Positions 1-64,000 of a stretch of DNA of 64,000 nt are shown piece after piece. The stretch covers positions 1-64,000 of the forward strand of contig NZ_JAUYFF010000008.1 in assembly GCF_030691015.1 (NCBI RefSeq), written 5' to 3'. This DNA comes from Sulfuricurvum sp. (GTDB taxonomy: Bacteria; Campylobacterota; Campylobacteria; Campylobacterales; Sulfurimonadaceae). Under the pieces are notes generated by a model. That model was not told the DNA's origin and did not search any database. It saw nothing but the letters and a program-made list of their open reading frames with translations. How positions within the stretch are numbered: the first letter of the stretch is position 1; each line of letters opens with the position of its first letter. The position numbers and the translations under genes were made by a program.

Positions 1-50
1 TAATTATTCCATCGATACTGTACGCACGGTCAATTTGTCTAAGGATACCA

Positions 51-2000
51 ATGAAAAACTATATTACTACCCCTATTTATTACGTTAACGGCGAAGCCCA
101 TATCGGTCATGCGTACACAACGTTCATCGCCGATACGTTGGCACGTCATTCACGCCTTCTGGGCAATGAGACCTATTTTCTTACCGGAACGGATGAACAC
201 GGACAAAAGATTGAAGAGGCGGCAAAAAGCCTCTCCAAACCGACGCAGCAGTTTGCCGATGAGATCAGTGCTACGTTTCGTACTTTGTGGGATGAGTTTG
301 ATATTAGTTACGATCAATTTATCCGCACCACGGATGAAACCCATAAAAAAGGGGTTCAAGCCGCATTTTTAAAGATGCATGAGAACGGTGATATTTATAA
401 AGATTTTTATGAGGGGAACTATTGCGTCAGCTGTGAAAGCTTCTTTCCCGAATCTCAACTCATGGACGGCGGCGGCTGTCCTGACTGCGGCAGAGCAACC
501 ACTATCGTAAAAGAGGAGAGCTATTTCTTCCGTCTCTCCAAATACGAAAAACCTTTGTTAGAGTATTATGAAGCTCATCCCGAATTTATCCTCCCAAAAT
601 CACGTCGTAACGAAGTGATCAGCTTTGTTAAGGGTGGTCTGAATGATCTCTCCGTCACCCGAACCAGCTTTAGCTGGGGTGTTCATTTGCCCGAATCGTT
701 GAATGAGCCGAAACACGTTATGTACGTTTGGCTTGATGCGCTTATGAACTACGTCACGGCACTCGGATACGGCTCTGATGAAGCAAAAATGGAGTTCTGG
801 CCTGCTACGACCCAACTGGTCGGTAAAGATATTCTCCGTTTCCACGCGATCTACTGGCCGGCATTTTTAATGAGCCTCGGTCTTCCCCTCCCTAAACACA
901 TCGGCGCGCACGGCTGGTGGACACGCGACGGTGAAAAGATGTCAAAATCCAAAGGGAATGTTGTCGATCCGCGTGAGGTTTCCAAGCACTACGGCGTTGA
1001 AAATTTCCGCTATTTTATGATGCGAGAAGTGCCGTTCGGACAAGACGGTGATTTCTCTCAACGCGCATTGATCGACCGCATGAATTCCGATCTCTCCAAC
1101 GACTTGGGGAACTTGCTTAACCGTATCATCGGGATGAGTGAAAAATACTCCGACTTTGTCATCAATAGCTGTGATGTAGAGAAATACCATGCCAAAGAGT
1201 TGAATGATGCCCATACCATCCTAAACTCTCTTGAGACCTATCTAGGTGAGCTTCAGCTCCATCGTTACCTTGAAGAGCTTTGGAAAGTATTCACCATCGG
1301 AAACAAAGCGATCGAAGAACACGCTCCGTGGGTGAAGATCAAAGAAGGTCGCAGCGATGAGGCACTCGCTACGGTTGCTTTGGTTGCCAATCTCTTGGCA
1401 AAAGCTTCCGTGATGCTCCACTCCATCATGCCAACCACTACCGCTACGATAGCCGACGCTCTCGGATTTGAGATTACAACGCAAAGCTATACTAAATTGA
1501 TCATCAATAAAGGCCTTTTGGATACGTTTACTATCAAAAAAATCCCGCCCCTTTTCCCGCGTGTGGATGAGCCGTTGATGCAAGAAGCTCCAAAAGCGAT
1601 GACAAACGAAGCTCCTCAAGCAGAACCGAAACCTGCAATGGTAGATAAAAAAGAGACAACCGTCTCCGAAGAGGGACTCATTACCATCGATCAGTTTTTC
1701 CAAACTTCGATCAAAATCGGAACCGTTTTGGATGCCGAAGAGGTACCGAAAAGTTCAAAACTTCTCAAACTCCAAGTTGATTTGGGTGAAGAATCTCCAC
1801 GTCAAATCGTAGCAGGTATCCGTGAGTATTACAGTGCCCAATCGCTGATCGGAACCCAAGTGTGTGTTGTTGCAAACCTCAAACCCGCCAAACTTATGGG
1901 ATTGCTCTCTGAGGGGATGATATTAGCGGCTAAGGATTCGGAAGGACTTTGTTTAGTTCGACCTGAAAAACAGCGCATCAGCGGAAGTTCGGTGGGATGA
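51..2000 (+). CDS. metG: Methionyl-tRNA synthetase
   Basis: Charges initiator and elongator tRNA(Met) with methionine in the cytoplasm. The 649-residue protein shows the class I HIGH motif at residues 17-20, a zinc-knuckle insert with Cys125, Cys128, Cys143 and Cys146, and KMSKS at 296-300. The anticodon-binding helical region follows. A linker rich in Pro, Ala and Glu (about 515-545) leads to a C-terminal Trbp111-type tRNA-binding domain (about 550-649), as in dimeric bacterial MetG. The start is supported by AAGGA about 6 nt upstream. The stop overlaps the next gene by 4 nt (ATGA), so the two are probably translated together. Nothing is missing from the expected domains. Confidence 0.98.
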   Translation: MKNYITTPIYYVNGEAHIGHAYTTFIADTLARHSRLLGNETYFLTGTDEHGQKIEEAAKSLSKPTQQFADEISATFRTLWDEFDISYDQFIRTTDETHKKGVQAAFLKMHENGDIYKDFYEGNYCVSCESFFPESQLMDGGGCPDCGRATTIVKEESYFFRLSKYEKPLLEYYEAHPEFILPKSRRNEVISFVKGGLNDLSVTRTSFSWGVHLPESLNEPKHVMYVWLDALMNYVTALGYGSDEAKMEFWPATTQLVGKDILRFHAIYWPAFLMSLGLPLPKHIGAHGWWTRDGEKMSKSKGNVVDPREVSKHYGVENFRYFMMREVPFGQDGDFSQRALIDRMNSDLSNDLGNLLNRIIGMSEKYSDFVINSCDVEKYHAKELNDAHTILNSLETYLGELQLHRYLEELWKVFTIGNKAIEEHAPWVKIKEGRSDEALATVALVANLLAKASVMLHSIMPTTTATIADALGFEITTQSYTKLIINKGLLDTFTIKKIPPLFPRVDEPLMQEAPKAMTNEAPQAEPKPAMVDKKETTVSEEGLITIDQFFQTSIKIGTVLDAEEVPKSSKLLKLQVDLGEESPRQIVAGIREYYSAQSLIGTQVCVVANLKPAKLMGLLSEGMILAAKDSEGLCLVRPEKQRISGSSVG

Positions 2001-3001
2001 GAGTCGAAAATATCCTCGCACTCAGCAAAGGGACACTCCTTGGAGATCCCTCTGTCACTATTTTTGAAAGTGTCGTATTTGAACCTTCAAAAGTCAAGCG
2101 CGGATCATTTTTTATCGCCTATTCCCCTGAGGACATCCCCGAAGCTCTCCTAAACGGTGCATACGGTGTCATGTTTGATAAACCGACCCAGATTAGTGAC
2201 AGTGAAATCGCTTGGATTAAAGTCGATAATATCGATAACGCCCTCAAAAAACTCCTCCGTTTTTACCTTCTCGAAAAAGAACTCCAAACCTATGCATGTG
2301 ATCCGATCACTTTGCATCTCTCAACCATGATTTCGACACCTACCAATTTTTGTAATATTGAGGGGTCTATGCGGGATATTTGGGAGAAGCTTTGGCCGCT
2401 TGAGAAAAAGTCCATTGTCCTCTTCTCACCTGCCCTGACCGATCCCGATATTTTTATCGAGCACTCTCAGCTTATCCGAGCGCAGGAAAATACGATTACG
2501 ATTATCGAGCAAACGTTGTTTGAAACGTCATTTATACATAACGATACCTTTTATGAGCGGCAGATGCTCTCACCGTTTTTTATCCCTTATCTCGAACATA
2601 TCCTTTTTTTCTATACTTTTTTACGGATACCGTTTCAAATACGGGGATTTAGTAAAATGGGACACTTTATCCCTGTATTTACGAATTCGCGATTAGAGAG
2701 CAAAGAGTTCGGGAGCAGTGACCGTGTTGTTATTTTCGAACCCCTACTCGAGCTGATCGATGAACAGATTGATTTTCTCGATGCTCAGGCATCGTGGGCA
2801 AAAATTATCTATTTAGTCCCGGAATCGATGCGCTCAGCCATAACCATAGGGATTGAGAATATCTTTTTCTATCGCTACAGTGAAGAGGTACTGAGTATCT
2901 TGCAATCCAAATCCTTTCATTTTGCACTCGTCGCGGGTGTGGATAAAGGGATATTAAATCCTTCCCGTTCGGCTATGAAACAACTGGAACTCGATTTTTA
3001 A
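1997..3001 (+). CDS. Mur-ligase-like protein, apparently degenerate
   Basis: A 334-residue protein coupled to metG by an ATGA overlap. The first 80 or so residues look like the N-terminal domain of MurE/MurF ligases (a stretch such as EPSKVKRGSFFIAY followed by LLNGAYGVMFDKP, compare SRKVKPGDLFFAL and ALENGA in MurF). The ATP-binding P-loop expected next (TGTNGKTT) is not present; the aligned stretch reads ISTPTNFCNIEGS, so ATP-dependent ligase activity is unlikely. The remainder has no motif I recognise, and no signal peptide or membrane segment is evident. It could be a non-catalytic Mur homologue with a regulatory or structural role in cell-wall synthesis, but that is inference. It converges on the next gene with overlapping stop codons (TTAA). 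Confidence 0.7.
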   Translation: MRVENILALSKGTLLGDPSVTIFESVVFEPSKVKRGSFFIAYSPEDIPEALLNGAYGVMFDKPTQISDSEIAWIKVDNIDNALKKLLRFYLLEKELQTYACDPITLHLSTMISTPTNFCNIEGSMRDIWEKLWPLEKKSIVLFSPALTDPDIFIEHSQLIRAQENTITIIEQTLFETSFIHNDTFYERQMLSPFFIPYLEHILFFYTFLRIPFQIRGFSKMGHFIPVFTNSRLESKEFGSSDRVVIFEPLLELIDEQIDFLDAQASWAKIIYLVPESMRSAITIGIENIFFYRYSEEVLSILQSKSFHFALVAGVDKGILNPSRSAMKQLELDF

Positions 3002-3636
3002 CCGATCCGTATCTCTTTTAACTCACGACGCAACAACCTCTCATTTTCCAAAATAGTCCGCACCAGTGCATGAAATTCACTCGAGTGATTCATATGTCGC
3101 AAATGGGCCAGTTCATGAACAATAATATAGTCAATATGCTCATACGAGAGCTGCATCATCATCGTGTTGAGGGTTACGATCCCCTGACTACTGCAACTTC
3201 CCCACCGTCGCCGCATTTTTTTAAAACGTATCTCTTTGGGGTGCAAATTCATCTTTCGCGCATAATGCGATACGCGTGATGGAAGTGTTAAAAGTGCCTC
3301 ATTTTTGTAAAAATGATGGTAATATTTTTCAATATCAATACTATTTTTAGCTTTTTCGAGTGTTTTTATCAAATGGGGAAGTTGTGTTACTGCAACACAT
3401 TCACCCCTAAATCGAATCGATTCACCGAGGGTATGCTCCAGTATTGATCGAGAAGCTATTGCCGTAAGTTTAGATTGTATCCACCCTTCCCTCTCTCGCA
3501 AAAGTGTACGAACACGCCGCTCATCTTTGATCGGTGTTCGTACACACACCTCTGCATTATGGGTTATCGTAATATAGGTATTACGATTGCGGGGGCGGTA
3601 ATGGATCGTTATGGGTGAAGTGTAAGAATCAAACAT
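2998..3636 (-). CDS. YgjP-type (DUF45) metal-dependent peptidase-like protein
   Basis: A 212-residue cytoplasmic protein of the YgjP/SprT-like (DUF45, WLM-related) family. The C-terminal third carries the zinc-metallopeptidase signature [16 protein letters not shown]: HExxH plus a downstream His. Before it is the family motif [14 protein letters not shown]. The physiological substrate of the family is poorly known. The gene overlaps queC upstream by 8 nt and so is probably co-transcribed with it. It meets the Mur-like gene tail to tail with a 4-bp stop-codon overlap. The length is close to the usual 200-240 residues. Confidence 0.85.
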
Positions 3637-4294
3637 ACACTATAGGGTCAATAGCTCCGGCTCGCTCAAAACCACGTAGACGTAAGCGACAACTATCACA
3701 TACACCGCACGCCATCTCTTCGCTTTGATAACAGCTCCACGTAAGATGAAGCGGTGCACCCAGTCGAAGTGACTCTTCAACAATTTGAGATTTTTGCAGA
3801 TGCACCAGTGGCATCTCTATCGTAATATTTGTAGTCTCTTTGGTTCCCAAATTTGCGGCATGTTGAAATGTTTCGATAAATGCTTCACGACAATCAGGAT
3901 AACCGCTACTGTCCTCTTCGACAACACCGATAGCGATAGCGGAGCACCCCTCTTTTTCGGCGATAGCGGTCGCTATGGAGAGAAATATTCCGTTGCGAAA
4001 CGGAACGTAGGTGATCGGAACGCCCGCTTCAATCCCACCGACAGGGACATCAATGCTGTGATCGGTCAATGCCGATGCTCCGATAGTTTTGAAAAAATCA
4101 AGATCGATTTCGTATTTTTCGCTTACCCCTAAATCCTCACAAATAGCACGAAAGCAGGAGAGTTCTTTTGCCACGGTGCGTTGTCCGTAGTTAAAATGCA
4201 ATGCTACGATTTCATAGCCGCGTGAGCGCATAAGGTAGGCGACAAGGGTCGAATCCATCCCTCCGCTCATAATACAAAGTGCTTTTTTCATCAT
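3629..4294 (-). CDS. queC: 7-cyano-7-deazaguanine synthase
   Basis: Converts 7-carboxy-7-deazaguanine, ammonia and ATP to preQ0 in queuosine biosynthesis. The 221-residue protein has the PP-loop SGGMDST near the N terminus (residues 9-15) and the C-terminal zinc-binding cluster [15 protein letters not shown], both diagnostic of QueC. A second in-frame ATG lies directly after the first; AAAGG about 7 nt upstream fits either. It is the first gene of a short leftward unit with the YgjP gene and is divergent from ybeY, separated by 53 bp. No preQ1 riboswitch was recognised in that gap. Confidence 0.96.
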
Positions 4295-4332
4295 TATTAC
4301 CTTTGTGTGTGATTGTACCGACGTAATCCTTA

Positions 4333-4341
4333 TGCTACAAT
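4333..4341 (+). promoter_or_regulatory. Extended -10 element of ybeY, possible leaderless start
   Basis: TGC followed by TACAAT forms an extended -10 box. The hexamer ends 6 nt before the ybeY ATG, so the predicted transcription start falls on or next to the start codon. No Shine-Dalgarno sequence lies between. The same geometry occurs before the response regulator at 56032 and nearly so before the WD40 gene starting at 18394. Confidence 0.5.
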
Positions 4342-4347
4342 ACCGCC

Positions 4348-4770
4348 ATGATAGAACTTGATAACCGAACCGATAAAAACTATAGTTTTGCCCTGTTAGA
4401 GCAAATCGCCGATACCCTAAGCACCCAAGAGATTGAGTTAATCCTCACCGATAACGATGAGATGGCACAGATCAATCGCGAGTTTCGAAATATCGACAAA
4501 GCGACCGACGTCCTCAGTTTTCCGAGCGATCCCTTTCCCGGTGCTCCGTTGGGGAGTATCGTTATTAGTGTTAACAAAGTTCAGAGCGTCGCACAGGAGT
4601 TAGGGCACAGCGAAGATAATGAAATAGCCCTCCTCTTTATCCACGGGATGCTCCATTTACTTGGGTTTGACCACGAAGTCGATAACGGGGAGATGCGTCA
4701 AAAAGAGGTAGAACTGATTGAGCGGTTTAATCTTCCTAAAAGCCTGATTGTTCGAACACTCGAAGAGTAA
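4348..4770 (+). CDS. ybeY: Endoribonuclease YbeY (rRNA maturation)
   Basis: Single-strand endoribonuclease needed for 16S rRNA 3' maturation and ribosome quality control. The 140-residue protein has the family zinc motif [12 protein letters not shown] (H-x3-H-x5-H) near residues 100-111 and the preceding [17 protein letters not shown] block. The ATG is preceded by no recognisable ribosome-binding site; instead a -10 box ends 6 nt upstream, which suggests a leaderless transcript. It is divergent from queC. Its stop codon abuts that of the PBP2 gene on the other strand. Confidence 0.96.
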
Positions 4771-6576
4771 CTATTGCTCCAGTGGGGGAGCTTTTTTAAT
4801 ATACCCAAGATCGTCGAGTTTGTTATAAATCGATGAAATCATTCCTCCGGTAGCTTCTCCTCCGTGTCCTCCGTGTTCCACCATAACCGTGACAATAAAC
4901 TGCGGATTATCGGCAGGTCCATAGGTTGTAAACCACGCATGGGAACGGCTAAAATAATCCATTGAGTGTTCATTCTGACGTTGTTTGACATTTTGTGCAA
5001 TCCCTGTCGTCTGTGCGGTTCCGGTCTTTCCGGCAATAGGAAATCGTGTGTAAACATAAGCTTTTGCCGTACCGCCGGGATCATTACAGACGCCTCGCAT
5101 CGCTTTTTGAACAATAGGGAGTTTTAGTTTCTCTTGCGGTGTTAAAACATCCAAAGGCTTAGGCATATAAGGATTATTACCGATCCTTTTTGCAATATGC
5201 GGAATGGGGAGGACTCCGGTAGCCATCAGCGCCGTCTGCTGTGCAATCTGCATCGGTGTCACTAGAAAATCCCCCTGCCCGATCGATGTATTGAGTGTTT
5301 CTCCCTGATACCAAGGTTTCTTAAATTTTTCCCGTTTCCACGCCCTGCTCGGAACCGTCCCGATAAATTCATTCGGTAAATCAACACCGCTTTTTTTGCC
5401 TAATCCCATTCGGAGCATACCGTTACTCATCCGCTCAATTCCCACTTGCAACGAACCTTTGTAAAAATAGTCATCACAACTTTGCGTAATTGCTTTTGAT
5501 AAGTCCGTTGCTCCATGCCCATGATTTTTCCAACAGCGAAATGCACGATTTCCAAGTTTCAAAGATCCACTACACTGTACTTCGCTATGTTCATTTAAAA
5601 GGCCTGAGGTTGTATAAATCAATCCCATACCTGTTTTAATCGTTGACCCGGGAGGATAGAGACCATTAATCAGTTTATTGGTAAACGGAGCATCCACACT
5701 TAACATAAGTGCATTCCATTCACTCGAACTAATCCCTGATACAAAAGCATTGAGATCATATTCGGGATAGCTTCCAGCCGCATACACTGCACCGTGAATA
5801 TCCATAACTACGATGGCACCGACACGCTTTTCAAATGCTTGTGTAATAAAATTTTGAAGGTTCATATCTATATTCAATATTAAGTTTCGATTCTCCTTAG
5901 TAGCACTCCGACCTATCTCTTCAATTTCGACATTATGGGCATTAACCTTAATCCGTCGCTCACCTGCGACCCCTTGCAAATAACTGTTGTAATATTTTTC
6001 GATACCGTTTTTGCCGACATGCCCTAAAAGTTTTAGTGAGGGATCAGCATCAATCTCTTTTTGATTAGCTTTTGCCACATAACCTATAAGATGAGAGCCT
6101 ACGAGACCATAGGGATATAGCCGTTTCGGAGAAGGTGATATCTTAATCGTTTCCCGCAAGTTCATTAGTGCATATATGGGGATAACCGTCTCATGAGGAA
6201 CAAAATCAACGACATCGATAAAGGCATGATTATAGTAGGAGTCTTGTTGTTTGTAGGTCTTTGCTATCTTTTTACCATCGAGTGTAGGGATCACGGAGAG
6301 AAGATAGGCTATCTCCTTATCCAACAAGGTGGCATCGCTCCCCTTCGTTAAATGGGGAGCGAAGGCAATTTTAAATCCTAGTTCATTAATCGCTATCGGT
6401 TCATTGTTACGATCCAATATCTCTCCCCGTACCGGAGCAGAGAGTTCAGATTTGATACTATTGTTTTCTGAAAGATTTTCATAATAGTCATTAAATTGAA
6501 CCGATAGGTGAAATACTCTGACAACTAAACCGATCCAAACAATAATAAAAAAAGTGAGTAATATTTTGATTTTCAT
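4771..6576 (-). CDS. mrdA: Penicillin-binding protein 2 (elongasome transpeptidase)
   Basis: Cross-links peptidoglycan during side-wall growth as part of the Rod complex. The 601-residue protein has an N-terminal signal anchor (about 5-25), the pedestal domain, and the transpeptidase domain with STIK (SxxK), SCD (the SxD form expected in PBP2) and KTGT. Length and motif order match bacterial PBP2. It overlaps the upstream MreD-like membrane gene by 4 nt (ATGA), consistent with a shape-determination operon. All catalytic motifs are intact. Confidence 0.96.
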   Translation of the reverse strand: MKIKILLTFFIIVWIGLVVRVFHLSVQFNDYYENLSENNSIKSELSAPVRGEILDRNNEPIAINELGFKIAFAPHLTKGSDATLLDKEIAYLLSVIPTLDGKKIAKTYKQQDSYYNHAFIDVVDFVPHETVIPIYALMNLRETIKISPSPKRLYPYGLVGSHLIGYVAKANQKEIDADPSLKLLGHVGKNGIEKYYNSYLQGVAGERRIKVNAHNVEIEEIGRSATKENRNLILNIDMNLQNFITQAFEKRVGAIVVMDIHGAVYAAGSYPEYDLNAFVSGISSSEWNALMLSVDAPFTNKLINGLYPPGSTIKTGMGLIYTTSGLLNEHSEVQCSGSLKLGNRAFRCWKNHGHGATDLSKAITQSCDDYFYKGSLQVGIERMSNGMLRMGLGKKSGVDLPNEFIGTVPSRAWKREKFKKPWYQGETLNTSIGQGDFLVTPMQIAQQTALMATGVLPIPHIAKRIGNNPYMPKPLDVLTPQEKLKLPIVQKAMRGVCNDPGGTAKAYVYTRFPIAGKTGTAQTTGIAQNVKQRQNEHSMDYFSRSHAWFTTYGPADNPQFIVTVMVEHGGHGGEATGGMISSIYNKLDDLGYIKKAPPLEQ

Positions 6577-7028
6577 ACTAATGCCGCAACCACTAAAAAT
6601 TCAATAATCATATATAATCCGACGTGCCAATCAATGACGGGTACACTCAAGAGAAGCACTTGATTAACAAACCACATAAACATCCAATATCCTGGGTATG
6701 CAAGGAACACAAAAATTGCTGCCATACAAATTTTACACTGAATCATTTGCTCAATTTTAGGAAGAAGATACAGAGAGAGCAATGTAAAGAAAACAATACT
6801 GCTTCCAAACCAAAATCCTTTTTCGGCCTCAAACACCAGTAGCATCAATGAAATAATTACCAAAGAAAATAGATCATTTTTCGTCAATGCATCATAGTAC
6901 AGAAAAAAAAGAATCGCTAATAAAGGGGGCAGCAAAAGATACATGCTGCTTAGGCTTATATAGACAACGAAAAGAGCGACTAAAAAAAGTCGACTTATAA
7001 CGTTTTGATAAGAGAAACTTCGTTGCAT
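6573..7028 (-). CDS. Small integral membrane protein, MreD-like
   Basis: A 151-residue protein made almost entirely of hydrophobic segments (about five predicted helices) with an amphipathic N terminus. It sits directly before PBP2 with a 4-nt overlap, the position held by mreD or an uncharacterised membrane protein in related genomes. Size and topology fit MreD, but I see no sequence motif that proves it. Its start overlaps the 3' end of the upstream acetyltransferase gene by 34 nt; the next in-frame Met (residue 29) would remove the first membrane segment, so the longer form is preferred. A role in cell-shape control is inferred from context only. Confidence 0.75.
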   Translation of the reverse strand: MQRSFSYQNVISRLFLVALFVVYISLSSMYLLLPPLLAILFFLYYDALTKNDLFSLVIISLMLLVFEAEKGFWFGSSIVFFTLLSLYLLPKIEQMIQCKICMAAIFVFLAYPGYWMFMWFVNQVLLLSVPVIDWHVGLYMIIEFLVVAALV

Positions 7029-7456
7029 ACCGGAAAATGTTTACATTTAATACAATCTGCCCAAATTTTATGTTCAGGGATAGACTCTTTTGGAATTTCA
7101 ACAAATCCCAAACGTTCAAAAAAGCGTTGTTGATATGTCAACGCCAAAACCTCTTTTAATCCTAAACGCCGCCCTTCTTCACATGCGTTTTCAACTAAAC
7201 TTGTACCGATATTACGCCCGCGATACGCCGTATCGATAATCATTGATCGAAGTTCTGCCAATGCGGGAGAGTGGATATGCAACGCTACAAAACCGACCAA
7301 TTTATCCCCATCCATCGCTAAAAAATAAGAGCGAATGTTGGTTGCGATTTCATCGTTGCTGCGCGCTAAAATAACACCGCTCTCGATCTCAGGTTCAACC
7401 AACAGTTGCATAGCGGGTATATCACTTAAAGTCGGTTTTTTATACGTAATACTCAT
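6995..7456 (-). CDS. argA: GNAT N-acetyltransferase, short ArgA (N-acetylglutamate synthase) type
   Basis: A 153-residue GNAT-fold acetyltransferase. The acetyl-CoA binding motif A is visible as AYRGRNIGTSLVENA, preceded by the LRSMIID strand. The C terminus ends in CIKCKHFPVCNE, a Cys-rich tail characteristic of the short ArgA-like enzymes that replace the kinase-fused ArgA in Campylobacterota and some other bacteria. It would make N-acetylglutamate, the first step of arginine synthesis. The assignment rests on family resemblance; another amine substrate is possible. It overlaps engB by 4 nt upstream and the MreD-like gene by 34 nt downstream, so it is embedded in the envelope operon. Confidence 0.82.
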   Translation of the reverse strand: MSITYKKPTLSDIPAMQLLVEPEIESGVILARSNDEIATNIRSYFLAMDGDKLVGFVALHIHSPALAELRSMIIDTAYRGRNIGTSLVENACEEGRRLGLKEVLALTYQQRFFERLGFVEIPKESIPEHKIWADCIKCKHFPVCNEVSLIKTL

Positions 7457-8064
7457 TCATTGTCACTTTTAAGCAGTCGATATAAATGCTCAACAATCGC
7501 ATCTACCCCGCGACGTTTGGAGTTGGAAACCATAATTGCACCTGGAAACCGTTTTTTGAGTTCAGAGAGCTCTTTTTGATTCAGTTTGTCGATTTTTGTA
7601 AAAATGGTCATGATTGTTTGATCGGGAGTACATATTTCATGTAAATAGGTATCTACCGATCGATCGATTTCCAAATCAGGATGACGACAATCGATAAGAT
7701 GGACAAATATACGGATTTGTTTCCGTTCCGATATGAACCCTGTGAGATTGCTCTCCCAATCGGTTTTAAGTGATTTGGCAACTTTAGCATATCCGAATCC
7801 CGGTAAGTCGACAAATTTTGCACTCAGACGCTCATTGGTTTCACGATCTGCAAATACAACATCAAAATAGTTAATAAGTCGAGTTTTCCCAGGAGTTGCG
7901 GAGACTTTGGCCAGTGATTTTCGTTTTGTAAGGGTGTTAAGGAGTGAGCTTTTCCCCGTATTGGAACGAGCCATAAAGGCAACTTCATTTTGGTACTCAT
8001 TTTCCGGGGTCAGACGGATATTGGGAGCCGATGTAACAAACGATGAATCAATAATTTCGATCAT
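7453..8064 (-). CDS. engB: Ribosome biogenesis GTPase EngB/YsxC (YihA)
   Basis: Small GTPase that helps assemble the 50S subunit. The 203-residue protein shows G1 as ARSNTGKSSLLNTL, G2/switch I around SATPGKTRLINYF, G3 DLPGFGYA and G4 TKID. The family usually has GRSNVGKSS in G1; here it is ARSNTGKSS, a mild variation. It overlaps lptA upstream and argA downstream by 4 nt each, so the three are translationally coupled. Confidence 0.96.
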   Translation of the reverse strand: MIEIIDSSFVTSAPNIRLTPENEYQNEVAFMARSNTGKSSLLNTLTKRKSLAKVSATPGKTRLINYFDVVFADRETNERLSAKFVDLPGFGYAKVAKSLKTDWESNLTGFISERKQIRIFVHLIDCRHPDLEIDRSVDTYLHEICTPDQTIMTIFTKIDKLNQKELSELKKRFPGAIMVSNSKRRGVDAIVEHLYRLLKSDNE

Positions 8065-8555
8065 TTTGCCGGACTTTTTGTTTTTGGTTTTTTATCTTGC
8101 ACGGTAAAGGTCATAATGACAGGTTCATTGTTCGCACTCTCAGCAGCGGCTTGTCCAGATATCGTATTGACAATGACTTTGTCCCCTTTTACACGTCGAA
8201 AATCATCTAATCGGATCAAATCGACCTTTTTGTAAAAATGGTATTCGCTTGTCTCAGGGAAATAAATAGCCGTTTGCGATTTCCCTTTGTATCTCTCTTT
8301 TAGCTCGGTAACAATGTAAAATGAGACATCGCCCTCCGCAAAATATTTAACCGGCTTTTTATCTTGATCGGTATAAATAGTCACTTTTGTGGCATTAAGC
8401 TCATCTAGCCCTTTGGTCACTTTTACATTACCGGTAAAAACCGACATTCCTTTTAGCTGGTCCCCTTTAAAATTGTCTGAAATCACTTTTAACTCTTCAC
8501 CCCATGTCAGGGTAAACAATAAAGGGGCTAAAAAGAGTAAGTTTCGTATCATCAT
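8061..8555 (-). CDS. lptA: Lipopolysaccharide transport periplasmic protein LptA
   Basis: Periplasmic bridge protein of the Lpt machine carrying LPS (or LOS) from inner to outer membrane. The 164-residue protein has a cleavable signal peptide (about 1-18, ending near LTWGEE) followed by an OstA/LptA beta-jellyroll region with the usual pattern GMSVFTGNVKVTKGLDELNATKV. The C-terminal tail is Lys/Pro rich. It lies 7 nt after lptC and overlaps engB. Confidence 0.92.
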   Translation of the reverse strand: MMIRNLLFLAPLLFTLTWGEELKVISDNFKGDQLKGMSVFTGNVKVTKGLDELNATKVTIYTDQDKKPVKYFAEGDVSFYIVTELKERYKGKSQTAIYFPETSEYHFYKKVDLIRLDDFRRVKGDKVIVNTISGQAAAESANNEPVIMTFTVQDKKPKTKSPAK

Positions 8556-8562
8556 TATTTTC

Positions 8563-9072
8563 CTATTTTAATTGGTAACTGCCGCGTACCTGATTCGCGG
8601 ATACGGTGTCAAGCTCGGTATTATAAAGTAATCTCGTCCCCTCAACACGATTTGCGTTTTGAGTAATGACAAAAGAACCTTGTGTCTGGACTAAAGACTT
8701 TTGGGTGTTATAGCTCCCCTCATGTGAGCGAAATTCCAATCCGTCTTCCCGAACATAATGGACATTCCCATCCAGTTGAATAATATCATTTCGATACTCG
8801 GCATCATCGGATCGGATGGATTGAAATAAATTTTTCGTATTATCGCTAAATTTCGCTGATGTTATCACATAATATTCATCAAATTTTTTCCCCTCATCCC
8901 CCGATAATATATGATCGATCCCTTTATGGGAAATTTCATACAACGTAAAGTTAGAGAGTTCTATTTTCGGGATTTCACCCATATCTTGAGTCAATGAATT
9001 ATCTGGGGTGAAATAGACGTACATCCCCATTAGAAAGCCCACAATCAAAACAAAAAAAAGGTTAATCGACAT
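8563..9072 (-). CDS. lptC: LPS export protein LptC
   Basis: Bitopic inner-membrane protein that receives LPS from LptBFG and passes it to LptA. The 169-residue protein has one N-terminal membrane helix (about 4-20) and a periplasmic jellyroll with the recognisable segment DGLEFRSHEGSYNTQKSLVQT. It begins immediately after the kdsC stop codon. The kdsC-lptC-lptA order is the classical arrangement in many proteobacteria. Confidence 0.9.
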   Translation of the reverse strand: MSINLFFVLIVGFLMGMYVYFTPDNSLTQDMGEIPKIELSNFTLYEISHKGIDHILSGDEGKKFDEYYVITSAKFSDNTKNLFQSIRSDDAEYRNDIIQLDGNVHYVREDGLEFRSHEGSYNTQKSLVQTQGSFVITQNANRVEGTRLLYNTELDTVSANQVRGSYQLK

Positions 9073-9564
9073 TTAAATCCATAGCGCTAAAAATTTTTCT
9101 TCTTCACCGTTACGACGGATCACTTTCTCTATCATCTCTCGAACACACGCATCGCCGCCTTTGCGATCCAACACTTCCGCAAACGTTTTAAGATACTCTG
9201 AACCGTCTTGCGGTGTATACGCCTGCCCAGCCCACTGCAAGAGATTATAATCGTTAAGATCATCACCGATAACAGCTACCTCGTGCGCTTCAATCCCAAG
9301 CTCAGCGCACAGTGCAATCGCAACGGCACGTTTGTCCCTCACCCCTTGATAGAGATGCGCGATATCGAGTTCTTTGGCTCTATGGGTAACGATAGAGGAA
9401 TCACGTCCGGTAATGATAGCGGCACTATGTCCCATCTTTACCCATGCTTTGATCGCAAAACCGTCTTTTACATTGAAATTTTTAAGCTCTAGTCCATCGG
9501 CAGTATAGATGATTTTTCCATCACTCATACACCCATCAACATCCAAGATCAGGAGTTTAATCAT
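9073..9564 (-). CDS. kdsC: 3-deoxy-D-manno-octulosonate 8-phosphate phosphatase
   Basis: HAD-family phosphatase releasing phosphate from KDO 8-phosphate in inner-core LPS synthesis. The 163-residue protein has the nucleophile motif DVDGCMSDG near the N terminus, the ITGRDS motif II and the C-terminal GDDLNDYNLL metal-binding motif, without a cap domain, as in tetrameric C0 HAD enzymes. It overlaps hisB by 4 nt, coupling an LPS gene to a histidine gene. Positioned directly ahead of lptC and lptA. Confidence 0.94.
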   Translation of the reverse strand: MIKLLILDVDGCMSDGKIIYTADGLELKNFNVKDGFAIKAWVKMGHSAAIITGRDSSIVTHRAKELDIAHLYQGVRDKRAVAIALCAELGIEAHEVAVIGDDLNDYNLLQWAGQAYTPQDGSEYLKTFAEVLDRKGGDACVREMIEKVIRRNGEEEKFLALWI

Positions 9565-10133
9565 AAAACTCCTTTGGTACTTGGAACTCCGGCACGCTCA
9601 TTAGGGGCTAATGCTCGGCGAAGGGCAACGGCGAGTGATTTGAACGCCGCTTCGATAATATGGTGTTTGTTTTTACCGCGTACCATAACGATATGAGCAG
9701 TAATTCCCGCATTAAAGATAACGGCACGGAAAAATTCTTCGGCAAGTTCTGCTTCGAATGAGCCTATTTTCCCCGAAACAGGAACATCATAGACTAAAAA
9801 AGGTCGATTGCTCAAATCCAAATCGCAGCTCACCGCCGCTTCATCCATAACCACAACCGCACTTCCGAAACGCTCCACTTTTTCTATCGGATAAATCGCT
9901 TCGCGCAGTGCCTGCCCCAATACAATCCCGATATCTTCGACACTGTGGTGATCATCGATATGGATATCACCTTCACAGGTAACACTCAAATCGATCTGGG
10001 CATGTTTGGAAAAACTCTCCAACATATGATCCAAAAAACCTACTTTGGTAGAAATCGTACTTTTTCCTTCACCCGCAATGGTGAGGGACAAGTCAATATC
10101 GGTCTCTTTAGTTTGGCGTTTTTTTTGGATCAT
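9561..10133 (-). CDS. hisB: Imidazoleglycerol-phosphate dehydratase
   Basis: Catalyses the sixth step of histidine synthesis. The 190-residue protein is the single-function enzyme without the histidinol-phosphatase domain found in enterobacteria. Both metal-binding motifs are present: DDHHSVED (about residues 56-63) and KHHIIEAAFKS near the C terminus. No other his gene is in the window. It follows rlpA by 1 nt and overlaps kdsC, so it is carried in the envelope operon. Confidence 0.96.
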   Translation of the reverse strand: MIQKKRQTKETDIDLSLTIAGEGKSTISTKVGFLDHMLESFSKHAQIDLSVTCEGDIHIDDHHSVEDIGIVLGQALREAIYPIEKVERFGSAVVVMDEAAVSCDLDLSNRPFLVYDVPVSGKIGSFEAELAEEFFRAVIFNAGITAHIVMVRGKNKHHIIEAAFKSLAVALRRALAPNERAGVPSTKGVL

Positions 10134-10134
10134 C

Positions 10135-10941
10135 TTATTCCCTTATGATAAAGGAGCCTTCAAAATAGCCCCGTGAAATGAAATCGCGCGCTTCGGCTTC
10201 ACTTTTAAATCCGCCGAGCCATACACGAAATAAACGTTTGTTATTATACTCTGTATCTTTAATGATTGCAGAATAACCGTTATAAGAAGCATACTTTTGC
10301 TTTGTGCTCATAGCCCCTTCAAACCGCTCATATGAGCCGATTTGAACAAAAAAAGCATTTAAAACTGATTGTTGCGGCCCTTTTGCCAAACGACCCATAT
10401 CAATGGTGCGCGCAGATGTCGGTTCAAAACCCAGAACCTCTAACGTTACGGGCGCTGTCCCTTTTTTATTGACCCCGATTTTCTCTGCAGCCGCATAAGA
10501 GAGATCGATGATACGGCTCTCCACAAACGGACCTCGGTCATTAATCCGAACCACCGTCTGCGCACCGTTTTCGCTATTCGTCACCCGAACGACGGTATTC
10601 ATCGGTAATGTTTTATGGGCAGCCGTCATCGCATACATATCGTACGCTTCCCCGTTAGAAGTCGATTTACCGTGAAAATCGGGACCATACCAGCTTGCTC
10701 GACCGCTGAAACTGTCCCCTACCCGTACAACGGTCGGATAATACTCTTTTCCAAAGACCGTATAGGGACGCATAGTCGCGTGAAGCTCACCGTTTTTTTT
10801 GTAGACATTTGAGGGAGCCATCGCCAACTGCTCAGAGGGATACTTTTGGGAGGGTTTTGGCTGATAGGAGTAAGAACCGCTATTGGTGGTACATCCTCCG
10901 AATAAAATAATTAGCAATGCCAAAAGGGTTTTAATCACCAA
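10135..10941 (-). CDS. rlpA: Septal ring lytic transglycosylase, RlpA family lipoprotein
   Basis: Outer-membrane lipoprotein that cleaves denuded glycan strands. The 268-residue protein starts with a lipoprotein signal (lipobox FGGC, Cys16). A double-psi beta-barrel follows (about 80-165), with the catalytic His region MTAAHKTLPMNT and the catalytic Asp in INDRGPF. A C-terminal SPOR domain (about 190-268) binds denuded peptidoglycan. It overlaps mltD by 11 nt; the pair encodes two complementary murein hydrolases. Confidence 0.93.
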   Translation of the reverse strand: MVIKTLLALLIILFGGCTTNSGSYSYQPKPSQKYPSEQLAMAPSNVYKKNGELHATMRPYTVFGKEYYPTVVRVGDSFSGRASWYGPDFHGKSTSNGEAYDMYAMTAAHKTLPMNTVVRVTNSENGAQTVVRINDRGPFVESRIIDLSYAAAEKIGVNKKGTAPVTLEVLGFEPTSARTIDMGRLAKGPQQSVLNAFFVQIGSYERFEGAMSTKQKYASYNGYSAIIKDTEYNNKRLFRVWLGGFKSEAEARDFISRGYFEGSFIIRE

Positions 10942-12148
10942 TTTTTACTTCCTCCCCTTCATGCAACGCATTGGATATAAATGGATTTTTTAATCTGAGT
11001 TGTTCAAGAGTTACATTATACAATGTTGCGACTGAAGCGAGGGTTTCACCCGATTTTGCACTGTGGAGTCGCGGTTTTTTCAAAAACGGTTTGTTTATAG
11101 GAATTTTAACCTGCCGATTGATATTTCGTTCATCATTATCACCGATCATGTTTTCCATCATTATGGAGTTTTTAGGGACATTGTAGCGTTTGGAAAGCTG
11201 CTCGAGCGACTCCCCTGATTTTACACGATGCATAACAAAATAGCCGCGTACCCCTTTGGGGCGAAATTTTTGACGAAAATCATCTACCTTTTCTTTAGGG
11301 ATATAGACGGGATACGATTGTTCATTAGGAGGGGTAACCCCTTTTTTAAGATGTGTGTTCAGTTTGACCAGATTGCTTTTGGGCATTTCGAGCACCGCTG
11401 CAATACGATCGATATTTTCCCCCTCCGGTAAATAGACAGTAGCGATAGGGTTTTCCTGTGGCGTCTCAAGAGAGGTATCGAATTGAATTTTAGACAAAAA
11501 AATCTCATCTGTCGCCAACAAGGACAAAGCGATAACTTTACGAATATATTTGCGGCTCTCAGGGGGAAGAAGACCCCGTTTCGGATCGGTCAAAACGTGG
11601 ATATCGCTTGTCCCTGCCTTTGCAATCGCACGACTGAGTCTCCCATCACCGCAATTATAAGCAATAAGAGCCAAATACCATTTTCCAAACTGTTTTTTCA
11701 AACCGCTTAAATAGGTGATAGCCGCACGGGTTGATTTAATGTGATCTCTTCGCTCATCCACAAACTGATTGACACGCAATCCATGCAGTTTTCCCGTACT
11801 CTCCATAAATTGCCACAATCCTGCCGCGCCGCGCCGTGATGTCGCACTCCCGTGTAGCTGAGACTCTACCAACGTAACAAATAAAAATTCACTCGGCAAA
11901 TCCGATTGTGCAATCAGAGAAGTCAGCATCGGAATAAAAACATCGGCATTTTCAGTAGAGTCTGCAAATCCCTGCAAAACACATTCACGTTTTTTTTGTG
12001 CATACATATCATGTAAATAGGGATCTTTTAAATAGGAGGCGGGGATATCAAAATGTCTGAGTACTTCTATCTTTTTTTGATCATGTGAATCAAAACCGGA
12101 GGCTAAAAGCCCTAAGGGGATAAGCAGCAATGCGAAAAAAGACTTCAT
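10931..12148 (-). CDS. mltD: Membrane-bound lytic murein transglycosylase D, SLT plus two LysM
   Basis: Cleaves the glycan backbone of peptidoglycan in the periplasm. The 405-residue protein has a signal peptide (about 1-16) and an SLT domain (about 85-210) with the catalytic Glu in LVESQLHGSATSRRGAAGLW, followed by the AYNCGDGRL motif. Two LysM domains follow, at about 305-350 (KSGESLEQLSKRYNV) and 360-405 (KSGETLASVATLYNV). I see no lipobox, so it is probably periplasmic rather than a lipoprotein. It lies 15 nt downstream of tatD. Confidence 0.94.
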   Translation of the reverse strand: MKSFFALLLIPLGLLASGFDSHDQKKIEVLRHFDIPASYLKDPYLHDMYAQKKRECVLQGFADSTENADVFIPMLTSLIAQSDLPSEFLFVTLVESQLHGSATSRRGAAGLWQFMESTGKLHGLRVNQFVDERRDHIKSTRAAITYLSGLKKQFGKWYLALIAYNCGDGRLSRAIAKAGTSDIHVLTDPKRGLLPPESRKYIRKVIALSLLATDEIFLSKIQFDTSLETPQENPIATVYLPEGENIDRIAAVLEMPKSNLVKLNTHLKKGVTPPNEQSYPVYIPKEKVDDFRQKFRPKGVRGYFVMHRVKSGESLEQLSKRYNVPKNSIMMENMIGDNDERNINRQVKIPINKPFLKKPRLHSAKSGETLASVATLYNVTLEQLRLKNPFISNALHEGEEVKIGD

Positions 12149-12163
12149 ATCCCCTCCATAGTA

Positions 12164-12940
12164 CTATCCTAAACCAAATAGACTTTTTGCGTTTTGGGTC
12201 GTTAATGATTCGAGGGACTCTGCCTTCTCTCCCAACAACTCACCCATTTTTTCAACGATAAAACGGGTATAAGCACTCTCATTTCGGCTACCGCGATGGG
12301 GATGAGGGGTGAGATAAGGACCGTCGGTTTCAATCAGGAGCTTATCACGGGGGATACGGGGAAGAATATTCACCAATTTCTTTGCATTTTGAAACGTTAC
12401 GACACCGCCGATTCCAAAATAAAAATTCTCATTTGCGAGGCTGAGAAGCTCATCATCGGCATTATAGCAGTGGAGTACTCCCCCCACTTCCCCGGAATCC
12501 TCTTCCAAAAGGATCATTTTCGCATCGTGGCTTGCATCACGGATATGGACGATAAGAGGTTTTTTTACTTTTTTGGCAAAGCGGATATGGGTTCGAAATA
12601 CTTCGTCTTGACGTCGTTTCTCTTGTGCTTTTTCTTCATCACTCCCCTCCAGCCGAAAATAATCAAGTCCGCATTCGCCGATTGCTACGCATTTGGGATG
12701 GGCTGCGTAATAGTCAAAATCAACCGTATCGATCGTTTCCATATCATAGGGATGAACTCCCACCGCAAAATAGATATTATCATACTGCTCGGACAGCTCA
12801 ACCGCACGTTTCAAGGTCGAGGGGTGCGCCCCCGGAATAATAAAAGCCTCAACCCCGGCCTCGTGCGCACGTTGAAGCATTTCATCAAAATCGTCACGGT
12901 AACGTTCATCATCCAAATGGATGTGGGTATCGATAATCAT
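12164..12940 (-). CDS. tatD: TatD-family metal-dependent hydrolase (DNase)
   Basis: TIM-barrel amidohydrolase-fold nuclease linked to DNA repair and degradation. The 258-residue protein has the initial metal motif DTHIHLDD, AIGECGLDYFR in the middle, the His of LIVHIRDA, and the terminal LLIETDGPYLTP, all typical of TatD. It overlaps recN by 4 nt. Length is standard for the family. Confidence 0.95.
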   Translation of the reverse strand: MIIDTHIHLDDERYRDDFDEMLQRAHEAGVEAFIIPGAHPSTLKRAVELSEQYDNIYFAVGVHPYDMETIDTVDFDYYAAHPKCVAIGECGLDYFRLEGSDEEKAQEKRRQDEVFRTHIRFAKKVKKPLIVHIRDASHDAKMILLEEDSGEVGGVLHCYNADDELLSLANENFYFGIGGVVTFQNAKKLVNILPRIPRDKLLIETDGPYLTPHPHRGSRNESAYTRFIVEKMGELLGEKAESLESLTTQNAKSLFGLG

Positions 12941-14478
12941 CCCACACCCCTTGAGCGTTCAAAAAGGTCTCTGGCGAAACCGCGTGCTTCATCACTGATT
13001 GCGTCACCGCTGATAATTCGGGCAATCTCTTCGACCCTCTCCGTATCGTTCAATTCACGTACACGGCTCTCATCGTCTTTATAAATCAAGAAATGTTGTT
13101 CCCCCATGGAGGTAAGCTGCGGCTGATGGGAGATAACGAAAATCTGATACCGAGACGAGAGATGACGAAGCACTTTTGCCACGCTCATCGACTCTTCACC
13201 GCTCAAATTCGCATCGATCTCATCGAGCATCAATACTCCGCCGCTGCTTTGCATACTCTCAACCCCCAAAGCCAACAAAGCAAGACGAAGCCGATTAAAC
13301 TCCCCTGAGCTGAGTTTATCGAGTTTCGTCCCGTTCAGCCCCAGTACCGCTTTATCACATCCTGTTGCATTCAAAGTACACGCTTCCAGTTCCAGTGTCG
13401 CATCACGAAGATAAAGCATCCCCAAATAGTCGTTAAGGGATTTAAGGGTACTTTTCAAGATAGAATGACGCTGCACTGAGAGTTCTTGTGCAGAATGATC
13501 TAACTCAGCTTGCAAGGATGCGATCTGTTTTACCAAATCGCTTTTTGAATGTTCGATTATCTCATACGATTCAAGCTCACGCTCTTTTTGATCACGATAC
13601 GCCAATGCCTCTTCGACACTTCCGTAGCGGCGTTTGAGCTCGGCTAGCTGCTCGATACGATCCAATACCGACTCAACCGATATCTCTTCCAATTCTTCTA
13701 GCCGCTCCGATGCATTCTCAAACATACTACGCAACTCGTTCATCGCATCATCAAAAAAAGCGCTCTCCGCTTCTAAAAGACCGAGTGCCGAACTTACAGC
13801 AGATTCGTGGGTAAAAATTGCTTCTGCCGCAGTGATTGCGTTCTGGATTTTCTCTTTTTTTGAGAGCTGTTTTTTGATGATATTCAGTTCCTCATCTTCA
13901 CCGATACGGGGTTTTATCGCATCAATCTTCGTTATCTCATAAAGGGCAAACTCTTTGAGTTCTGAGAGGTGTTTCTCCTTATCTTCGATACTTCGAAGTT
14001 CATCGGAAAGAAGCTTGAATTTACTGAATTTCTTAGTATGATTTTCTAAAACAGCGGTATATTCAGGCACATGAGCGCCGATACGCTCATCAATCATTTT
14101 TAAAAGACTGGAAGGTTCAAAGTCACTGTAATCTTTGAGGCTCAAATGACGGAGATACCCCGAGCTAATCGATTCCATCGATGATTTAGAGGTGCTTTGG
14201 TTGTTGATAAAATAGCGGGTTTTCTCTTTTTTAACATGCCTAAAAATGTTAAGAGACTCATTTTGTAGTCCGTACCGATCCTCATCGATACTCCACGAAA
14301 CGGACGATTCACACACCTGCGCATCGACATTTTCAAGACCCACCGAGGCTAAAATCGAACGCATTAAAATCGATTTACCGCTCCCGCTGGGGCCGGTAAA
14401 TACCACCAATCCCGGATGGAACTCCAAATCTGCCTCTTTAAAGGTCAAAAACTCTTTTAAATAGAATCTCTCTATCAC
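12937..14478 (-). CDS. recN: DNA repair protein RecN
   Basis: SMC-like ATPase acting in double-strand-break repair. The 513-residue protein has Walker A GPSGSGKS (about residues 30-37), a long coiled-coil middle (about 150-345), the ABC signature LSSGEFNRLRLALLAL and Walker B VLMLDEIDANLSG. It is somewhat shorter than the E. coli protein (553), as is usual in this phylum. It is 3 nt downstream of nadK and overlaps tatD by 4 nt. Confidence 0.95.
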   Translation of the reverse strand: MIERFYLKEFLTFKEADLEFHPGLVVFTGPSGSGKSILMRSILASVGLENVDAQVCESSVSWSIDEDRYGLQNESLNIFRHVKKEKTRYFINNQSTSKSSMESISSGYLRHLSLKDYSDFEPSSLLKMIDERIGAHVPEYTAVLENHTKKFSKFKLLSDELRSIEDKEKHLSELKEFALYEITKIDAIKPRIGEDEELNIIKKQLSKKEKIQNAITAAEAIFTHESAVSSALGLLEAESAFFDDAMNELRSMFENASERLEELEEISVESVLDRIEQLAELKRRYGSVEEALAYRDQKERELESYEIIEHSKSDLVKQIASLQAELDHSAQELSVQRHSILKSTLKSLNDYLGMLYLRDATLELEACTLNATGCDKAVLGLNGTKLDKLSSGEFNRLRLALLALGVESMQSSGGVLMLDEIDANLSGEESMSVAKVLRHLSSRYQIFVISHQPQLTSMGEQHFLIYKDDESRVRELNDTERVEEIARIISGDAISDEARGFARDLFERSRGVG

Positions 14479-14481
14479 CGA

Positions 14482-15339
14482 TTAATTCCCCCACCCTAAT
14501 TTCTCTTTAAGTACTTCAAAATAGTTAAACTCTTTTCGGTGGATCAAATGTGCGGCACCGCTTGCGAGTTTTATATGAACCGTATCACAATCACTGATCT
14601 CGACTAAATCCTGACCGTCCACAATGACCAAAGCACTCGCATCGGGAGTCTTCATCTCAATCTCAAAATGACCCGGCAAAACGACAGGACGCTGCGTTAA
14701 CGAATGGGGACAAATCGGGGTAAGGGCAAATACCTGTGTTAGAGGAAACAGCACAGGTCCTCCTGCAGATAGATTATAGGCAGTCGATCCCGTCGGAGTC
14801 GATACGACGACACCGTCACCGTAATAGGTGTTAAAACTTCGTCCGTCGACATAGGTCTCAAGACGGATCATCTTTGCAATCGAGGGGCGGGTCAATACGA
14901 TATCGTTAAACGCAAAAATCTGACTCTCACCGTTTGGGGTCACTATCGTCGCTTGCAATACCGCGCGCTGATCGATACGGTACTCTCCCTCGATCATTTT
15001 GTCTACAAACGATTCGAGTTCCGCGAAATCTAGATCGGCTAAAAACCCTAATTTTCCGGCATGAATCCCTAAAACGGGGAGTTGATAACGATACGATCGG
15101 CGAACGGCAGAGATGAGGGTTCCATCCCCTCCGATCGTTACGAGAAAATCGCAATTTTGACACATCATATCGAATGGCTGACCCATGACATCGATCATTC
15201 CGCCGCTGATATTGTCGATAATTACTTCAATGCCGCGTGATTCAAATATCCGCTTCGCTTCAAAAAACATCTCTTTAAGTTCAGGAGTTGAGGGGCGCAG
15301 AAGCATTCCGACGCGTTTAATATTAGTTAATTTCAACAT
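14482..15339 (-). CDS. nadK: NAD kinase
   Basis: Phosphorylates NAD to NADP in the cytoplasm. The 285-residue protein contains the GGDGT motif (VTIGGDGTLISA), the NAD-binding TPTGSTAYNLSAGGP segment and the C-terminal CDTVHIKLASG region of the ATP-NAD kinase family. It begins the recN-tatD-mltD block. The 55-bp gap upstream, toward the Ppx/GppA gene, has no clear terminator. Confidence 0.95.
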   Translation of the reverse strand: MLKLTNIKRVGMLLRPSTPELKEMFFEAKRIFESRGIEVIIDNISGGMIDVMGQPFDMMCQNCDFLVTIGGDGTLISAVRRSYRYQLPVLGIHAGKLGFLADLDFAELESFVDKMIEGEYRIDQRAVLQATIVTPNGESQIFAFNDIVLTRPSIAKMIRLETYVDGRSFNTYYGDGVVVSTPTGSTAYNLSAGGPVLFPLTQVFALTPICPHSLTQRPVVLPGHFEIEMKTPDASALVIVDGQDLVEISDCDTVHIKLASGAAHLIHRKEFNYFEVLKEKLGWGN

Positions 15340-15394
15340 TCCGCCCCTTTTGTTTGTTTTCTATTATAGCTAACTTCCACTCAGGGACAAAATT

Positions 15395-16264
15395 TTAGTG
15401 CAATTTGTAATATTCCAATGCGATACCTTCTCGCAATCCGTCATCGATGATGATCGCTTCCTCACACTCCATCGCCTCATAAATCGCAGTGACCATCAAA
15501 ACACCCGCGATAATTAGATTCTCTCTCCCAATCCCGACATAGCGTGTGCGAGCCGCTTCATCCATCCTCAATAACTCATCATACACACGATAGCAATCGC
15601 TTAAGCGTAACCGATACCCGTTAATTTTTTGCGGATTATACGTTGTGTAATCCATACCGTTCACATACGCCGCAATGGTAGTCGGCGTTCCGGCTGTCTG
15701 TACAAGCGGTTCGGTTTGATTCTTGATACTCCCTCGGACTGCGTGTTTAAAGGATTGTATCTTCTCATCCAGTGTGTTTTCTGCGGCTTCGCTGAGAGTA
15801 ACGATTCCGAAATCGAGACTCACCGTTTCTATCTCCGCATTAGTGTATCGGCTCAGCTCCGTAGAACCTCCCCCGATATCCGCTAATACAAACGATGAGG
15901 GTACACTGCCCAATACATTTAGACGATTACGGACGGCTTCAAGGGTCAACAGTCCCTCTTTTTCCGCATCTATGATCTCAAATACTATCCCCGTTGATCG
16001 TGCAATCAGCCCGATTGCTTCGTCCGAATTGTAAGCAAGGCGCATTGCGGCGGTCGTATAAGCTCGAATCGGCTGGGTAAAATCGAATATGTTTTTGGCG
16101 TCATCGATTGCTTCGATTATCCGATCCAGCGCTTTGTTACCAATTAAATGGGTTTCATGAAGCCCTTCAGCCGTTCGTACGATTTTCTCGAAACTTTTTC
16201 CCCATACCAACCCGTCAAACTCGATAAAACGAATCGTATTGGAGCCTAAATCTATCGCGACCAT
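15395..16264 (-). CDS. Ppx/GppA-family phosphatase
   Basis: Exopolyphosphatase/guanosine pentaphosphatase-family hydrolase of the actin-like ATPase fold, probably acting on polyphosphate or pppGpp. The 289-residue protein has the phosphate-1 loop DLGSNTIRF at the very N terminus and the phosphate-2 loop DIGGGSTEL. It contains only the two actin-like lobes; the C-terminal HD-like half found in E. coli Ppx is absent, which is common in short homologues. The choice between Ppx and GppA cannot be made from sequence alone. Its start codon abuts the stop of the WD40 gene upstream with no gap. Confidence 0.88.
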   Translation of the reverse strand: MVAIDLGSNTIRFIEFDGLVWGKSFEKIVRTAEGLHETHLIGNKALDRIIEAIDDAKNIFDFTQPIRAYTTAAMRLAYNSDEAIGLIARSTGIVFEIIDAEKEGLLTLEAVRNRLNVLGSVPSSFVLADIGGGSTELSRYTNAEIETVSLDFGIVTLSEAAENTLDEKIQSFKHAVRGSIKNQTEPLVQTAGTPTTIAAYVNGMDYTTYNPQKINGYRLRLSDCYRVYDELLRMDEAARTRYVGIGRENLIIAGVLMVTAIYEAMECEEAIIIDDGLREGIALEYYKLH

Positions 16265-18394
16265 TTACCCGCCCTGCGTAATATCATAGAATCGCATGGA
16301 TGGTGTCCATAACTCTAGCGAGCCTTGTTTGAGGGTTTCAAGATCTATGGTAGATTCATACAATAGTGTAAAATAATCGCATACACTTCGCATCCCCTCA
16401 TCTATTCCAAATAGTTCAACATACTGTCGGACTCCGTATTCGATACTCTCTTGAGGCGCTTTAAATTGTATTTTTTGCTCCAGTTGTACACAATAGGCTT
16501 GTCCGATTACAGCGGCTATTGCTCTGTATTTATCACGTATCTCCCTATAGGGTTCAAAAACATCGAATATCTCTTGCGCACTCCCTGTTGATGCAAACCG
16601 TTGTGCTTTATCAACAATACTGTTCCATTGACGCTCTAATACCTGTGCTTCAGGTGTTTCATACAGAAGCGGATAGGTGCTGAGATAGGAAAAAGCGTTA
16701 GAGAGATCATTCGAAGCTATGGCCTGATAAAAAAGATGTTTTATCCGTATTGTTTCGATCATCTCCTGAGCCTCATGCGCATAATCGGGAAAGGATATTA
16801 AAATCTTACACGCTTTTCGTGCCGTTGCATAATCACTTTTTGCGTACGCTTTTTGGGATTGAATATAAAGTATATCGCCATATTCCATAGTTGAAGCGTA
16901 CTCGGAAAACTCTTTTAAAAACGGGTATTTATTAACCAGTCCGAAGAACTTCACATAATCATGCTGTGCGATCGTTTTTTTCAAATATTCATACATTTGA
17001 CGTTGTTCGAACAGTTGTTGAATCATCACCGTTTTATCCGATATTCCACGGTACGGTGCCAATAGTGCTTTGGCCTGTTCTTCTCCATTAGGCAATAAAA
17101 TCAACTCTTGCGCCTTAGCAAAAAGCTTTTTCCACGCTAACTCCATTTTAAAGTAAAGTTCCGATTCTTGAAAAGCGGGATATTGTTTGGCTAATGAATA
17201 GGCTAAAGGGAGTCTCCCCACTTTTATATACCCTTGAAACTGCTCGTATTTTTCATACGAACTGAGCATTTGATTGATAACCGTATTTTTTTTAGGTACA
17301 CCCGTAAAAGGGGCAAAAAGTTCTTTCGCCGATGCGCGTTCATTTTTTTCAAGAAGCTCTCGCCCTTGGGCGACGGTCTGTGACCATATTTTCTCTGCCG
17401 CCTCATAAGTTTTAGAGTAAACCAATATCGGATTAGCTTCAATCGCTGTATAAAACGCTTTAAATCGGCGGTCGAGAATCATCTCCATGCAGTTCATTTC
17501 ATCGCTCAAAAGTGAATAAACACGGACATTTCCCGCTACGGTTCCGATAACTAAACACATGGGATCATCGAACAGCGCAAGGGATGTTATCTCTTCACTT
17601 TCTTTGATATAACGTGGGGTAATTTGCTCCATAGTATGTAGATTGTATAACCCTACGTACCCTAGTTTGGTTCCGACGAAAAGAAACTGCTTACTCGGAC
17701 TGATACACATTGCCGTAACTTCATCCGTCATTTTTGGAAGACGTTTTAGTACTTTAGCATTGCTCATATCCCATACAATCAGACCGCCTGAACGCTCAAC
17801 CGAGAGAAGTTTCGCTTCCGGCAAAAATAAAATCTCTTTGATCATATCCGAATGTCCGCGCAGCTTTATCGGCTCTTTCATAGTAGCGGTGTTGAGTAGA
17901 TTAATCGATTTGTCGTAACTTCCGGTTGCAATCCACTGCCCCTCATCATCAAAGGAAACCGTGCTGATGAAATCAGCATGAGGGGGGAGTGAAAAAGCTA
18001 AACGGGAGGTTTTAAGAACCCACGCAAAGGACTTCCCATCTTGACCGCACGTGATGAAATAGCGGCCGTTTGGATCCATAGCGACACTCTCAACTTCCCC
18101 TTCGTGCCGACCTGCTTTATAAATCAATTTTCTCTTTGATAAACTAAAAATGGCGGCTTGATTCGTATCTGCAACAGCAGAAACTAAATATTTGCCATCC
18201 GGCGTCAAATCGACATAGCTGCTCAAATTTCGTTCATGTTTAATGTTTGTTTTAAACCCGTCCACCACCGCAAACGTATCTCTATCAATAATACGAAGGG
18301 TATTTTGTGAATCTACTACACCCAATTTTCGATCGGTAAGGGTCTTAACAAAAAGTATCGGCAGTTTAAAATTTAGTGATTTAATTATTTCCAT
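16265..18394 (-). CDS. WD40 propeller plus four-repeat helical solenoid protein (copy A)
   Basis: A 709-residue cytoplasmic protein with no signal peptide. Residues about 1-300 form WD40-like blades (for example GRYFITCGQDGKSFAWVL, GQWIATGSYDKSINLLN). Residues about 310-650 carry four copies of an 84-85-residue helical unit. The invariant Pro of the NP/YP motif falls at 322, 406, 491 and 575, and a second motif (for example LAPYRGISDK) recurs near 360, 445, 530 and 613. I know of no assigned function for this architecture. The length matches copy B exactly and I judge them about 60% identical. No ribosome-binding site precedes the ATG; a TGA-TAAAAT extended -10 ends 5 nt before it. The 34-bp gap to copy B allows an internal promoter. 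Confidence 0.85.
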   Translation of the reverse strand: MEIIKSLNFKLPILFVKTLTDRKLGVVDSQNTLRIIDRDTFAVVDGFKTNIKHERNLSSYVDLTPDGKYLVSAVADTNQAAIFSLSKRKLIYKAGRHEGEVESVAMDPNGRYFITCGQDGKSFAWVLKTSRLAFSLPPHADFISTVSFDDEGQWIATGSYDKSINLLNTATMKEPIKLRGHSDMIKEILFLPEAKLLSVERSGGLIVWDMSNAKVLKRLPKMTDEVTAMCISPSKQFLFVGTKLGYVGLYNLHTMEQITPRYIKESEEITSLALFDDPMCLVIGTVAGNVRVYSLLSDEMNCMEMILDRRFKAFYTAIEANPILVYSKTYEAAEKIWSQTVAQGRELLEKNERASAKELFAPFTGVPKKNTVINQMLSSYEKYEQFQGYIKVGRLPLAYSLAKQYPAFQESELYFKMELAWKKLFAKAQELILLPNGEEQAKALLAPYRGISDKTVMIQQLFEQRQMYEYLKKTIAQHDYVKFFGLVNKYPFLKEFSEYASTMEYGDILYIQSQKAYAKSDYATARKACKILISFPDYAHEAQEMIETIRIKHLFYQAIASNDLSNAFSYLSTYPLLYETPEAQVLERQWNSIVDKAQRFASTGSAQEIFDVFEPYREIRDKYRAIAAVIGQAYCVQLEQKIQFKAPQESIEYGVRQYVELFGIDEGMRSVCDYFTLLYESTIDLETLKQGSLELWTPSMRFYDITQGG

Positions 18395-18399
18395 ATACT

Positions 18400-18408
18400 A
18401 TTTTATCA
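18400..18408 (-). promoter_or_regulatory. Extended -10 box before WD40 copy A, possible leaderless start
   Basis: Read on the minus strand, TGA-TAAAAT ends 5 nt before the ATG at 18394 and no Shine-Dalgarno sequence is present. Copy B upstream does have one (GAGGAAAT). Copy A may therefore be transcribed separately from copy B. Confidence 0.35.
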
Positions 18409-18428
18409 GTACTACCGTGAGTTTCATC

Positions 18429-20558
18429 TTATACCCGTGCCGTGATATCATCAATACGACTCGTAGGGCTCCACGTCTCTAGGGAACCTTTTTTGAGCAC
18501 TTGAAGGTCAATCTTAGATTGGGTCACGCGCTTTAGCAAATCTACTATGCTCATAATAGCTTCATCAATCCCCAAAAGAGTCACATATTGGCGAATACCC
18601 CGTTCGATGATATCTAGGGGGGCATCACGACGTATTTTTTCTTCGAGCTGTACACAATACGCTTGTGACACAACGCCTGCCATTGCTCTGAATTTATCAC
18701 GGATTCCGAAATAAGGTTCAAAAACGGCTCTGGTTTCAGCCGCATTACCCGCCGCCGCATACTTCTGTGCTTTATCCACAGCACTGTTCCATTTGCGTTC
18801 CAATTCCTGTCCTTCACGTGTCTCATACAGTAGAGGATACAGACTAAGGTAGGAGAATGCATTTGAGAGGTTATTGGATGAAATCGCTTCATAAAAGAGG
18901 TGTTTAATCCGTATGGTATCGCCTACTTCATGAGCTTCTTGGGCATAATCGGGAAAAGAGACCAAAATTTCACACCCTTTTCTCGCCGTCGCAAAATCTC
19001 CGTCTGCGTATGCTTTTTGGGTTTGAATATAGAGTTTGTCAGCATACTCCATCACATCGGTGTATTCTTCAAACTCTTTCAAAAACGGATACATTTTTAT
19101 AAGTCCGAAAAATTTAACATAATCGTGTTGTGCAATCATTTTTTTGAAATATACATACATTTTACGCTGTTCAAAAAGTTGCTGAATAAGTACGGTCTTT
19201 TCCGATATCCCCCGATATTGTCCCAATAATTCACGAGCTTGCTCTTCTCCGTTAGGGGTTAAAATCAGCTCTTGGGCTTTGAAAAAATTCTTTTTCCATT
19301 TCGCTTCCATCTTTCGATAGATGTCTGAGTCTTGAAAGGAGGGATATTGTTTGGCTAAAGAGTATGCTAATGCGAGGTGCCCCTCTTGGGCAGATACTCT
19401 ATATTGTTCATATTTCTCATATGAGCTGAGCATCTGAGTGATAAATGACTGTTTTTTCGTAATAACAGCAAAAGGGGCAAACAATTCTTTTGCTTTTTGA
19501 CGCTCATTTTTTTCCAGATAAGAGCGCCCTTTTTCGACTATGTCCAGCCATATTTTTTCTGCCACTTCATAGAGTTTAGAATAATAGAGCATCGGATTCT
19601 CTTCAAGAGCATCATAAAATGTTTTATACTCTCCATCACGCAGCATCTCTTTGTATTTTTTCTCATCCCCTAAAAGGGAGTAAAAATGAAGATTCCCGTT
19701 CAGGGTACTGATAGCCAAACGGTTAGGATTATTCACTAATGCCAAAGAGGTTATCGTCTCATGCACTTTAATATAGTGCTGAGTCACCAATTCCATTGTC
19801 TGCATATCGTAGAGGCCGACATAACCGAGTTTTGTTCCGACAAAAACAAACCGATTTGTCGTGCTGATACACATAGAGGTAATATCATCGTTCATTTTTG
19901 AAAGCCGTTTGAGTACTTTTCCTTTCCCGATGTCCCATACGATCAAACCGCCGCCTCGATCGGCGGATAGAAGTTTAGCTTCCGGCAAAAAGAGCATCTT
20001 TACAATGACACCGGTATGCCCATGCAGCTTAATAGGCTCATTCATCGTTGAAATATTAAATAATATAATAGTTTTGTCGTAGCTTCCCGTAGCGATCCAT
20101 TGTCCGTTATTACTAAAGGCAACCGTACTGACATAATCTGCGTGAGGCGGCAAGGTAAATGCCAAGCGCGAGGTTTTAAGAACCCATGCGAATGCTTTAC
20201 CGTCTTGTCCGCATGTAACGAAATAGCGTCCGTTCGGATCAATACCGACACTCTCAACGTCGCCTTGATGATGACCGACTTTATAGAGGAGTTCTCTTTT
20301 TGATAAACTGAAAATTCCGGCGTTATGTGTCCCCAGAAGAGCTGAAACAGTGTATTCGCCATCCAGCGTCATATCGACATAGCCGCCAAGATAGCGTTCA
20401 TATTGCATATTGGTTTTAAACCCGTCTAGGATGTCGTAGGTCGATCCATCGAGTATTCGAAGGGTGTTTTGAGCGTCAATGATTCCCAAGTTTCCGTTGG
20501 AGAGTGTTTTTAGAAGAAGTATGGGTTGTTTAAAATTTAATAATTTTAAAACTTCCAT
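18429..20558 (-). CDS. WD40 propeller plus four-repeat helical solenoid protein (copy B)
   Basis: Tandem paralogue of the gene at 16265-18394, also 709 residues. The WD40 half (about 1-300) shows blades such as GRYFVTCGQDGKAFAWVL and GQWIATGSYDKTIILFN. The helical half has the same four 84-85-residue units, with AKQYPSFQDSDIY, KMYPFLKEFEEY and SLYPLLYETREG marking successive repeats and QYRGISEKT and EPYFGIRDK marking the second motif. Identical length suggests duplication under strong structural constraint. It is preceded by GAGGAAA and lies 11 nt downstream of ilvA. A scaffolding or sensing role is inference; no catalytic motif is visible. Confidence 0.85.
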   Translation of the reverse strand: MEVLKLLNFKQPILLLKTLSNGNLGIIDAQNTLRILDGSTYDILDGFKTNMQYERYLGGYVDMTLDGEYTVSALLGTHNAGIFSLSKRELLYKVGHHQGDVESVGIDPNGRYFVTCGQDGKAFAWVLKTSRLAFTLPPHADYVSTVAFSNNGQWIATGSYDKTIILFNISTMNEPIKLHGHTGVIVKMLFLPEAKLLSADRGGGLIVWDIGKGKVLKRLSKMNDDITSMCISTTNRFVFVGTKLGYVGLYDMQTMELVTQHYIKVHETITSLALVNNPNRLAISTLNGNLHFYSLLGDEKKYKEMLRDGEYKTFYDALEENPMLYYSKLYEVAEKIWLDIVEKGRSYLEKNERQKAKELFAPFAVITKKQSFITQMLSSYEKYEQYRVSAQEGHLALAYSLAKQYPSFQDSDIYRKMEAKWKKNFFKAQELILTPNGEEQARELLGQYRGISEKTVLIQQLFEQRKMYVYFKKMIAQHDYVKFFGLIKMYPFLKEFEEYTDVMEYADKLYIQTQKAYADGDFATARKGCEILVSFPDYAQEAHEVGDTIRIKHLFYEAISSNNLSNAFSYLSLYPLLYETREGQELERKWNSAVDKAQKYAAAGNAAETRAVFEPYFGIRDKFRAMAGVVSQAYCVQLEEKIRRDAPLDIIERGIRQYVTLLGIDEAIMSIVDLLKRVTQSKIDLQVLKKGSLETWSPTSRIDDITARV

Positions 20559-20569
20559 ACACTATTTCC

Positions 20570-21781
20570 TCAATGTTCTTCACTACTGAGATAGCGGTGT
20601 TCTTTCAGTAAGTCACGAATTTGAGACTGATGCGCTTGCCCTTTTGTTTCCAAATGGATCATGACGTTTGCATCCCCATACGCGAGCGTCGTAGAGGTAC
20701 GATCATAAGCGATATGGACGATATTGGCATTAAGATCCTGCAGCATACGGGTGAGCTGCATCAGGGCGCCCGGTTTGTCCACCAATGTGACGGTAAGTTT
20801 CATCTTACGACCCGATTTAATAAGCCCTTTTTCGATAATAATGGAGAGCAATGTCACATCCATATTCCCGCCGCTGAGGACAACTCCCACTTTTTTATCC
20901 CGCAAATGCTCTAACTTGTGATGTAACAGTGCCGCTACTCCGGCAGCTCCGGCCCCTTCTACCACCAGTTTTTGCCGCTCCAGCAAAAATAAAATAGCAT
21001 TGGCGATCTCTTCATCATCAACGCTGACAAACTCATCAACCGATTCAAGTATATGAGAGAGGGTAACCGGCGAAGCATCTCGCACCGCGATGCCATCGGC
21101 AATAGTACGTACCGCCAAACTGTCAATCACCCTTTTGGCCTCATACGATTCACGCATGGCAGGAGCACCTGCCGCACCGACACCGATCACACGGATATGA
21201 GGGGAGAGCGCTTTGATCGCCGATGCCATCCCCGAAATGAGTCCGCCACCGCCCACAGGGATCACGATAGCGTCGAGATCGTCCATACATTCAAGCATTT
21301 CAATCGCTATCGTCCCCTGCCCCGCCATCACCGCTTCATCGGCAAACGGATGGACAAACACCATTGCATGTTCTTCACCGTAACGGGCTGCATACGCATA
21401 CGCTTCATCGTAATTGCTGCCCGCCAAAATAACTTCGGCACCGTAATAGCTGACGCCGTTAATTTTGGTCAACGGTGTCGATTCGGGCATAACGATGAGC
21501 GCTCGCGCTCCAAACATTTGAGCCGCCATCGCAACCCCTTGCGCATGGTTACCCGCACTGGCCGCAATAACTCCACGATCACGCTCTTCTTGGCTCAGAG
21601 AGGCAATTTTATTGTATGCCCCACGAATTTTAAACGCCCCCGTGACTTGCAGATTCTCTTTTTTGAGATAGACCTGACATCCTGATTCCTCACTAAGTCT
21701 AGGAGCATGCGAAAAGGTTGTTTTTACAATAACATCTTTAATACGTTCACGTGCTTCGTATATCGTTTTTAAATCGATCAA
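20570..21781 (-). CDS. ilvA: Threonine ammonia-lyase
   Basis: PLP enzyme converting threonine to 2-oxobutyrate, the entry step to isoleucine. The 403-residue protein has the PLP-lysine motif GAFKIRGAYNKI and the glycine-rich phosphate loop VGGGGLISG, with a single C-terminal ACT domain (about 325-403). This is the roughly 400-residue type; the ACT domain suggests amino-acid feedback. It is 9 nt downstream of the CoA-binding protein gene and 11 nt upstream of the WD40 pair. Confidence 0.95.
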   Translation of the reverse strand: MIDLKTIYEARERIKDVIVKTTFSHAPRLSEESGCQVYLKKENLQVTGAFKIRGAYNKIASLSQEERDRGVIAASAGNHAQGVAMAAQMFGARALIVMPESTPLTKINGVSYYGAEVILAGSNYDEAYAYAARYGEEHAMVFVHPFADEAVMAGQGTIAIEMLECMDDLDAIVIPVGGGGLISGMASAIKALSPHIRVIGVGAAGAPAMRESYEAKRVIDSLAVRTIADGIAVRDASPVTLSHILESVDEFVSVDDEEIANAILFLLERQKLVVEGAGAAGVAALLHHKLEHLRDKKVGVVLSGGNMDVTLLSIIIEKGLIKSGRKMKLTVTLVDKPGALMQLTRMLQDLNANIVHIAYDRTSTTLAYGDANVMIHLETKGQAHQSQIRDLLKEHRYLSSEEH

Positions 21782-21790
21782 ACTTTCCCT

Positions 21791-22222
21791 TTAACTGCGA
21801 CTGATTCGATGTTCTACCATCGAACAATGGTTCTGAACTACTTTCATCCCCGCATTGCGGACACGTTCAGCCGCTTCATTATTGACAATCCCTTTTTGTG
21901 CCCAAAAGACTTTAATATCGCCCCGCTCGATACACGCATCGGCAATCGCATTCAGTGCATCAGGCTTACGGAAGATATTAACCATATCGACCTTCCCGGG
22001 GATTTCGGCAAGACTGCGGTACACTTTTTCCCCTAAAATACTCTCTTCTTTCGGATATACGGGAATAATCGTGTATCCGACGCTTTTGAGATATTCCGCT
22101 ACACGGTAGCTGTCTTTTGTCGCATCGGGGGAGAGACCCAAAACCGCAATCGTTTTTACCTCATCCAAAATCGTTTTAATTTCATCATTCGTAGCATTGA
22201 CAGTGGGGAATTCACACTCCAT
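21791..22222 (-). CDS. CoA-binding domain protein (YccU-like)
   Basis: A Rossmann-fold CoA-binding protein of about 143 residues, with the family pattern KTIAVLGLSPDATKDSYRVA, GYTIIPVYP and a terminal VQNHCSMVEHR-type segment. The function of the YccU family is unsettled; it resembles the N-terminal module of CoA ligases without catalytic parts. The ATG at 22222 is preferred over an upstream in-frame start because GGAG lies about 6 nt before it. It sits between gltA and ilvA on the same strand. Confidence 0.87.
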   Translation of the reverse strand: MECEFPTVNATNDEIKTILDEVKTIAVLGLSPDATKDSYRVAEYLKSVGYTIIPVYPKEESILGEKVYRSLAEIPGKVDMVNIFRKPDALNAIADACIERGDIKVFWAQKGIVNNEAAERVRNAGMKVVQNHCSMVEHRISRS

Positions 22223-22266
22223 TAAAGCTCCAGTCAAATATAAAGTTTCTTATTATAGCAAATTAT

Positions 22267-23535
22267 TTAGAGACCTTTTTTCACTTCTCCGATGTAGCGC
22301 TGCCGTGGGCGCGCAATTTTCATTTCGTGATCGTTATTCAATTCGATCCATTGGGTGACCCATCCGACAGAGCGACCGATGACAAAGATAATCGTAAACA
22401 TCGATTTCGGAATTTTAAGTGCCGTCAAAATAAGACCGGAATAAAAATCGATATTGGGATAGAGTTTACGCTGAATAAAATACTCATCCGCTAATGCGAT
22501 TTGTTCAATCTTCTCCGCTATCTTCAATAAATCGTTATTAACCCCGAGTTCATCTTTCAGCTGATCAAGGAGATTTTTGAGAATCTTGGCTCGGGGGTCA
22601 AAGTTTTTATAGACCCGATGACCGAATCCCATCAGTTTGAACTCATCGTTCGGGTCTTTCGCACGTGCGATAAACTCATCCACGTTATCCACACTTCCTA
22701 TGTATTCGAGTTGAGCGATCACTGACTCATTTGCTCCGCCATGCGCCCTTCCCCAGAGTGCATTGATTCCGGCGGATAACGATGCATACGGGTGCGCTCC
22801 CGTTGAAGCGACAGCCCGTACGGTAGAGGTTGAGGCATTTTGTTCATGATCGGCATGGAGGGTAAAGATCGTATCAAGAGCTTTTACCTCAACATCACGA
22901 ATTTCGAGATTCTCACCCGGATAGGCACGCATCATATAGAGAAAATTCTCCGTAAAGGGGCGTTCAATATCGGGATATATATAGGGTATGCCGAACATTC
23001 GGCGATGGGTAAACGCCGCCAGAGTAGGAATCTTGGCGATAATACGGCGTGCCATGATCTGCGCTTCATCCGCCGTTGTAACATTGAGATGTTCAAAATA
23101 AAAGGTTGAAAGAGCCGAAACCGCCGATGACATCATTGCCATCGGATGAGCTTTGTCGGGGAAGGCGTCAAAAAGGCGTTTTAATCCTTCATGGACAAAG
23201 GAGCGTTTTCGAAGCTCAATATCGAACTCCGCCCGCTCTTTTTCATTCGGCAGTTTCCCTACCAAAAGGAGATAGGCAACGTCCAGATAGCTCTTTTTTG
23301 TCGCCAAATCACTAATATTGTATCCACGGTAAAGTAGTTCCCCCTTTTCACCGTCAATATAGGTGATGGAAGAGCTGCAACTGGCCGTAGAGGTAAACCC
23401 GGGATCATACGTAAACATCCCCGTCTCTTTGTAGAGGGAGCGTACATCAATGACATCAGGACCCACTGTAGGGTGAAGGATAGAGAATTCATAGCTTTTT
23501 CCGGTGCGATTATCGGTAAGTGTAACAGTATCCAA
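22267..23535 (-). CDS. gltA: Citrate synthase
   Basis: Condenses oxaloacetate and acetyl-CoA to citrate. The 422-residue protein is a type II (hexameric) citrate synthase with the signature GFGHRVYKNFDPRA and the catalytic His/Asp environment (LHADHEQNASTSTVR, FYSGLIL). AGGAG lies about 9 nt before the ATG. A TATAGT-like -10 is visible near 23570 on the minus strand. Its presence alongside oor and sucCD is notable because the canonical reductive TCA cycle uses ATP citrate lyase; none is seen in this window. Divergent from the sensor kinase gene. Confidence 0.96.
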   Translation of the reverse strand: MDTVTLTDNRTGKSYEFSILHPTVGPDVIDVRSLYKETGMFTYDPGFTSTASCSSSITYIDGEKGELLYRGYNISDLATKKSYLDVAYLLLVGKLPNEKERAEFDIELRKRSFVHEGLKRLFDAFPDKAHPMAMMSSAVSALSTFYFEHLNVTTADEAQIMARRIIAKIPTLAAFTHRRMFGIPYIYPDIERPFTENFLYMMRAYPGENLEIRDVEVKALDTIFTLHADHEQNASTSTVRAVASTGAHPYASLSAGINALWGRAHGGANESVIAQLEYIGSVDNVDEFIARAKDPNDEFKLMGFGHRVYKNFDPRAKILKNLLDQLKDELGVNNDLLKIAEKIEQIALADEYFIQRKLYPNIDFYSGLILTALKIPKSMFTIIFVIGRSVGWVTQWIELNNDHEMKIARPRQRYIGEVKKGL

Positions 23536-23613
23536 GGGAAATCTCCTATAGCAGCAAAAACGTTCTATAACTATAGCTTAAAAATGAGGATTGAAAACAT
23601 TTTTTGTAACCCC

Positions 23614-23622
23614 TGCTATACT
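23614..23622 (+). promoter_or_regulatory. Extended -10 promoter element of the sensor kinase-mqo unit
   Basis: TGC-TATACT is a strong extended -10 box 51 nt upstream of the kinase ATG. A TTGAAA at 23591-23596 is a possible -35 but with a 20-nt spacer. The divergent gltA promoter lies in the same 138-bp gap. Confidence 0.5.
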
Positions 23623-23673
23623 AATGCGTTTAATGTTTTCATTAAATTGAAAGCTCACCCGATAGGAATCCTA

Positions 23674-26343
23674 ATGAAATATCCAAAACAGAACAGAACT
23701 GAGACCCGATTTATCATTATTATCTTTATCATACTGGCTATTTTGACAGCATTTTCTCAATTGTTTGGGCTGTATCAATTACGCATTATGAATGGCATTA
23801 CCAATGCAATGTATGATCGTCCCTTTCAAGTATCTATGTCGGCACTGGCAGTCAAATCCGAAGTCTTTAAAATGCACCGGGATATGAAAGATATTATTTT
23901 AGCTCAATCCGATGCAGAGCTGCAAAGATATATCAATCAAGTCGACAAACATGAACAACATGTCTACAGTAATCTCGCCAGTATCCGACTCCACACCCAA
24001 AGTGATGAAGGAAAAGAACTTGTCAACCAGATGGAAAGGTTGTTTCGAGAGTGGAAACCGATTCGCAGTGAAGTGATTCGATTGGCACAAAACGGTGAGC
24101 AAACAAAAGCTATTGCCATTACTAAGAATAAAGGTGCCGACCATGTGTTAAAACTTGAACAATCGAGTCAAAACCTTTATCTTCATGCCTACAAAAGAGC
24201 CATTGAGTTCAAAAACAATTCAGATGCTATGTATCAAAAGTTATCGATTACTGTCATCGTTCTAGGAAGTTTATTTTTAACTTTGTATGCTTTTTTAGCC
24301 TATTTTACCGTCCGGAGGATTTCAAACTATACGGCTAAAAATGACCATTTAACGGGTGTTCTCTCTGTTATCAGAGCCATCAACCAACTCATTGTACGTG
24401 TTAAAAGCAGAAAGACACTGATTCAGGAGAGCTGTAATATTTTAGTCTCTAACCACGTCTACGGCAATGCGTTGATTGTCCTCTACGATGAGAACAAAGG
24501 CATCGACACGATTGCCAGTGCGGATGCGTCGGGAAATTTCACCGGATTTAAAACGAAAATTGAGAGCGGATGGATACCCCCTTGTATTCAAAATGTAGCT
24601 GACCAAAAAGAAGGGTATTTATTGATCAGAAACACAAAGCAAAGCTGTCCGGAATGCCCACTAAGCGATAGATACCAGACTAAAGGGGCATTAAGTATTC
24701 AGCTAAAATATAACGACAAAGTATACGGAAACATCTCTCTCTCCGTTAATGAAGCCTACATTCATGATAAAGAGGAAATTTCACTCTTAGAGGAAGTTGC
24801 CGGTGATATCTCGTATGCCCTTCATAATTTTGAAACACAAGAACACCTTATGGAGCAAGAAAAATCGCTTAGTTACTTTAAAGAGCTCTATGAAAACATT
24901 ATTGACAGTGTCGATAATATTATTTTTGTTAAAGACATAAACTTTACCTATACCGTGTGTAATCAGGCATTCGAAAAGTTTGTCGGAAAAGCCAACCATG
25001 AAATCATCGGAAAAAGTGACTACGAGATATTTGACAAAGAGGTTGCCGATTTCTTTCGCATCCATGATGTAAAAATGTTTGAAGAGAATACAAGCAAATC
25101 CAATTTCGAATGGGTGACCTATCCTGATGGTAAGCAAGTTTATCTGTTTACCGTTAAATCACCTCTCGTCAATTCCGCAGGTGCCCTTTTAGGATTAGTC
25201 GGAAATTCTGCTGATGTTACGGAACAAAGAATTGCAGAAGAGGCATTAACGCAAAAGAAAAAAGAGCTGGAGACAATCTTGCAAGAGGCACCTAATCCTA
25301 TCATGCTTCATAATGAAGCTGGCGAAGTGATTATGGTTAACCGTGTATGGCAATCTCTCAGCGGTTATACCTTCGAGGAGATCGATACCGTAGAGAAATG
25401 GGCTAACAAAGCATGTGATACAGACAAACCTCTTATGCGCGAGTATATGGACAAGCTGTACTCTTTGGAACACAAAATTGATATGGGAGAAGCATCGGTG
25501 ACAACCAAAGAGGGGAATACCCTTATTTGGCAGTTTAGTTCAGCCCCGCTGGGAATTATTGATGGGAAACGAACGGTCGTCACCACGGCTATGGATATTA
25601 CCGAATTAAAGAGAAAAGACCAGCTGATGATGGCACAATCACGCCACGCGGCTATGGGTGAGATGATAGGCATGATAGCGCACCAATGGCGACAGCCTAT
25701 CTCCGGTATCGCGATGAACGCCAATAACATATTACTGGATATTGCGCTAGAGTCATTTGATAACACATCCGCTACCGCATATGCGGAAGATATATTGGAT
25801 CAAACGCAGCACCTTTCCAAAACTATCGATGATTTCAGAAATTTTTTCAAACCCGATAAATCGGTCTCAACCGTCAATCTCAGAGAGATCCTAGAGGAGA
25901 CTTTCACCATTGTCAAAGATAGCCTCACAAACAATGGAATCCAGATCAAAACCTCCTATCTAACCGATACAAAGGTGGACGCATACTCGCGGGAACTGAT
26001 GCAGGTATTTGTCAATATTATCAACAATGCCAAAGATGTATTACTCTCTAAACAGACGAAAGATCCCCTTATTGATATCTGTGTCGATGAGGATGAGATG
26101 TATATCAATACCTCCATTTGTGACAACGGAGGGGGAATCAGTGAATCCATTCTTCCGAAACTGTTCGATCCGTATTTCACGACAAAAGATGAGAAGACAG
26201 GTACGGGATTGGGATTGTATATGAGCAAAATGATTATCGAAGACCATCTCCACGGCGTCATTGAAGCGTACAACAGTAATGACGGTGCATGTTTTAAAAT
26301 TAGGTTGTTAAAAAAATCCCCTGAGAATGAAAGAGTTTCATGA
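23674..26343 (+). CDS. Multi-PAS membrane sensor histidine kinase
   Basis: An 889-residue sensor kinase. The start at 23674 is chosen because AGGAAT lies 5-10 nt upstream and a membrane helix follows (residues about 13-34); the open frame extends further upstream, but only over the promoter and opposite gltA. Order of parts: periplasmic helical sensor domain (about 35-185), second helix (about 190-213), GAF-like domain, two PAS domains, then HisKA with RHAAMGEMIGMIAHQWRQP. This H-box is the form common in Campylobacterota. The HATPase domain has NIINNAKDVLL and GTGLGLYMSK. No response regulator is adjacent. It overlaps mqo by 4 nt, so kinase and enzyme are translated together. Confidence 0.93.
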   Translation: MKYPKQNRTETRFIIIIFIILAILTAFSQLFGLYQLRIMNGITNAMYDRPFQVSMSALAVKSEVFKMHRDMKDIILAQSDAELQRYINQVDKHEQHVYSNLASIRLHTQSDEGKELVNQMERLFREWKPIRSEVIRLAQNGEQTKAIAITKNKGADHVLKLEQSSQNLYLHAYKRAIEFKNNSDAMYQKLSITVIVLGSLFLTLYAFLAYFTVRRISNYTAKNDHLTGVLSVIRAINQLIVRVKSRKTLIQESCNILVSNHVYGNALIVLYDENKGIDTIASADASGNFTGFKTKIESGWIPPCIQNVADQKEGYLLIRNTKQSCPECPLSDRYQTKGALSIQLKYNDKVYGNISLSVNEAYIHDKEEISLLEEVAGDISYALHNFETQEHLMEQEKSLSYFKELYENIIDSVDNIIFVKDINFTYTVCNQAFEKFVGKANHEIIGKSDYEIFDKEVADFFRIHDVKMFEENTSKSNFEWVTYPDGKQVYLFTVKSPLVNSAGALLGLVGNSADVTEQRIAEEALTQKKKELETILQEAPNPIMLHNEAGEVIMVNRVWQSLSGYTFEEIDTVEKWANKACDTDKPLMREYMDKLYSLEHKIDMGEASVTTKEGNTLIWQFSSAPLGIIDGKRTVVTTAMDITELKRKDQLMMAQSRHAAMGEMIGMIAHQWRQPISGIAMNANNILLDIALESFDNTSATAYAEDILDQTQHLSKTIDDFRNFFKPDKSVSTVNLREILEETFTIVKDSLTNNGIQIKTSYLTDTKVDAYSRELMQVFVNIINNAKDVLLSKQTKDPLIDICVDEDEMYINTSICDNGGGISESILPKLFDPYFTTKDEKTGTGLGLYMSKMIIEDHLHGVIEAYNSNDGACFKIRLLKKSPENERVS

Positions 26344-27845
26344 CTAAACACCATTATGATGTATTGATCGTCGGAGGAGGCATATCGGGATGCGCTCTCG
26401 TCTATGAGTTGGCACGTTATACCGATATTGCAAATATTGCTCTGGTTGAAAAATACGGATCCATCGCCACACTAAACTCCAAAGGAACCGCCAATTCCCA
26501 AACCATCCATGTGGGGGATATCGAAACCAACTATACCCTTGCAAAAGCGGCCATCACAAAGCGAACCGCCAAAATGGTCGAAAAATATTGCCTTCAGTAC
26601 GGCTACCAAAACAGTATCCTTTTTTCTCACCAAAAAATGGCACTCGGAATCGGTGAAGAAGAGGTGGAATTTCTCTTGAACCGCTATGAGGAGTTTTCCG
26701 AGCTATTCCCCTACCTTGAAGTGTGGGATAAAGAGGAACTTAAAAAAATCGAGCCCCGTGTCGTATTCGATGAACATGGAGAAGAACGACCCGAAACCAT
26801 CGTCGGAATCGGCGCCAAGGATCAGTGGACGACGGTGGATTATGGAAAAATGGCGCAATCGTTTATCACCAATGCCAAAAATGAACCGGACACGACCGTC
26901 GACCTCTTTTTAAACACACCCGTAATCCGTATCGAGAAGAATCCTACCCGCGGGTACAGTGTCCAAACCAAAGAAAGAATCTATACCGCCGATTTCGTGG
27001 TTGTCGATGCGGGAGCGCACAGCCTCTATCTGGCACATTCCATCGGTCATGGCCTTGATTATTCTTGCCTACCGGTTGCGGGAAGTTTCTATCTCACTTC
27101 ACAACATCTTCTCAACGGCAAAGTCTATATGATCCAAAATCCTAAACTCCCCTTTGCCGCACTTCACGGCGACCCCGATATTCTAGCAGAGGGAAATACC
27201 CGCTTCGGTCCGACCGCCCTCGTCCTCCCTAAGCTCGAGCGATTCACCAAAGGAACCTATCTCGATTTTTGGAAAACCCTCAGACTCGATTTTAATGTCC
27301 TAAGTGCCTTATGGAAACTCCTAAGAGAAAGTGATATCCGCAACTACATCTTCCGAAATTTTCTCTTTGAAATTCCCTACATTAACAAACGTCTTTTTTT
27401 ACACGATGCCCGCAAAATAGTCCCTTCCCTCCGTCTTGATGAATTTGAATATGCCCACGGATTCGGAGGGGTACGTCCGCAGGTAATCGACAAAAATCAA
27501 CGCAAACTGATGCTGGGGGAAGCCTCTATCAACACGGGAGAGGGGATAATTTTCAATATGACCCCCTCCCCCGGTGCAACGAGCTGTCTGGGCAATGCCG
27601 AACGTGATCTTCGCTACGTAGTTCAGTATTTGGGAAAAACATTTGATGAGAAGCGATTTAATGACGAACTCACCGATGGAGAGTACTGCGTTCTCGCCGC
27701 ACCGATTGAAGAGCAAAAACGGACTGTCAATGCAATTCGTGATGCGATGAGTGCTCATGAAAAAGAGTATTATGAAGAGATCCATATCGGAAAGCCGCTC
27801 GAGTCGTTTTGGAAGCGACCGCACAGTTTATGGAGAAAAAAATAA
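26340..27845 (+). CDS. mqo: Malate:quinone oxidoreductase family protein
   Basis: FAD-dependent membrane-associated oxidation of malate to oxaloacetate with electrons passed to quinone. The 501-residue protein has the N-terminal dinucleotide motif VLIVGGGISGCALVYEL, then an NSKGTANSQTIHVGDIETNY stretch and C-terminal MTPSPGATSCLGNAERDL, both matching Mqo proteins. Substrate is assigned by family resemblance; a related 2-hydroxyacid is possible. It would run the malate step oxidatively, alongside the NAD-dependent Mdh encoded elsewhere in the window. Tail to tail with the globin gene with no intervening base. Confidence 0.85.
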   Translation: MTKHHYDVLIVGGGISGCALVYELARYTDIANIALVEKYGSIATLNSKGTANSQTIHVGDIETNYTLAKAAITKRTAKMVEKYCLQYGYQNSILFSHQKMALGIGEEEVEFLLNRYEEFSELFPYLEVWDKEELKKIEPRVVFDEHGEERPETIVGIGAKDQWTTVDYGKMAQSFITNAKNEPDTTVDLFLNTPVIRIEKNPTRGYSVQTKERIYTADFVVVDAGAHSLYLAHSIGHGLDYSCLPVAGSFYLTSQHLLNGKVYMIQNPKLPFAALHGDPDILAEGNTRFGPTALVLPKLERFTKGTYLDFWKTLRLDFNVLSALWKLLRESDIRNYIFRNFLFEIPYINKRLFLHDARKIVPSLRLDEFEYAHGFGGVRPQVIDKNQRKLMLGEASINTGEGIIFNMTPSPGATSCLGNAERDLRYVVQYLGKTFDEKRFNDELTDGEYCVLAAPIEEQKRTVNAIRDAMSAHEKEYYEEIHIGKPLESFWKRPHSLWRKK

Positions 27846-28298
27846 TTACACTTTAGGGGTTGGGATATTCACGAGGAGACTCGAAAAACGCTCCAGATAG
27901 TTCCAAAACGATTGGATATGTTCAGGGGATATCCCCTCCTCTTGCAAATGAGGTAAAAGGGTGGCAAAAGAGTTCAGCCAAATCTGACGCCCTCTCTCAT
28001 CAATCCGAAAACGTTGATGACGCGACAGCATCCTCGGATCACCACGGGTTTGCGCAAAATAATCGGGACCGCCGCAAATCTGTATGAAAAAATCGGCTGC
28101 GTGCTTCTTGACCTTTTCAAACTCATCTTCATACTCAACCGGAAACATAAAAGCAATATCACTGTGAGCGATATTTTCATAGTGATCGTCCACCAGCTGG
28201 CGAAAACGCTCTTCCCCTACTTGATTAAAAAACTCGTGATTAGGCTTAATGATCGGAGAATCCACACCCAAGGTACTCTCTTTAATCGTAAAATCCAT
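27846..28298 (-). CDS. Truncated haemoglobin (2/2 globin, group II-like)
   Basis: A haem protein of 150 residues, probably for oxygen or nitric oxide chemistry in the cytoplasm. The 2/2 globin core is recognisable from GGPDYFAQTRGDPRM, proximal His94 in SRHQRFRI, and Trp107 (G8) in RQIWLNS; a G8 Trp is typical of group II and III truncated globins. CAGG sits close to the ATG and a GATAAT-like -10 about 28 nt upstream. Thirty bases upstream on the same strand is a 28-codon small ORF with a good ribosome-binding site. Confidence 0.88.
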   Translation of the reverse strand: MDFTIKESTLGVDSPIIKPNHEFFNQVGEERFRQLVDDHYENIAHSDIAFMFPVEYEDEFEKVKKHAADFFIQICGGPDYFAQTRGDPRMLSRHQRFRIDERGRQIWLNSFATLLPHLQEEGISPEHIQSFWNYLERFSSLLVNIPTPKV

Positions 28299-28328
28299 CC
28301 TGATCTGCCTCGGTATTATCTTGATATT

Positions 28329-28415
28329 CTAAAAAAGTCTATCAGCCCATACTTCGCCAAAAATCTCAATATATTCAAATATTGCCGAATAAACACTGTA
28401 GAAAGCAATTCCCAT
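28329..28415 (-). CDS. Candidate 28-residue small protein upstream of the globin gene
   Basis: An ATG-TAG frame of 28 codons on the minus strand, preceded by AAGGA with a 6-nt spacer. The peptide begins MGIAFYSVYSAIFEY and ends GEVWADRLF. It is rich in aromatic and aliphatic residues with acidic residues spaced along one face, which suggests an amphipathic or membrane-associated helix. The frame stops 30 nt before the globin start, so the two could share an mRNA. A TATATT-like -10 lies at 28444-28449. No family is recognised. Expression is unproven; the ribosome-binding site and the unusual composition are the evidence. Confidence 0.5.
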   Translation of the reverse strand: MGIAFYSVYSAIFEYIEIFGEVWADRLF

Positions 28416-28503
28416 AAGAGTTCCTTGAACGAAAAATATGCTGAATATAAGCAAAATTCATTCCTAAAAACCGATAGGAGGAAATTACCTCAATAGTAAG
28501 AAA

Positions 28504-28755
28504 TCACTCGGCGCCGTATGCTTGTTGGATATACAATTCGAGCTTTCCATCCATCGCACTCATAATAGAAGCGAGAATTTTATCTTTTTCATCGTTGGAA
28601 AGTTTGTTACCTGTTGACTTTTCGATAGCGTAGATCGCTGTTGATGCGGAGGTGTCGAGGACATAGTTGTTTAGTGCCAACGCCATTTTTGCCGTATGAT
28701 CCCCGACAACCTGCGCGATATACTGTTGGAGTTCTATTACTATTTTTTCATCCAT
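28504..28755 (-). CDS. Hypothetical small helical protein
   Basis: An 83-residue acidic protein, entirely helix-forming by inspection, with no Cys and no membrane segment. It begins MDEKIVIELQQYIAQVVGDH and ends in KLELYIQQAYGAE. GAGGAC lies 4-9 nt upstream of the ATG. I do not recognise a family and assign no function. It is followed by a 206-bp stretch holding the small ORF and the globin promoter, and is preceded by the EAL-HDOD gene on the same strand. Confidence 0.75.
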   Translation of the reverse strand: MDEKIVIELQQYIAQVVGDHTAKMALALNNYVLDTSASTAIYAIEKSTGNKLSNDEKDKILASIMSAMDGKLELYIQQAYGAE

Positions 28756-28841
28756 TATGAAGTCCTCGTTTAATTTATATGTGCAGCATTATATCTCAGG
28801 TGCATACATACGTATTATTACTTTACATGCGGATGATAAAA

Positions 28842-30083
28842 TTATGTCGCAATATGTTCTTCATAAAAATCATTTGACCAGTTATAGCTCTCCGTCGCTA
28901 TCGCACTTAATTTATCTTCGTCAATACCCAATTTTGTTATCTTAGCTTGAACATTTGAAAAATTTTCTTCCTCAATCGATATGACCAGATCAAGCATCTC
29001 TCCCAGTGTCCCTTCTTTATTGATTAATGCGGATAAAATAGAATCATCCAGATTAACACCGGAAAGTACCTCTTTCATAGGCAATCCGAACATGACGTCA
29101 AACAATGAAAGCAATCCCGTTAAAAATGCCTCTTCATGCATTGATATAGCGGTACACGATACTAAGCAGCTCATCATTTTTGCACGAAACAGCGCCGATA
29201 AATGTATGGGTTCTGAAAACATTGATCCTGTAGCATCCGCATAGAGAAATAACAAAATCCACTGTTTTAACGATTGTTGTCCGAGCAACGACATCGCATG
29301 CCGAAGAGAGGAAATCGGCTCCTTAATCCCTACTTCAACCGAGTTAATGTATTTCAAAAGATTCATAATCAAATGGGGACAATTTAAAAGTTTTGCTTCC
29401 AACTCTTTCATATCCGCATTGGCATCTATCAGCGCAATAACCTCTAAGAGGACTCTATGAGACGGATCAAATCTTTTTTGTGCAAACACTGTAGGCTTTT
29501 CGTAAAAGTAGCCTTGAAAATAGGTAAATCCAAGTTTTTTGTAATACTCGTACTCCTCGATTGTTTCTACTTTTTCTGCAAGCAGTTTAATCTCATCATA
29601 CGCTTCAAATAAATTTATTTTTTCATGTATTTTTTCTTTGGTAGCAGAGAATAAATCGATTTTTACATAGGACAAATACTCAAAGAGAGGTTCAAAACGT
29701 TCAATCATCTCTTCACTAAGATCCATATCATCCAATGCGAATGTGTACCCTTGCTCTTTGAGGATTTTTACTTTAGACACAAATACATCATTAACAAGAG
29801 TATTCTCTAAAATTTCCAATACAAATTTATCAGCCGGTATCGCACTAAAAAGAGGAGTTTCAAAAAAAGTATGATCGATATTAATAAAGCCGTAATGTTT
29901 TCCAAGAAGTTTTCGTGAACCGAAGTTATTGAGCGAATTGACTAAAACACGACAAGTAGCCTGTGTATTGCAGGAAATTGTGGGGGCATAATTATCGAAA
30001 CTATGACGGAACAATAATTCATAACCGTGGATATCTCCGTTCAAGTCAATAATAGGTTGTCTTCCGATAAAGATATTTTGCAT
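28842..30083 (-). CDS. EAL-HDOD signalling protein (CdgJ/YuxH type)
   Basis: A 413-residue cytoplasmic regulator. The N-terminal EAL-like domain (about 1-200) begins IFIGRQPIIDLNGDIHGYELLFRH. The catalytic EAL triplet is replaced by ELL, so c-di-GMP hydrolysis is unlikely. The C-terminal HDOD domain (about 205-390, with LLKYINSVEVGIKEPISSLRHAMSLLGQQ) is typical of regulators of motility and stress. The start at 30083 is chosen because it matches family N termini and is preceded by AGG; longer in-frame starts at 30116 and 30140 exist. A TGC-TACAAA -10 lies at 30107-30115. Confidence 0.88.
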   Translation of the reverse strand: MQNIFIGRQPIIDLNGDIHGYELLFRHSFDNYAPTISCNTQATCRVLVNSLNNFGSRKLLGKHYGFINIDHTFFETPLFSAIPADKFVLEILENTLVNDVFVSKVKILKEQGYTFALDDMDLSEEMIERFEPLFEYLSYVKIDLFSATKEKIHEKINLFEAYDEIKLLAEKVETIEEYEYYKKLGFTYFQGYFYEKPTVFAQKRFDPSHRVLLEVIALIDANADMKELEAKLLNCPHLIMNLLKYINSVEVGIKEPISSLRHAMSLLGQQSLKQWILLFLYADATGSMFSEPIHLSALFRAKMMSCLVSCTAISMHEEAFLTGLLSLFDVMFGLPMKEVLSGVNLDDSILSALINKEGTLGEMLDLVISIEEENFSNVQAKITKLGIDEDKLSAIATESYNWSNDFYEEHIAT

Positions 30084-30142
30084 ATAGGGCCTATGAGTAA
30101 ATTTGATTTGTAGCATATCAAAAGGAATGAAAATTATCACTT

Positions 30143-30158
30143 AATTAGTTAGCTAATT
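30143..30158. promoter_or_regulatory. Inverted repeat upstream of the EAL-HDOD gene
   Basis: Perfect 6-bp arms AATTAG and CTAATT separated by TTAG. It lies 60-75 bp upstream of the EAL-HDOD start and between that gene and the ArsR-type regulator on the same strand. It is a candidate operator for that regulator, by position only. Confidence 0.35.
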
Positions 30159-30246
30159 GACTTAATGTAATAGAATAGTAACTTTTTTGGTATTTTTTGG
30201 TATTTTTAGAGGCGCGGGGTTAAGTAGGTTTTTTTGAAAATCACAC

Positions 30247-30603
30247 TTACATTACGTCTTGTTTCAATTTTTTTTCTTCATAAGACAAAATCAAACTACT
30301 AAATGCGTCATATTGCTTTTTGCATTTTTCGATATCGACATCGACATAAATCTTTTTTCCTTCTTTATAACTCTTGATCAAACCGGCTTTTCTGAGTATG
30401 TCAACATGTGCCGAAATAGTTGGCATAGAATAGGTAAACAATGAAGCGATATCGGTGATACACATCATCCCGTTTTCATGAACGCTTTTATCACCGTTCG
30501 ATAATATTTGTTCGAAAATTTCAAGTCTTGTTTTATTTCCTAGAGCTTTATAAACTTCTACTCTTTCTTCAAACGTAATTTTTCTTTTATCAATAAAAGA
30601 CAT
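30247..30603 (-). CDS. ArsR-family transcriptional regulator
   Basis: A 118-residue winged-helix regulator. The helix-turn-helix is visible as ITDIASLFTYSMPTISAHVDILRKAGLI, followed by the wing SYKEGKKIYVDVD. A single Cys at CITDI occupies the position of the first Cys of the CVCDL arsenic motif, but the second Cys is missing, so classical As(III) sensing is unlikely. Its targets are unknown; the EAL-HDOD gene 160 bp downstream is a candidate. AAGGGGG lies just before the ATG. GCATTAG occurs twice on the minus strand, 12 bp apart, near 30621-30639, a possible autoregulatory site. Confidence 0.85.
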   Translation of the reverse strand: MSFIDKRKITFEERVEVYKALGNKTRLEIFEQILSNGDKSVHENGMMCITDIASLFTYSMPTISAHVDILRKAGLIKSYKEGKKIYVDVDIEKCKKQYDAFSSLILSYEEKKLKQDVM

Positions 30604-30819
30604 ATTCCCCCTTTGGTTTCCTAATGCTTGTGCTAATGCATAACATGATTGTATATCACATTTGTAGTAGAAGCAAAGGTTATATTCATTGACTCTAAAA
30701 ATTTAAGTTCAATTAAAAATAATTTGCCTATTGATATTCTCTAATTGTAGTACCGTAGTGTTGCATCTACGTTGCATTACTGAGATAATGAAGAAAGGGG
30801 GATTGACAGAAATCTAATC
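30604..30819. other. Intergenic region without a recognised gene
   Basis: A 216-bp AT-rich gap between the transglutaminase-like gene and the ArsR-type gene. It holds the regulator's leader (with repeated CTAATGC on the plus strand at 30621-30627 and 30633-30639) and TTGCAT twice around 30760. I see no tRNA, convincing terminator or credible small ORF. Confidence 0.5.
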
Positions 30820-31485
30820 TCAGAGCGAAAGAAATTCTATTTCTTCCTTTGGAATATTTCTTTTTTCATTGATGTGATATATCCCTTGTATTTCATCAGG
30901 ATATACCCCATTAAATTTTCCTACGTATCCATTTTTATCCGTTGTTTCGGCATAAAAATAGTCTTTGTTTTCGATTTTTAACCGTGCATTGTTTCGATTG
31001 ATTTTGGATGTATTCTCTATCTCTACCGCTATAAATGCATGATCTTTTGTATACACTACTACGCAGTTATGGTTCGTTTCTATAAGAATCATGGCGAACA
31101 ACTGAGCTTTCTCATCACAATCACCACCGTTTTTTACGATTACATCGACAGGTGTTCTATGCGTTTCTGATCGTATGTAGGGTATTTGAGATACATACTT
31201 AAATGCCTGAGTGACCTCACACACTTCATCACGACTGCATCGCTCTTTTAAATTTTCTATGATCGTGTTGAGCTTGCTGTTTTCATCGATGTAATACGGT
31301 GCATAAAACTCCCCGACTTTGATCGCATTAGGCGGTGGCACTGTGATCGTTTGAACCTGCGATACATTCTTATTTACGGGGATGACATTACTGTTTGCCG
31401 TGTGGTTTTTGTAGACCGCAACGGCTAATATGAACAAAGCGGGATAGACAAATATCCTCATGCTAAAAGGTTTATGTTCTTTCAT
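30820..31485 (-). CDS. Transglutaminase-like cysteine protease-fold protein, membrane-anchored
   Basis: About 221 residues with an N-terminal membrane anchor (IFVYPALFILAVAVY) and a periplasmic transglutaminase-like domain. The presumed catalytic residues are Cys in NGGDCDEKAQ, His in TKDHAFIAVE and an acidic residue in YFYAETTD. Such domains act as peptidases or amidases, and the substrate here is unknown. The frame opens at 31548 but that start would run into RNase P RNA, whose 3' end lies at about 31542. I therefore prefer the ATG at 31485, or 31461 directly before the anchor. No strong ribosome-binding site marks either. Confidence 0.75.
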   Translation of the reverse strand: MKEHKPFSMRIFVYPALFILAVAVYKNHTANSNVIPVNKNVSQVQTITVPPPNAIKVGEFYAPYYIDENSKLNTIIENLKERCSRDEVCEVTQAFKYVSQIPYIRSETHRTPVDVIVKNGGDCDEKAQLFAMILIETNHNCVVVYTKDHAFIAVEIENTSKINRNNARLKIENKDYFYAETTDKNGYVGKFNGVYPDEIQGIYHINEKRNIPKEEIEFLSL

Positions 31486-31541
31486 ATTTAACAGACTTTG
31501 GTAAAAATTATGTAATGAGAGTGTAGCAGAAAATGAAGGTA

Positions 31542-31866
31542 GGTACAACGTAAGCCGGGTTCTGGATGAAGTGATAATTAATCTACTGCCTAGATTACTC
31601 TAGGCCTCTAGCGAAACAATAGCGATGTAGGACGCTAACCATCTGTTTCTTGCTGCGCGGTTGGGTTTACATAGCTCTCCTAGTTGCCTAAGAGACTGGT
31701 GGGCTCTTACCCCGCCGTTTCACCCTTACCTCTTGCGAGGCGGTCTATTCTCTGTTGCACTATCCCTCATGTTACCATGGCCATCAGTTAGATGGAACCG
31801 TGTCCTACGGCAGCCCGGACTTTGCCTCTTGGGATTACTAGTTCCAAGCTATCACCTGTTGTACCT
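31542..31866 (-). ncRNA. rnpB: RNase P RNA (class A)
   Basis: Catalytic RNA that matures tRNA 5' ends. Read on the minus strand it has the conserved P4 element around GAGGCAAAGTCCGGGCTGCC near the 5' end, GGTAAGGGTGAAACGGCGGG and TAAGAGCCCACC in the middle, and CCAGAACCCGGCTTACG at the 3' end. The ends pair as P1: GGTACAAC (31858-31865) with GTTGTACC (31542-31549). Length is about 325 nt. The usual GAGGAAAGTCC appears here with an extra C. Its -10 box lies between it and the upstream GGDEF-EAL stop codon. Confidence 0.95.
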
Positions 31867-31871
31867 GTCGA

Positions 31872-31877
31872 ATTATA
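31872..31877 (-). promoter_or_regulatory. -10 box of rnpB
   Basis: A consensus TATAAT on the minus strand, about 7 nt upstream of the predicted P1 stem and 7 nt after the stop codon of the GGDEF-EAL gene. The -35 region would therefore lie inside that coding sequence. Confidence 0.6.
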
Positions 31878-31884
31878 AGGGATA

Positions 31885-33843
31885 TTAGATTAAATCCCTA
31901 TCAGTACCGCTTGAAGCACAATTTTTTAGGAGTAAATCAAAAAAGAATTTCTCCGGAATCGGTTTGGAAAAATAGTACCCTTGATAAAACTCACATCCGC
32001 GATCTCGCAAATACTCCATCTGATACATCTCTTCAACCCCTTCGGCAACAACCTTCAAGTTTAGCGTCTGCCCCATCGCGATAATAGTATTGAGCAAAAT
32101 ATGCTCATTCGTGCTGTTGTGAGTAATATCATCCACAAAACTCTTATCGATCTTTAACGAGTCTATAGGAAAATGGCGCAAATAGGACAAAGAGGAGTAT
32201 CCGGTACCGAAATCATCCATACAGATATGTACGCCGAGATTTTTAATCTTTTTTAATACTTCCAACGTCACTTCAAGATATTCCAGCATAACGCTTTCGG
32301 TAATTTCGATCGCCAAGAGCTTGGCATCAATGCCGCTATCGTGAACAGCATTCTCGATATCCGCATAAAGATTAATGTTCTGAAACTGTCGTGTCGATAC
32401 ATTACAGGAGATATGAATATCCTCATATCCACTCTCACTCAATCGCTTAATCGCCCGTACAGTCTCCTCGATAACCCATTTCCCCAGTTTTAAAATGAAT
32501 CCTGTATTCTCAGCAATATGGATAAAATGATCCGGAGGAATAAGCCCTTTCTCATAATGGTTCCATCGAATCAACGCCTCTGCACCGATGATCTTTCCGC
32601 TCTCTATATGGATTTTGGGTTGATAATACAATTCAAATTCATTTGCATTGAAAGCGCGATGCATATCATTGGCAATATCAACCTCTTCGTGTACCTTGGC
32701 ATTCAACGTTGCCGTAAAGAAGCTAAATTGATCTCTCCCTTCTGTTTTGGCTTTGTACATAGCGATATCCGCATATTTCATCAGTTCATTAATCTCTTTG
32801 GAATCATCCGGATAGATAGCGACTCCGATACTGGTTGAGAGACGGAGGAAATGATTTTGTATGTTCCACTCTTTATGGAACATATCGAGAATTTTTGAAA
32901 TTACCGGCTCTATCGCCCCCGTATCGGTAAAATCATTCAAGATAATAATAAATTCATCACCGCCGATCCGTGCGACAATGTCATTTTCACGAATGATTGA
33001 TTTTAATTTACGTGCTACCGCTTTTAAAAGTGCATCGCCGACATTATGTCCAAGGGTATCGTTGATATTTTTAAAATGATCCAAATCCAAAAACAACACC
33101 GCAAATTTACGATCATATCGGTTAGCATTGGCCACCATAAGTCTAAGCTGCGTATAGAGATTGTGACGGTTCGGTAAACCGGTCAGTGAATCATGGAGCG
33201 AGGTAAAACTGAGTTCTTCATTGAGCCCAAGTACCTGATTCTCAGAACGATTCAATTCGACACCGTATTCAATCTGCAGTTTTACGATGTACCCGATGAC
33301 CAAAGCTTCAGCAACGACGAAAATACCGTGCAAAATAACGATATCCATTCCGCATCCGTAATTGAATACCATGACCGGCATTCCGAAAAGGGATACTTCA
33401 GACAACTGCAAAAAATTAAAAACGCCATGGTGAAGAATCGTTGTGATTGCGGCTACAAAAATAGGGACAATATCTTTATAAAGTGAAAGGATTGCTAACG
33501 CAATAAATACATGGAAATGCATCTCGATACGGCCGAGATGTTGTTGGATATAAATCAGGGAAAAAAGCATCATCCCTACCCCTACCAATGCACGCATAAC
33601 TTGCGTACCCTTGAAGGTGCGGTATGCCAAGAGTAAAACAAGGGTGATCAGCCCTCCCCCCACAAATCCGTAAAGATAGGTACCGTAGCTAATCGAGGTA
33701 ATGAAGGTGGCAATGACCCACTGCATCACGATCAAAACCAACATCACTTTATCGGCATGCAAAAAATGCTCGGTAAAATTTTTCTGGGCAAATTCAGGTA
33801 CTTTTGGGAATCGGAACAAATTTTCCAACGTAGTATGACTCAC
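31885..33843 (-). CDS. Membrane GGDEF-EAL bifunctional cyclic-di-GMP protein
   Basis: A 652-residue inner-membrane signalling protein. About six membrane helices occupy residues 30-200. The GGDEF domain (about 215-375) has an intact active site in IARIGGDEFIIIL. The EAL domain (about 390-640) has GAEALIRWNH, ITESVMLEY and MDDFGTGYSSLSYL, so it also looks catalytically competent. It could make or break down c-di-GMP depending on its sensor. Translation starts at GTG (33843), which overlaps the SCO gene stop (TAGTG), with AAAGGA upstream. It is the last gene of a three-gene unit with the SCO protein and the periplasmic-binding receptor. Confidence 0.92.
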   Translation of the reverse strand: MSHTTLENLFRFPKVPEFAQKNFTEHFLHADKVMLVLIVMQWVIATFITSISYGTYLYGFVGGGLITLVLLLAYRTFKGTQVMRALVGVGMMLFSLIYIQQHLGRIEMHFHVFIALAILSLYKDIVPIFVAAITTILHHGVFNFLQLSEVSLFGMPVMVFNYGCGMDIVILHGIFVVAEALVIGYIVKLQIEYGVELNRSENQVLGLNEELSFTSLHDSLTGLPNRHNLYTQLRLMVANANRYDRKFAVLFLDLDHFKNINDTLGHNVGDALLKAVARKLKSIIRENDIVARIGGDEFIIILNDFTDTGAIEPVISKILDMFHKEWNIQNHFLRLSTSIGVAIYPDDSKEINELMKYADIAMYKAKTEGRDQFSFFTATLNAKVHEEVDIANDMHRAFNANEFELYYQPKIHIESGKIIGAEALIRWNHYEKGLIPPDHFIHIAENTGFILKLGKWVIEETVRAIKRLSESGYEDIHISCNVSTRQFQNINLYADIENAVHDSGIDAKLLAIEITESVMLEYLEVTLEVLKKIKNLGVHICMDDFGTGYSSLSYLRHFPIDSLKIDKSFVDDITHNSTNEHILLNTIIAMGQTLNLKVVAEGVEEMYQMEYLRDRGCEFYQGYYFSKPIPEKFFFDLLLKNCASSGTDRDLI

Positions 33844-34433
33844 TATTTTTCCTTTAGTAGCTCAGAAATATCATGGATCAGCATGTCATGATTCAAAGGG
33901 TGCATAGTATAAATAGATTTTAATACCAGTGTACCATTTTTCTCACGCTTTACTAAATACAAATTGTCGCTATGATCTATCTCACCCGGGGCAGTCAGAT
34001 TTTTAGAAAAAAACACGCCCAATTCTCGATCAATGTTCATCAACTCTTTTTGAGGCAGATAGACTCCGCGGAACTGTGGATTAAATGACTTAGCGAAAAT
34101 ATCCGGTTGGAGAGGCTCCAGTTCCGGCATCAGATTGATAAAATTAAATCCGATCGACGATTTATACGGTTCAAAAGAGTTCGAATCATACAAGTCATCC
34201 AATTGATGCAAAATCGGCGTACATACTTTGACGCATCCTACGTATCCGAAAAATACCAACATCAGCTCCTGCTGTGAACTCTGCAAATAAGGAGCATTTA
34301 TCTTCTGATTAATCTCTATTTTACCCGTAGAGTGTGCGGCGAATAATAAAGAGTGTCCCAAGGGAAGGATAAAGATCAAAAGAATGAAAAAAAGAGTACC
34401 CAGAATTATTTTTTTATTCATTGACATCATCAC
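33843..34433 (-). CDS. SCO1/SenC-family thioredoxin-fold protein
   Basis: About 196 residues with an N-terminal membrane anchor (IILGTLFFILLIFILPLGHSLLF) and a periplasmic thioredoxin fold. The copper/thiol motif CVKVC (CxxxC) follows LVFFGYVG, and a conserved His lies in EIDHSDNLYLV, as in SCO copper chaperones for cytochrome c oxidase. No oxidase gene is nearby; here it sits between a periplasmic-binding receptor and a GGDEF-EAL protein, so a redox or copper signalling role is possible. In-frame starts at 34433 (GTG), 34430, 34427 and 34421 cannot be separated by ribosome-binding site. It overlaps the upstream gene by 20 nt. Confidence 0.85.
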   Translation of the reverse strand: MMMSMNKKIILGTLFFILLIFILPLGHSLLFAAHSTGKIEINQKINAPYLQSSQQELMLVFFGYVGCVKVCTPILHQLDDLYDSNSFEPYKSSIGFNFINLMPELEPLQPDIFAKSFNPQFRGVYLPQKELMNIDRELGVFFSKNLTAPGEIDHSDNLYLVKREKNGTLVLKSIYTMHPLNHDMLIHDISELLKEK

Positions 34434-35613
34434 TCGAATCTAATCTTTTTGGGGCGCTCGATAATTCAGCGGAGGTATCATCTAACTCCTTTTTTAGTTT
34501 TTTCAACTGATCATTTTTTTGAATGAACAGAAAAAAGACTATGATCAAGAAGATAAAAAAGAAAATAAAAAAGATAAACATAGAATTTAAAATTACCCCT
34601 TGATACTTTTCAAAAAAAGTTTTATCCTCATATAAAATAATCGCATTACGCGCCGTATACTCCGAAAGTATTAACCTCGATTCAACCAAAGAGTGGCGGT
34701 CAAACATATAAGTATTCGGACTTTTGAGAACGGAATGAATATCTTTTAAAGGCTCACCGTTTAAATGACGAATGGCCAGTTCTGCCGCACGTTCTCCCTG
34801 AAGTTTCCCGCTGGTGACATATCCTCCGATAACACCCCCGAATACATAAGCATCTTCCATACTGCATAAAATAAGATTCTTATTCTGTTTCAGTTGTGCG
34901 ATCGACTCTTGCAGTGTTAAATTTCGCCCGCTTGCATCGCTTAGGCCGCCGATTGTTGTCAATACAACAAAGGATTTAGTACTCTTTGGAAGTTTTGCCC
35001 TAATAGCATCGATTCGTGGGGATGCAATAAAATGAAATGTATGGTTAGGGTATTTAAAAATCTGAGACCTGATATCCGCTTCAATCGAACGGTAGGTTGT
35101 TGAATCGTCTCCCACAATCCATATATCTCGGGTTTGAGGTGAGAATTGACGTATAAGTTCAATATTGGGGACAATATCTTTGGTTTCATAGACCCCTGCA
35201 TATTTATGGGGATCAAGGGAACGTGATAAAGCAATATTATTGATACCGGAAAAAAAGAGGGGAGCATCCGAAAATAACGATCCGCTATGATGTACAAAAA
35301 AATTCAATGCATTATCATCGGTGACATAAATCGCATCGGGTTGATAGTTTTTATATTTTTTTTGCAAATAAGCCACAAAGAAAGTTTGATACTCTTTCGA
35401 AAAAGCAAGCCGTTTGGTATCCAAATATTCGACAGAAATTTCAAGCGCAGAGGAGGAGTCCTTCTCTATCTTGTCGACGAAACCCTCATGCTGTAATTTA
35501 GTCCAACCATACTCCTGTGAATACGAGTGCAGGATAAAAATAGACTTTTTTGGATGAGTATCTGCCTGAAGTAAGAAAAATGAGACAGCAAGAAAAATGA
35601 TAAACTTAAACAT
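34414..35613 (-). CDS. Periplasmic-binding-type receptor with membrane anchor and short coiled coil
   Basis: A 399-residue protein: signal peptide (about 1-17), an ABC-type substrate-binding fold (about 22-325, starting KKSIFILHSYSQEYGW), one membrane helix (about 332-356), and a short cytoplasmic tail predicted as coiled coil (QLKKLKKELDDTSAELS). The same binding domain is often the sensory part of histidine kinases and diguanylate cyclases. Here no output domain follows, so the tail may contact a partner such as the GGDEF-EAL protein encoded two genes downstream. The ligand is unknown. AAAGGTAAG precedes the ATG, and a TATAAT -10 with an adjacent palindrome lies upstream. Confidence 0.82.
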   Translation of the reverse strand: MFKFIIFLAVSFFLLQADTHPKKSIFILHSYSQEYGWTKLQHEGFVDKIEKDSSSALEISVEYLDTKRLAFSKEYQTFFVAYLQKKYKNYQPDAIYVTDDNALNFFVHHSGSLFSDAPLFFSGINNIALSRSLDPHKYAGVYETKDIVPNIELIRQFSPQTRDIWIVGDDSTTYRSIEADIRSQIFKYPNHTFHFIASPRIDAIRAKLPKSTKSFVVLTTIGGLSDASGRNLTLQESIAQLKQNKNLILCSMEDAYVFGGVIGGYVTSGKLQGERAAELAIRHLNGEPLKDIHSVLKSPNTYMFDRHSLVESRLILSEYTARNAIILYEDKTFFEKYQGVILNSMFIFFIFFFIFLIIVFFLFIQKNDQLKKLKKELDDTSAELSSAPKRLDSSDDVNE

Positions 35614-35637
35614 GAAATCTTACCTTTGCCTAATACA

Positions 35638-35659
35638 ATTATAGTAACACAAAAGTGTT
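35638..35659 (-). promoter_or_regulatory. Promoter and palindrome upstream of the receptor-SCO-GGDEF/EAL unit
   Basis: TATAAT on the minus strand (35638-35643) is preceded by the palindrome AACAC-AAAA-GTGTT (35646-35659). As I recall it, the Campylobacter NssR consensus TTAACACAAANNNGTTAA matches the plus-strand bases here at all but two defined positions. A Crp/Fnr-family site is therefore plausible. Confidence 0.45.
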
Positions 35660-35715
35660 GAAATAGGAAAAATTATTGCGCTAAAAAGATAGGGCAGAGG
35701 TAAAATATAGTGTTT

Positions 35716-35733
35716 TTCCCGTCGAAACGGGAA
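35716..35733 (-). terminator. Hairpin after oorC, candidate terminator
   Basis: TTCCCGT - TTCG - ACGGGAA forms a 7-bp stem with a stable UUCG loop 8 nt after the oorC stop codon. The downstream tract on the transcribed strand is A-rich rather than T-rich, so termination may be partial, or the hairpin may protect the 3' end. Confidence 0.5.
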
Positions 35734-35740
35734 GAGGGAT

Positions 35741-36304
35741 TTACATCCCAATTTTTGCTTTTGCTTCCTTGGCGTATTTGATACCCAAATCCCAAGCTTT
35801 ATTGTTAACTTCGTGTACTTTTTTAGGAACTTTTGAAAGCATGACTTCTTTCAATGTTTCCGGCTCAAGTACACCGGTAAATTCATTGGTAATACCCAAT
35901 GCAACAACCGATTGGGTAATAACATTACCCACTTCTTCTTTTGCAATGGTGATGATCGGAATCTCTACAATGATCCATTTTTGACGATCTTCTTCGGTTG
36001 GGTGAACCAAATTTGGCTCAACAACGATGATTCCGCCCGGTTTTACACCGTTTTTGAATTGTTGATAACTCACGTTAGCAACCGAGAGCATAAAATCGAT
36101 CTCACCCTCATTCGCATACGGGTAAAAAATCTCATTGTCATCAAGGGTAATATCAACAACCGTTGCACCGCCGCGAACTTGTGACGTATAGGTAGCTGTT
36201 TTAAGCCCGTGACCACCCATTTTGATCTTGGCTGCTGCCATAATCTCACCGGCGAGAAGAACCCCTTGTCCACCGACGCCTGTAAATCGTATCGTATGTC
36301 TCAT
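35741..36304 (-). CDS. oorC: 2-oxoglutarate:ferredoxin oxidoreductase, gamma subunit
   Basis: Gamma subunit (187 residues) of the four-part enzyme that in the reductive TCA cycle carboxylates succinyl-CoA to 2-oxoglutarate with reduced ferredoxin, and in the oxidative direction does the reverse. The N terminus FTGVGGQGVLLAGEIMAAA is diagnostic of the gamma domain. It is the last gene of the oorD-A-B-C series, 9 nt after oorB, and is followed by a UUCG-loop hairpin. Pyruvate as substrate is less likely given sucCD, fumC and mdh next door. Confidence 0.95.
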   Translation of the reverse strand: MRHTIRFTGVGGQGVLLAGEIMAAAKIKMGGHGLKTATYTSQVRGGATVVDITLDDNEIFYPYANEGEIDFMLSVANVSYQQFKNGVKPGGIIVVEPNLVHPTEEDRQKWIIVEIPIITIAKEEVGNVITQSVVALGITNEFTGVLEPETLKEVMLSKVPKKVHEVNNKAWDLGIKYAKEAKAKIGM

Positions 36305-36313
36305 GGTTTCTCC

Positions 36314-37168
36314 TTAGATTTTTTTCGCAAAGTCGTCTTGCGTGATTTTTCCGCGTTTGCCTTGTGCCGCTTCGATGACCATGTCATACATATCACAATA
36401 CTCGGCTTGCTCAACTTCACGCAATACACCCGTCGGGAATTTGTTCATTTGCTCTTCCGCAGGTAACGCTTCCCATTTTTTCAACGGAGTCGTAATACTG
36501 TCGATCCATTCAAGGTTTTCCATAGCACTCAACATTTTGTTTTTACGGCCAAGGTTGATATGGCAGTTAGACATAATATCAAAGAAAGAGAACCCTCTGT
36601 GTGAGAACCCTTTTACAAGGATTTTTTCCAATTTTTTCGGATCTAGCATCGTCTCACGCGCTACGAATGACGCACCCGCACCGATAGCAAGTTTACACGC
36701 ATCGAACGTCGGATCGATATTCCCGTTTTGCGCCGATACACACCACATACCCTGCGGAGTCGTCGGAGAAATTTGAGAGTTAGTCAAACCGTAGATGAAG
36801 TTATTGATAAGAATGAAATTCAAATCGATATTACGTCGGCATCCGTGAATCGTGTGGTTACCACCGATTGCAAGTCCGTCACCGTCACCTGCTACAACAA
36901 TAACGTGTGCATCCGGACGAGTAAGTTTAATCCCCGTAGCATACGCAATCGTACGACCGTGCGTTGTATGAACCGTATTACAGTTGATGTATGAGCTAAA
37001 GCGGCCTGAGCATCCGATACCGGAAACGACACATACTTTGTCCATATCCCAGCCCATTTTGTCGATAGCACGGATAACCGATTTAAGGATAACACCGTCA
37101 CCACAGCCCCAACACCAAAGTGTCGGCATTTTATCTACACGTAAATATTGATCGTAATTGAAAGCCAT
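36314..37168 (-). CDS. oorB: 2-oxoglutarate:ferredoxin oxidoreductase, beta subunit
   Basis: Beta subunit of 284 residues, binding thiamine diphosphate and an iron-sulfur cluster. WCWGCGDGVILKSVIRAI contains the first two cluster Cys residues, and GDGDGLAIGGNHTIHGCRRN with the following LNFILINN is the TPP-Mg motif. The length fits four-subunit KGOR enzymes. It abuts oorA, sharing the boundary base at 37168. Confidence 0.96.
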   Translation of the reverse strand: MAFNYDQYLRVDKMPTLWCWGCGDGVILKSVIRAIDKMGWDMDKVCVVSGIGCSGRFSSYINCNTVHTTHGRTIAYATGIKLTRPDAHVIVVAGDGDGLAIGGNHTIHGCRRNIDLNFILINNFIYGLTNSQISPTTPQGMWCVSAQNGNIDPTFDACKLAIGAGASFVARETMLDPKKLEKILVKGFSHRGFSFFDIMSNCHINLGRKNKMLSAMENLEWIDSITTPLKKWEALPAEEQMNKFPTGVLREVEQAEYCDMYDMVIEAAQGKRGKITQDDFAKKI

Positions 37169-38319
37169 TAGAACATCTCCTTAACTTTTGCTACCATTTC
37201 AAGTGGTGCGATTGGACGACCGTTTGCTTTGTGAAGCGTACCGAAATCGCTACGTCCCATTACACGTTCAATCTCTTTGAGGTATTGACCCATATTGAGC
37301 TCAGTAACGAAAATTTTGTCAAATTTTTGACCGATCTCTTTGAGCTTTTTAGCCGGACTCGGCCACAATACGATTGGTCTGAAAAGACCCGCTTTGATGC
37401 CGTCATTACGAAGTTTCATAACCGCTTCTTTAGCACCGCGAGAGATACTTCCGTATGCGATCATACATACTTCGGCATCCTCCATCATAAATTCTTCATA
37501 ATCGGCTTCATCATCCAAACCGTCGTTTTCTGCCGCAACCGTGTTGATTTTACCGACAAGACGCTCGATATTGAATTGGCATTGTGCCGCATCTTCCGTA
37601 GGGAAACCTGTCGGTCCGTGATGAAGTCCCGTAAAGTGGAAACGGTACCCTTCGAACATCGGATTAAGTACTGCCGCTTCGTTCATCGGAACGTCGTACG
37701 GACGATAATCTTCCGGTTTTCCGTCAAATCGTTTACGAGTAACGATTGAAGCTTTGACCTCTTCGAGATCCGGGAGCATCGCTTTACCGTGCATGTGACC
37801 TACCGTCTCATCCAAAAGGACGAATACCGGAGTCATGTATCGCTCAGCCAAGTTAAATCCGCGTACGGTTTGTGTGTAACACTCTTCGAGTGATCCCGCA
37901 CACAACGTGATAGAAGCGTAATCTCCATGGGTCGGATATTGCGCTTGACCGATATCCGCTTGGGATACACGAGTCGGAAGACCGGTTGATGGGCCTCCGC
38001 GCATTACGTTGACGATAACCAAAGGAACTTCAGCGATAAACGCCAAACCGATCTGTTCCGCCTTAAGTGAAATCCCCGGACCTGAGGTTGCCGTCATCGA
38101 TTTTGTACCCGCCATGGATGCACCGAGAGCAACGGAGATACCCGCGATCTCATCTTCCATTTGGATGAATTTACCACCGACAGTCGGTAGAAGATCAGAC
38201 ATCTCGTGCATTACTTCCGATGATGGAGTAATCGGATATCCGCCGAAAAACATACAACCCGCATCAAAAGCACCGAGTGCTGATAATTCGTTACCTGTTG
38301 AAATTACTTCTCTTGCCAT
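37168..38319 (-). CDS. oorA: 2-oxoglutarate:ferredoxin oxidoreductase, alpha subunit
   Basis: Alpha subunit of 383 residues. The N-terminal pyrimidine-binding domain contains FFGGYPITPSSEVMHEM and ATSGPGISLKAEQIG, and the C-terminal domain follows with VTELNMGQYLKEIERV. There is no fused gamma domain, as expected where oorC is separate. It shares base 38319 with the oorD stop and is translated in series with it. Confidence 0.96.
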   Translation of the reverse strand: MAREVISTGNELSALGAFDAGCMFFGGYPITPSSEVMHEMSDLLPTVGGKFIQMEDEIAGISVALGASMAGTKSMTATSGPGISLKAEQIGLAFIAEVPLVIVNVMRGGPSTGLPTRVSQADIGQAQYPTHGDYASITLCAGSLEECYTQTVRGFNLAERYMTPVFVLLDETVGHMHGKAMLPDLEEVKASIVTRKRFDGKPEDYRPYDVPMNEAAVLNPMFEGYRFHFTGLHHGPTGFPTEDAAQCQFNIERLVGKINTVAAENDGLDDEADYEEFMMEDAEVCMIAYGSISRGAKEAVMKLRNDGIKAGLFRPIVLWPSPAKKLKEIGQKFDKIFVTELNMGQYLKEIERVMGRSDFGTLHKANGRPIAPLEMVAKVKEMF

Positions 38320-38648
38320 TATTTCACTCCTGCTTGGTCTAGTGACATATACTTATTAGCGATAATAGCCGCTTGACGCGCTTTTGCTTCATCAGTCAGT
38401 TTTGCAAATTTATAATCTGCTTTATCTGCAACATAAATAGCGAAGTCAGGACATGTGAGTTCGCACTCATTACAGCCGATGCAACTCTCAGGATGATTGA
38501 TCGAGATCATAGCACCCAAGGTTGATGTCGGCTCATAACGCATACCGAGTACACCCGATGGGCATACCGATACACAAATATCACATGCTTTACAGTTATC
38601 GGTATTTACCCATACAGGTACGTTACCGGGATTGGTCGTTTTAAACAT
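38319..38648 (-). CDS. oorD: 2-oxoglutarate:ferredoxin oxidoreductase, delta (ferredoxin-like) subunit
   Basis: Electron-transfer subunit of 109 residues with two [4Fe-4S] motifs: CKACDICVSVCPSG and CIGCNECELTCPD. A short C-terminal helical extension (FAKLTDEAKARQAAII) follows the clusters. It is the first oor gene, 23 nt after the small HMA-domain gene, and has GAGGAG before its ATG. Confidence 0.95.
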   Translation of the reverse strand: MFKTTNPGNVPVWVNTDNCKACDICVSVCPSGVLGMRYEPTSTLGAMISINHPESCIGCNECELTCPDFAIYVADKADYKFAKLTDEAKARQAAIIANKYMSLDQAGVK

Positions 38649-38671
38649 CTGTTCTCCTCACAATTTTGAAA

Positions 38672-38971
38672 TTAATCTGATTCTTTATCAGTTGAAAATT
38701 TACCAACGGCACAAGAGACAAAACTCTTGAGCTTAAGAGCGGCATTATCAATAACACCCTCTTCCTCACCGACTAGAGGATAACCGAGGTTTCTTAATAT
38801 TGATTTAAACTGTGCTAGTTGCGCCTCATCGGAAATAACAGCTGTTACTTTACGAGGCTCGCACGAAAGGTCAACACTGACCCCCTCGAATCCTGCTTCT
38901 TTGAGCGCTTTGGTGATAGTGGCAGAACATCCGCCACATCGTATATTGGCAAACTCAAAGCTCTGTTCCAT
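38672..38971 (-). CDS. Small heavy-metal-associated (HMA) domain protein
   Basis: A 99-residue cytoplasmic protein. The N-terminal two thirds is an HMA ferredoxin-like fold with the metal site RCGGCSATITKALKEAG (Cys12, Cys15), as in copper chaperones and P-type ATPase metal domains. The C-terminal extension (about 70-99) has a third Cys (SFVSCAVGKF). It lies 2 nt after sucD and 23 nt before oorD, inside the reductive TCA block, with no metal exporter nearby. It might supply metal or protect the oxygen-sensitive iron-sulfur enzyme; that is inference. Confidence 0.82.
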   Translation of the reverse strand: MEQSFEFANIRCGGCSATITKALKEAGFEGVSVDLSCEPRKVTAVISDEAQLAQFKSILRNLGYPLVGEEEGVIDNAALKLKSFVSCAVGKFSTDKESD

Positions 38972-38973
38972 CG

Positions 38974-39846
38974 TTATTTCCCCATCACTTCAGCAATAGC
39001 TTTACCGATATCTGCCGGAGAAACAACAACTTTTACCCCTGCCGCTTCGAGAGCCGCCATTTTTTCAGCTGCAGTCCCTGCGCCACCGGAGATAATTGCC
39101 CCAGCGTGGCCCATACGTTTCCCCGCAGGTGCCGTTTGACCCGCGATAAAAGCAACTACCGGTTTCGTGATGTGCTCTTTGATATACGCCGCCGCTTGAA
39201 TCTCCAAATCTCCCCCGATCTCACCGATCATGACAATCGCATGCGTTTCCGGATCTGCTTCAAACATCGGAAGGAGCTGTTTGTAGCTCAAACCGATGAT
39301 CGGGTCACCGCCGATACCGACTGCCGTCGTGATACCGAAGCCCTCTTTAACAACCTGATTCGCTGATTCATAGGTCAACGTGCCTGATTTAGAGATAAGA
39401 CCGATGTTCCCTTTTTTGAAAATGAATCCCGGCATGATTCCGATTTTACACTCATCCGCCGTGATAATTCCCGGACAGTTCGGCCCGATAGTCATCATAT
39501 CTTTTTTAACCGCATACGCTTTTGCAAACATCATATCTTTTACGGGTGCTCCTTCGGTAATAATAACCGCAAGGCTGATTCCCGCATCTGCCGCTTCCAT
39601 AACCGCATCGGAAACGAATGCCGGCGGAACGAAAATCATAGAAACCGTAGCACCGGTACTAGCGACCGCTTCGGCTACCGTATTGAATACCGGTTGACCG
39701 AGGTGCTCTTGCCCCCCTTTACCCGGTGTTACGCCGCCGACGATTTTTGTTCCGTATGCAATACACTGTTCTGCATGGAATGTACCCTCTTTACCTGTGA
39801 AACCTTGAACGATAACTTTTGTATCTTTATTAACCAAAATAGACAT
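38974..39846 (-). CDS. sucD: Succinyl-CoA synthetase, alpha subunit
   Basis: Alpha subunit of 290 residues interconverting succinyl-CoA and succinate with nucleotide phosphorylation. It has the CoA-binding start [14 protein letters not shown], the GPNCPGIIT motif and the phospho-His loop [16 protein letters not shown]. In the reductive direction it supplies succinyl-CoA to the oor enzyme encoded downstream. It is 3 nt after sucC. Confidence 0.97.
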
Positions 39847-39849
39847 TAA

Positions 39850-41019
39850 TTACTCTCCCTTAGCTGCTGCAACGGCTTTACGTGCACCGTCTGCAAGATC
39901 GGTTGCCGCTACGATGTTAGCGATACCGGCATTGTTTAAAATCTCTGCCGCTTCGATAGCATTCGTACCGTCAAGTCGTACGATAACAGGTACATTAACA
40001 TTGGTGATTTTTGTTGCTTCGATAATCCCGTTAGCAACACGATCACATCGTACGATACCACCGAAAATGTTGACGAAAATCGCTTTAACATTCGGATCTT
40101 TGAGGATAATTTCAAATCCTTTGGCCACCGTTTCCGCACTCGCACTTCCGCCGACGTCAAGGAAGTTAGCCGGTTTACCGCCCTCGTAGTTGATGGTATC
40201 CATCGTTCCCATAGCAAGTCCCGCACCGTTAACCATACAACCGACATCACCGTCAAGTTTGATATAGCTAAGACCGAATTTGCCCGCTTCGATCTCCGTC
40301 GGTTCTTCTTCACTCAAATCACGCATTTCGTTCACTTGTGACTGACGGTAAAGGGCGTTATTATCAAATCCCATTTTTGCATCGAGTGCCAAAAATTTAC
40401 CGTCACCCGTTTTGACCAACGGATTGATCTCGATCATCTCCGCATCGTGATCCATATAGACTTTATATAGGGCAGATGCAAATTTGATAAACGTGTTGAT
40501 CTCTTCCACCGGAAGACCCAAACCGAATGCTAATTTACGGCCGTGGAAGCTTTGGAAACCTGTCAACGGATCGATCGAAACTTTGATAATTTTTTCAGGA
40601 GTATTGTGTGCAACCTCTTCAATCGCCATACCGCCCTCAGTCGATGCCATCATGATCGGCATTTCAAGTGCACGATCAAGCAAGAGTCCGAGATAGTACT
40701 CTTTTTTGATATCGGCACCCTCTTCGATATAGACTTTTTGAACCAATTTACCCTCTGGGCCTGTTTGGTGCGTTACGAGCTGCATACCCAAAATCTGAGC
40801 TGCCATTTCACGTACTTCAGACGTTGATTTAGCAAGTTTAACACCGCCTCCTAAACCACGCCCACCCGCATGGATTTGAGCTTTAACAACCCAGATATTT
40901 CCACCGAGTTCTTGAGCCGCTTTAACCGCCTCGTCTGGTGTAAACGCAATGTGACCGCGCAAGGTCGGTACATTGTATTTTTTGAATAATTCTTTAGCTT
41001 GATATTCGTGAATATTCAT
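39850..41019 (-). CDS. sucC: Succinyl-CoA synthetase, beta subunit
   Basis: Beta subunit of 389 residues with an ATP-grasp fold. It begins [19 protein letters not shown], has the [19 protein letters not shown] nucleotide loop, and ends with the CoA-ligase region [17 protein letters not shown]. It follows fumC by 20 nt with GGAGGAA before its ATG. Complete and of standard length. Confidence 0.97.
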
Positions 41020-41039
41020 TAATTCCTCCTGTTATAAGT

Positions 41040-42431
41040 TTACGCTATTGGTCTTGTCATCTCTTCAGGGATGACGTATTTATCGAACTCTTCGGCACTC
41101 AGGAGACCGAGTTTGATGGCGGTCTCTTTCAGTGTAGAGTTCTCTTTATGTGCTGTTTTAGCAATTTTTGCCGCATTTTCATACCCGATGTACGGGTTCA
41201 ATGCCGTAACGAGCATCAATGAGTTGTTCAAATACGCATCGATCTGATCACGTACAGGCTCAATGCCGACGGCACAATTATCGTTGAATGAGACGATAGA
41301 ATCAGCCAACAAACGAACCGATTGCAAGAAGTTGTAAGCGATTACCGGTTTGAAGACGTTAAGCTCAAAATTACCTTGACTTGCTGCAAAACCGATACAG
41401 GCATCGTTCCCCATAACTTGGCACGTCACCATCGTCACCGCTTCCGATTGCGTCGGATTGACTTTACCCGGCATAATGGATGAACCCGGCTCGTTTTCAG
41501 GAATAGTGATCTCGCCGATTCCACAACGCGGCCCTGAAGCCAACCAACGGACGTCGTTGGCGATTTTCATCATATCCGCCGCAAGTGCTTTGAGGGCACC
41601 GTGTGCAAATACAAGAGCGTCATGAGAGGTCAACGCATGGAATTTATTAGGTGCCGTTACAAATTTATGACCTGTTAATTCAGTCAGTTTTGCCGCTACA
41701 CGCATCCCCAACTCAGGGTGCGCATTCAATCCCGTTCCGACCGCTGTACCGCCTAGAGCGAGTTCACGCACCGATTCGAGAGAATCTTTTGCCATTTTTT
41801 CACATTTGTTAAGCATCTCTACCCAACCGCTGATCTCTTGACCGAGAGTGAGCGGTGTTGCGTCTTGGAGGTGGGTACGTCCGATTTTGACGATATCGCT
41901 GAACGCTTCGCTTTTAGCGATCAAGGTTTTACGCAAATGATCGATTGCAGGTAATAGACGCGTTTCTACCGCGATAACCGCCGCTACGTGCAATGCAGTA
42001 GGATAGGTATCGTTTGAGCTTTGTGATTTGTTAACGTCATCGTTCGGGTGAACCAATTTTTGAGTACGGAAGTCCCCACCGAGAATCTCGGTTGCACGGC
42101 TTGCCAACACTTCATTGTTGTTCATGTTTGACTGTGTACCTGAACCGGTTTGCCATACCACAAGAGGATAATGAGCGTCAAGTTTTCCCAAGAGCATCTC
42201 ATCTGCCGCCTGAGCGATAGCATCCGCTTTTTCTTTACTCAACATTCCAAGATCGCAGTTAACCAACGCTACCGCTTTTTTGAGAAGAGAAAATGCTCTT
42301 GTAATTTCATACGGCATTTTCTCTTCACCGATTTGAAAGTTCTCAAGTGAACGCTGTGTTTGCGCTCCCCAGTAAGTGTCATTCGGTACTCGAACTTCAC
42401 CCATCGTATCTTTTTCGATGCGATAACTCAT
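41040..42431 (-). CDS. fumC: Fumarate hydratase, class II
   Basis: Iron-independent fumarase of 463 residues interconverting malate and fumarate. It has the superfamily signature [15 protein letters not shown] and the [14 protein letters not shown] substrate loop. Use of the cluster-free class II enzyme avoids oxygen damage, unlike class I. It shares its boundary base with mdh, so the two are tightly coupled. Confidence 0.96.
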
Positions 42432-43390
42432 TATTTGGCTCCTTCAAAAAATTTATTGGTATTGAGCGTATCGATCAACCCTTGAACCGAGGCACATGAT
42501 GCGGCGAACATTGCCTTTTCCGTCTCATTCAGAGTTACTTCGATAATTTTCTCGGCACCGTTGGCTCCCAACATAACAGGAACTCCGCTCACCACATCAT
42601 GAAAACCGTATTCCCCTTCGAGGTAAACGGCACACGGATGAATTTGTTTGGTGTCTTTCAAGATCGCTTCTACCATAATCGCAGTTGCTTTTGCCGGAGC
42701 ATAATAGGCTGATCCCGTTTGGAGAAGCGCTACGATTTCCGCTCCCCCTTTGCGTGTGCGTTGAACAATCTCATCGATCTCATTTTGTGTTAAGACATCG
42801 GAGAGAGGAACCCCCGCAACCGTCGAATAGCGCGGAAGAGGAACCATGTCATCCCCATGTCCGCCCATAACCGATGCACGAATCTGACCGCCGCCGTATC
42901 CGAGTTTTTCTTGAATAAATGCCGCCATACGTGCACTGTCCAATACTCCCGCCATACCAATAACACGGCTGCGGTCAAAACCACTCTCACGCAATGCCAC
43001 ATACGTCATTGCATCCAACGGATTGGAAACCATGATTACGATCGCATTCGGAGAATATTTTGCAACTCCCTCGATCACTTCACGGGTTACTTTAGCGTTA
43101 ATCATCAACAAATCATCTCGGCTCATTCCCGGAAGACGAGGACTACCTGCGGTGATAACGACGACATCACAATCGGTCATATCCGCCATTGTCTCCGCAA
43201 CGGTGACGGTTGAGTGGCTTCGGACTGCCGCTGCTGCTTGAGACATATCAAGCGCTTTACCACGTGCGATTTCAATTTTGTTATCACGCAAAATAATCTC
43301 ATGGCACGAACCAAGCATTGCAAGAGAGTAGGCGATCGTCGATCCGACATTTCCCGCCCCTACGATTCCGACGCGTTTTCCTTTTACCAT
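42431..43390 (-). CDS. mdh: Malate dehydrogenase (LDH-like, NAD-dependent)
   Basis: A 319-residue enzyme interconverting malate and oxaloacetate. It has the NAD-binding start [14 protein letters not shown], the substrate loop [11 protein letters not shown], and the catalytic His in [11 protein letters not shown]. It belongs to the LDH-like malate dehydrogenase group common in autotrophs. It is the first gene of the mdh-fumC-sucCD-oor run, with AAGGAG before its ATG and a GATAAT-like box at 43417-43422. A strong hairpin separates it from icd. Confidence 0.95.
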
Positions 43391-43457
43391 GTTCCTACTC
43401 CTTGTGTCATATTGCTATTATCCTCTCCAAAAAAAAGATAACTACAAGACGATAGAA

Positions 43458-43515
43458 TCGCCTTTTATCTATAGAAAATATTTCTACAGATAAAAAGCGA
43501 CTGGGGAAATCCCCA
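43458..43515 (-). terminator. Tandem hairpins between icd and mdh
   Basis: Two structures in the 138-bp gap after icd. Nearest icd is TGGGG-ATTT-CCCCA (43502-43515). Next is an approximately 20-bp stem (18 paired, 2 mismatched; 43458-43500) with a 3-nt loop, flanked by TCGC/GCGA. They most likely end icd transcription and separate it from the mdh promoter. Confidence 0.65.
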
Positions 43516-43528
43516 ATCGTTACTATCT

Positions 43529-45724
43529 TCAGATAGCGGCAATAATTGCGTTTAGTGTTGCACTTGGGCGCATTGCATTTTCAGTTTTTACAGCATCCGG
43601 ATGGAAGTAACCGCCGATATCCTGTGGTTTCCCTTCTACTGATAGAAGTTCTTCCATGATTTTAGCTTCATTTTCAGTCAATGCTTTAGCTACGTTAGCA
43701 AATTTTGATGCAAGTTCTGCATCCACAGTTTGCTCAGCCAACGCTTTTGCCCAGTATTGAGCCAAGAAGAAGTGACTCGCTTTGTTATCCGGTTCACCCG
43801 CTTTACGTGAAGGCTCTTTGTTGTTATCTAAATATGCCGCGTTTGCAACATCGAGAGCCGCAGTAAGAGCGCTCAATTTGTTGTCTTTTTTCGTTTTATT
43901 GATGTGACGTAGTGACTCAGCAAGAGCCAAGAACTCACCCAATGAATCCCAACGAAGGTGACCCTCGTTTACGAATTGCTCAACGTGTTTCGGAGCCGAT
44001 CCGCCCGCACCTGTTTCAAACAATCCACCGCCTGCAAGTAATGGAACGATAGAGAGCATTTTAGCCGATGTTCCAAGTTCTAAGATAGGGAACAAGTCGG
44101 TCAAATAGTCACGAAGAACGTTACCCGTTGCTGAAATGGTGTTTTGACCCGCACGTACACGTTTCAAAGAGAACGCCATCGCTTTTTCCGGCGCCAAAAT
44201 GTGGTACTCGATCCCTGATTTGTTGAATTCAGGAAGGTATGCGTTCACTTTTTTGATAATTTCAGCATCGTGTGCACGGTTTTCATCCAACCAGAACACA
44301 ACCGGAACATTTTCGATCTCTGCACGCTCAACCGCAAGACGTACCCAGTCTTTGATCGGGATATCTTTAGCACGAGACATACGCCAAATATCACCTTTTT
44401 CTACGTTGAAAGTCATCAATACGCCGCTATCATCGCTAACCGTTACAACACCGTCTTCTGCGATTTCAAACGTTGTCGGATGTGAGCCGTACTCTTCCGC
44501 TTTTTGAGCCATCAAACCGACATTCGATACTGAACCCATAGTCGTAACGTCGAATTGTCCGTTTTTCTTACAATCTTCAATACACTCTGAGTACATGGTT
44601 GCGTAACAACGATCCGGAATAGTCACAACACACTGTTCAACTTTACCAGCCGGATTCCACATTTTACCGCCGTCACGTACGACAACCGGCAATGAAGCGT
44701 CAATGATTACGTCGTTAGACGCATGAAGGTTTGTAATCCCTTTGTCAGAGTCAACCATCGCCATTGAAGGTTGTGTCGGATAAACCGCCATAATAGCCGC
44801 TTCGATTTCTGCTTTTTTATCCGCTGGCAATTTAGCAAGCTTTTTGTAAAGATCACCAAGACCAAGATTCGGATTAACACCAATCTCTTTGAAATCTGCC
44901 GCATATTTTTCAAACACATCTTTAAAGAACACAGAAACTGCATGACCGAACATGATAGGGTCAGAAACCTTCATCATGGTTGCTTTGAGGTGAATCGACC
45001 AAAGAATATTTTTTTCTTTCGCTTCCGCGATAGATTCAGCCAAAAATGCACGAAGTGCTTTTGCAGACATGAATGTACCGTCAAGAACTTCTTTATCAAA
45101 TGTATTAATCTCTTTAAGAACTTTACCATTAAGAGCGATAGTTACTTTGCCATCACCTTTTTTAGTGATTGATTGCTCATTTGCAAAGAAATCGCCGCTA
45201 TTCATGTGTGCAACGCGAGTTTTAGAACCCTCATCCCATGCACGAAGTTTATGCGGGTTATTCTTAGCAAAGTTTTTAACCGCAACGGCCGCACGACGAT
45301 CTGAGTTACCTTCACGAAGAACCGGATTAACGGCAGAACCCAGACATGTAGCATAACGCGCAAAAATCTCTTTTTCTTCATCTGTTTTAGGCTCTTCCGG
45401 ATAGTTAGGAAGATCGTAACCTTGAGATTGAAGCTCTTCAATACACGCTTTAAGCTGTGGAATTGAAGCAGAGATATTTGGAAGTTTGATGATATTGCCA
45501 TCAGGCTGAGTTGCAATAACACCCAACTGTGCAAGATTATCCGGGATGCGTTGAGCGTCGCTCATTCTTTCCGGAAAAGTTGCAATAACACGACCTGCAA
45601 GTGAAATATCACTTGTTATGACTTCTACACCTGCTGCTTGTGTGAATGCGTTTACGATCGGAAGTAGCGAGTATGTCGCTAGCGCCGGAGCTTCATCAAT
45701 TACTGACCAAATGATTTTTGCCAT
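43529..45724 (-). CDS. icd: Isocitrate dehydrogenase, monomeric NADP type
   Basis: A 731-residue enzyme interconverting isocitrate and 2-oxoglutarate with CO2 and NADPH. The length and sequence blocks ([38 protein letters not shown]-like segment, [13 protein letters not shown]) place it in the monomeric IDH family rather than the 400-residue dimeric family. In the reductive cycle it would carboxylate 2-oxoglutarate made by the oor enzyme. GGAG precedes the ATG. A TATGAT-like -10 near 45756-45761 is flanked upstream by the ACTCT/AGAGT palindrome. Confidence 0.96.
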
Positions 45725-45755
45725 CAGGTTCTCCTGTCATTTTTTTTATACGAGC

Positions 45756-45777
45756 ATCATAACACTCTCACGAGAGT
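45756..45777 (-). promoter_or_regulatory. Candidate icd promoter with adjacent palindrome
   Basis: On the minus strand TATGAT (45756-45761) is preceded by ACTCT-CGTG-AGAGT (45764-45777). On the plus strand the same hairpin is followed by seven T, so it also resembles a terminator facing mltG; no plus-strand gene lies before it. Confidence 0.35.
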
Positions 45778-45825
45778 TTTTTTGTATTTAACGCTCTAAA
45801 GGGGCGAAGAAGTTCCAAATGTGTT

Positions 45826-46791
45826 TCATTTTGTAGCATTTACTATGTTTTTACGGTGTGTAGAAAAGTAACTACTGTAAATATGCTCCCCATTCTTGCC
45901 ACGTACGAAATAGAGGTAATCCGTCCGTGCAGGGTTGAGTGCGGCATCGATAGCTTCTTTGGAAACATTGCAGACAGGGTATTGAGGCAAACCTTTGTTC
46001 TTATACGTATTATAGGGAGTTCTATCCGTTCGAATTCGACGAGCGGTTACTTTTTGATGTGAGTATTCTCCGTAATTTAACGTCCCGTCCATTTGGAGAC
46101 GCATCCCCTCTTTGATCCGATTATCAATAACGGAGCTTACATAGGGCATATCGCTGAGCGATGCCGCTTCTTTTTGAATAACGGATGCTTTTGTTACGAT
46201 TTGTAACCATTTTTCCTTCTCAAAGCGGGTATTATGTTCTTCTGCCCATCTTTGCATTTTCTTTTCAGATTCATTTAACAGGTGGAGAATCAAATCCTCT
46301 TCGCTGATTCCGTTGGGGATACTATAGGTATCGGGGACAAAATTTCCCTCTTTATAAGGGGCATGAGTCTCATACGCCGATACTAATTTCTCTTTATCAA
46401 GGGAGAGTGTTTCTGAGAGCTGTTCTAAGAAAACAATACTCGTCTCACCGGGAATTAATGTAATCTGACGTGTTGCCGCTTTTGCCGTCGTGAGGCGATA
46501 AAGATACTCTATCCGAGACATCTTTTCCTCTTTCACATCAATCCATCCTTGTTGCGGCTGCCCTATCAGACGTAAAATAAATGCATCAATTTTATAAAGA
46601 TTTACCCCTTCACTTTGGAGGTGTGATATACTTTTAAAGACGGAACCTTGGGGTATGTAGACGATTTTGGGTGATGTAACGGATGAGAATAGGTAGGTCA
46701 TGAAAGATACAATCACCACTAAAATAATTCCAAAAACCCATAAGAGTGTTCTGCTTTTTTTAGTTTTTACTTTTTTTCTTGGCTTTTTCAC
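45826..46791 (-). CDS. mltG: Endolytic murein transglycosylase MltG
   Basis: Inner-membrane enzyme that cuts nascent glycan strands and terminates their elongation. I choose the GTG at 46791, giving a 321-residue protein with a Lys/Arg-rich cytoplasmic N terminus (KKPRKKVKTKKSR), one membrane helix (LLWVFGIILVVIVSFM) and the YceG domain. The catalytic Glu is in ASVIQKEAASLSDMPYVSSV. The only ATG near the helix (46701) would delete the anchor; a TTG at 46878 would add 29 residues. No good ribosome-binding site precedes the GTG. The first about 92 bp overlap the 5' end of the divergent AsmA-like gene. Confidence 0.88.
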   Translation of the reverse strand: MKKPRKKVKTKKSRTLLWVFGIILVVIVSFMTYLFSSVTSPKIVYIPQGSVFKSISHLQSEGVNLYKIDAFILRLIGQPQQGWIDVKEEKMSRIEYLYRLTTAKAATRQITLIPGETSIVFLEQLSETLSLDKEKLVSAYETHAPYKEGNFVPDTYSIPNGISEEDLILHLLNESEKKMQRWAEEHNTRFEKEKWLQIVTKASVIQKEAASLSDMPYVSSVIDNRIKEGMRLQMDGTLNYGEYSHQKVTARRIRTDRTPYNTYKNKGLPQYPVCNVSKEAIDAALNPARTDYLYFVRGKNGEHIYSSYFSTHRKNIVNATK

Positions 46792-49700
46792 GTTTGTCGC
46801 TTTACTAGAGGGATTTAGTATTGACCATCTCAGATTTGGAGGGGTCAAAGTTGAGAAATTATACCTAAAATGGGACAAAGCCCTCCATATTAAAGCTGCT
46901 AAATTAGATTTTAGCGATGTCGTCGGCGACGATACCCCTCTGACGCTTAAGCCCCTCTCAAAATTGCCTCGTTACATCCAATGGATGGAGGGGTGGGTCG
47001 ATTCCATTCAAGTCAATGTTATTCAATATAAAAGTTTCAGAGGGTCATTGCATTTTGAAAAAAATAGTATCGGTAAAGTAACCCTAGGAGACGACACGAC
47101 TCGATGTGAAGGGACCCTTGATCTCAATGAGACCGATTTTCGCCTTGTATTGCCCTCTTGCCGCGTAAAAGAGGCAAATTTATCCGCCGTTCTCTCGATC
47201 AACCTAACCGATCAGAGCCTTCGTTCTGATATCGCTCTGAATCTCCCCGACACACCTCTTATTACCCTCTCCGCGTTAGGTGACATCGACACACTCCGTT
47301 TTTCTGCAAAACCACAGACAACGTTAAGTACGATCAAGCCGTTAATTGACTTTTTACATCTGGACCCCGAAGTGACCCCGTGGATAATCGACTATGCCAA
47401 AGCTTCATCTATTCGTATTAGCCGATTTGAGGGTCTGTTTCATTATGATCAGCCTGAAGAGCTTATTAAAAGTCTCAGAGCCGATGCTACCCTTATAGAG
47501 GGTGAGTACACTTTTGCAACCGGTTTTGAACCGATCCGTTCACCACGGATTGATCTCCGTTTTGCCCAAGGTAAACTTCACATATTCCCGCAAAACGGTA
47601 TTTTTTATACTCTTCCGACCGAAGCGAGTCGTGTCATTATCGATTTTACGACACCCCATACGATGTTAGATGTCTATATTAAAACCGCTCATGCTAAACT
47701 AAGTGATCCGATTTTATCCCTTTTAGAGTTCTACACTATCCATTTGCCGATCAAGCAACTCAAGGGGGAGTGTGACGTAGATTTACGTCTCTCCGTTAAT
47801 TTGCACAATTTTGATACCTCAGTAAATGGGGTCTTTAAACCGGGAAATTCTGAAATTCTTCTCGATCAAATCCCCCTCAAAACCGAGGGGGGAATTGTCA
47901 AAGTTGATCGTAACCATGTGACATTTGAAAACTTCATAGCCCATTACGGAGAGGATGTAGCGCATGCTCGGGTGGGGGGTGAATACAATGCCGCAACAGA
48001 GCGGGGTATTGTTTCTATCGATGCGTATGCCATCTCTCCGACAACAGGAGATTTAACCCTCTATGATCCCCTCGATCCGCTACGTGTTACTTACATCATC
48101 GCGCCCGATGGAGATGCCTTGCAGGTTAACAAGTCCCGATGGAACCTTTTAGGTGAAAAATTAACGATTGATGCGTTCCACGCGCCGTTTGATTATCATC
48201 GTGCTTACTCTGCCATCCGTTCCGTCCCTTTTAACCTCTCAGACAGTGTCAAAGGGAGAATCAATGCCACATTTGACGGTACCAAGAAACAAACGGATGT
48301 CTCAATGCGGTTACATAGCTTTAAACTCGGTGAAGTCGAACTTCATCAATCTACCTTTGATGTCGATTTGCATTACAGTAATAAAACGGCTCAATTGGAG
48401 GTAAAAAATCCTTCAGCATGGTCGGTACATCAACTTCCATTACTGATTTCCCCTTTCAACGCGACTCTTAAAAATGATCTTATAACGTTTGAACATATCG
48501 AAACGGTACTCGGCGATCTTTTCAAAGGAAATTTTTCCGGTACCTACCATATCGATACCGAAAAAGGGGCAATTCAGCTTAGTAATATGATACCCCTTAC
48601 CCCAAAAATGGTACCGATCATGGAAGCAAAAGAGTCGTTAGAGCTCTTAGTCGATACCAAAAATGAGTCGATTAAAATCGATGCCCCCTCTCTAAAAGCC
48701 CATTTTTCAACCGTTCCAAAGGGGTGGAAAATCGGCCTCGACGACATTTCGCGTCTCTCTAAAAAATCCCCGATTTTACGCCATTACAACATCAACAACG
48801 GATATTTGAACCTTTACTATACCGGAGAGAGCTCCCGCTATCACTTTAATGGAGAAATCGACTATGCGTATCCTCTTATGCTCGTAAATGATGAACCTGT
48901 ATCGCATTATCGATTTAGCGGATCTCATCAAAATAATATCTCCTCCATACGGGTAAATGACCGCCTCATCATCAACCATACACCGGATAATATTTATATC
49001 CGAGCCAACAATACCGGCCTTAATATGCCCGCACTGTTCAAATTTCTCTCTGCCCACAAAGAAGAGAGTGAGCCCTCATCTAAAAAAGAGGCTCCGACCC
49101 CTGTCCGTATACATGCGACCAATTCCTACTTGTATTTGATGAAAGGGAGAAAAATCGTCGCCGATCTCTTCGATGCGACATTGCAAAATGATAATTTTGA
49201 CGCGTCACTCCATCATATGAACGGATCTGCTATTCTCAAAATACGCAATGATCTTTTTTCAATTGACGGACAAGGGTTTAACGACAAATTTATGGAGCAT
49301 CTCTTTGCATTAAGCGATTTCAGCGGAGGGACATTTTCATTTGCCGCAAAAGGGAGAACCGATTCTTTTGATGGATTGATGCGGGTTGAAAATACGATTA
49401 TGAAAGATTATAAAGTGCTCAATAACGTATTGGCATTTGTTAATACCGTCCCCTCTTTAACCACGTTTTCTCTTCCGAACTATAACTCAAAAGGACTTCC
49501 CGTAGATGAGGGATACGCTCACTTTGCCTACCAAAAAGGGGTCGTTTCGGTGGATAACTTCACCCTGAATTCTCCTGAGATAAAAATAACCGGTACAGGA
49601 CGTGCCGATTTCAATACCAATCAGCTCGACGGGGTCTTAATGCTCAAAACCGATTTGGGCTCAGCTCTTGGAAAAATACCTATGGTGGGATACATTCTCC

Positions 49701-49870
49701 TAGGAGATGACGGCTCACTTTCTACTACCCTCACCCTCAGTGGAAAGCTGGATGATCCAAAAGTAGATACGGCTATCGCCAAAGAGATCGTTACCGCCCC
49801 CTTCAACATTTTGAAGCGAACGTTGGTTTATCCGTTTTTATGGATGATGGACGATAAGAAGGAAAAGTAG
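46700..49870 (+). CDS. AsmA/YhdP-like envelope protein (DUF3971-type)
   Basis: A 1056-residue protein with one N-terminal membrane anchor (SVLLFLVFTFFLGFFTFVAL) and a very long periplasmic beta-rich region. The C-terminal block is typical of the AsmA superfamily: ITGTGRADFNTNQLDGVL, GKIPMVGYILLGDDGS and LTLSGKLDDPKVDT. YhdP, TamB and YdbH of E. coli are proposed bridges carrying phospholipid to the outer membrane; a similar role is inferred. AGGTAGG precedes the ATG. The start lies inside the mltG reading frame on the other strand. Its stop is 1 nt from the stop of the convergent lolC/E gene. Confidence 0.88.
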   Translation: MKDTITTKIIPKTHKSVLLFLVFTFFLGFFTFVALLEGFSIDHLRFGGVKVEKLYLKWDKALHIKAAKLDFSDVVGDDTPLTLKPLSKLPRYIQWMEGWVDSIQVNVIQYKSFRGSLHFEKNSIGKVTLGDDTTRCEGTLDLNETDFRLVLPSCRVKEANLSAVLSINLTDQSLRSDIALNLPDTPLITLSALGDIDTLRFSAKPQTTLSTIKPLIDFLHLDPEVTPWIIDYAKASSIRISRFEGLFHYDQPEELIKSLRADATLIEGEYTFATGFEPIRSPRIDLRFAQGKLHIFPQNGIFYTLPTEASRVIIDFTTPHTMLDVYIKTAHAKLSDPILSLLEFYTIHLPIKQLKGECDVDLRLSVNLHNFDTSVNGVFKPGNSEILLDQIPLKTEGGIVKVDRNHVTFENFIAHYGEDVAHARVGGEYNAATERGIVSIDAYAISPTTGDLTLYDPLDPLRVTYIIAPDGDALQVNKSRWNLLGEKLTIDAFHAPFDYHRAYSAIRSVPFNLSDSVKGRINATFDGTKKQTDVSMRLHSFKLGEVELHQSTFDVDLHYSNKTAQLEVKNPSAWSVHQLPLLISPFNATLKNDLITFEHIETVLGDLFKGNFSGTYHIDTEKGAIQLSNMIPLTPKMVPIMEAKESLELLVDTKNESIKIDAPSLKAHFSTVPKGWKIGLDDISRLSKKSPILRHYNINNGYLNLYYTGESSRYHFNGEIDYAYPLMLVNDEPVSHYRFSGSHQNNISSIRVNDRLIINHTPDNIYIRANNTGLNMPALFKFLSAHKEESEPSSKKEAPTPVRIHATNSYLYLMKGRKIVADLFDATLQNDNFDASLHHMNGSAILKIRNDLFSIDGQGFNDKFMEHLFALSDFSGGTFSFAAKGRTDSFDGLMRVENTIMKDYKVLNNVLAFVNTVPSLTTFSLPNYNSKGLPVDEGYAHFAYQKGVVSVDNFTLNSPEIKITGTGRADFNTNQLDGVLMLKTDLGSALGKIPMVGYILLGDDGSLSTTLTLSGKLDDPKVDTAIAKEIVTAPFNILKRTLVYPFLWMMDDKKEK

Positions 49871-49871
49871 G

Positions 49872-51068
49872 CTATTCGTTTCGTAAAACGGTCAGAACAT
49901 CTACTTCAGAGGCTTTTTTCGCGGGATACCATGCAGAGAGAAGAACAATCACAAACGCACCGATAATAATCGAGAAGAAATCAATCACGCTCAAATCAAG
50001 CGGCAACGTCGAGGTAGGATAGACATCGGCAGGAAGGGAGATAATCTCAAAGGTTCCGAGAACCCACATCCCTAAGAAGCCTAAAATTGCCCCCGTCGTA
50101 ATCCCTAAAACACCGATCACGATCCCAAGAACCAAAAAGACCCGCTTCACCTCTTGCTTGGAGGCACCCAATGATATCAAGAGAGCGATTTCGCTTCGTC
50201 GGTTCATCACTGTCATCAATAGTGAGGAGATAATATTGATCGCGGCGATCAGGATGATGAGCATCAGAACGATGAAGAGTGACATCTTCTCCATTTTCAA
50301 CGCGGCAAAGAAGTTAGCGTTGTCTTCCCACCATCCCCGAATCGATACGGTATCGGGTAAAACCGCCGCAACCCGTGTGATATCAGCCTCAGGGTTAGAT
50401 GAGTGGATATGAATACCGTCGTAAAGGTTTTCAGGTATCCCTAAAATACGCTGCAGCGATTCCAAAGAGGTATAAGAGAACCCTTTGTCATAAGCACTGA
50501 GACCCGAATTAAACGTCGAAACGACTTCAAAACGTTTAATCTTCGGAGTGAGGGCTAAACCGCCCGGCTCCATTTGGGTGAATATATAGGTGAGTTTATC
50601 CCCATCGTTAACACCAAATTGCTCTTTGAGCGTTTGCCCCACCATAACCTGAAATGTATCGGGTACTCCCGATTGCAACCCTTCGGCTACGATACGGTTC
50701 ACCTTCGCTTCCTGGGCGAAATCGACACCGAAGAGATATCCCCCCTCCATCTGATCGCCGTTGCGGGAAAGTACCGCAGAGGTAACATAGGGGCTGAAAG
50801 AGAGATCAGGAAACTGGGTTCGGAGATTTTCAAGTAAAGCCGTGTCGCAGGTACCGTAAAATTTGGGCTGAATCGTGAGGGGATAGTTCATAACGGTGAG
50901 TTTTTTCTTGAACTCGTTGTCAAAACCGTTCATAAGTGCCATAGCGATGATAAGAACCATCACTCCAAGGGCGATTCCGGAGAATGCAAGGAGTGCGGAG
51001 AGGAAGATAAAAGGCTGCTCTTTGTCAAAGCGTAAAAACCGTTTGACAAGGTAGGAGACGATATTCAA
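49872..51068 (-). CDS. Lipoprotein-releasing ABC transporter permease (LolC/E type)
   Basis: Inner-membrane subunit that extracts outer-membrane lipoproteins and hands them to LolA. The 398-residue protein has an N-terminal helix, a large MacB-like periplasmic domain (about 50-255) and three C-terminal helices with the FtsX-type segment [25 protein letters not shown] single LolC/E-like permease is usual in this phylum. It overlaps secA by 4 nt. No LolD ATPase is in the window. Confidence 0.92.
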
Positions 51069-53632
51069 GAGGCAAATACCCCTTTTTTTGGTCCTGACTT
51101 ACCGCAGCAGTTTTTGTATTTGAGACCGCTTCCGCAAGGACACTCTTCATTACGGGCAATTTTTTTCTCTTCACCCTCATGCTCTTGGTGATTGAGGCTC
51201 ATTCGAAACGCTTCTTGCTTCTTTTCAAGCTCCATTTGACGGGCAAACGCTTCGGCCTCTTCTTCTGCATTATCCACTTTAAAACGGATAATATGAAGGG
51301 TTTTAATCGTATCGTATTTGATTGTCTCGACCAGCTCGCTAAAGAGGTTATAACTCTCTTTTTTGTACTCGACCAACGGATCTTTTTGGTTGTAGGCACG
51401 AAGGCGGATACCTGTTTTCATACTGTCCATTTGATACAAGTGTTCACGCCACGCAGTGTCGAGGGTTTTTAGGTAAATCTCCCGCTCGATCTCGCTTCGT
51501 AGTTTCTCATCGACCACCGACATTTTTGCGTCGTATTGAGTTTTTAATGCAGAGAGTAAAATATCGTGAATCGGATCGAATGATTTCTCACCAAAGAGTG
51601 AAACATCGATATCGGCATTCATCTCCTCTTTGATCGTCAATACAAGGCGCTCAAGATCGATCTCTTCTTCCGAAATCCCCTCAAAAATACCGCAATAAGT
51701 CAACGTACGATCAACATAGTCACGACGGATCAGATCAATTTTATCCGCAATTGCAAACGTCGGGTCAAGCAGCTCTCCACGGAATTTATAGACAATTTTA
51801 CGTTGCTCGTTAGCGACATCATCATATTCAACAATATTTTTACGCCCTTCGAAGTGCATGTTTTCCACTTTTTTCTGCGCTTTTTCAACGGCACGGGTAA
51901 CCATAGACGATTCGATGTACTCACCGTCTTCAACACCCAAACGTTCCATAATCGATTTGATCTTGTCAGAGCCGAAAATACGTAAAAGGCTGTCTTCGAG
52001 TGAAAGATAAAATTGAGACGTTCCCGGATCGCCCTGACGCCCTGCACGACCGCGCAGCTGGTTGTCGATACGGCGATTTTCATGCCGCTCCGTTCCGAGA
52101 ATATAAAGTCCGCCGAGGGCTTTGATCTCATCACTGACTTTGATATCGACCCCACGACCTGCCATGTTGGTCGCAATGGTAATTGCCCCCTTCTCACCGG
52201 CATTTTTGATAATCTCACCCTCTTGGGCATGATTTTTCGCATTCAATACCGTATGGGGAATTTTCTCCGCTTTGATAAGGTGGTGAAGTTTTTCCGATTT
52301 TTCAATCGATGCCGTACCGATCAAGATCGGCTGACCTTTGGCATGCAACTCTTTTACTTTGATAATAACTGCTTCAAATTTTTCGGCTTCCGTTTTGTAA
52401 ATCAAATCATTCAAATCTTGACGGATAACGGGAACGTTTGTCGGAATGGAGATAACATCGAGGTTATAAATTTGGGCAAACTCGGTCGCTTCGGTTTGTG
52501 CCGTCCCTGTCATACCGCCGATTTTGGAGTACATACGGAAATAGTTTTGATAAGTGATATCGGCGAGAGTTTGAGTCTCTTCTTTGATGATGACCCCCTC
52601 TTTCGCCTCTAATGCCTGATGAAGCCCCTCAGAGTAGCGACGCCCTTCAGAGAGACGTCCCGTAAACTCATCGACAATTACGATTTGACCCTCTTGAATA
52701 ACGTAATCGACGTCACATTCAAAAATGTAGTTTGCTTTTAACGCCTGATCGAGATGGTGTGAGAGACCTGAATTTTCAATACTGTAGAGGTTGTCCACTC
52801 CGAAAAGCTCTTCGGCACGCCCTATCCCCTCTTCGGTAATGAGGATTAGACGGTCTTTTTCATCAACGGTGAAGTGTTCCTCTATAACAAGTGCTTTCGC
52901 TACCGCATCGGCACGAGTATAGTTTTCCAACGTACGGTTTGTCGGCCCTGAGATAATAAGCGGTGTGCGGGCTTCATCGATCAGAATCGAGTCAACTTCA
53001 TCGACGATAACATACGCATGACCACGCTGAACCATATGCTCTTTACTGTAAGTCATGTTATCGCGAAGATAATCGAATCCGAACTCATTATTCGTACCGT
53101 AGGTAATATCGCATCCGTACTGCTCACGCTTCGAGGCCGGATTGTAACCGCTCTCTACCAAAATACCGGTGGAGTAGCCTAAAAAGGAGTAAAGCTCAGA
53201 CATCTGAGTTCCATCACGCGAAGCGAGATAATCATTAACGGTGACGACATGAACCCCATTGGCGGTCATAGCGTTCAAGATAACCGCGAGAGTAGCAACA
53301 AGAGTTTTCCCCTCCCCCGTTTTCATCTCGGCAATGCGCCCCTCGTGCAGTACCATTCCACCGATGAGCTGAACGTCAAAATGACGCATCCCCAAAACAC
53401 GTTTACTCGCTTCACGGGTAATCGCAAACGAATCAACCAATACGGCATCTAATGTTTTCGCATGACTCCGTACGGACTCTCTGAGTGCACTAAACGCTTC
53501 TTGGAGCTCACTGTCACTTAAGGCTGAGAAATGGGATTCGCGAGCGTTGATTTGAGCTACACGTTTGATATATTTTTTGATTTCGTGATCATTCTTGGTA
53601 CCGAAAATTTTTCCGAGGAACGTTTGGAGCAT
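51065..53632 (-). CDS. secA: Preprotein translocase ATPase SecA
   Basis: Motor driving secretory proteins through SecYEG. The 855-residue protein has Walker [15 protein letters not shown], the DEAD-type [22 protein letters not shown], the second helicase domain with [10 protein letters not shown] and [10 protein letters not shown], and the C-terminal zinc motif [15 protein letters not shown] for SecB or lipid contact. GAAGG lies 6-10 nt before the ATG. It is divergent from lolA, and its 3' end is coupled to the Lol permease, which groups secretion and lipoprotein sorting. Confidence 0.98.
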
Positions 53633-53715
53633 TAAAAGCCTTCATTATGAACAGTATTGAAAAAGTCGCTGATTTTAGCATACGAAATCTATTGTTTTGG
53701 TTAATGAGCTTAGGG

Positions 53716-53721
53716 TACAAT
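53716..53721 (+). promoter_or_regulatory. -10 box of lolA
   Basis: TACAAT 29 nt upstream of the GTG start of lolA gives a short leader that contains AAGGAA. It lies in the 118-bp divergent gap shared with secA. Confidence 0.4.
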
Positions 53722-53750
53722 GTCAATATTACACAATTGAAGGAATTTAT

Positions 53751-54266
53751 GTGCGTTTTTTACCACTTCTTTTTGCTCTGAGCCTCACCCTTGCGGCGTC
53801 ACCGAAAGAGATCAACTCTTTTAACGGAAAATTTGTTCAAACCATTATCGACGATAACGGAAAAAAGATTGTGTACAGCGGTGAACTTTGGGCAAGCAAG
53901 CCACAAAATGCCCTTTGGGTCTATCAAAAGCCGATCCAAAAAAGTGTTTACATCAACGCTCAGAAAATCACCGTTATTGAACCGAGTATCGAGCAAGTCA
54001 CCCTCCGAACTCTGGATGAGGAGATCGACTTTTTGCAGATAATTCAAAAAGCTAAAAAAGTGGATAACGAAAAATATTCCGCTACGGTAAAAGGGCAAAC
54101 CTATACGGTTACTTTTAAAAATGACCTCTTAAATTCTATCAGTTACACCGATGGATACGATAACCGTGTTACGATCCTTTTTAACAACCCTACACAAAAC
54201 AAACCGATTGACTCGGGCAAATTCAAGCCCTCTATCCCCTCAGAGTACGACATTATCAAAGGTTAA
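53751..54266 (+). CDS. lolA: Outer-membrane lipoprotein carrier protein LolA
   Basis: Periplasmic shuttle carrying lipoproteins from the Lol permease to the outer membrane. I choose the GTG at 53751, giving 171 residues with signal peptide RFLPLLFALSLTLAAS and AAGGAA 6-11 nt upstream. The ATG two bases earlier is out of frame and stops soon, and the longer in-frame start would place extra polar residues before the signal. The mature part has the LolA pattern SFNGKFVQTI and GELWASKPQNALWVYQKP. Its stop overlaps that of the CDF gene (TTAA). No LolB is seen, as usual in this phylum. Confidence 0.9.
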   Translation: MRFLPLLFALSLTLAASPKEINSFNGKFVQTIIDDNGKKIVYSGELWASKPQNALWVYQKPIQKSVYINAQKITVIEPSIEQVTLRTLDEEIDFLQIIQKAKKVDNEKYSATVKGQTYTVTFKNDLLNSISYTDGYDNRVTILFNNPTQNKPIDSGKFKPSIPSEYDIIKG

Positions 54267-55180
54267 TGGTGGCGGCAACGCTCCAATACCGTATCTCTGC
54301 CGTCTCTGCCTACTTCGCATTGAAACGTTGTATGAGCAATCCCGATATCTTCTAGCGCATGCGTCAAATCATGGAGAATACAGTTCGTTTCGCTTAGCAT
54401 TAAGTCCTGATGAAAATTGAGTCGTGCTTCGAGAAATACCGTCTCATCGTCCAACTGCCACAGATGGATATGATGAATACTCTCGATCGCGTCAAACTCT
54501 TTTACTTTTTCGACAATCGCTTCCACACTAATATGCTCAGGTGAAAACTGCATCAGCATCCCCCCTGATTCACGCACAATCCCGTACGATGAGCGGATAA
54601 GGTAAAACGAAATCAAGAGCGATAACAGCGGATCGATCCAATACCAACCGTAAAAATAGATCATAGCCCCACCCGCCAATACGGCAAAAGAGGTCATCAA
54701 ATCCCCCATCAGATGCAAATAGGCCGATCGGATATTAAGGTTATGACCCGCATCGCGGTGAAGGAGCCAAGCCGATAGTCCGTTAACCGCAATTCCCAAT
54801 GCCGCAAGCCCCATCACCCAGGTAGACTCAATCGCTTGAGGTGTAATAAAACGTTGAATCGATTCAATAATGAGGTAAATCGAAACAGCAATCAGTACCG
54901 AAGCATTGAAGAGAGCGGCAAGGATTTCGGCACGTTTAAAACCGAATGTTTGAGTGAGACTTTGAGGTCGATGTGAAAGTCGATGGGCATAATAGCTGAT
55001 GATGAGGCTCATCACATCACTAAAGTTATGCAATGCGTCGCTCAGCAATGCCAATGACCCTGAGAGTATTCCGCCTATAAACTGCGCTACCGTAATAAGA
55101 AGGTTAAGGACAACGCTAAAAAGAAGCTTTCCTCCGCTAATGCTACTGTCGTGGTGATGATGATGGTGATGATGTTCCAT
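54263..55180 (-). CDS. Cation diffusion facilitator metal exporter
   Basis: Six-helix inner-membrane antiporter exporting Zn(II), or related divalent metals, in exchange for protons. The protein of 305 residues begins with a natural run of eight His (MEHHHHHHHHDSS), a metal-binding loop of the CzcD/ZitB group. Transport-site motifs are DALHNFSD in helix II and HLMGDLMTS in helix V, followed by a C-terminal cytoplasmic domain with HIHLWQLDDETVFLEARL. An upstream in-frame ATG at 55219 would add 13 residues; neither start has a strong ribosome-binding site. Confidence 0.9.
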   Translation of the reverse strand: MEHHHHHHHHDSSISGGKLLFSVVLNLLITVAQFIGGILSGSLALLSDALHNFSDVMSLIISYYAHRLSHRPQSLTQTFGFKRAEILAALFNASVLIAVSIYLIIESIQRFITPQAIESTWVMGLAALGIAVNGLSAWLLHRDAGHNLNIRSAYLHLMGDLMTSFAVLAGGAMIYFYGWYWIDPLLSLLISFYLIRSSYGIVRESGGMLMQFSPEHISVEAIVEKVKEFDAIESIHHIHLWQLDDETVFLEARLNFHQDLMLSETNCILHDLTHALEDIGIAHTTFQCEVGRDGRDTVLERCRHH

Positions 55181-55325
55181 AAATAAACTGTCCAAATTGA
55201 AATTGAGAAACTTTATCATAAGTAGCTTGTATTTGCCTAAATGTTACCCAATAGTTACTGTATAAAAATTATCCTTTCAACTGAGTAAGAAACTTTTTCT
55301 TGCTACACCTGATAAGGAGTCTCCC

Positions 55326-55970
55326 ATGACAGTCGGAACGAATTACAGTTCATACACGTCATACGGTTCTTCGACCTCTTCAACTGAAAAAACGTCTAAA
55401 CCGAATTTTGAAGAGATCGCGGCAGAGATGCTAAGCAGCATGGATACAGATGGTGACGGTTCTATTAGCTCCACTGAGTTTACTACTGCAGCTTCCAACA
55501 ACTCAAATGCCGGCGATATCTTTTCTCTGCTCGATACCGACAGCAGCGGCAGTATGAGTACCGAAGAGTTTGTAACGGCACTTAAAAACATGAAGCCGCC
55601 TGAACAGTCTCAGGGGGAAAGTGAAGGGGGAATGCCACCTCCACCGTCTGGCGGAATGCCCCCTCCACCACCACCGAGTGAATCATCATCCTCTTCCTCA
55701 GAGAGTGAAAGCACAAATGAGATTTTCTCCGCACTCGATACCAATCAAGACGGAACGATCAGTTCTGAGGAGTTTATGGCACTGTTTGAAGAGAAATCTT
55801 CTGAGAGTACAACCGCTTCTACAGAAACGGCCTCAACTGCCTCGACAGAGACAGAAACCGATGACGCATTTAAAACGATGCGTAATGATATGCTTCAAAA
55901 AATTCTCTCCTACTATGGCAGTAATGCCTCTTCAAGCAACTCCACCTCCCTCTTAAGCATCAGTGCTTAA
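55326..55970 (+). CDS. EF-hand calcium-binding protein with Pro-rich linker
   Basis: A 214-residue acidic, Ser/Thr-rich protein. Three EF-hand loops are visible: residues 40-51 (MDTDGDGSISSTEF, complete), 70-81 (LDTDSSGSMSTEEF) and 138-149 (LDTNQDGTISSEEF). A Pro/Gly linker (about 102-117, with runs of four and six Pro) and a Ser-rich tract separate loops two and three. There is no classical signal peptide, so it is cytoplasmic or exported by another route. Function is unknown. AAGGAG precedes the ATG. It ends in a terminator and is followed by a two-component system whose kinase has a similar Pro-rich stretch. Confidence 0.85.
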   Translation: MTVGTNYSSYTSYGSSTSSTEKTSKPNFEEIAAEMLSSMDTDGDGSISSTEFTTAASNNSNAGDIFSLLDTDSSGSMSTEEFVTALKNMKPPEQSQGESEGGMPPPPSGGMPPPPPPSESSSSSSESESTNEIFSALDTNQDGTISSEEFMALFEEKSSESTTASTETASTASTETETDDAFKTMRNDMLQKILSYYGSNASSSNSTSLLSISA

Positions 55971-55973
55971 GCA

Positions 55974-56002
55974 AACATGCCCTATTGGGCATGTTACTTT
56001 TT
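55974..56002 (+). terminator. Rho-independent terminator after the EF-hand gene
   Basis: AACATGCCC - TATT - GGGCATGTT is a perfect 9-bp stem beginning 3 nt after the stop codon, followed by ACTTTTTATTT. It separates the EF-hand gene from the response regulator. Confidence 0.85.
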
Positions 56003-56019
56003 ATTTACTTACTCCCCGA

Positions 56020-56025
56020 TATAAT
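56020..56025 (+). promoter_or_regulatory. -10 box of the response regulator gene, possible leaderless start
   Basis: TATAAT ends 6 nt before the ATG at 56032, so transcription should begin at or beside the start codon. No Shine-Dalgarno sequence is present in the remaining bases. Confidence 0.5.
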
Positions 56026-56031
56026 CGATTT

Positions 56032-56700
56032 ATGATACAGGTTTTAATGATCGAAGATGATGTTGAGCTAGCACAGCTGTTACAATCACGCCTCTATAAA
56101 GATGAGATTGAGGTTACCATCGCCCCCACTCCGCTGGAGGGACTCACCCTTTTCCAAACAAAGCAGTTTGATCTTTTGGTACTTGATCTCTCACTCCCGC
56201 AGATGGACGGGATGGAGATTTGCCGCCTGATCCGCCAAGAGAGTGCCATCCCTATAATCATCTCCTCCGCACGCTCCGACATACGGGATAAAATGATGGG
56301 ATTCTCACGCGGTGCGGATGATTATCTCCCCAAGCCTTACGATCCGCAAGAGCTTATATTTCGGATCGATGCCATTATGCGGCGTCTTCACCCCACACTC
56401 CCTAAAAAGTTTGCCCCTTTCGAAGTGGATGAGAACAGGCACGAGATTACCCGCCACGGCATACTCTTGCGCCTGACACAAGCCGAATACGATATCGTTT
56501 TATATATGATTAAAAAAGATCGCTACGCTATTTCACGCGAAGAGCTGCTGATGAATATCGGCTCGATTAAATTTGAGAGCAGTCTCAAAAGTATCGATGT
56601 CATTATGGGACGTATCCGCCAAAAAATCGGTGATGATCCCAAAAATCCCCATTACATAGTCTCGGTACGAGGTGTAGGATACAAATTTGTCAATGAATAA
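56032..56700 (+). CDS. OmpR-family response regulator
   Basis: A 222-residue regulator with an N-terminal receiver domain (IEDD acidic pocket, phospho-acceptor Asp in LLVLDLSLPQMDG, Lys in LPKPYDPQEL) and a C-terminal winged helix (SREELLMNIGSIKFESSLKSIDVIMGRIRQKIG). The start at 56032 is chosen because it gives a normal receiver N terminus; the longer open frame would run back through the terminator and EF-hand stop. It overlaps the kinase gene by 8 nt, forming a typical pair. Target genes are unknown; the neighbouring EF-hand and barrel genes are candidates. Confidence 0.93.
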   Translation: MIQVLMIEDDVELAQLLQSRLYKDEIEVTIAPTPLEGLTLFQTKQFDLLVLDLSLPQMDGMEICRLIRQESAIPIIISSARSDIRDKMMGFSRGADDYLPKPYDPQELIFRIDAIMRRLHPTLPKKFAPFEVDENRHEITRHGILLRLTQAEYDIVLYMIKKDRYAISREELLMNIGSIKFESSLKSIDVIMGRIRQKIGDDPKNPHYIVSVRGVGYKFVNE

Positions 56701-57952
56701 TCACTCCATTATACGGCTAATTTCCCTCTTCTTTCTCCTCATTTTTGCCTTGATAAATGGGTTATTTTGGATTGCAGATCAACATTTCTCCAAAGAGCAG
56801 GAAGAGGACAGAATGAGACGTTTTGCTTTGGCGGAGCGGCTTATACATCATAAAAGCGGAAATTTTGATGCCGAACTGCGGCAGTTAATGATCGCTCCCT
56901 CATCTCTCTCACCCGATTTCCTCCGATCTCACGGAAAGAATATGGCGGAATTTCCCTTCGGAAAAATGCTCCGCTATAACGGTAACGTCTATTTTGTAAA
57001 ATCATTGCCACCAAGATTTCCGTTTCCCCCTCCTCCGATGTTCGATCACGTTTTACCGCCTCCGCCTCCTATGGGTGATTTTTCTCCTATCGTCTTAGAA
57101 GACCTAAAAAAAGAATCGTCAATCAGTGTGTGGAGCGTTATGATCGTTATTGATATTCTTGTTTTGCTCTTTTTCGGCTTCATACTCAAAAAGCTCACTC
57201 CCCTGCACCGTCTCAAAAATGCCATCATCAATTTTAAAGAGGGGGATACCCATCTGGATGTGCCGATAGAGGGGAAAGACGAAATATCCCAAATCACACA
57301 GGAATTCAACCTCGCATTAGAGAAAATCGCGTCGATGAAAGAGGCACGTTCCCTTTTTCTGCGCAATATTTTGCATGAGCTTAAAACACCTATTATGAAA
57401 GGCTCTCTCACGACTGATTGCTTTGAAGCCTCTGAGAATCAAGAGAGGCTCAAGAGGATATTTAACCGTATGGATTATCTGCTCGGGGAATTTTCGAAAA
57501 TGGAGCGTTTTAGCAGCGGAGAGATCAACATCAATGCCCGAGAGTATCGTTTCGTCGATATCCTCGATCATACCTGCGATATTTTAATGTGCGACAAAAA
57601 AAACATTACGATCAAAGGGGAAGATTCCGCCCTCCTTATCAACGTCGATTTTGAACTGTTTGCGATTGCATTGAAAAATCTTCTCGATAATGCCCTTAAA
57701 TATTCCACTGCCAAACCGACGCTGATTATATTGTCCCAATCTATCGAAATATGCAGTGTCGGAGACCCCCTTAGTGAAGAAAACCGTCACTTTAGCAAAC
57801 CGTTTAACCGCACCTATGAAAGTTCTATGACGGGGCTGGGGCTGGGGCTGTATATCACCCACTCGATCCTCGAAAAGCACGGATACAAGCTCGAATATCA
57901 GTACACGTCGGGGGTTAACTGTTTTCGGATACAATTAAAAAAAAGGTTTTAA
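56693..57952 (+). CDS. Sensor histidine kinase paired with the OmpR-type regulator
   Basis: A 419-residue membrane kinase: helix 1 (about 8-25), a periplasmic loop, helix 2 (about 140-160), HAMP-like linker, HisKA with LRNILHELKTPIMKGSL and HATPase with LKNLLDNALKYS and GLGLGLYITHSIL. The H-box form resembles ArsS/CosS-type kinases of Campylobacterota. The periplasmic loop has a striking Pro-rich segment (PPRFPFPPPP, then LPPPPPMGDF) near residues 103-128, like the linker of the neighbouring EF-hand protein. The signal is unknown. Its stop is immediately followed by the ATG of the barrel gene. Confidence 0.92.
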   Translation: MNNHSIIRLISLFFLLIFALINGLFWIADQHFSKEQEEDRMRRFALAERLIHHKSGNFDAELRQLMIAPSSLSPDFLRSHGKNMAEFPFGKMLRYNGNVYFVKSLPPRFPFPPPPMFDHVLPPPPPMGDFSPIVLEDLKKESSISVWSVMIVIDILVLLFFGFILKKLTPLHRLKNAIINFKEGDTHLDVPIEGKDEISQITQEFNLALEKIASMKEARSLFLRNILHELKTPIMKGSLTTDCFEASENQERLKRIFNRMDYLLGEFSKMERFSSGEININAREYRFVDILDHTCDILMCDKKNITIKGEDSALLINVDFELFAIALKNLLDNALKYSTAKPTLIILSQSIEICSVGDPLSEENRHFSKPFNRTYESSMTGLGLGLYITHSILEKHGYKLEYQYTSGVNCFRIQLKKRF

Positions 57953-58729
57953 ATGTTACATCGAACTTTTTTGCACCTTACACTTTTTGGTGCGTTATCT
58001 CTATCAGCATCAGAATATAGCCTCTCTATAAGCGTTGATACCACCCGTTTTGATTATGCCGAAACAAGTAGAAGCGGCAATCTTCTCGATACCGAAACCA
58101 ATGATTTCGGAGATATCGCAGGATTCGGGATCCGTTTAGAACCTCGTATGAACGGCTTTTACATCGGTGCTAATTACAGTGAGGGAGATACCGACTACAT
58201 CGGCGGGACAACTATAAATCCTACATACGGCTCTCATCGTACCACCACCCAAAATACCGTTGTCGATTACACACTCGGTTACCAAGTCACCTCCATTCTC
58301 GACCAATACACGAAAATGCCGTTTCGCGCGGGTATAGGATATCGCGGATGGCTGAGAGATATCCGAAGCACTCAAAGTGTATCAGGATACGAGGAGCTGT
58401 ATGAGTGGGGTTATATGAGTGTAGGATTAGGATTGCACACCCAATTTTCACCCGATGTTTTTATCGGAATCGATGCCGATTATCGCAAAGCCTTTAACGC
58501 CCAAATGTATGAAAATTTGCACGGCTATACGTTCGATCTCAAAAATGTCTATGGATACACCGTCTCGGTACCTATCGAGATAAAACTGGATCACGAATGG
58601 AGTGCTTTTGGACGTTACAGCTATGAGTACTGGAACATCGGAGCTTCTAACGTCATAAACACCTATTATGAACCCGACAGTGAAACCAAAAATCAGACCC
58701 TCTCGCTCGGAGTGAAATATTATTTTTAA
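57953..58729 (+). CDS. Outer-membrane beta-barrel protein
   Basis: A 258-residue protein with a signal peptide (about 1-19, ending LSASEY) and alternating amphipathic strands rich in Tyr, Gly and Phe, ending in SLGVKYYF. A terminal Phe is the usual barrel-assembly signal. The size suggests an 8- to 10-strand OmpA/OmpW-like barrel. No specific function is recognised. It starts directly after the histidine-kinase stop codon with AAGG upstream, so it is probably in the same operon and may be controlled by that system. Confidence 0.85.
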   Translation: MLHRTFLHLTLFGALSLSASEYSLSISVDTTRFDYAETSRSGNLLDTETNDFGDIAGFGIRLEPRMNGFYIGANYSEGDTDYIGGTTINPTYGSHRTTTQNTVVDYTLGYQVTSILDQYTKMPFRAGIGYRGWLRDIRSTQSVSGYEELYEWGYMSVGLGLHTQFSPDVFIGIDADYRKAFNAQMYENLHGYTFDLKNVYGYTVSVPIEIKLDHEWSAFGRYSYEYWNIGASNVINTYYEPDSETKNQTLSLGVKYYF

Positions 58730-58745
58730 TGCAGTTTTGACACTG

Positions 58746-60104
58746 TTAGTACTTCGGTCTCAACACGAAAAAGCAATATTTATGCTCACTTCCACTCGGT
58801 GTACTATGTGTATCTTCGATAACATTGATAAGATCAAAACGGTCTCGGACGAGATTTTTCATCCGATCTTCATCGTATTGTCGAACCGGTAATGCACTGC
58901 AACTATCAGGACCATCTATCGCAAACGTACCGATAATAGCGTGCCCTTCAGGAGAGAGTGAACGGGAGAGAGTCTCTATATAGGCAAGTTGTTCCTCCTC
59001 TTTTTGAAGAAAATGAAATACCGCACGGTCATGCCATACATCAAAGAGCTTATCCGATGAAAAAGCACATACATCACTGACACGGTAGAGGGGAAGATCC
59101 GCAGATGCCCCAAGTCGTTTTTTGACAATTTCCAGTGCACTTTGGGAGATATCGAGAAGCATAATATCCCTATATCCTAAATCGATCAAAGTATCCGCCA
59201 AAGTAGAGACTCCGCATCCGACATCGATAAAAGCGTCTTTGGAAGTTGAGCCTATTTTCTGCAATAATAAGAGTGAAATCGAAGGCTCTTTTTGATACCA
59301 GCCGACTTTGCTCATATCCTTGGTCGTATAAACATTTTCCCAGTGGCGCTCTTTAACGTTCCCATAGCCCTTGGTCGCTCTAAAGGTTGAGCCCGCAGTG
59401 GTCGGAGCTGTCGTATAGTGGTTGGTTCCCGTCCACTCGATATTCATAAATCCCGCTTCACCCATCAATTCTATTAAAGCCTCCTTGGTGAGCGTCCCCT
59501 CCACGCAGTTAGCCCAGTCGCCTTGCGAAGAGGAACAACATGACGTTACGCAGCTACCTTCTGAAATATCGATCATATCGGCGAAATAGAGTTTCCCCTC
59601 AGGCTTTAGGACACGATAAATCTCTTCGAATACTTTTGGCTTGGAGGATGCGAGATTGATCGCACCGTTAGAGATGACGATATCGACGCTTTCATTTTCA
59701 ATGGGGAGATTTTCGAGATTCCCTTCTACGACTTCGACATTGTTTAAACCTGCCTCTTTAGCGTGACGACTTGCGGTTTCGACCATCAACGGCGTAATAT
59801 CGACACCGATAGCCTTTCCACCCTCACCCACCAGCAATGCCGCGACACACAAATCGACACCCGCACCGCTCCCTAAATCAAGGATGCTCGCCCCCTCAGG
59901 GAATTCTCCAAGCTCGAACGGATTGCCGACCGCGGCACAATAATCCCACATAGCCGTGGGGAGTTTCTCGATCCACTCCTCTTTATAGCCGTGGTTTCGG
60001 GCATTTTTCACCCCTTTGTCCCATCCGAAATCTTTATCGGGGTTTTGAGCAAGATCGCTGTAAAGTGTGATGATCCCTTGTAGTGCGCATTGAGATGAAG
60101 CCAT
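58746..60104 (-). CDS. Two-domain SAM methyltransferase fusion, N half ArsM-like
   Basis: A 452-residue cytoplasmic protein made of two complete class I methyltransferase domains. Domain 1 (about 1-245) has SAM motif LDLGSGAGVD (75-84) and resembles arsenite methyltransferases, with Cys56, Cys86, Cys185, Cys189, Cys190 and Cys200; WANCVEGTLTKEALIELMGEAGF aligns with the third ArsM Cys region. Domain 2 (about 250-452) has FIDVGCGVSTLAD (292-304) and the HWENVYTTKDMSKVGWYQKEPS start of a distinct family of unknown substrate. It lies 49 nt downstream of the ArsB-type pump. Arsenic as substrate is inferred from context and Cys pattern. Confidence 0.85.
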   Translation of the reverse strand: MASSQCALQGIITLYSDLAQNPDKDFGWDKGVKNARNHGYKEEWIEKLPTAMWDYCAAVGNPFELGEFPEGASILDLGSGAGVDLCVAALLVGEGGKAIGVDITPLMVETASRHAKEAGLNNVEVVEGNLENLPIENESVDIVISNGAINLASSKPKVFEEIYRVLKPEGKLYFADMIDISEGSCVTSCCSSSQGDWANCVEGTLTKEALIELMGEAGFMNIEWTGTNHYTTAPTTAGSTFRATKGYGNVKERHWENVYTTKDMSKVGWYQKEPSISLLLLQKIGSTSKDAFIDVGCGVSTLADTLIDLGYRDIMLLDISQSALEIVKKRLGASADLPLYRVSDVCAFSSDKLFDVWHDRAVFHFLQKEEEQLAYIETLSRSLSPEGHAIIGTFAIDGPDSCSALPVRQYDEDRMKNLVRDRFDLINVIEDTHSTPSGSEHKYCFFVLRPKY

Positions 60105-60153
60105 TGTGATCCTAACGGTAAAAAAGTTTGCTATTTTACTGAATAATTACTTT

Positions 60154-61407
60154 TTATAATAGCCCTATTAACGCCACCAACAACACCGGTGGCGTAATCG
60201 CGAGCCCCACTTTCATATACTCGCCCCATCCGATCTTAACCCCTTTTTGCGCCAAAACATGGAGCCAAAGCAACGTGGCGAGTGATCCGATCGGGGTCAT
60301 TTTTGGCCCGAGGTTACATCCGATGATATTGGCATAAGCGAGCGCGCTGTTCCCCGCTTCGGCAATCGCGATGTCCATAATCATAACGGTCGGCATGTTG
60401 TTCATGACTGAGCTGAGGATGGCGGAGAGAAAGCCTGTACCGATGACGGCATAGACGTTCCCCATACTCTGAAGCTCCATAATCACCCCTGCGAGATAGG
60501 TCGTCAGGCCGCCGTTTTTAAGACCGTAGACGACGACGTAAAGACCGATACTAAACCACACCACCTGCCACGGTGCCGCTTTGATCGTGAGAAGCGGTTT
60601 CGTCGCTTTGAAATACGTCGCAATCGCTAAAAATACCAAAGCACCGCCGAGGGCAAATACCGAGATAGGGAGATGATACGCATCCCCGATGAAATAGCCG
60701 ACCATCAGTAATCCCAAAAACCACCAGCTGAGGCGGAACATCGTCATATTCTTGATCGCCGATTCAGGAGTGGCGAGGTGGTCGACATCGATATGACTCG
60801 GAATGTCTTTGCGGAAAAACAACCACAACACGACGATCGAGGCGATGATACTGAGGAGATTCGGGAGAAACATCGTCCGTGCGTATTCCCAAAAACCTAT
60901 TTGGAAGTATCCTGCCGTCACAATGTTGGTGAGGTTAGAGATGACGAGAGGATTGGACGCACTGTCACCGATAAATCCCCCCGCCATCAAAAAAGCAAAC
61001 ATCGCGACGGGATTGAGTTTCAGATATTTCATCTTGGCCAAAATGATCGGGGTGAGGATCAGCGCCGCCCCGTCGTTTGCGAAAAAAGCCGCTACCAGTG
61101 CACCGAGGATCATCATATAGATAAACATCAAATTCCCGTTTCCTTTGGACAACCGAACCATCTTCAATGCCGCCCATTCGAAAAATCCGATCTCATCAAG
61201 CACCATCGATAGAATGATAATGCCAATAAACGCAAGTGTTGCATCCCATACGATCGATGTTACTGTCCACACATCCTGAGGGCTTACCACACCGAGAATC
61301 ACCGCTACCACTGCACCGACTACTGCTGTCGTTCCGATCTGCAATCCGCGCGGTTGCCAAATAATAAAAAGAAGGGTAACTAAAAAGAGCGAAACCGCTA
61401 AAATCAT
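60154..61407 (-). CDS. arsB: Arsenite efflux pump, ArsB/NhaD-type permease
   Basis: Inner-membrane permease of 417 residues with about 11-12 helices, of the ArsB/CitM ion-transporter superfamily. Family features include FFANDGAALILTPIILA and the second-half SSVMNNMPTVMIMDIAIAE and NIIGCNLGPKMTPIGSLATLLW. The start at 61407 is preferred because GGAG lies 5-8 nt upstream; an in-frame ATG at 61443 would fall inside the promoter. It is divergent from arsR across a shared operator and is followed by the methyltransferase fusion gene. Confidence 0.93.
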   Translation of the reverse strand: MILAVSLFLVTLLFIIWQPRGLQIGTTAVVGAVVAVILGVVSPQDVWTVTSIVWDATLAFIGIIILSMVLDEIGFFEWAALKMVRLSKGNGNLMFIYMMILGALVAAFFANDGAALILTPIILAKMKYLKLNPVAMFAFLMAGGFIGDSASNPLVISNLTNIVTAGYFQIGFWEYARTMFLPNLLSIIASIVVLWLFFRKDIPSHIDVDHLATPESAIKNMTMFRLSWWFLGLLMVGYFIGDAYHLPISVFALGGALVFLAIATYFKATKPLLTIKAAPWQVVWFSIGLYVVVYGLKNGGLTTYLAGVIMELQSMGNVYAVIGTGFLSAILSSVMNNMPTVMIMDIAIAEAGNSALAYANIIGCNLGPKMTPIGSLATLLWLHVLAQKGVKIGWGEYMKVGLAITPPVLLVALIGLL

Positions 61408-61444
61408 AGTGTTCTCCAAAAACAGATAGAGAAATTGTATCATA

Positions 61445-61464
61445 ATATCAATATATCTTGATAT
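61445..61464. promoter_or_regulatory. ArsR operator in the divergent ars promoter
   Basis: ATATCAA - TATATC - TTGATAT is a perfect inverted repeat with 7-bp arms and a 6-bp spacer, the form bound by ArsR/SmtB repressors. The right arm supplies TTGATA as the -35 box of arsR. The left arm read on the other strand supplies the same TTGATA for the pump gene. One bound dimer could therefore block both directions. Confidence 0.75.
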
Positions 61465-61486
61465 ATTATTTTTATTTTGTTACACT
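61458..61486 (+). promoter_or_regulatory. Promoter of arsR-arsC-permease operon
   Basis: -35 TTGATA (61458-61463), a 17-bp spacer, and an extended -10 TGT-TACACT (hexamer 61481-61486). The start would fall near 61492, giving a short leader with GGAGG before the arsR ATG. Confidence 0.65.
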
Positions 61487-61507
61487 TTCATAAATCGGAG
61501 GGTACGC

Positions 61508-61831
61508 ATGGATATTTTTTTAGAAACCGTATCGGCACTTAACGATGAAACCCGTATCAAACTCCTCGCTTTTTTGGATAAGCACGGTCCGCTGTGCGTC
61601 TGTGATCTCCAAGAGAGCTTTGGGATGATCCAATCACGTCTTTCGCGTCATTTGAAAATCCTCAAAGAGGGAGGGTTTTTACGGGTGGATCGGTGTGGTA
61701 CGTGGGCTTATTATTCTTTGCGTTCTCCGCTGGATCGTTTCCGTGGTGAAGCGCTGGCTGAAATCCGTTGTTTGGAAATTGAACTTCCCCCATTACAAAA
61801 ATTATCAGAAACTGGAGAGTGTAAATTATGA
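61508..61831 (+). CDS. arsR: Arsenic-responsive repressor ArsR
   Basis: A 107-residue winged-helix repressor. LCVCDLQESFGMIQSRLSRHLKILKEGGFL contains the As(III)-binding CVCDL motif at the start of the DNA-recognition region. Release from DNA on metalloid binding would open both divergent transcripts. GGAGGG lies about 6 nt before the ATG. It overlaps arsC by 4 nt (ATGA). Distinct from the second ArsR-family protein at 30247, which lacks the second Cys. Confidence 0.95.
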   Translation: MDIFLETVSALNDETRIKLLAFLDKHGPLCVCDLQESFGMIQSRLSRHLKILKEGGFLRVDRCGTWAYYSLRSPLDRFRGEALAEIRCLEIELPPLQKLSETGECKL

Positions 61832-62232
61832 AAAATGTTCTTATCCTCTGTACCGGCAACAGCTGCCGATCCATTATGGGTGAAGCCCTTATCAATGCGA
61901 AAATGGGAGATTGCGTATTTGCGCAAAGCTCAGGGGTGAAAGCCAGCGGTAAAGTAAACCCGAATGCACAAGCCCTTCTCGAAGAGAAAGGATACTGGAG
62001 AGAAGAGTACCACTCCAAAGTTATCGATACCGTTATCGATACTCCGTTCGATCTCGTTGTCACCGTTTGCGATCATGCGCATGAGACCTGCCCGATGTTT
62101 CCAAAGGCCGTTAAAACGATCCATGTAGCATTTGAAGATCCAAGCGGCAAAGAAGTGGAAGAGTATGCTAAAACATTAGCACTTATCGAAGAGACCCTCT
62201 TGCCGATCATCCAATCCGAGTTGTGTGACTGA
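61828..62232 (+). CDS. arsC: Arsenate reductase, low-molecular-weight phosphatase type
   Basis: Reduces arsenate to arsenite using thioredoxin. The 134-residue protein has the P-loop LCTGNSCRSIM (CX5R) at the N terminus and the redox Cys pair in VTVCDHAHETCPMFP, as in the Staphylococcus/Bacillus thioredoxin-coupled ArsC rather than the glutaredoxin type. The small CxxC thioredoxin-like protein three genes downstream is a possible partner. Translationally coupled to arsR. Confidence 0.95.
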   Translation: MKNVLILCTGNSCRSIMGEALINAKMGDCVFAQSSGVKASGKVNPNAQALLEEKGYWREEYHSKVIDTVIDTPFDLVVTVCDHAHETCPMFPKAVKTIHVAFEDPSGKEVEEYAKTLALIEETLLPIIQSELCD

Positions 62233-62234
62233 TT

Positions 62235-63185
62235 ATGTGGCAGGAGAGCGTCAACGTCCTCGTCTATGAATGGCTGAAAATGCCGCAAGGGGAGAAACTC
62301 TCCGATGCTCTCAACTTTTTTATCTACGATACGGTAAAAATCCTCTTTCTCCTCACCACGATTATTTACGCGGTAACCCTTCTACGCTCGTACTTCTCTA
62401 CTGAAAAAGTACGGGAGTATCTCAGTAAAAAACATGAATATACGGGGAATGTCCTCGCCGCGCTGTTTGGGATTATCACCCCGTTTTGCTCGTGTTCGGC
62501 GATTCCCCTCTTTTTAGGTTTTTTACAAGCACGGATACCGCTTGGAGTGACATTTAGCTATCTGATATCCGCACCGTTGAACAACGAAATCGCCATTGCG
62601 ATGCTGCTCACTATGTTCGGATGGAAAGTGGCGGCGTTGTATATCGGATTCGGTCTTCTCGTCGCTATTATCGGCGGGATCGTTATCGGCAGAATGGGGT
62701 TGGAGAAAGAGATTCTCATAGAAGTTAAGCCGATTGAGGGGGAGATTCACGCCGAAAATCAGGTGATAGCGTTTAAAACACGTTTGAGTGATGCTTGGGA
62801 TTACACCTTCGATATCCTCCGTAAAATTTGGCTCTATATATTGATCGGTGTCGGTGCGGGTGCCTTTATCCACGGCTATGTCCCGACCGAGTTTATCACC
62901 TCTATCGCAGGGGCGGATAATCCATTTGCCGTTCCTCTCGCGACACTCTTAGGGGTTCCGATGTATTCCAACGCCGCAGGGGTTATGCCGCTTATCGAAG
63001 TGCTCACTTCCAAAGGGATGCTAATGGGGACGGCATTGTCGTTTATGATGGCCATCACCGCCCTCTCCCTCCCCGAAGCGATGATACTTAAGCGGATTAT
63101 GAGCCTCAAACTCATCGCCATCTTTTTCGGTACCGTAACGCTGGGGATTATGGGCGTCGGATATCTGTTTAATGCCATTTTATAG
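62235..63185 (+). CDS. ArsP/DUF318-family permease
   Basis: A 316-residue membrane protein with about eight helices. It has the family motif TPFCSCSAIPLFLGFLQARIP with SAPLNNEIAIAML, and GVPMYSNAAGVMPLIE in the second half. In Campylobacter, ArsP of this family exports trivalent organoarsenicals such as methylarsenite. With a methyltransferase encoded across the promoter this is the likely substrate here. Many DUF318 permeases are uncharacterised, so other soft metals remain possible. It starts 2 nt after arsC. Confidence 0.88.
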   Translation: MWQESVNVLVYEWLKMPQGEKLSDALNFFIYDTVKILFLLTTIIYAVTLLRSYFSTEKVREYLSKKHEYTGNVLAALFGIITPFCSCSAIPLFLGFLQARIPLGVTFSYLISAPLNNEIAIAMLLTMFGWKVAALYIGFGLLVAIIGGIVIGRMGLEKEILIEVKPIEGEIHAENQVIAFKTRLSDAWDYTFDILRKIWLYILIGVGAGAFIHGYVPTEFITSIAGADNPFAVPLATLLGVPMYSNAAGVMPLIEVLTSKGMLMGTALSFMMAITALSLPEAMILKRIMSLKLIAIFFGTVTLGIMGVGYLFNAIL

Positions 63186-63193
63186 GAGATAAT

Positions 63194-63454
63194 ATGAAAA
63201 TCGAAATGATGAACCACACAGGTGGAGTCAAAGCCTTTCTCGGTGGATTTAGTACCGAAGAGCTAAGTGCGAAAATCGAAGCGTGCCAGAGCGGTCAATG
63301 TGAGTGTGCATGTGATCCCGCGATCATGCAAAAAATCGAGGGAATTGAACTCTCAACAGTCGAAGGCGGCTCTACCATTACGATTACGGGTGATGTCAAT
63401 GCTGAAACCTTGGCACCAATGATGCAAGAGTGTCTTATAGGAGGAAAAGAATGA
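63194..63454 (+). CDS. Small Cys-rich protein of the ars operon
   Basis: An 86-residue protein with no recognised family. It has a cluster CQSGQCECACDP (Cys31, Cys36, Cys38, Cys40) and a fifth Cys at position 80 near the C terminus. The rest is predicted alpha/beta. AGGAG precedes the ATG, and it overlaps the thioredoxin-like gene by 4 nt. The closely spaced thiols and the operon suggest binding of As(III) or another soft metal, perhaps as a chaperone to the permease, but this is inference. Confidence 0.8.
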   Translation: MKIEMMNHTGGVKAFLGGFSTEELSAKIEACQSGQCECACDPAIMQKIEGIELSTVEGGSTITITGDVNAETLAPMMQECLIGGKE

Positions 63455-63687
63455 AAATCGAAATTTTAGGGACGGGATGTGCGAAATGCAAAGCCCTCGA
63501 AGAGGCGACAAAACAAGCGGTGGCACTTAGCGGTAAATTCGCTCAAATCGAAAAAGTCGAAGACATTATGAAGATCATGGAATACAATGTCATAAGCACC
63601 CCAGGACTCGTTATCGACGGTAAAGTCGTGAGTACCGGAAAACTCATCAGTGTCGCCGAAATCGTCGATTTAATCAAAGCACACTAA
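63451..63687 (+). CDS. Thioredoxin-like redox protein (redox-active disulfide protein type)
   Basis: A 78-residue thioredoxin-fold protein. The active site is GTGCAKCKALEE with Cys10 and Cys13 directly after the first strand, and the cis-Pro region is VISTPGLVIDGKVVSTG. Such mini-thioredoxins often accompany DUF318 permeases. It could reduce ArsC or the permease. The ATG at 63451 is preferred because GGAGGAAAAG lies just upstream. It ends 7 nt from the stop of the convergent RCK gene. Confidence 0.9.
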   Translation: MKIEILGTGCAKCKALEEATKQAVALSGKFAQIEKVEDIMKIMEYNVISTPGLVIDGKVVSTGKLISVAEIVDLIKAH

Positions 63688-63694
63688 AGGATCA

Positions 63695-64000
63695 TTACTC
63701 AATAATAAGCTGAGATACCTGCTGGCTCATCACCTGATTTTCGATGATGATGTTGGTGATACCGAGTTCGGCAATAATGTTTTTTTCGTGTTGCGTATGT
63801 ACTTTGACAATAATTTTAGAGTTGTCGACAAACTGCTCTATGGTCTGGCATACGTGATAGAGTTTTGCGGGATTGTCGATAGCGACGATAACGTATTTTG
63901 CGAACTTGATATTGGCTTTTTTTAACACCTCTTTTTTGAGTGCATTACCGAAAATAGCGGGTTCCCCCATCTTCTGAATCTCGTGAAACGTGTTGATATT
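63695..64000 (-). CDS. KefB/CPA2-type antiporter, C-terminal RCK (TrkA-N) domain, partial
   Basis: The window edge cuts this gene; the frame stays open to base 64000, leaving 101 codons of the C terminus. The visible part is a Rossmann-type RCK/TrkA-N domain (GEPAIFGNALKKEVLKKANI, YVIVAIDNPAKLYHV, IIVKVHTQHEKNIIAELGI), followed by an end typical of KefB/KefC potassium:proton antiporters. The membrane part would lie beyond the window. A TrkA-like or channel RCK subunit is an alternative. Confidence 0.82.
   Translation of the reverse strand, partial: NINTFHEIQKMGEPAIFGNALKKEVLKKANIKFAKYVIVAIDNPAKLYHVCQTIEQFVDNSKIIVKVHTQHEKNIIAELGITNIIIENQVMSQQVSQLIIE

Follow-up and report, generated by a model that had tools for sequence, protein, structure and literature searches.

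The 'membrane-coat architecture' has been defined as a propeller at the N terminus with stacked helix pairs after it (PMC2799638), and the coats of eukaryotes and of the Planctomycetes-Verrucomicrobia-Chlamydiae group, in which a propeller precedes an alpha-solenoid, were once considered the only owners of this domain order. PkwA, a prokaryotic WD40 protein, combines a seven-bladed propeller (5yzv) with a kinase domain. Here we analyse a stretch of 64,000 nucleotides from Sulfuricurvum sp. (the window), in which two adjacent genes encode proteins, A and B, that share the domain order of the coats (Table 1). With moderate confidence we regard their family as a scaffold or adaptor in the cytoplasm that serves chemosensory and two-component signalling in Campylobacterota; the relatives found across the phylum beside sensor and chemotaxis genes make a signalling scaffold the most likely role, rather than a membrane coat.

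Table 1. Features of the A/B locus, in coordinates of the window.
Feature	Position	Strand	Basis
Ppx/GppA-family protein, 289 aa, begins directly after stop of A	15395..16264	(-)	
Protein A, 709 aa, WD40 propeller and four-unit solenoid	16265..18394	(-)	Sequence and predicted model
A, C-terminal cap, two helices (648-662, 666-678) and tail	16268..16459	(-)	Model of A
A, helical unit 4, residues 562-645	16460..16711	(-)	
A, helical unit 3, residues 478-561, second motif degenerate	16712..16963	(-)	
A, helical unit 2, residues 393-477, best conserved	16964..17218	(-)	K454 in 94% of 96 members
A, helical unit 1, residues 309-392	17219..17470	(-)	Model and unit-to-unit profile comparison
A, seven-bladed WD40 propeller, residues 1-296	17507..18394	(-)	Z 34 against solved WD40 propellers (VIA)
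Protein B, 709 aa, WD40 propeller and four-unit solenoid	18429..20558	(-)	
B, four 84-residue helical units, residues 309-645	18624..19634	(-)	
B, seven-bladed WD40 propeller, residues 1-296	19671..20558	(-)	Pfam WD40 match; homology to model of A
Threonine ammonia-lyase IlvA, upstream gene	20570..21781	(-)	Conserved neighbour of single-copy orthologue

Both open frames are intact and confirm the equal length of the two products reported by the first-pass annotation; the signal peptide said to be absent is indeed not evident by eye, and the first propeller strand begins at residue 3. A and B are 65% identical in a gap-free alignment, with conservation equal between the propeller half and the helical half. 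Both proteins belong to the WD40 family, since they score 69.3 and 79.2 bits against Pfam WD40 (PF00400; curated cut-off 27) and a closed propeller, with 28 strands in 7 blades in the AlphaFold model of A, is predicted. The seven-bladed propeller of PkwA is 21% identical (Z 33 over 285 residues), but A and B lack the kinase domain and their propeller is instead joined to a regular helical repeat of 84 residues.

The regular four-copy solenoid proposed from the sequence is borne out by the predicted structure of A (pLDDT 93.6), in which residues 311-392, 395-476, 480-560 and 564-643 form equivalent units, and by a periodicity beyond chance: offset scores from the single sequence (z 5.7 at 84 and 4.7-5.9 at 169) were reached by 0 of 2000 shuffles, those of the family profile at 84, 85, 169 and 253 by 0 of 1000 column shuffles, and all 6 HHalign comparisons between units gave 97.6-99.6% probability. 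Each modelled unit runs from a short helix through a proline, a 5-residue helix, a long helix and a short helix to a second long helix, making two hairpins, which explains a weaker offset of 42. The recurring proline stands in both proteins at P322, P406, P491 and P575 (spacing 84/85/84), and the second motif described with it (A/EPF/Y ... K) is easily recognised in units 1, 2 and 4, whereas unit 3 has a degenerate form, SFPDYAHEA, without the lysine.

The helical half, which the first-pass annotation could not assign to a named family, has no Pfam match; NCBIfam matches are at chance level, and no solved structure matches the whole. Full-length Foldseek and VIA searches were dominated by the propeller, and the solenoid was therefore folded and searched by itself. 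Against TPR-like folds this gave a best Foldseek E of 0.065 and a VIA Z of 9 over just 57 of 413 residues; one hairpin of A, at about residues 501-557, aligns structurally with TPR pairs, LapB giving Z 9.0 over 57 residues, and the solenoid profile matches TPR-like chains at E 1e-4 or weaker. Unlike TPR solenoids, the unit comprises 84 residues in two unequal hairpins with a Pro-started 5-residue helix, and the period of 84/85 and half-period of 42 do not fit the 34-residue TPR helix pair; A matches 0 Pfam families in this half, and among 96 members 2 matched TPR_6 and 1 TPR_19, with E above 0.002. The literature on WD40 proteins in Sulfurimonas, Wolinella and Helicobacter/Epsilonproteobacteria, in a survey that mostly did not extend to subscription journals, does not describe the family. 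The first-pass view of a propeller joined to a four-copy solenoid repeat, named by no curated family, is supported. A mobile or phage origin was rejected, the solenoid being unmatched in the plasmid and phage records searched, as was an anti-phage defence system: PADLOC returned generic WD40 similarity, the match to a HEAT-ARM model of 1972 positions being confined to its WD40 part (E 9e-8), and no full-length defence match.

The coat-like layout noted in the first-pass annotation stands as far as domain order goes, for the model of A conforms to the published definition (PMC2799638), and A and B might on that basis bend or coat membranes, the role put forward for coats in Planctomycetes and eukaryotes. 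Fold and neighbourhood give this role no support. In the solenoid-only Foldseek search an IFT-A chain ranks first, but non-significantly (E 0.065, TM 0.14); the solenoid of A, which is short and highly regular, has no significant structural match to coat or pore proteins in Foldseek or VIA; and the genes linked to the family concern signalling, not membrane traffic. We therefore consider a membrane coat very improbable. If the signalling reading is right, bacteria other than the Planctomycetes group also have a propeller-solenoid family, set in a signalling rather than a membrane context, and the architecture alone should not be taken as a sign of a membrane coat.

The signalling context is clearest in one clade of the family, to which A and B, members of the other clade, do not belong. 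Here same-strand REC, REC-PAS or PAS genes directly adjoin members from several families, many overlapping by 4-25 bp, and their products share an unnamed C-terminal PAS-like domain. Across 397 genomes of the order, 28 of 30 loci encoding this domain adjoin a family member, the exceptions being one unlinked locus and one at a contig end; the profile was seeded from neighbours of family members, so that only non-seed loci are independent evidence, and these form the majority. With a full-length profile of a second partner type, 6 of the 8 strongest matches adjoin a family member and 2 are unlinked; the N-terminal part of a REC partner matched every response regulator and was uninformative. Additional weak matches to the partner domain, at E 1e-4 to 1e-6, resemble chance hits, most of them lying in open reading frames for unrelated proteins. 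The PAS domain of the partners belongs to the FAD redox type (MmoS E 2e-38, Aer 5e-28, NifL 2e-19), and the partners carry no DNA-binding or enzymatic output domain. Helicobacteraceae-like members (f13) mostly have no linked partner.

Conserved linkage of the family to REC, PAS and Che genes comprises the 28 of 30 partner-domain loci and a che cluster in the genome of the window, where a paralogue on C10 lies in a cheY-A-W-R-D-B cluster with two MCPs. Other members adjoin CheZ (L068; NCBIfam Phos_CheZ matched along its whole length at E 2e-52, under the curated cut-off) and fliD/fliS (L062). CheW is present in 119 of 122 family-positive genomes, and within the taxonomic family f1 the two are associated (table 46/2/1/7, Fisher p 1e-6; with genus g15 collapsed, p 2e-4), shared ancestry being ignored in both tests. 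Both are absent from G013, G151, g15, g13, most of f5 and G235, losses being counted on group codes rather than on a species tree; the family is kept without CheW in G108, G110 and G291, and 201 genomes have CheW and no strong family match.

The A/B orthologue itself shows signalling linkage only where a REC gene precedes it, in two genera (L061, L067), and, in others, where ppx and then an MCP follow it (L017, L018, L034). Neither A nor B has a REC/PAS neighbour in the genome studied here, and the same holds for most of the genus. The genes that share their operon are ilvA and ppx; the order ilvA-B-A-ppx, with gaps of 11, 34 and 0 bp, suggests co-transcription with both. This operon, together with the order family member - Ppx/GppA that recurs in several genera and also in f3 and f5, would suit a part in metabolism or the stringent response, for instance as scaffold for the downstream Ppx/GppA-like phosphatase, only the other clade having been recruited to chemosensory signalling. 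Sulfurimonas-like genomes (g14), however, keep the orthologue beside ilvA without ppx, and nearly all genomes of f1 without the protein also lack CheW, which is unexpected for a purely metabolic role; we judge this explanation unlikely.

The pair might itself be the functional unit. The equal length from which a hetero-oligomer had been suggested is real, A and B are adjacent, similar and intact, and tandem family copies also occur at L025, L060 and L069. The suggestion is nevertheless weakened by a survey in which pairing proved not to be general: most relatives are single-copy, as the orthologue usually is across the genus; G001 has an A-type copy but no B, and G007 and G014 have a B-type copy but no A. 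An obligate hetero-oligomer is accordingly quite improbable. A and B form two sub-branches within Sulfuricurvum and so are in-paralogues, and the pair is a duplication inside the genus and not a rule.

Returning to the signalling scaffold, the model builds on the predicted fold, the family, its linkage and its co-occurrence. Propeller and eight-hairpin solenoid would offer two large putative binding surfaces. In the partner-linked clade, where a scaffold role for REC/PAS signalling proteins is well supported, the protein would act together with what the adjoining gene encodes, a REC and/or redox-type PAS protein, whose terminal PAS-like domain presumably docks on it; phosphorylation or redox state might then pass, in this presumed direction, to other clients such as the chemosensory array, a phosphatase or motor control. 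For A and B, in-paralogues of a copy kept throughout the genus and in most of the family, the same scaffold role, with unlinked REC/PAS clients, is probable. More tentatively, and with rather less confidence, the propeller-solenoid proteins and their REC-PAS partners may constitute an undescribed, phylum-specific module, in which response regulators with a WD40-solenoid scaffold as output feed redox information into chemotaxis. If the scaffold reading is right, chemosensory and two-component signalling in Campylobacterota would include an additional, eukaryote-like layer of scaffolding, whose partner domain is almost always encoded beside the scaffold gene, and the output of a set of response regulators that lack an output domain would become testable. 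The predicted structure, the partner genes and the lineages that naturally lack the family put the scaffold idea within direct reach of experiment.

Among signalling systems, the partners carry the same FAD-type PAS as the redox sensors Aer, NifL and MmoS, but differ in that they add REC and a terminal PAS-like domain of their own and lack a kinase or MCP output. The propeller-solenoid family in turn shares gene neighbourhood and co-occurrence with the two-component and chemosensory accessory proteins CheZ and CheW, but it is unrelated to them in sequence and fold, and its biochemical role is putative.

The two reverse-strand reading frames that the first-pass annotation had described as a tandem pair, A and B, are confirmed at 709 codons apiece, 34 bp apart, and belong to a real, regular and unnamed propeller-solenoid family. 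WD40 repeats score above the Pfam cut-off within the first 300 residues, and no Pfam family covers the helical half. Its period of 84–85 residues is apparent in single sequences (z 5.7 at offset 84; 0/2000 shuffles) and in a 96-row family profile (z 8.9, 6.7, 10.6 and 8.4 at offsets 84, 85, 169 and 253; 0/1000 shuffles), and HHalign comparison of the four units gives probabilities of 97.6 to 99.6%. The AlphaFold2 model from the 96-row alignment (pLDDT 93.6, pTM 0.86) has a propeller of seven blades and 28 strands (residues 3–294), which resembles many solved WD40 propellers (Z about 34), four equivalent units (311–392, 395–476, 480–560 and 564–643) and a two-helix cap; each unit is modelled as two helix hairpins, with the NP/YP motif as a proline-started 5-residue helix. 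The four units whose absence from a predicted structure was to count against the repeat are therefore present. For the solenoid folded by itself (pLDDT 95.2) Foldseek finds nothing significant (best E 0.065, TM 0.14), which does not prove a new fold, and its likeness in VIA is limited to one TPR-like hairpin of about 57 residues. TPR membership is rejected by Pfam and by unit length. No description of the family was found in the literature searched.

The genome, of the genus Sulfuricurvum (nearest named record S. kujiense, 92% identity), holds five family members: A, B and copies on contigs C17, C10 and C15. Matches occur in 36/41 Sulfuricurvum genomes, in 125 of the 139 good genomes of the taxonomic family and, at E 1e-20, in 122/397 genomes of the order sample, beyond which a profile search adds distant members. 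A genome-wide peptide-pattern scan found 68 loci; every one whose title gives a lineage is from Campylobacterota, other phyla being possible given the single pattern. A and B align without gaps at 65% identity, equal in both halves. The ilvA-adjacent orthologue is double in genomes G000 and G002 (and two contig-end pieces in G015) but single in most. In the tree the lone copy in G001 falls with A, and the lone copies in G007 and in G014 fall with B, so the duplication lies inside the genus. Tandem copies exist at other loci too (L025, L060, L069), and some second copies, stop-broken or split, are apparently decaying (locus L059 and genome contigs G141:C1 and G146:C34). In Nautiliales-like genomes (f15; L085, L092), a polA-looking gene of 865–873 residues lies between two members, one of about 610 and the other of about 700 residues. 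G023 carries a 1623-residue ORF whose WD40 similarity is to the propeller half; it is apparently another, larger WD40 protein.

Features discussed, with coordinates in the window or in the named locus
Feature	Sequence	Coordinates	Strand	Remark
Ppx/GppA-family gene	window	15395-16264	-	289 residues only; starts directly after A stop, zero-base spacing
A	window	16265-18394	-	
B	window	18429-20558	-	
Sensor kinase	window	23473-26343	+	4HB_MCP, PAS, HisKA, HATPase; divergent from gltA-ilvA-B-A operon; true start probably downstream, because listed ORF start overlaps gltA antisense
178-189 residue protein	L263	3259-3828		
178-189 residue protein	L264	848-1402		
178-189 residue protein	L028	1185-1721		
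178-189 residue protein	L029	3317-3874		
Apparently decaying paralogue	L059	7438-9276		
1623-residue ORF	L036	3923-8794		
Unlinked PAS-like copy	L255 (G379:C1)	around 271776		REC protein

Genes for CheY, CheA, CheW, CheR, CheD and CheB share a single co-directional run with the C10 paralogue, as do those for two MCPs, a PAS protein of 162 residues, histidine kinases and a REC partner bearing a PAS-like domain; L026 reads PAS, MCP, family member, PAS protein. A FastTree tree of 131 members splits into two halves. Of the 55 members in the half that lacks A and B, 26 (counted from tree labels) directly adjoin a REC or PAS gene on the same strand. Members on the A/B side stand beside CheZ-like genes (L068, L083), a REC gene (L061, L067) or ppx then MCP (L017, L018, L034), and one lies near fliD/fliS with one gene between (L062). 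CheW is present in 119/122 family-positive as against 201/275 negative genomes (Fisher p 2e-10, shared ancestry ignored); within family group f1 the family–CheW table, 46/2/1/7, gives p 1e-6, or 2e-4 with genus g15 collapsed, again ignoring shared ancestry. Both are missing from G013, G151, G235, genera g15 and g13, and the listed f5 genomes except G379. As counter-examples, G108, G110 and G291 have the family but no CheW, and G053 and G265 have CheW but no strong match to the family.

In several genome families the upstream REC-PAS and PAS proteins have in common a PAS-like domain at the C-terminus, about 130 residues long (IPxPS..D...N..F..L...DWKE), which also ends the 268-residue REC proteins found in Sulfuricurvum; the PAS before it belongs to the FAD redox type (MmoS, Aer, NifL). 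A search of the 397 genomes gave 36 matches, and 28 of the 30 loci fetched adjoin a family member, the exceptions being L255, which does not, and L258, which ends at a contig edge. Because the profile was built from family neighbours, seed loci are not independent evidence; most adjacent loci are non-seed. L255 is the sole clear unlinked copy, in a genome with the family elsewhere. Chemosensory clusters repeatedly contain, near the propeller-solenoid genes and the REC partners, proteins of 178–189 residues with N-termini alike by eye and no Pfam match where tested.

The analysis shows architecture, repeat, linkage and co-occurrence; the best reading of the family, towards which we lean, is a chemosensory or two-component scaffold. 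The partner's terminal PAS-like domain would dock on the propeller-solenoid protein, and REC/PAS state might thereby be signalled to chemosensory or motor components. Such a role of A and B is suggested by homology, by loss of the family together with CheW and by the linkages seen in other genera. In their own operon they are accompanied by ilvA and the short Ppx/GppA-family gene directly after A, hence a link to Ppx stays the main rival; the order of family member then Ppx/GppA recurs in other genera and in f3 and f5 genomes (L054, L061, L067, L086, L091).

Defence-system membership was considered and rejected. The paper that defines membrane-coat architecture (PMC2799638) describes it as confined to the coats of eukaryotes and to the PVC group. 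The coat-like layout proposed at first pass survives as domain order, which in the A/B family fits that published definition. Here the propeller-solenoid order is found in the company of signalling genes, and this speaks against taking it for a coat.

Follow-up and report, generated by a model that had tools for sequence, protein, structure and literature searches.

A tandem methyltransferase of Campylobacterota, tentatively assigned to soft, thiol-type substrates, in an arsenic operon of Sulfuricurvum

Introduction

The described systems closest to the enzyme reported here include the ArsM/AS3MT family (NF008823), represented by CmArsM and CrArsM, and the residues Cys72, Cys174, and Cys224 of CmArsM are taken here to be its arsenic-binding cysteines. 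Other related families carry the names 'ArsM/AhpD' (NF041537), 'ArsM/DUF2284' (NF041536), and 'methyltransferase/UXPK-star' (NF047649). In the available portion of PMC13188914, a UxxG motif is given for selenoprotein ArsM, and the accessible part of PMC8649762 describes an ArsM of Thermus that methylates arsenite without the canonical site. Two methyltransferase domains per chain are present in the tandem phosphoethanolamine methyltransferases (AtPMT1/2 and Haemonchus PMT), while MddM1, a 210-aa H2S/MeSH methyltransferase, carries out both methyl transfers with one domain, as far as the accessible text of PMC12904073 goes.

A 64,000-nt stretch of a Sulfuricurvum genome (contig NZ_JAUYFF010000008.1, hereafter the window) contains a gene for a fusion of two methyltransferases that can be compared with each of these systems. 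With ArsM/AS3MT it shares the fold of its first domain (Z 24-26, 31-32% identity), the SAM motifs, and C200, the equivalent of Cys224, whereas Val and Gly stand in place of Cys72 and Cys174, the score lies under the family cut-off, a second methyltransferase is attached, and an ars operon is usually absent. Its first domain has CxxG at the site of the UxxG motif, as that motif is given in the available portion of PMC13188914, and in this respect resembles NF041537, NF041536, and NF047649; unlike these, it has Cys for Sec, a methyltransferase as partner, and scores far under their cut-offs of 460-575 bits, and Pfam found no match to an AhpD domain in the fusion protein. The resemblance to the tandem phosphoethanolamine methyltransferases is one of layout only, since Foldseek alignments of about 470-520 columns gave 11-15% identity and an rmsd of 16-20, and MddM1 is similar in size to the second domain. 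The two domains are of known kinds. No account of this fusion, or of an operon combining MerT-rhodanese and methyltransferase genes, was recognised in the literature found, and as far as that literature shows, the joining of these domains is new, as are the cysteine pattern of the fusion and its association with MerT-rhodanese and ArsR2.

Architecture and Distribution of the Fusion

The fusion gene (58,746-60,104, minus strand) is a single intact open reading frame of 452 aa with an ATG start and no internal stops, and full-length counterparts occur in Sulfuricurvum, Sulfurimonas, and Sulfurovum. Pfam delineates two methyltransferase stretches, and the SAM motifs LDLGSGAG and IDVGCGVS begin at residues 75 and 293, respectively. 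An AlphaFold2 model built from 18 sequences (mean pLDDT 85, pTM 0.65) predicts two separately folded domains and assigns low confidence to the cysteine-rich loop 184-200. The first-pass annotation had described two complete SAM-binding domains in one polypeptide, and the reading frame, motif positions, Pfam matches, and predicted folds all agree with that description; its description of an ArsM-like domain joined to a second, unrelated type of methyltransferase within an ars island likewise holds, the gene lying behind arsB.

Full-length fusions were detected in 8 of 60 relatives, the window's own genome included, and, across the order, in 14 of 398 genomes. All 21 matched named contigs are Campylobacterota by name (one as 'Epsilonproteobacteria'); 17 of them carry the full-length fusion and the remaining four have truncated copies. 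Among named records, a Sulfuricurvum MAG comes closest, with 90% identity across the protein, and identity to the window's protein declines from this value to 50%. A scan with two short domain-1 peptides (YFADMID and DWANCVE), which diverged fusions could escape, yielded no fusion outside Campylobacterota, and when the two domains were searched separately against a plasmid collection, no joined pair was found among the matches listed, which covered 40 of the 56 and 60 of the 82 matching records. In 13 comparisons covering both domains, dN/dS ranged from 0.07 to 0.11 for domain 1 and from 0.07 to 0.14 for domain 2. The fusion is neither a chance event nor an assembly artefact, and both of its domains are under purifying selection.

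Domain 1 Belongs with the ArsM Superfamily and Has Its Own Cysteine Set

Domain 1 (residues 1-250; 59,355-60,104, minus strand) can be described as an ArsM-superfamily methyltransferase of the 'SNG' type on the basis of profile scores, alignment, and fold match. Against NF008823 it scored 177.6 bits, under the cut-off of 263, in the company of the solitary domain 1 of genome G377 (188 bits) and three SNG-type relatives (195-242 bits), while all five SNC-type ArsM sequences used as controls scored 306-353 bits. Its scores against NF041537 (195 bits, cut-off 510) and NF041536 (183 bits) were at least as high as that against NF008823. In the fold comparison, CrArsM (Z 25.8, 209 residues aligned, rmsd 2.6) and CmArsM (Z 24.7) were matched, with the non-ArsM protein YcgJ tied at Z 24.8. 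Both the sequence and the predicted fold indicate the ArsM superfamily.

In an alignment of 57 homologues (two contig-end rows, L077 and L079, omitted), Val59, Gly147, and Cys200 of domain 1 occupy the positions of Cys72, Cys174, and Cys224 of CmArsM; for residues 174 and 224, this numbering agrees with the chain numbering of CmArsM. This Val/Gly/Cys pattern is shared by the 33 domain-1 sequences without exception, whether fused or split, and by five other methyltransferases. All three cysteine positions are kept in 19 of 19 SNC-type ArsM sequences, which came from ars operons, radical-SAM fusions, an arsenosugar cluster, and two Campylobacterota loci, with the third position being Sec in one of them. 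C56, C185, and C190 are invariant in all 18 fusions and C189 nearly so. The cysteines of this domain had been read as consistent with arsenic methylation; that reading does not survive the comparison, in which C200 is the only arsenic-site equivalent kept and the family score remains well below the cut-off. Domain 1 was rejected as an ordinary ArsM for its score under the cut-off and its missing cysteines, and the label 'ArsM-like' stands.

The 'SNG' methyltransferases of haloarchaea (near AhpD-/OsmC-type genes) and Chelatococcus resemble domain 1 in having the same three-residue pattern (5/5) and differ from it in being standalone, in having Phe at the position of Cys56, and in their neighbours. 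One haloarchaeal SNG-type gene overlaps a UbiE-like methyltransferase gene by 4 nt (L151, 5,962-7,595), and this second methyltransferase was ruled out as the other half of the fusion. Among SNC-type sequences, a radical-SAM domain is fused to a canonical ArsM in genome G055 (L048, 5,439-7,619), and G192, G157, and other genomes of the same family contain frames of roughly 720-1,030 aa that include an ArsM stretch. The arsM gene of a Paraclostridium plasmid (L153, 4,899-5,657) contains an in-frame TGA at the Cys224 position, read as Sec, which is in line with the UxxG motif as reported in the available portion of PMC13188914.

A true arsenic methyltransferase would require domain 1 to methylate arsenite through rewired cysteines (C56, C185/189/190, and C200), domain 2 to add a further methyl group, and ArsP to export the product. 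The ArsM-type fold of domain 1 is compatible with such a role, as is C200 at a position where the Paraclostridium enzyme has UGA-encoded Sec, and since the Thermus ArsM is active without the canonical site (in the accessible part of PMC8649762), absent cysteines do not exclude arsenic. The lack of the Cys72 and Cys174 equivalents in every domain-1 sequence and the score under the ArsM cut-off argue in the opposite direction, and together with the genomic evidence below they make this explanation somewhat unlikely.

Phylogenetic trees were compatible with more than one placement. A rooted tree (five near-identical radical-SAM/ArsM rows, L082, L127, L129, L128, and L017, omitted) recovered an ArsM clade (94/88) and domain 1 as a separate clade (97/95). 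When two diagnostic columns and the outgroup were removed, domain 1 still formed a clade (100/100) on a long branch, the ArsM clade appeared in only 18% of bootstraps, and both topologies tested for domain 1 versus ArsM were compatible with the data (AU p 0.44 and 0.38). The proof that domain 1 lies outside ArsM, suggested by the rooted tree, was therefore set aside, having dissolved without these columns and the outgroup.

Domain 2 Represents a Broad Family of Standalone Enzymes

Domain 2 (residues 251-452; 58,746-59,354, minus strand) is assigned to class I methyltransferases with the family motifs HW..W.Q, WHDR..FHF, and C-[SA]-x-L, and its fold matches that of Rv0560c (Z 22.1). Among 52 aligned sequences, C402, H364, W357, D359, and R360 are invariant, and H358 and H433 are conserved in 98% and 96%, respectively. 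The family is broad and consists of standalone enzymes of about 200 aa, which share with domain 2 its full length, the WHDR and FHF motifs, and the invariant Cys, and differ from it in being unfused; 56 plasmid records match, all below 60% identity, and the plasmid members shown are 36-44% identical. With the two models for NodS methyltransferases, domain 2 alone reached 26.2 bits against PF05401 (cut-off 24), but 37.9 bits against NF041650 (cut-off 300). The matches to NodS, UbiG, and BioC were weak and under the NCBIfam cut-offs, and none of the three assignments was adopted. A methyltransferase beside the domain-2 gene of Runella was also considered as the other half of the fusion and ruled out.

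Of eight plasmid neighbourhoods of domain-2 relatives, the seven that bear annotation were surveyed, and six have metal or sulfur genes within 8 kb: DmeF; MBL-fold, TauE, and DsbD; ArsR with a metal ATPase; chrA; MBL-fold, TauE, thiosulfate transport, and DsrE; and ArsR with metal ATPases. The seventh, from Aminobacter, shows no clear metal or sulfur gene. Five domain-2-only loci of Sulfurimonadaceae (L144-L148) lie outside a sulfur or metal context.

The ars Island of the Window

In the window, the fusion lies 49 nt downstream of arsB (60,154-61,443, minus strand; NF011980, 612 bits, over the cut-off) on the same strand, and a promoter and terminator scan reported no terminator-like site between them; we infer that the two genes are co-transcribed. 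In the divergent promoter region of arsR and arsB, an inverted repeat read from the sequence, ATATCAA-6-TTGATAT (61,445-61,464), is probably an ArsR operator. On the plus strand follow arsR, a CVC-type ArsR/SmtB repressor by Pfam and NCBIfam (61,508-61,831), arsC of the low-molecular-weight-phosphatase type (61,828-62,232; PF01451 over the cut-off, with the thioredoxin-type arsenate reductase models under theirs), an ArsP-type (DUF318) permease (62,235-63,185; PF03773), an 86-aa orphan protein (63,194-63,454), and an ArsE/MTH895-family thioredoxin-like protein (63,430-63,687; TIGR00412 over the cut-off).

The orphan protein contains the cysteine-rich stretch CQSGQCECAC, is conserved in L031 and L032, and gave no Pfam or NCBIfam match. 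In genome G028, ArsC shares its reading frame with a related domain placed behind it (L042, 13,110-14,147), hinting that the orphan works with ArsC. This ArsC fusion looks real, and an ArsR-ArsC fusion frame considered for the same locus was discarded, its first part not being an ArsR frame.

The permease had been placed across the shared promoter and regarded as a link to methylarsenic. It does lie on the divergent arm, as the third gene there, and the closest co-directional neighbour of the fusion is arsB. The proposed link fares less well: ArsP is present in 31 of 41 genomes of the genus, and in 8 of 9 genomes with the fusion versus 21 of 28 without it (Fisher p 0.65; four further genomes of the genus fall outside these two groups). 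Since ArsP is frequent in the genus whether or not the fusion is present, it was rejected as a functional partner and gives an arsenic role no support. The position of the fusion behind arsB, under an ArsR-type divergent promoter, does count for such a role, as does the fact that purifying selection has kept it intact there.

Gene Context across Fused Loci

The setting seen in the window is exceptional. Within 6 kb of 31 fused loci (27 whole and four cut; L059-L065, L067, L068, L072, L074, and L078, being duplicates of genomes in the set, were counted once), homologues of the ars set (ArsB, ArsR, ArsC, and ArsP) were found near three, in genomes G000, G002, and G036. The remaining 28 lie outside ars islands, which weighs against an arsenic methyltransferase and contradicts the view of an ars neighbourhood as the typical setting. 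In G036, a LapG-like gene on the opposite strand separates arsB from the fusion.

In most relatives, the fusion is instead accompanied by genes for MerT-rhodanese, rhodanese, DsrE, or DsbD and adjoins the gene of an ArsR-type repressor with three cysteines, here called ArsR2. ArsR2 was found near 22 of the 31 loci, rhodanese near 23, and MerT near 13, with at least one of the three near 24; four loci have neither these genes nor the ars set, one beginning at a contig end and a second having only 0.7 kb on one side. No ars, ArsR2, rhodanese, or MerT genes occurred in 27 control loci totalling 88 kb. The ArsR2-type locus of G258 also contains an ArsP-type permease. The ArsR2-type repressors carry a loop insertion, share three invariant cysteines across all 32 sequences, and occur in two paralogous forms (e.g., L033, 9,390-9,767 and 11,166-11,621). 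Tso is taken here to denote a three-selenoprotein operon, a name that reportedly derives from Haft and Tolstoy in 2025. Against the TsoR and TsoB models of this system, ArsR2 scored 25-39 bits versus a cut-off of 115, and the neighbouring DsbD 162-229 bits versus 805.

A MerT-like/rhodanese fusion protein is encoded directly upstream of the tandem methyltransferase at several loci (L068, 3,466-4,476; L067, 4,971-5,987; others). Among 13 loci, 12 have the pair, the MerT frame of L069 being under the length limit; in 11 of the 12, the MerT-rhodanese frame ends at -8 to +3 nt from the fusion start on the same strand. The exception, L139, has a split MerT frame, and there 8 nt separate the end of the rhodanese frame from the fusion. 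The loop of the rhodanese domain is CRSGGRG in L068 and DRTGGRG in L067, and the MerT-fused rhodanese may be inactive in some loci. A more elaborate scheme, which we regard as doubtful, would have the MerT-rhodanese protein import a thiophilic metal(loid) or pass it on to the tandem enzyme, whose rebuilt domain-1 Cys site and domain-2 Cys/His site would methylate it sequentially, one lineage having joined the arsenic operon.

The same neighbourhoods bear on a sulfide/methanethiol or selenide S/Se-methyltransferase, which would convert toxic chalcogen species to volatile dimethyl products, each domain carrying out one of the two steps. The repeated linkage with rhodanese, DsrE, and DsbD speaks for it, as do plasmid domain-2 relatives near MBL-fold, TauE, DsbD, thioredoxin, and thiosulfate-transport genes, and small soluble enzymes with such activity exist, as the accessible text of PMC12904073 illustrates with MddM1. 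That enzyme, however, manages both transfers with a single domain, other plasmid relatives lie near metal pumps, and the MerT linkage points to metals, so that this alternative appears unlikely.

Apparent Relocation of the Fusion, and Loss and Splitting of Its Domains

On the domain-2 tree, G000, G002, and G036 form one clade (97/89) with G028, which has domain 2 only. This single clade of the window's lineage fits one relocation, and the fusion appears to have moved into the ars island once. ArsR2 and DsrE are still present on another contig in G002 and G028; in G000, the best ArsR2 match has 36% identity (contig C12, 30,268-30,576) and DsrE was not found, and neither gene was found in G036. 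That G000, G002, and G036 retain an intact fusion in their ars islands after the move, with purifying selection acting on it, favours an arsenic role there. In G028, whose matches to domain 1 are very short, the ars island keeps domain 2 only, which argues against the arsenic role.

The presence of domain 1 changes five times on the domain-2 tree (plasmid rows, L143, and the distant L149 omitted), a count in which losses and separate fusions are not told apart by the tree. A 40-residue domain-1 remnant in G025 (E 4e-9) indicates loss in that genome. Separate, adjacent genes for the two domains occur at five loci (G006, G029, G010, G023, and the second copy in G034), and in G377 the domains are 139 kb apart. 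Such arrangements, and the retention of domain 2 without domain 1 in several lineages, could mean that the domains act on unrelated small molecules and were fused when operon genes ran together, the ars location being accidental. Three genera have nevertheless retained the fusion, at 50-54% identity to the window's protein, and the split genes are still neighbours in five of six genomes; this reading is very improbable.

Proposed Function

A tandem methyltransferase that acts on soft, thiol-type substrates and joined an arsenic operon on one occasion is put forward as a tentative reading, quite possible without being firmly probable. The protein is a tandem SAM-dependent methyltransferase, found here only in Campylobacterota, and domain 2 would be its core. 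Domain 2 probably methylates a small soft nucleophile (a thiol, hydrosulfide, or thiol-bound metalloid) by means of Cys402 and the conserved histidines, and domain 1, whose own cysteine set extends into a flexible loop, probably transfers or readies a methyl group on the same or a related substrate; we infer both the substrate and the order of methylation. Given the MerT-rhodanese, rhodanese, DsrE, and DsbD neighbours and the three-cysteine repressor, the usual job is probably in sulfur or soft-metal stress. In the window's clade, a single move would have brought the gene directly behind arsB; there it is likely transcribed from the promoter under ArsR control, and the enzyme would act in the presence of arsenic.

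The residue pattern, the ArsM scores, domain-2 conservation, gene context, MerT-rhodanese spacing, the ArsR2 cysteines, the five domain-1 changes, the ArsR2 and DsrE genes left behind in G002 and G028, and dN/dS were counted in favour of the soft-substrate reading. Counted against it were the retention of the intact fusion by the ars-island clade, the four of 31 fused loci with neither context, the domain-2-only loci L144-L148, and the Thermus ArsM as described in the accessible part of PMC8649762. A soft-nucleophile role for domain 2, in which domain 1 assists or performs a second step, is a better guess than the somewhat unlikely arsenic role.

Implications

Genes of the domain-1 type are likely counted as arsM in environmental surveys, even though two of the three arsenic-binding cysteines are absent from their products. 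Should the fusion act in sulfur or soft-metal stress, surveys of sulfidic, Campylobacterota-rich habitats would overcount arsM; if it methylates arsenic, it would show a different arsenic site. The repeated linkage with MerT-rhodanese and ArsR2 provides a testable set of partners for a widespread family of domain-2 methyltransferases.
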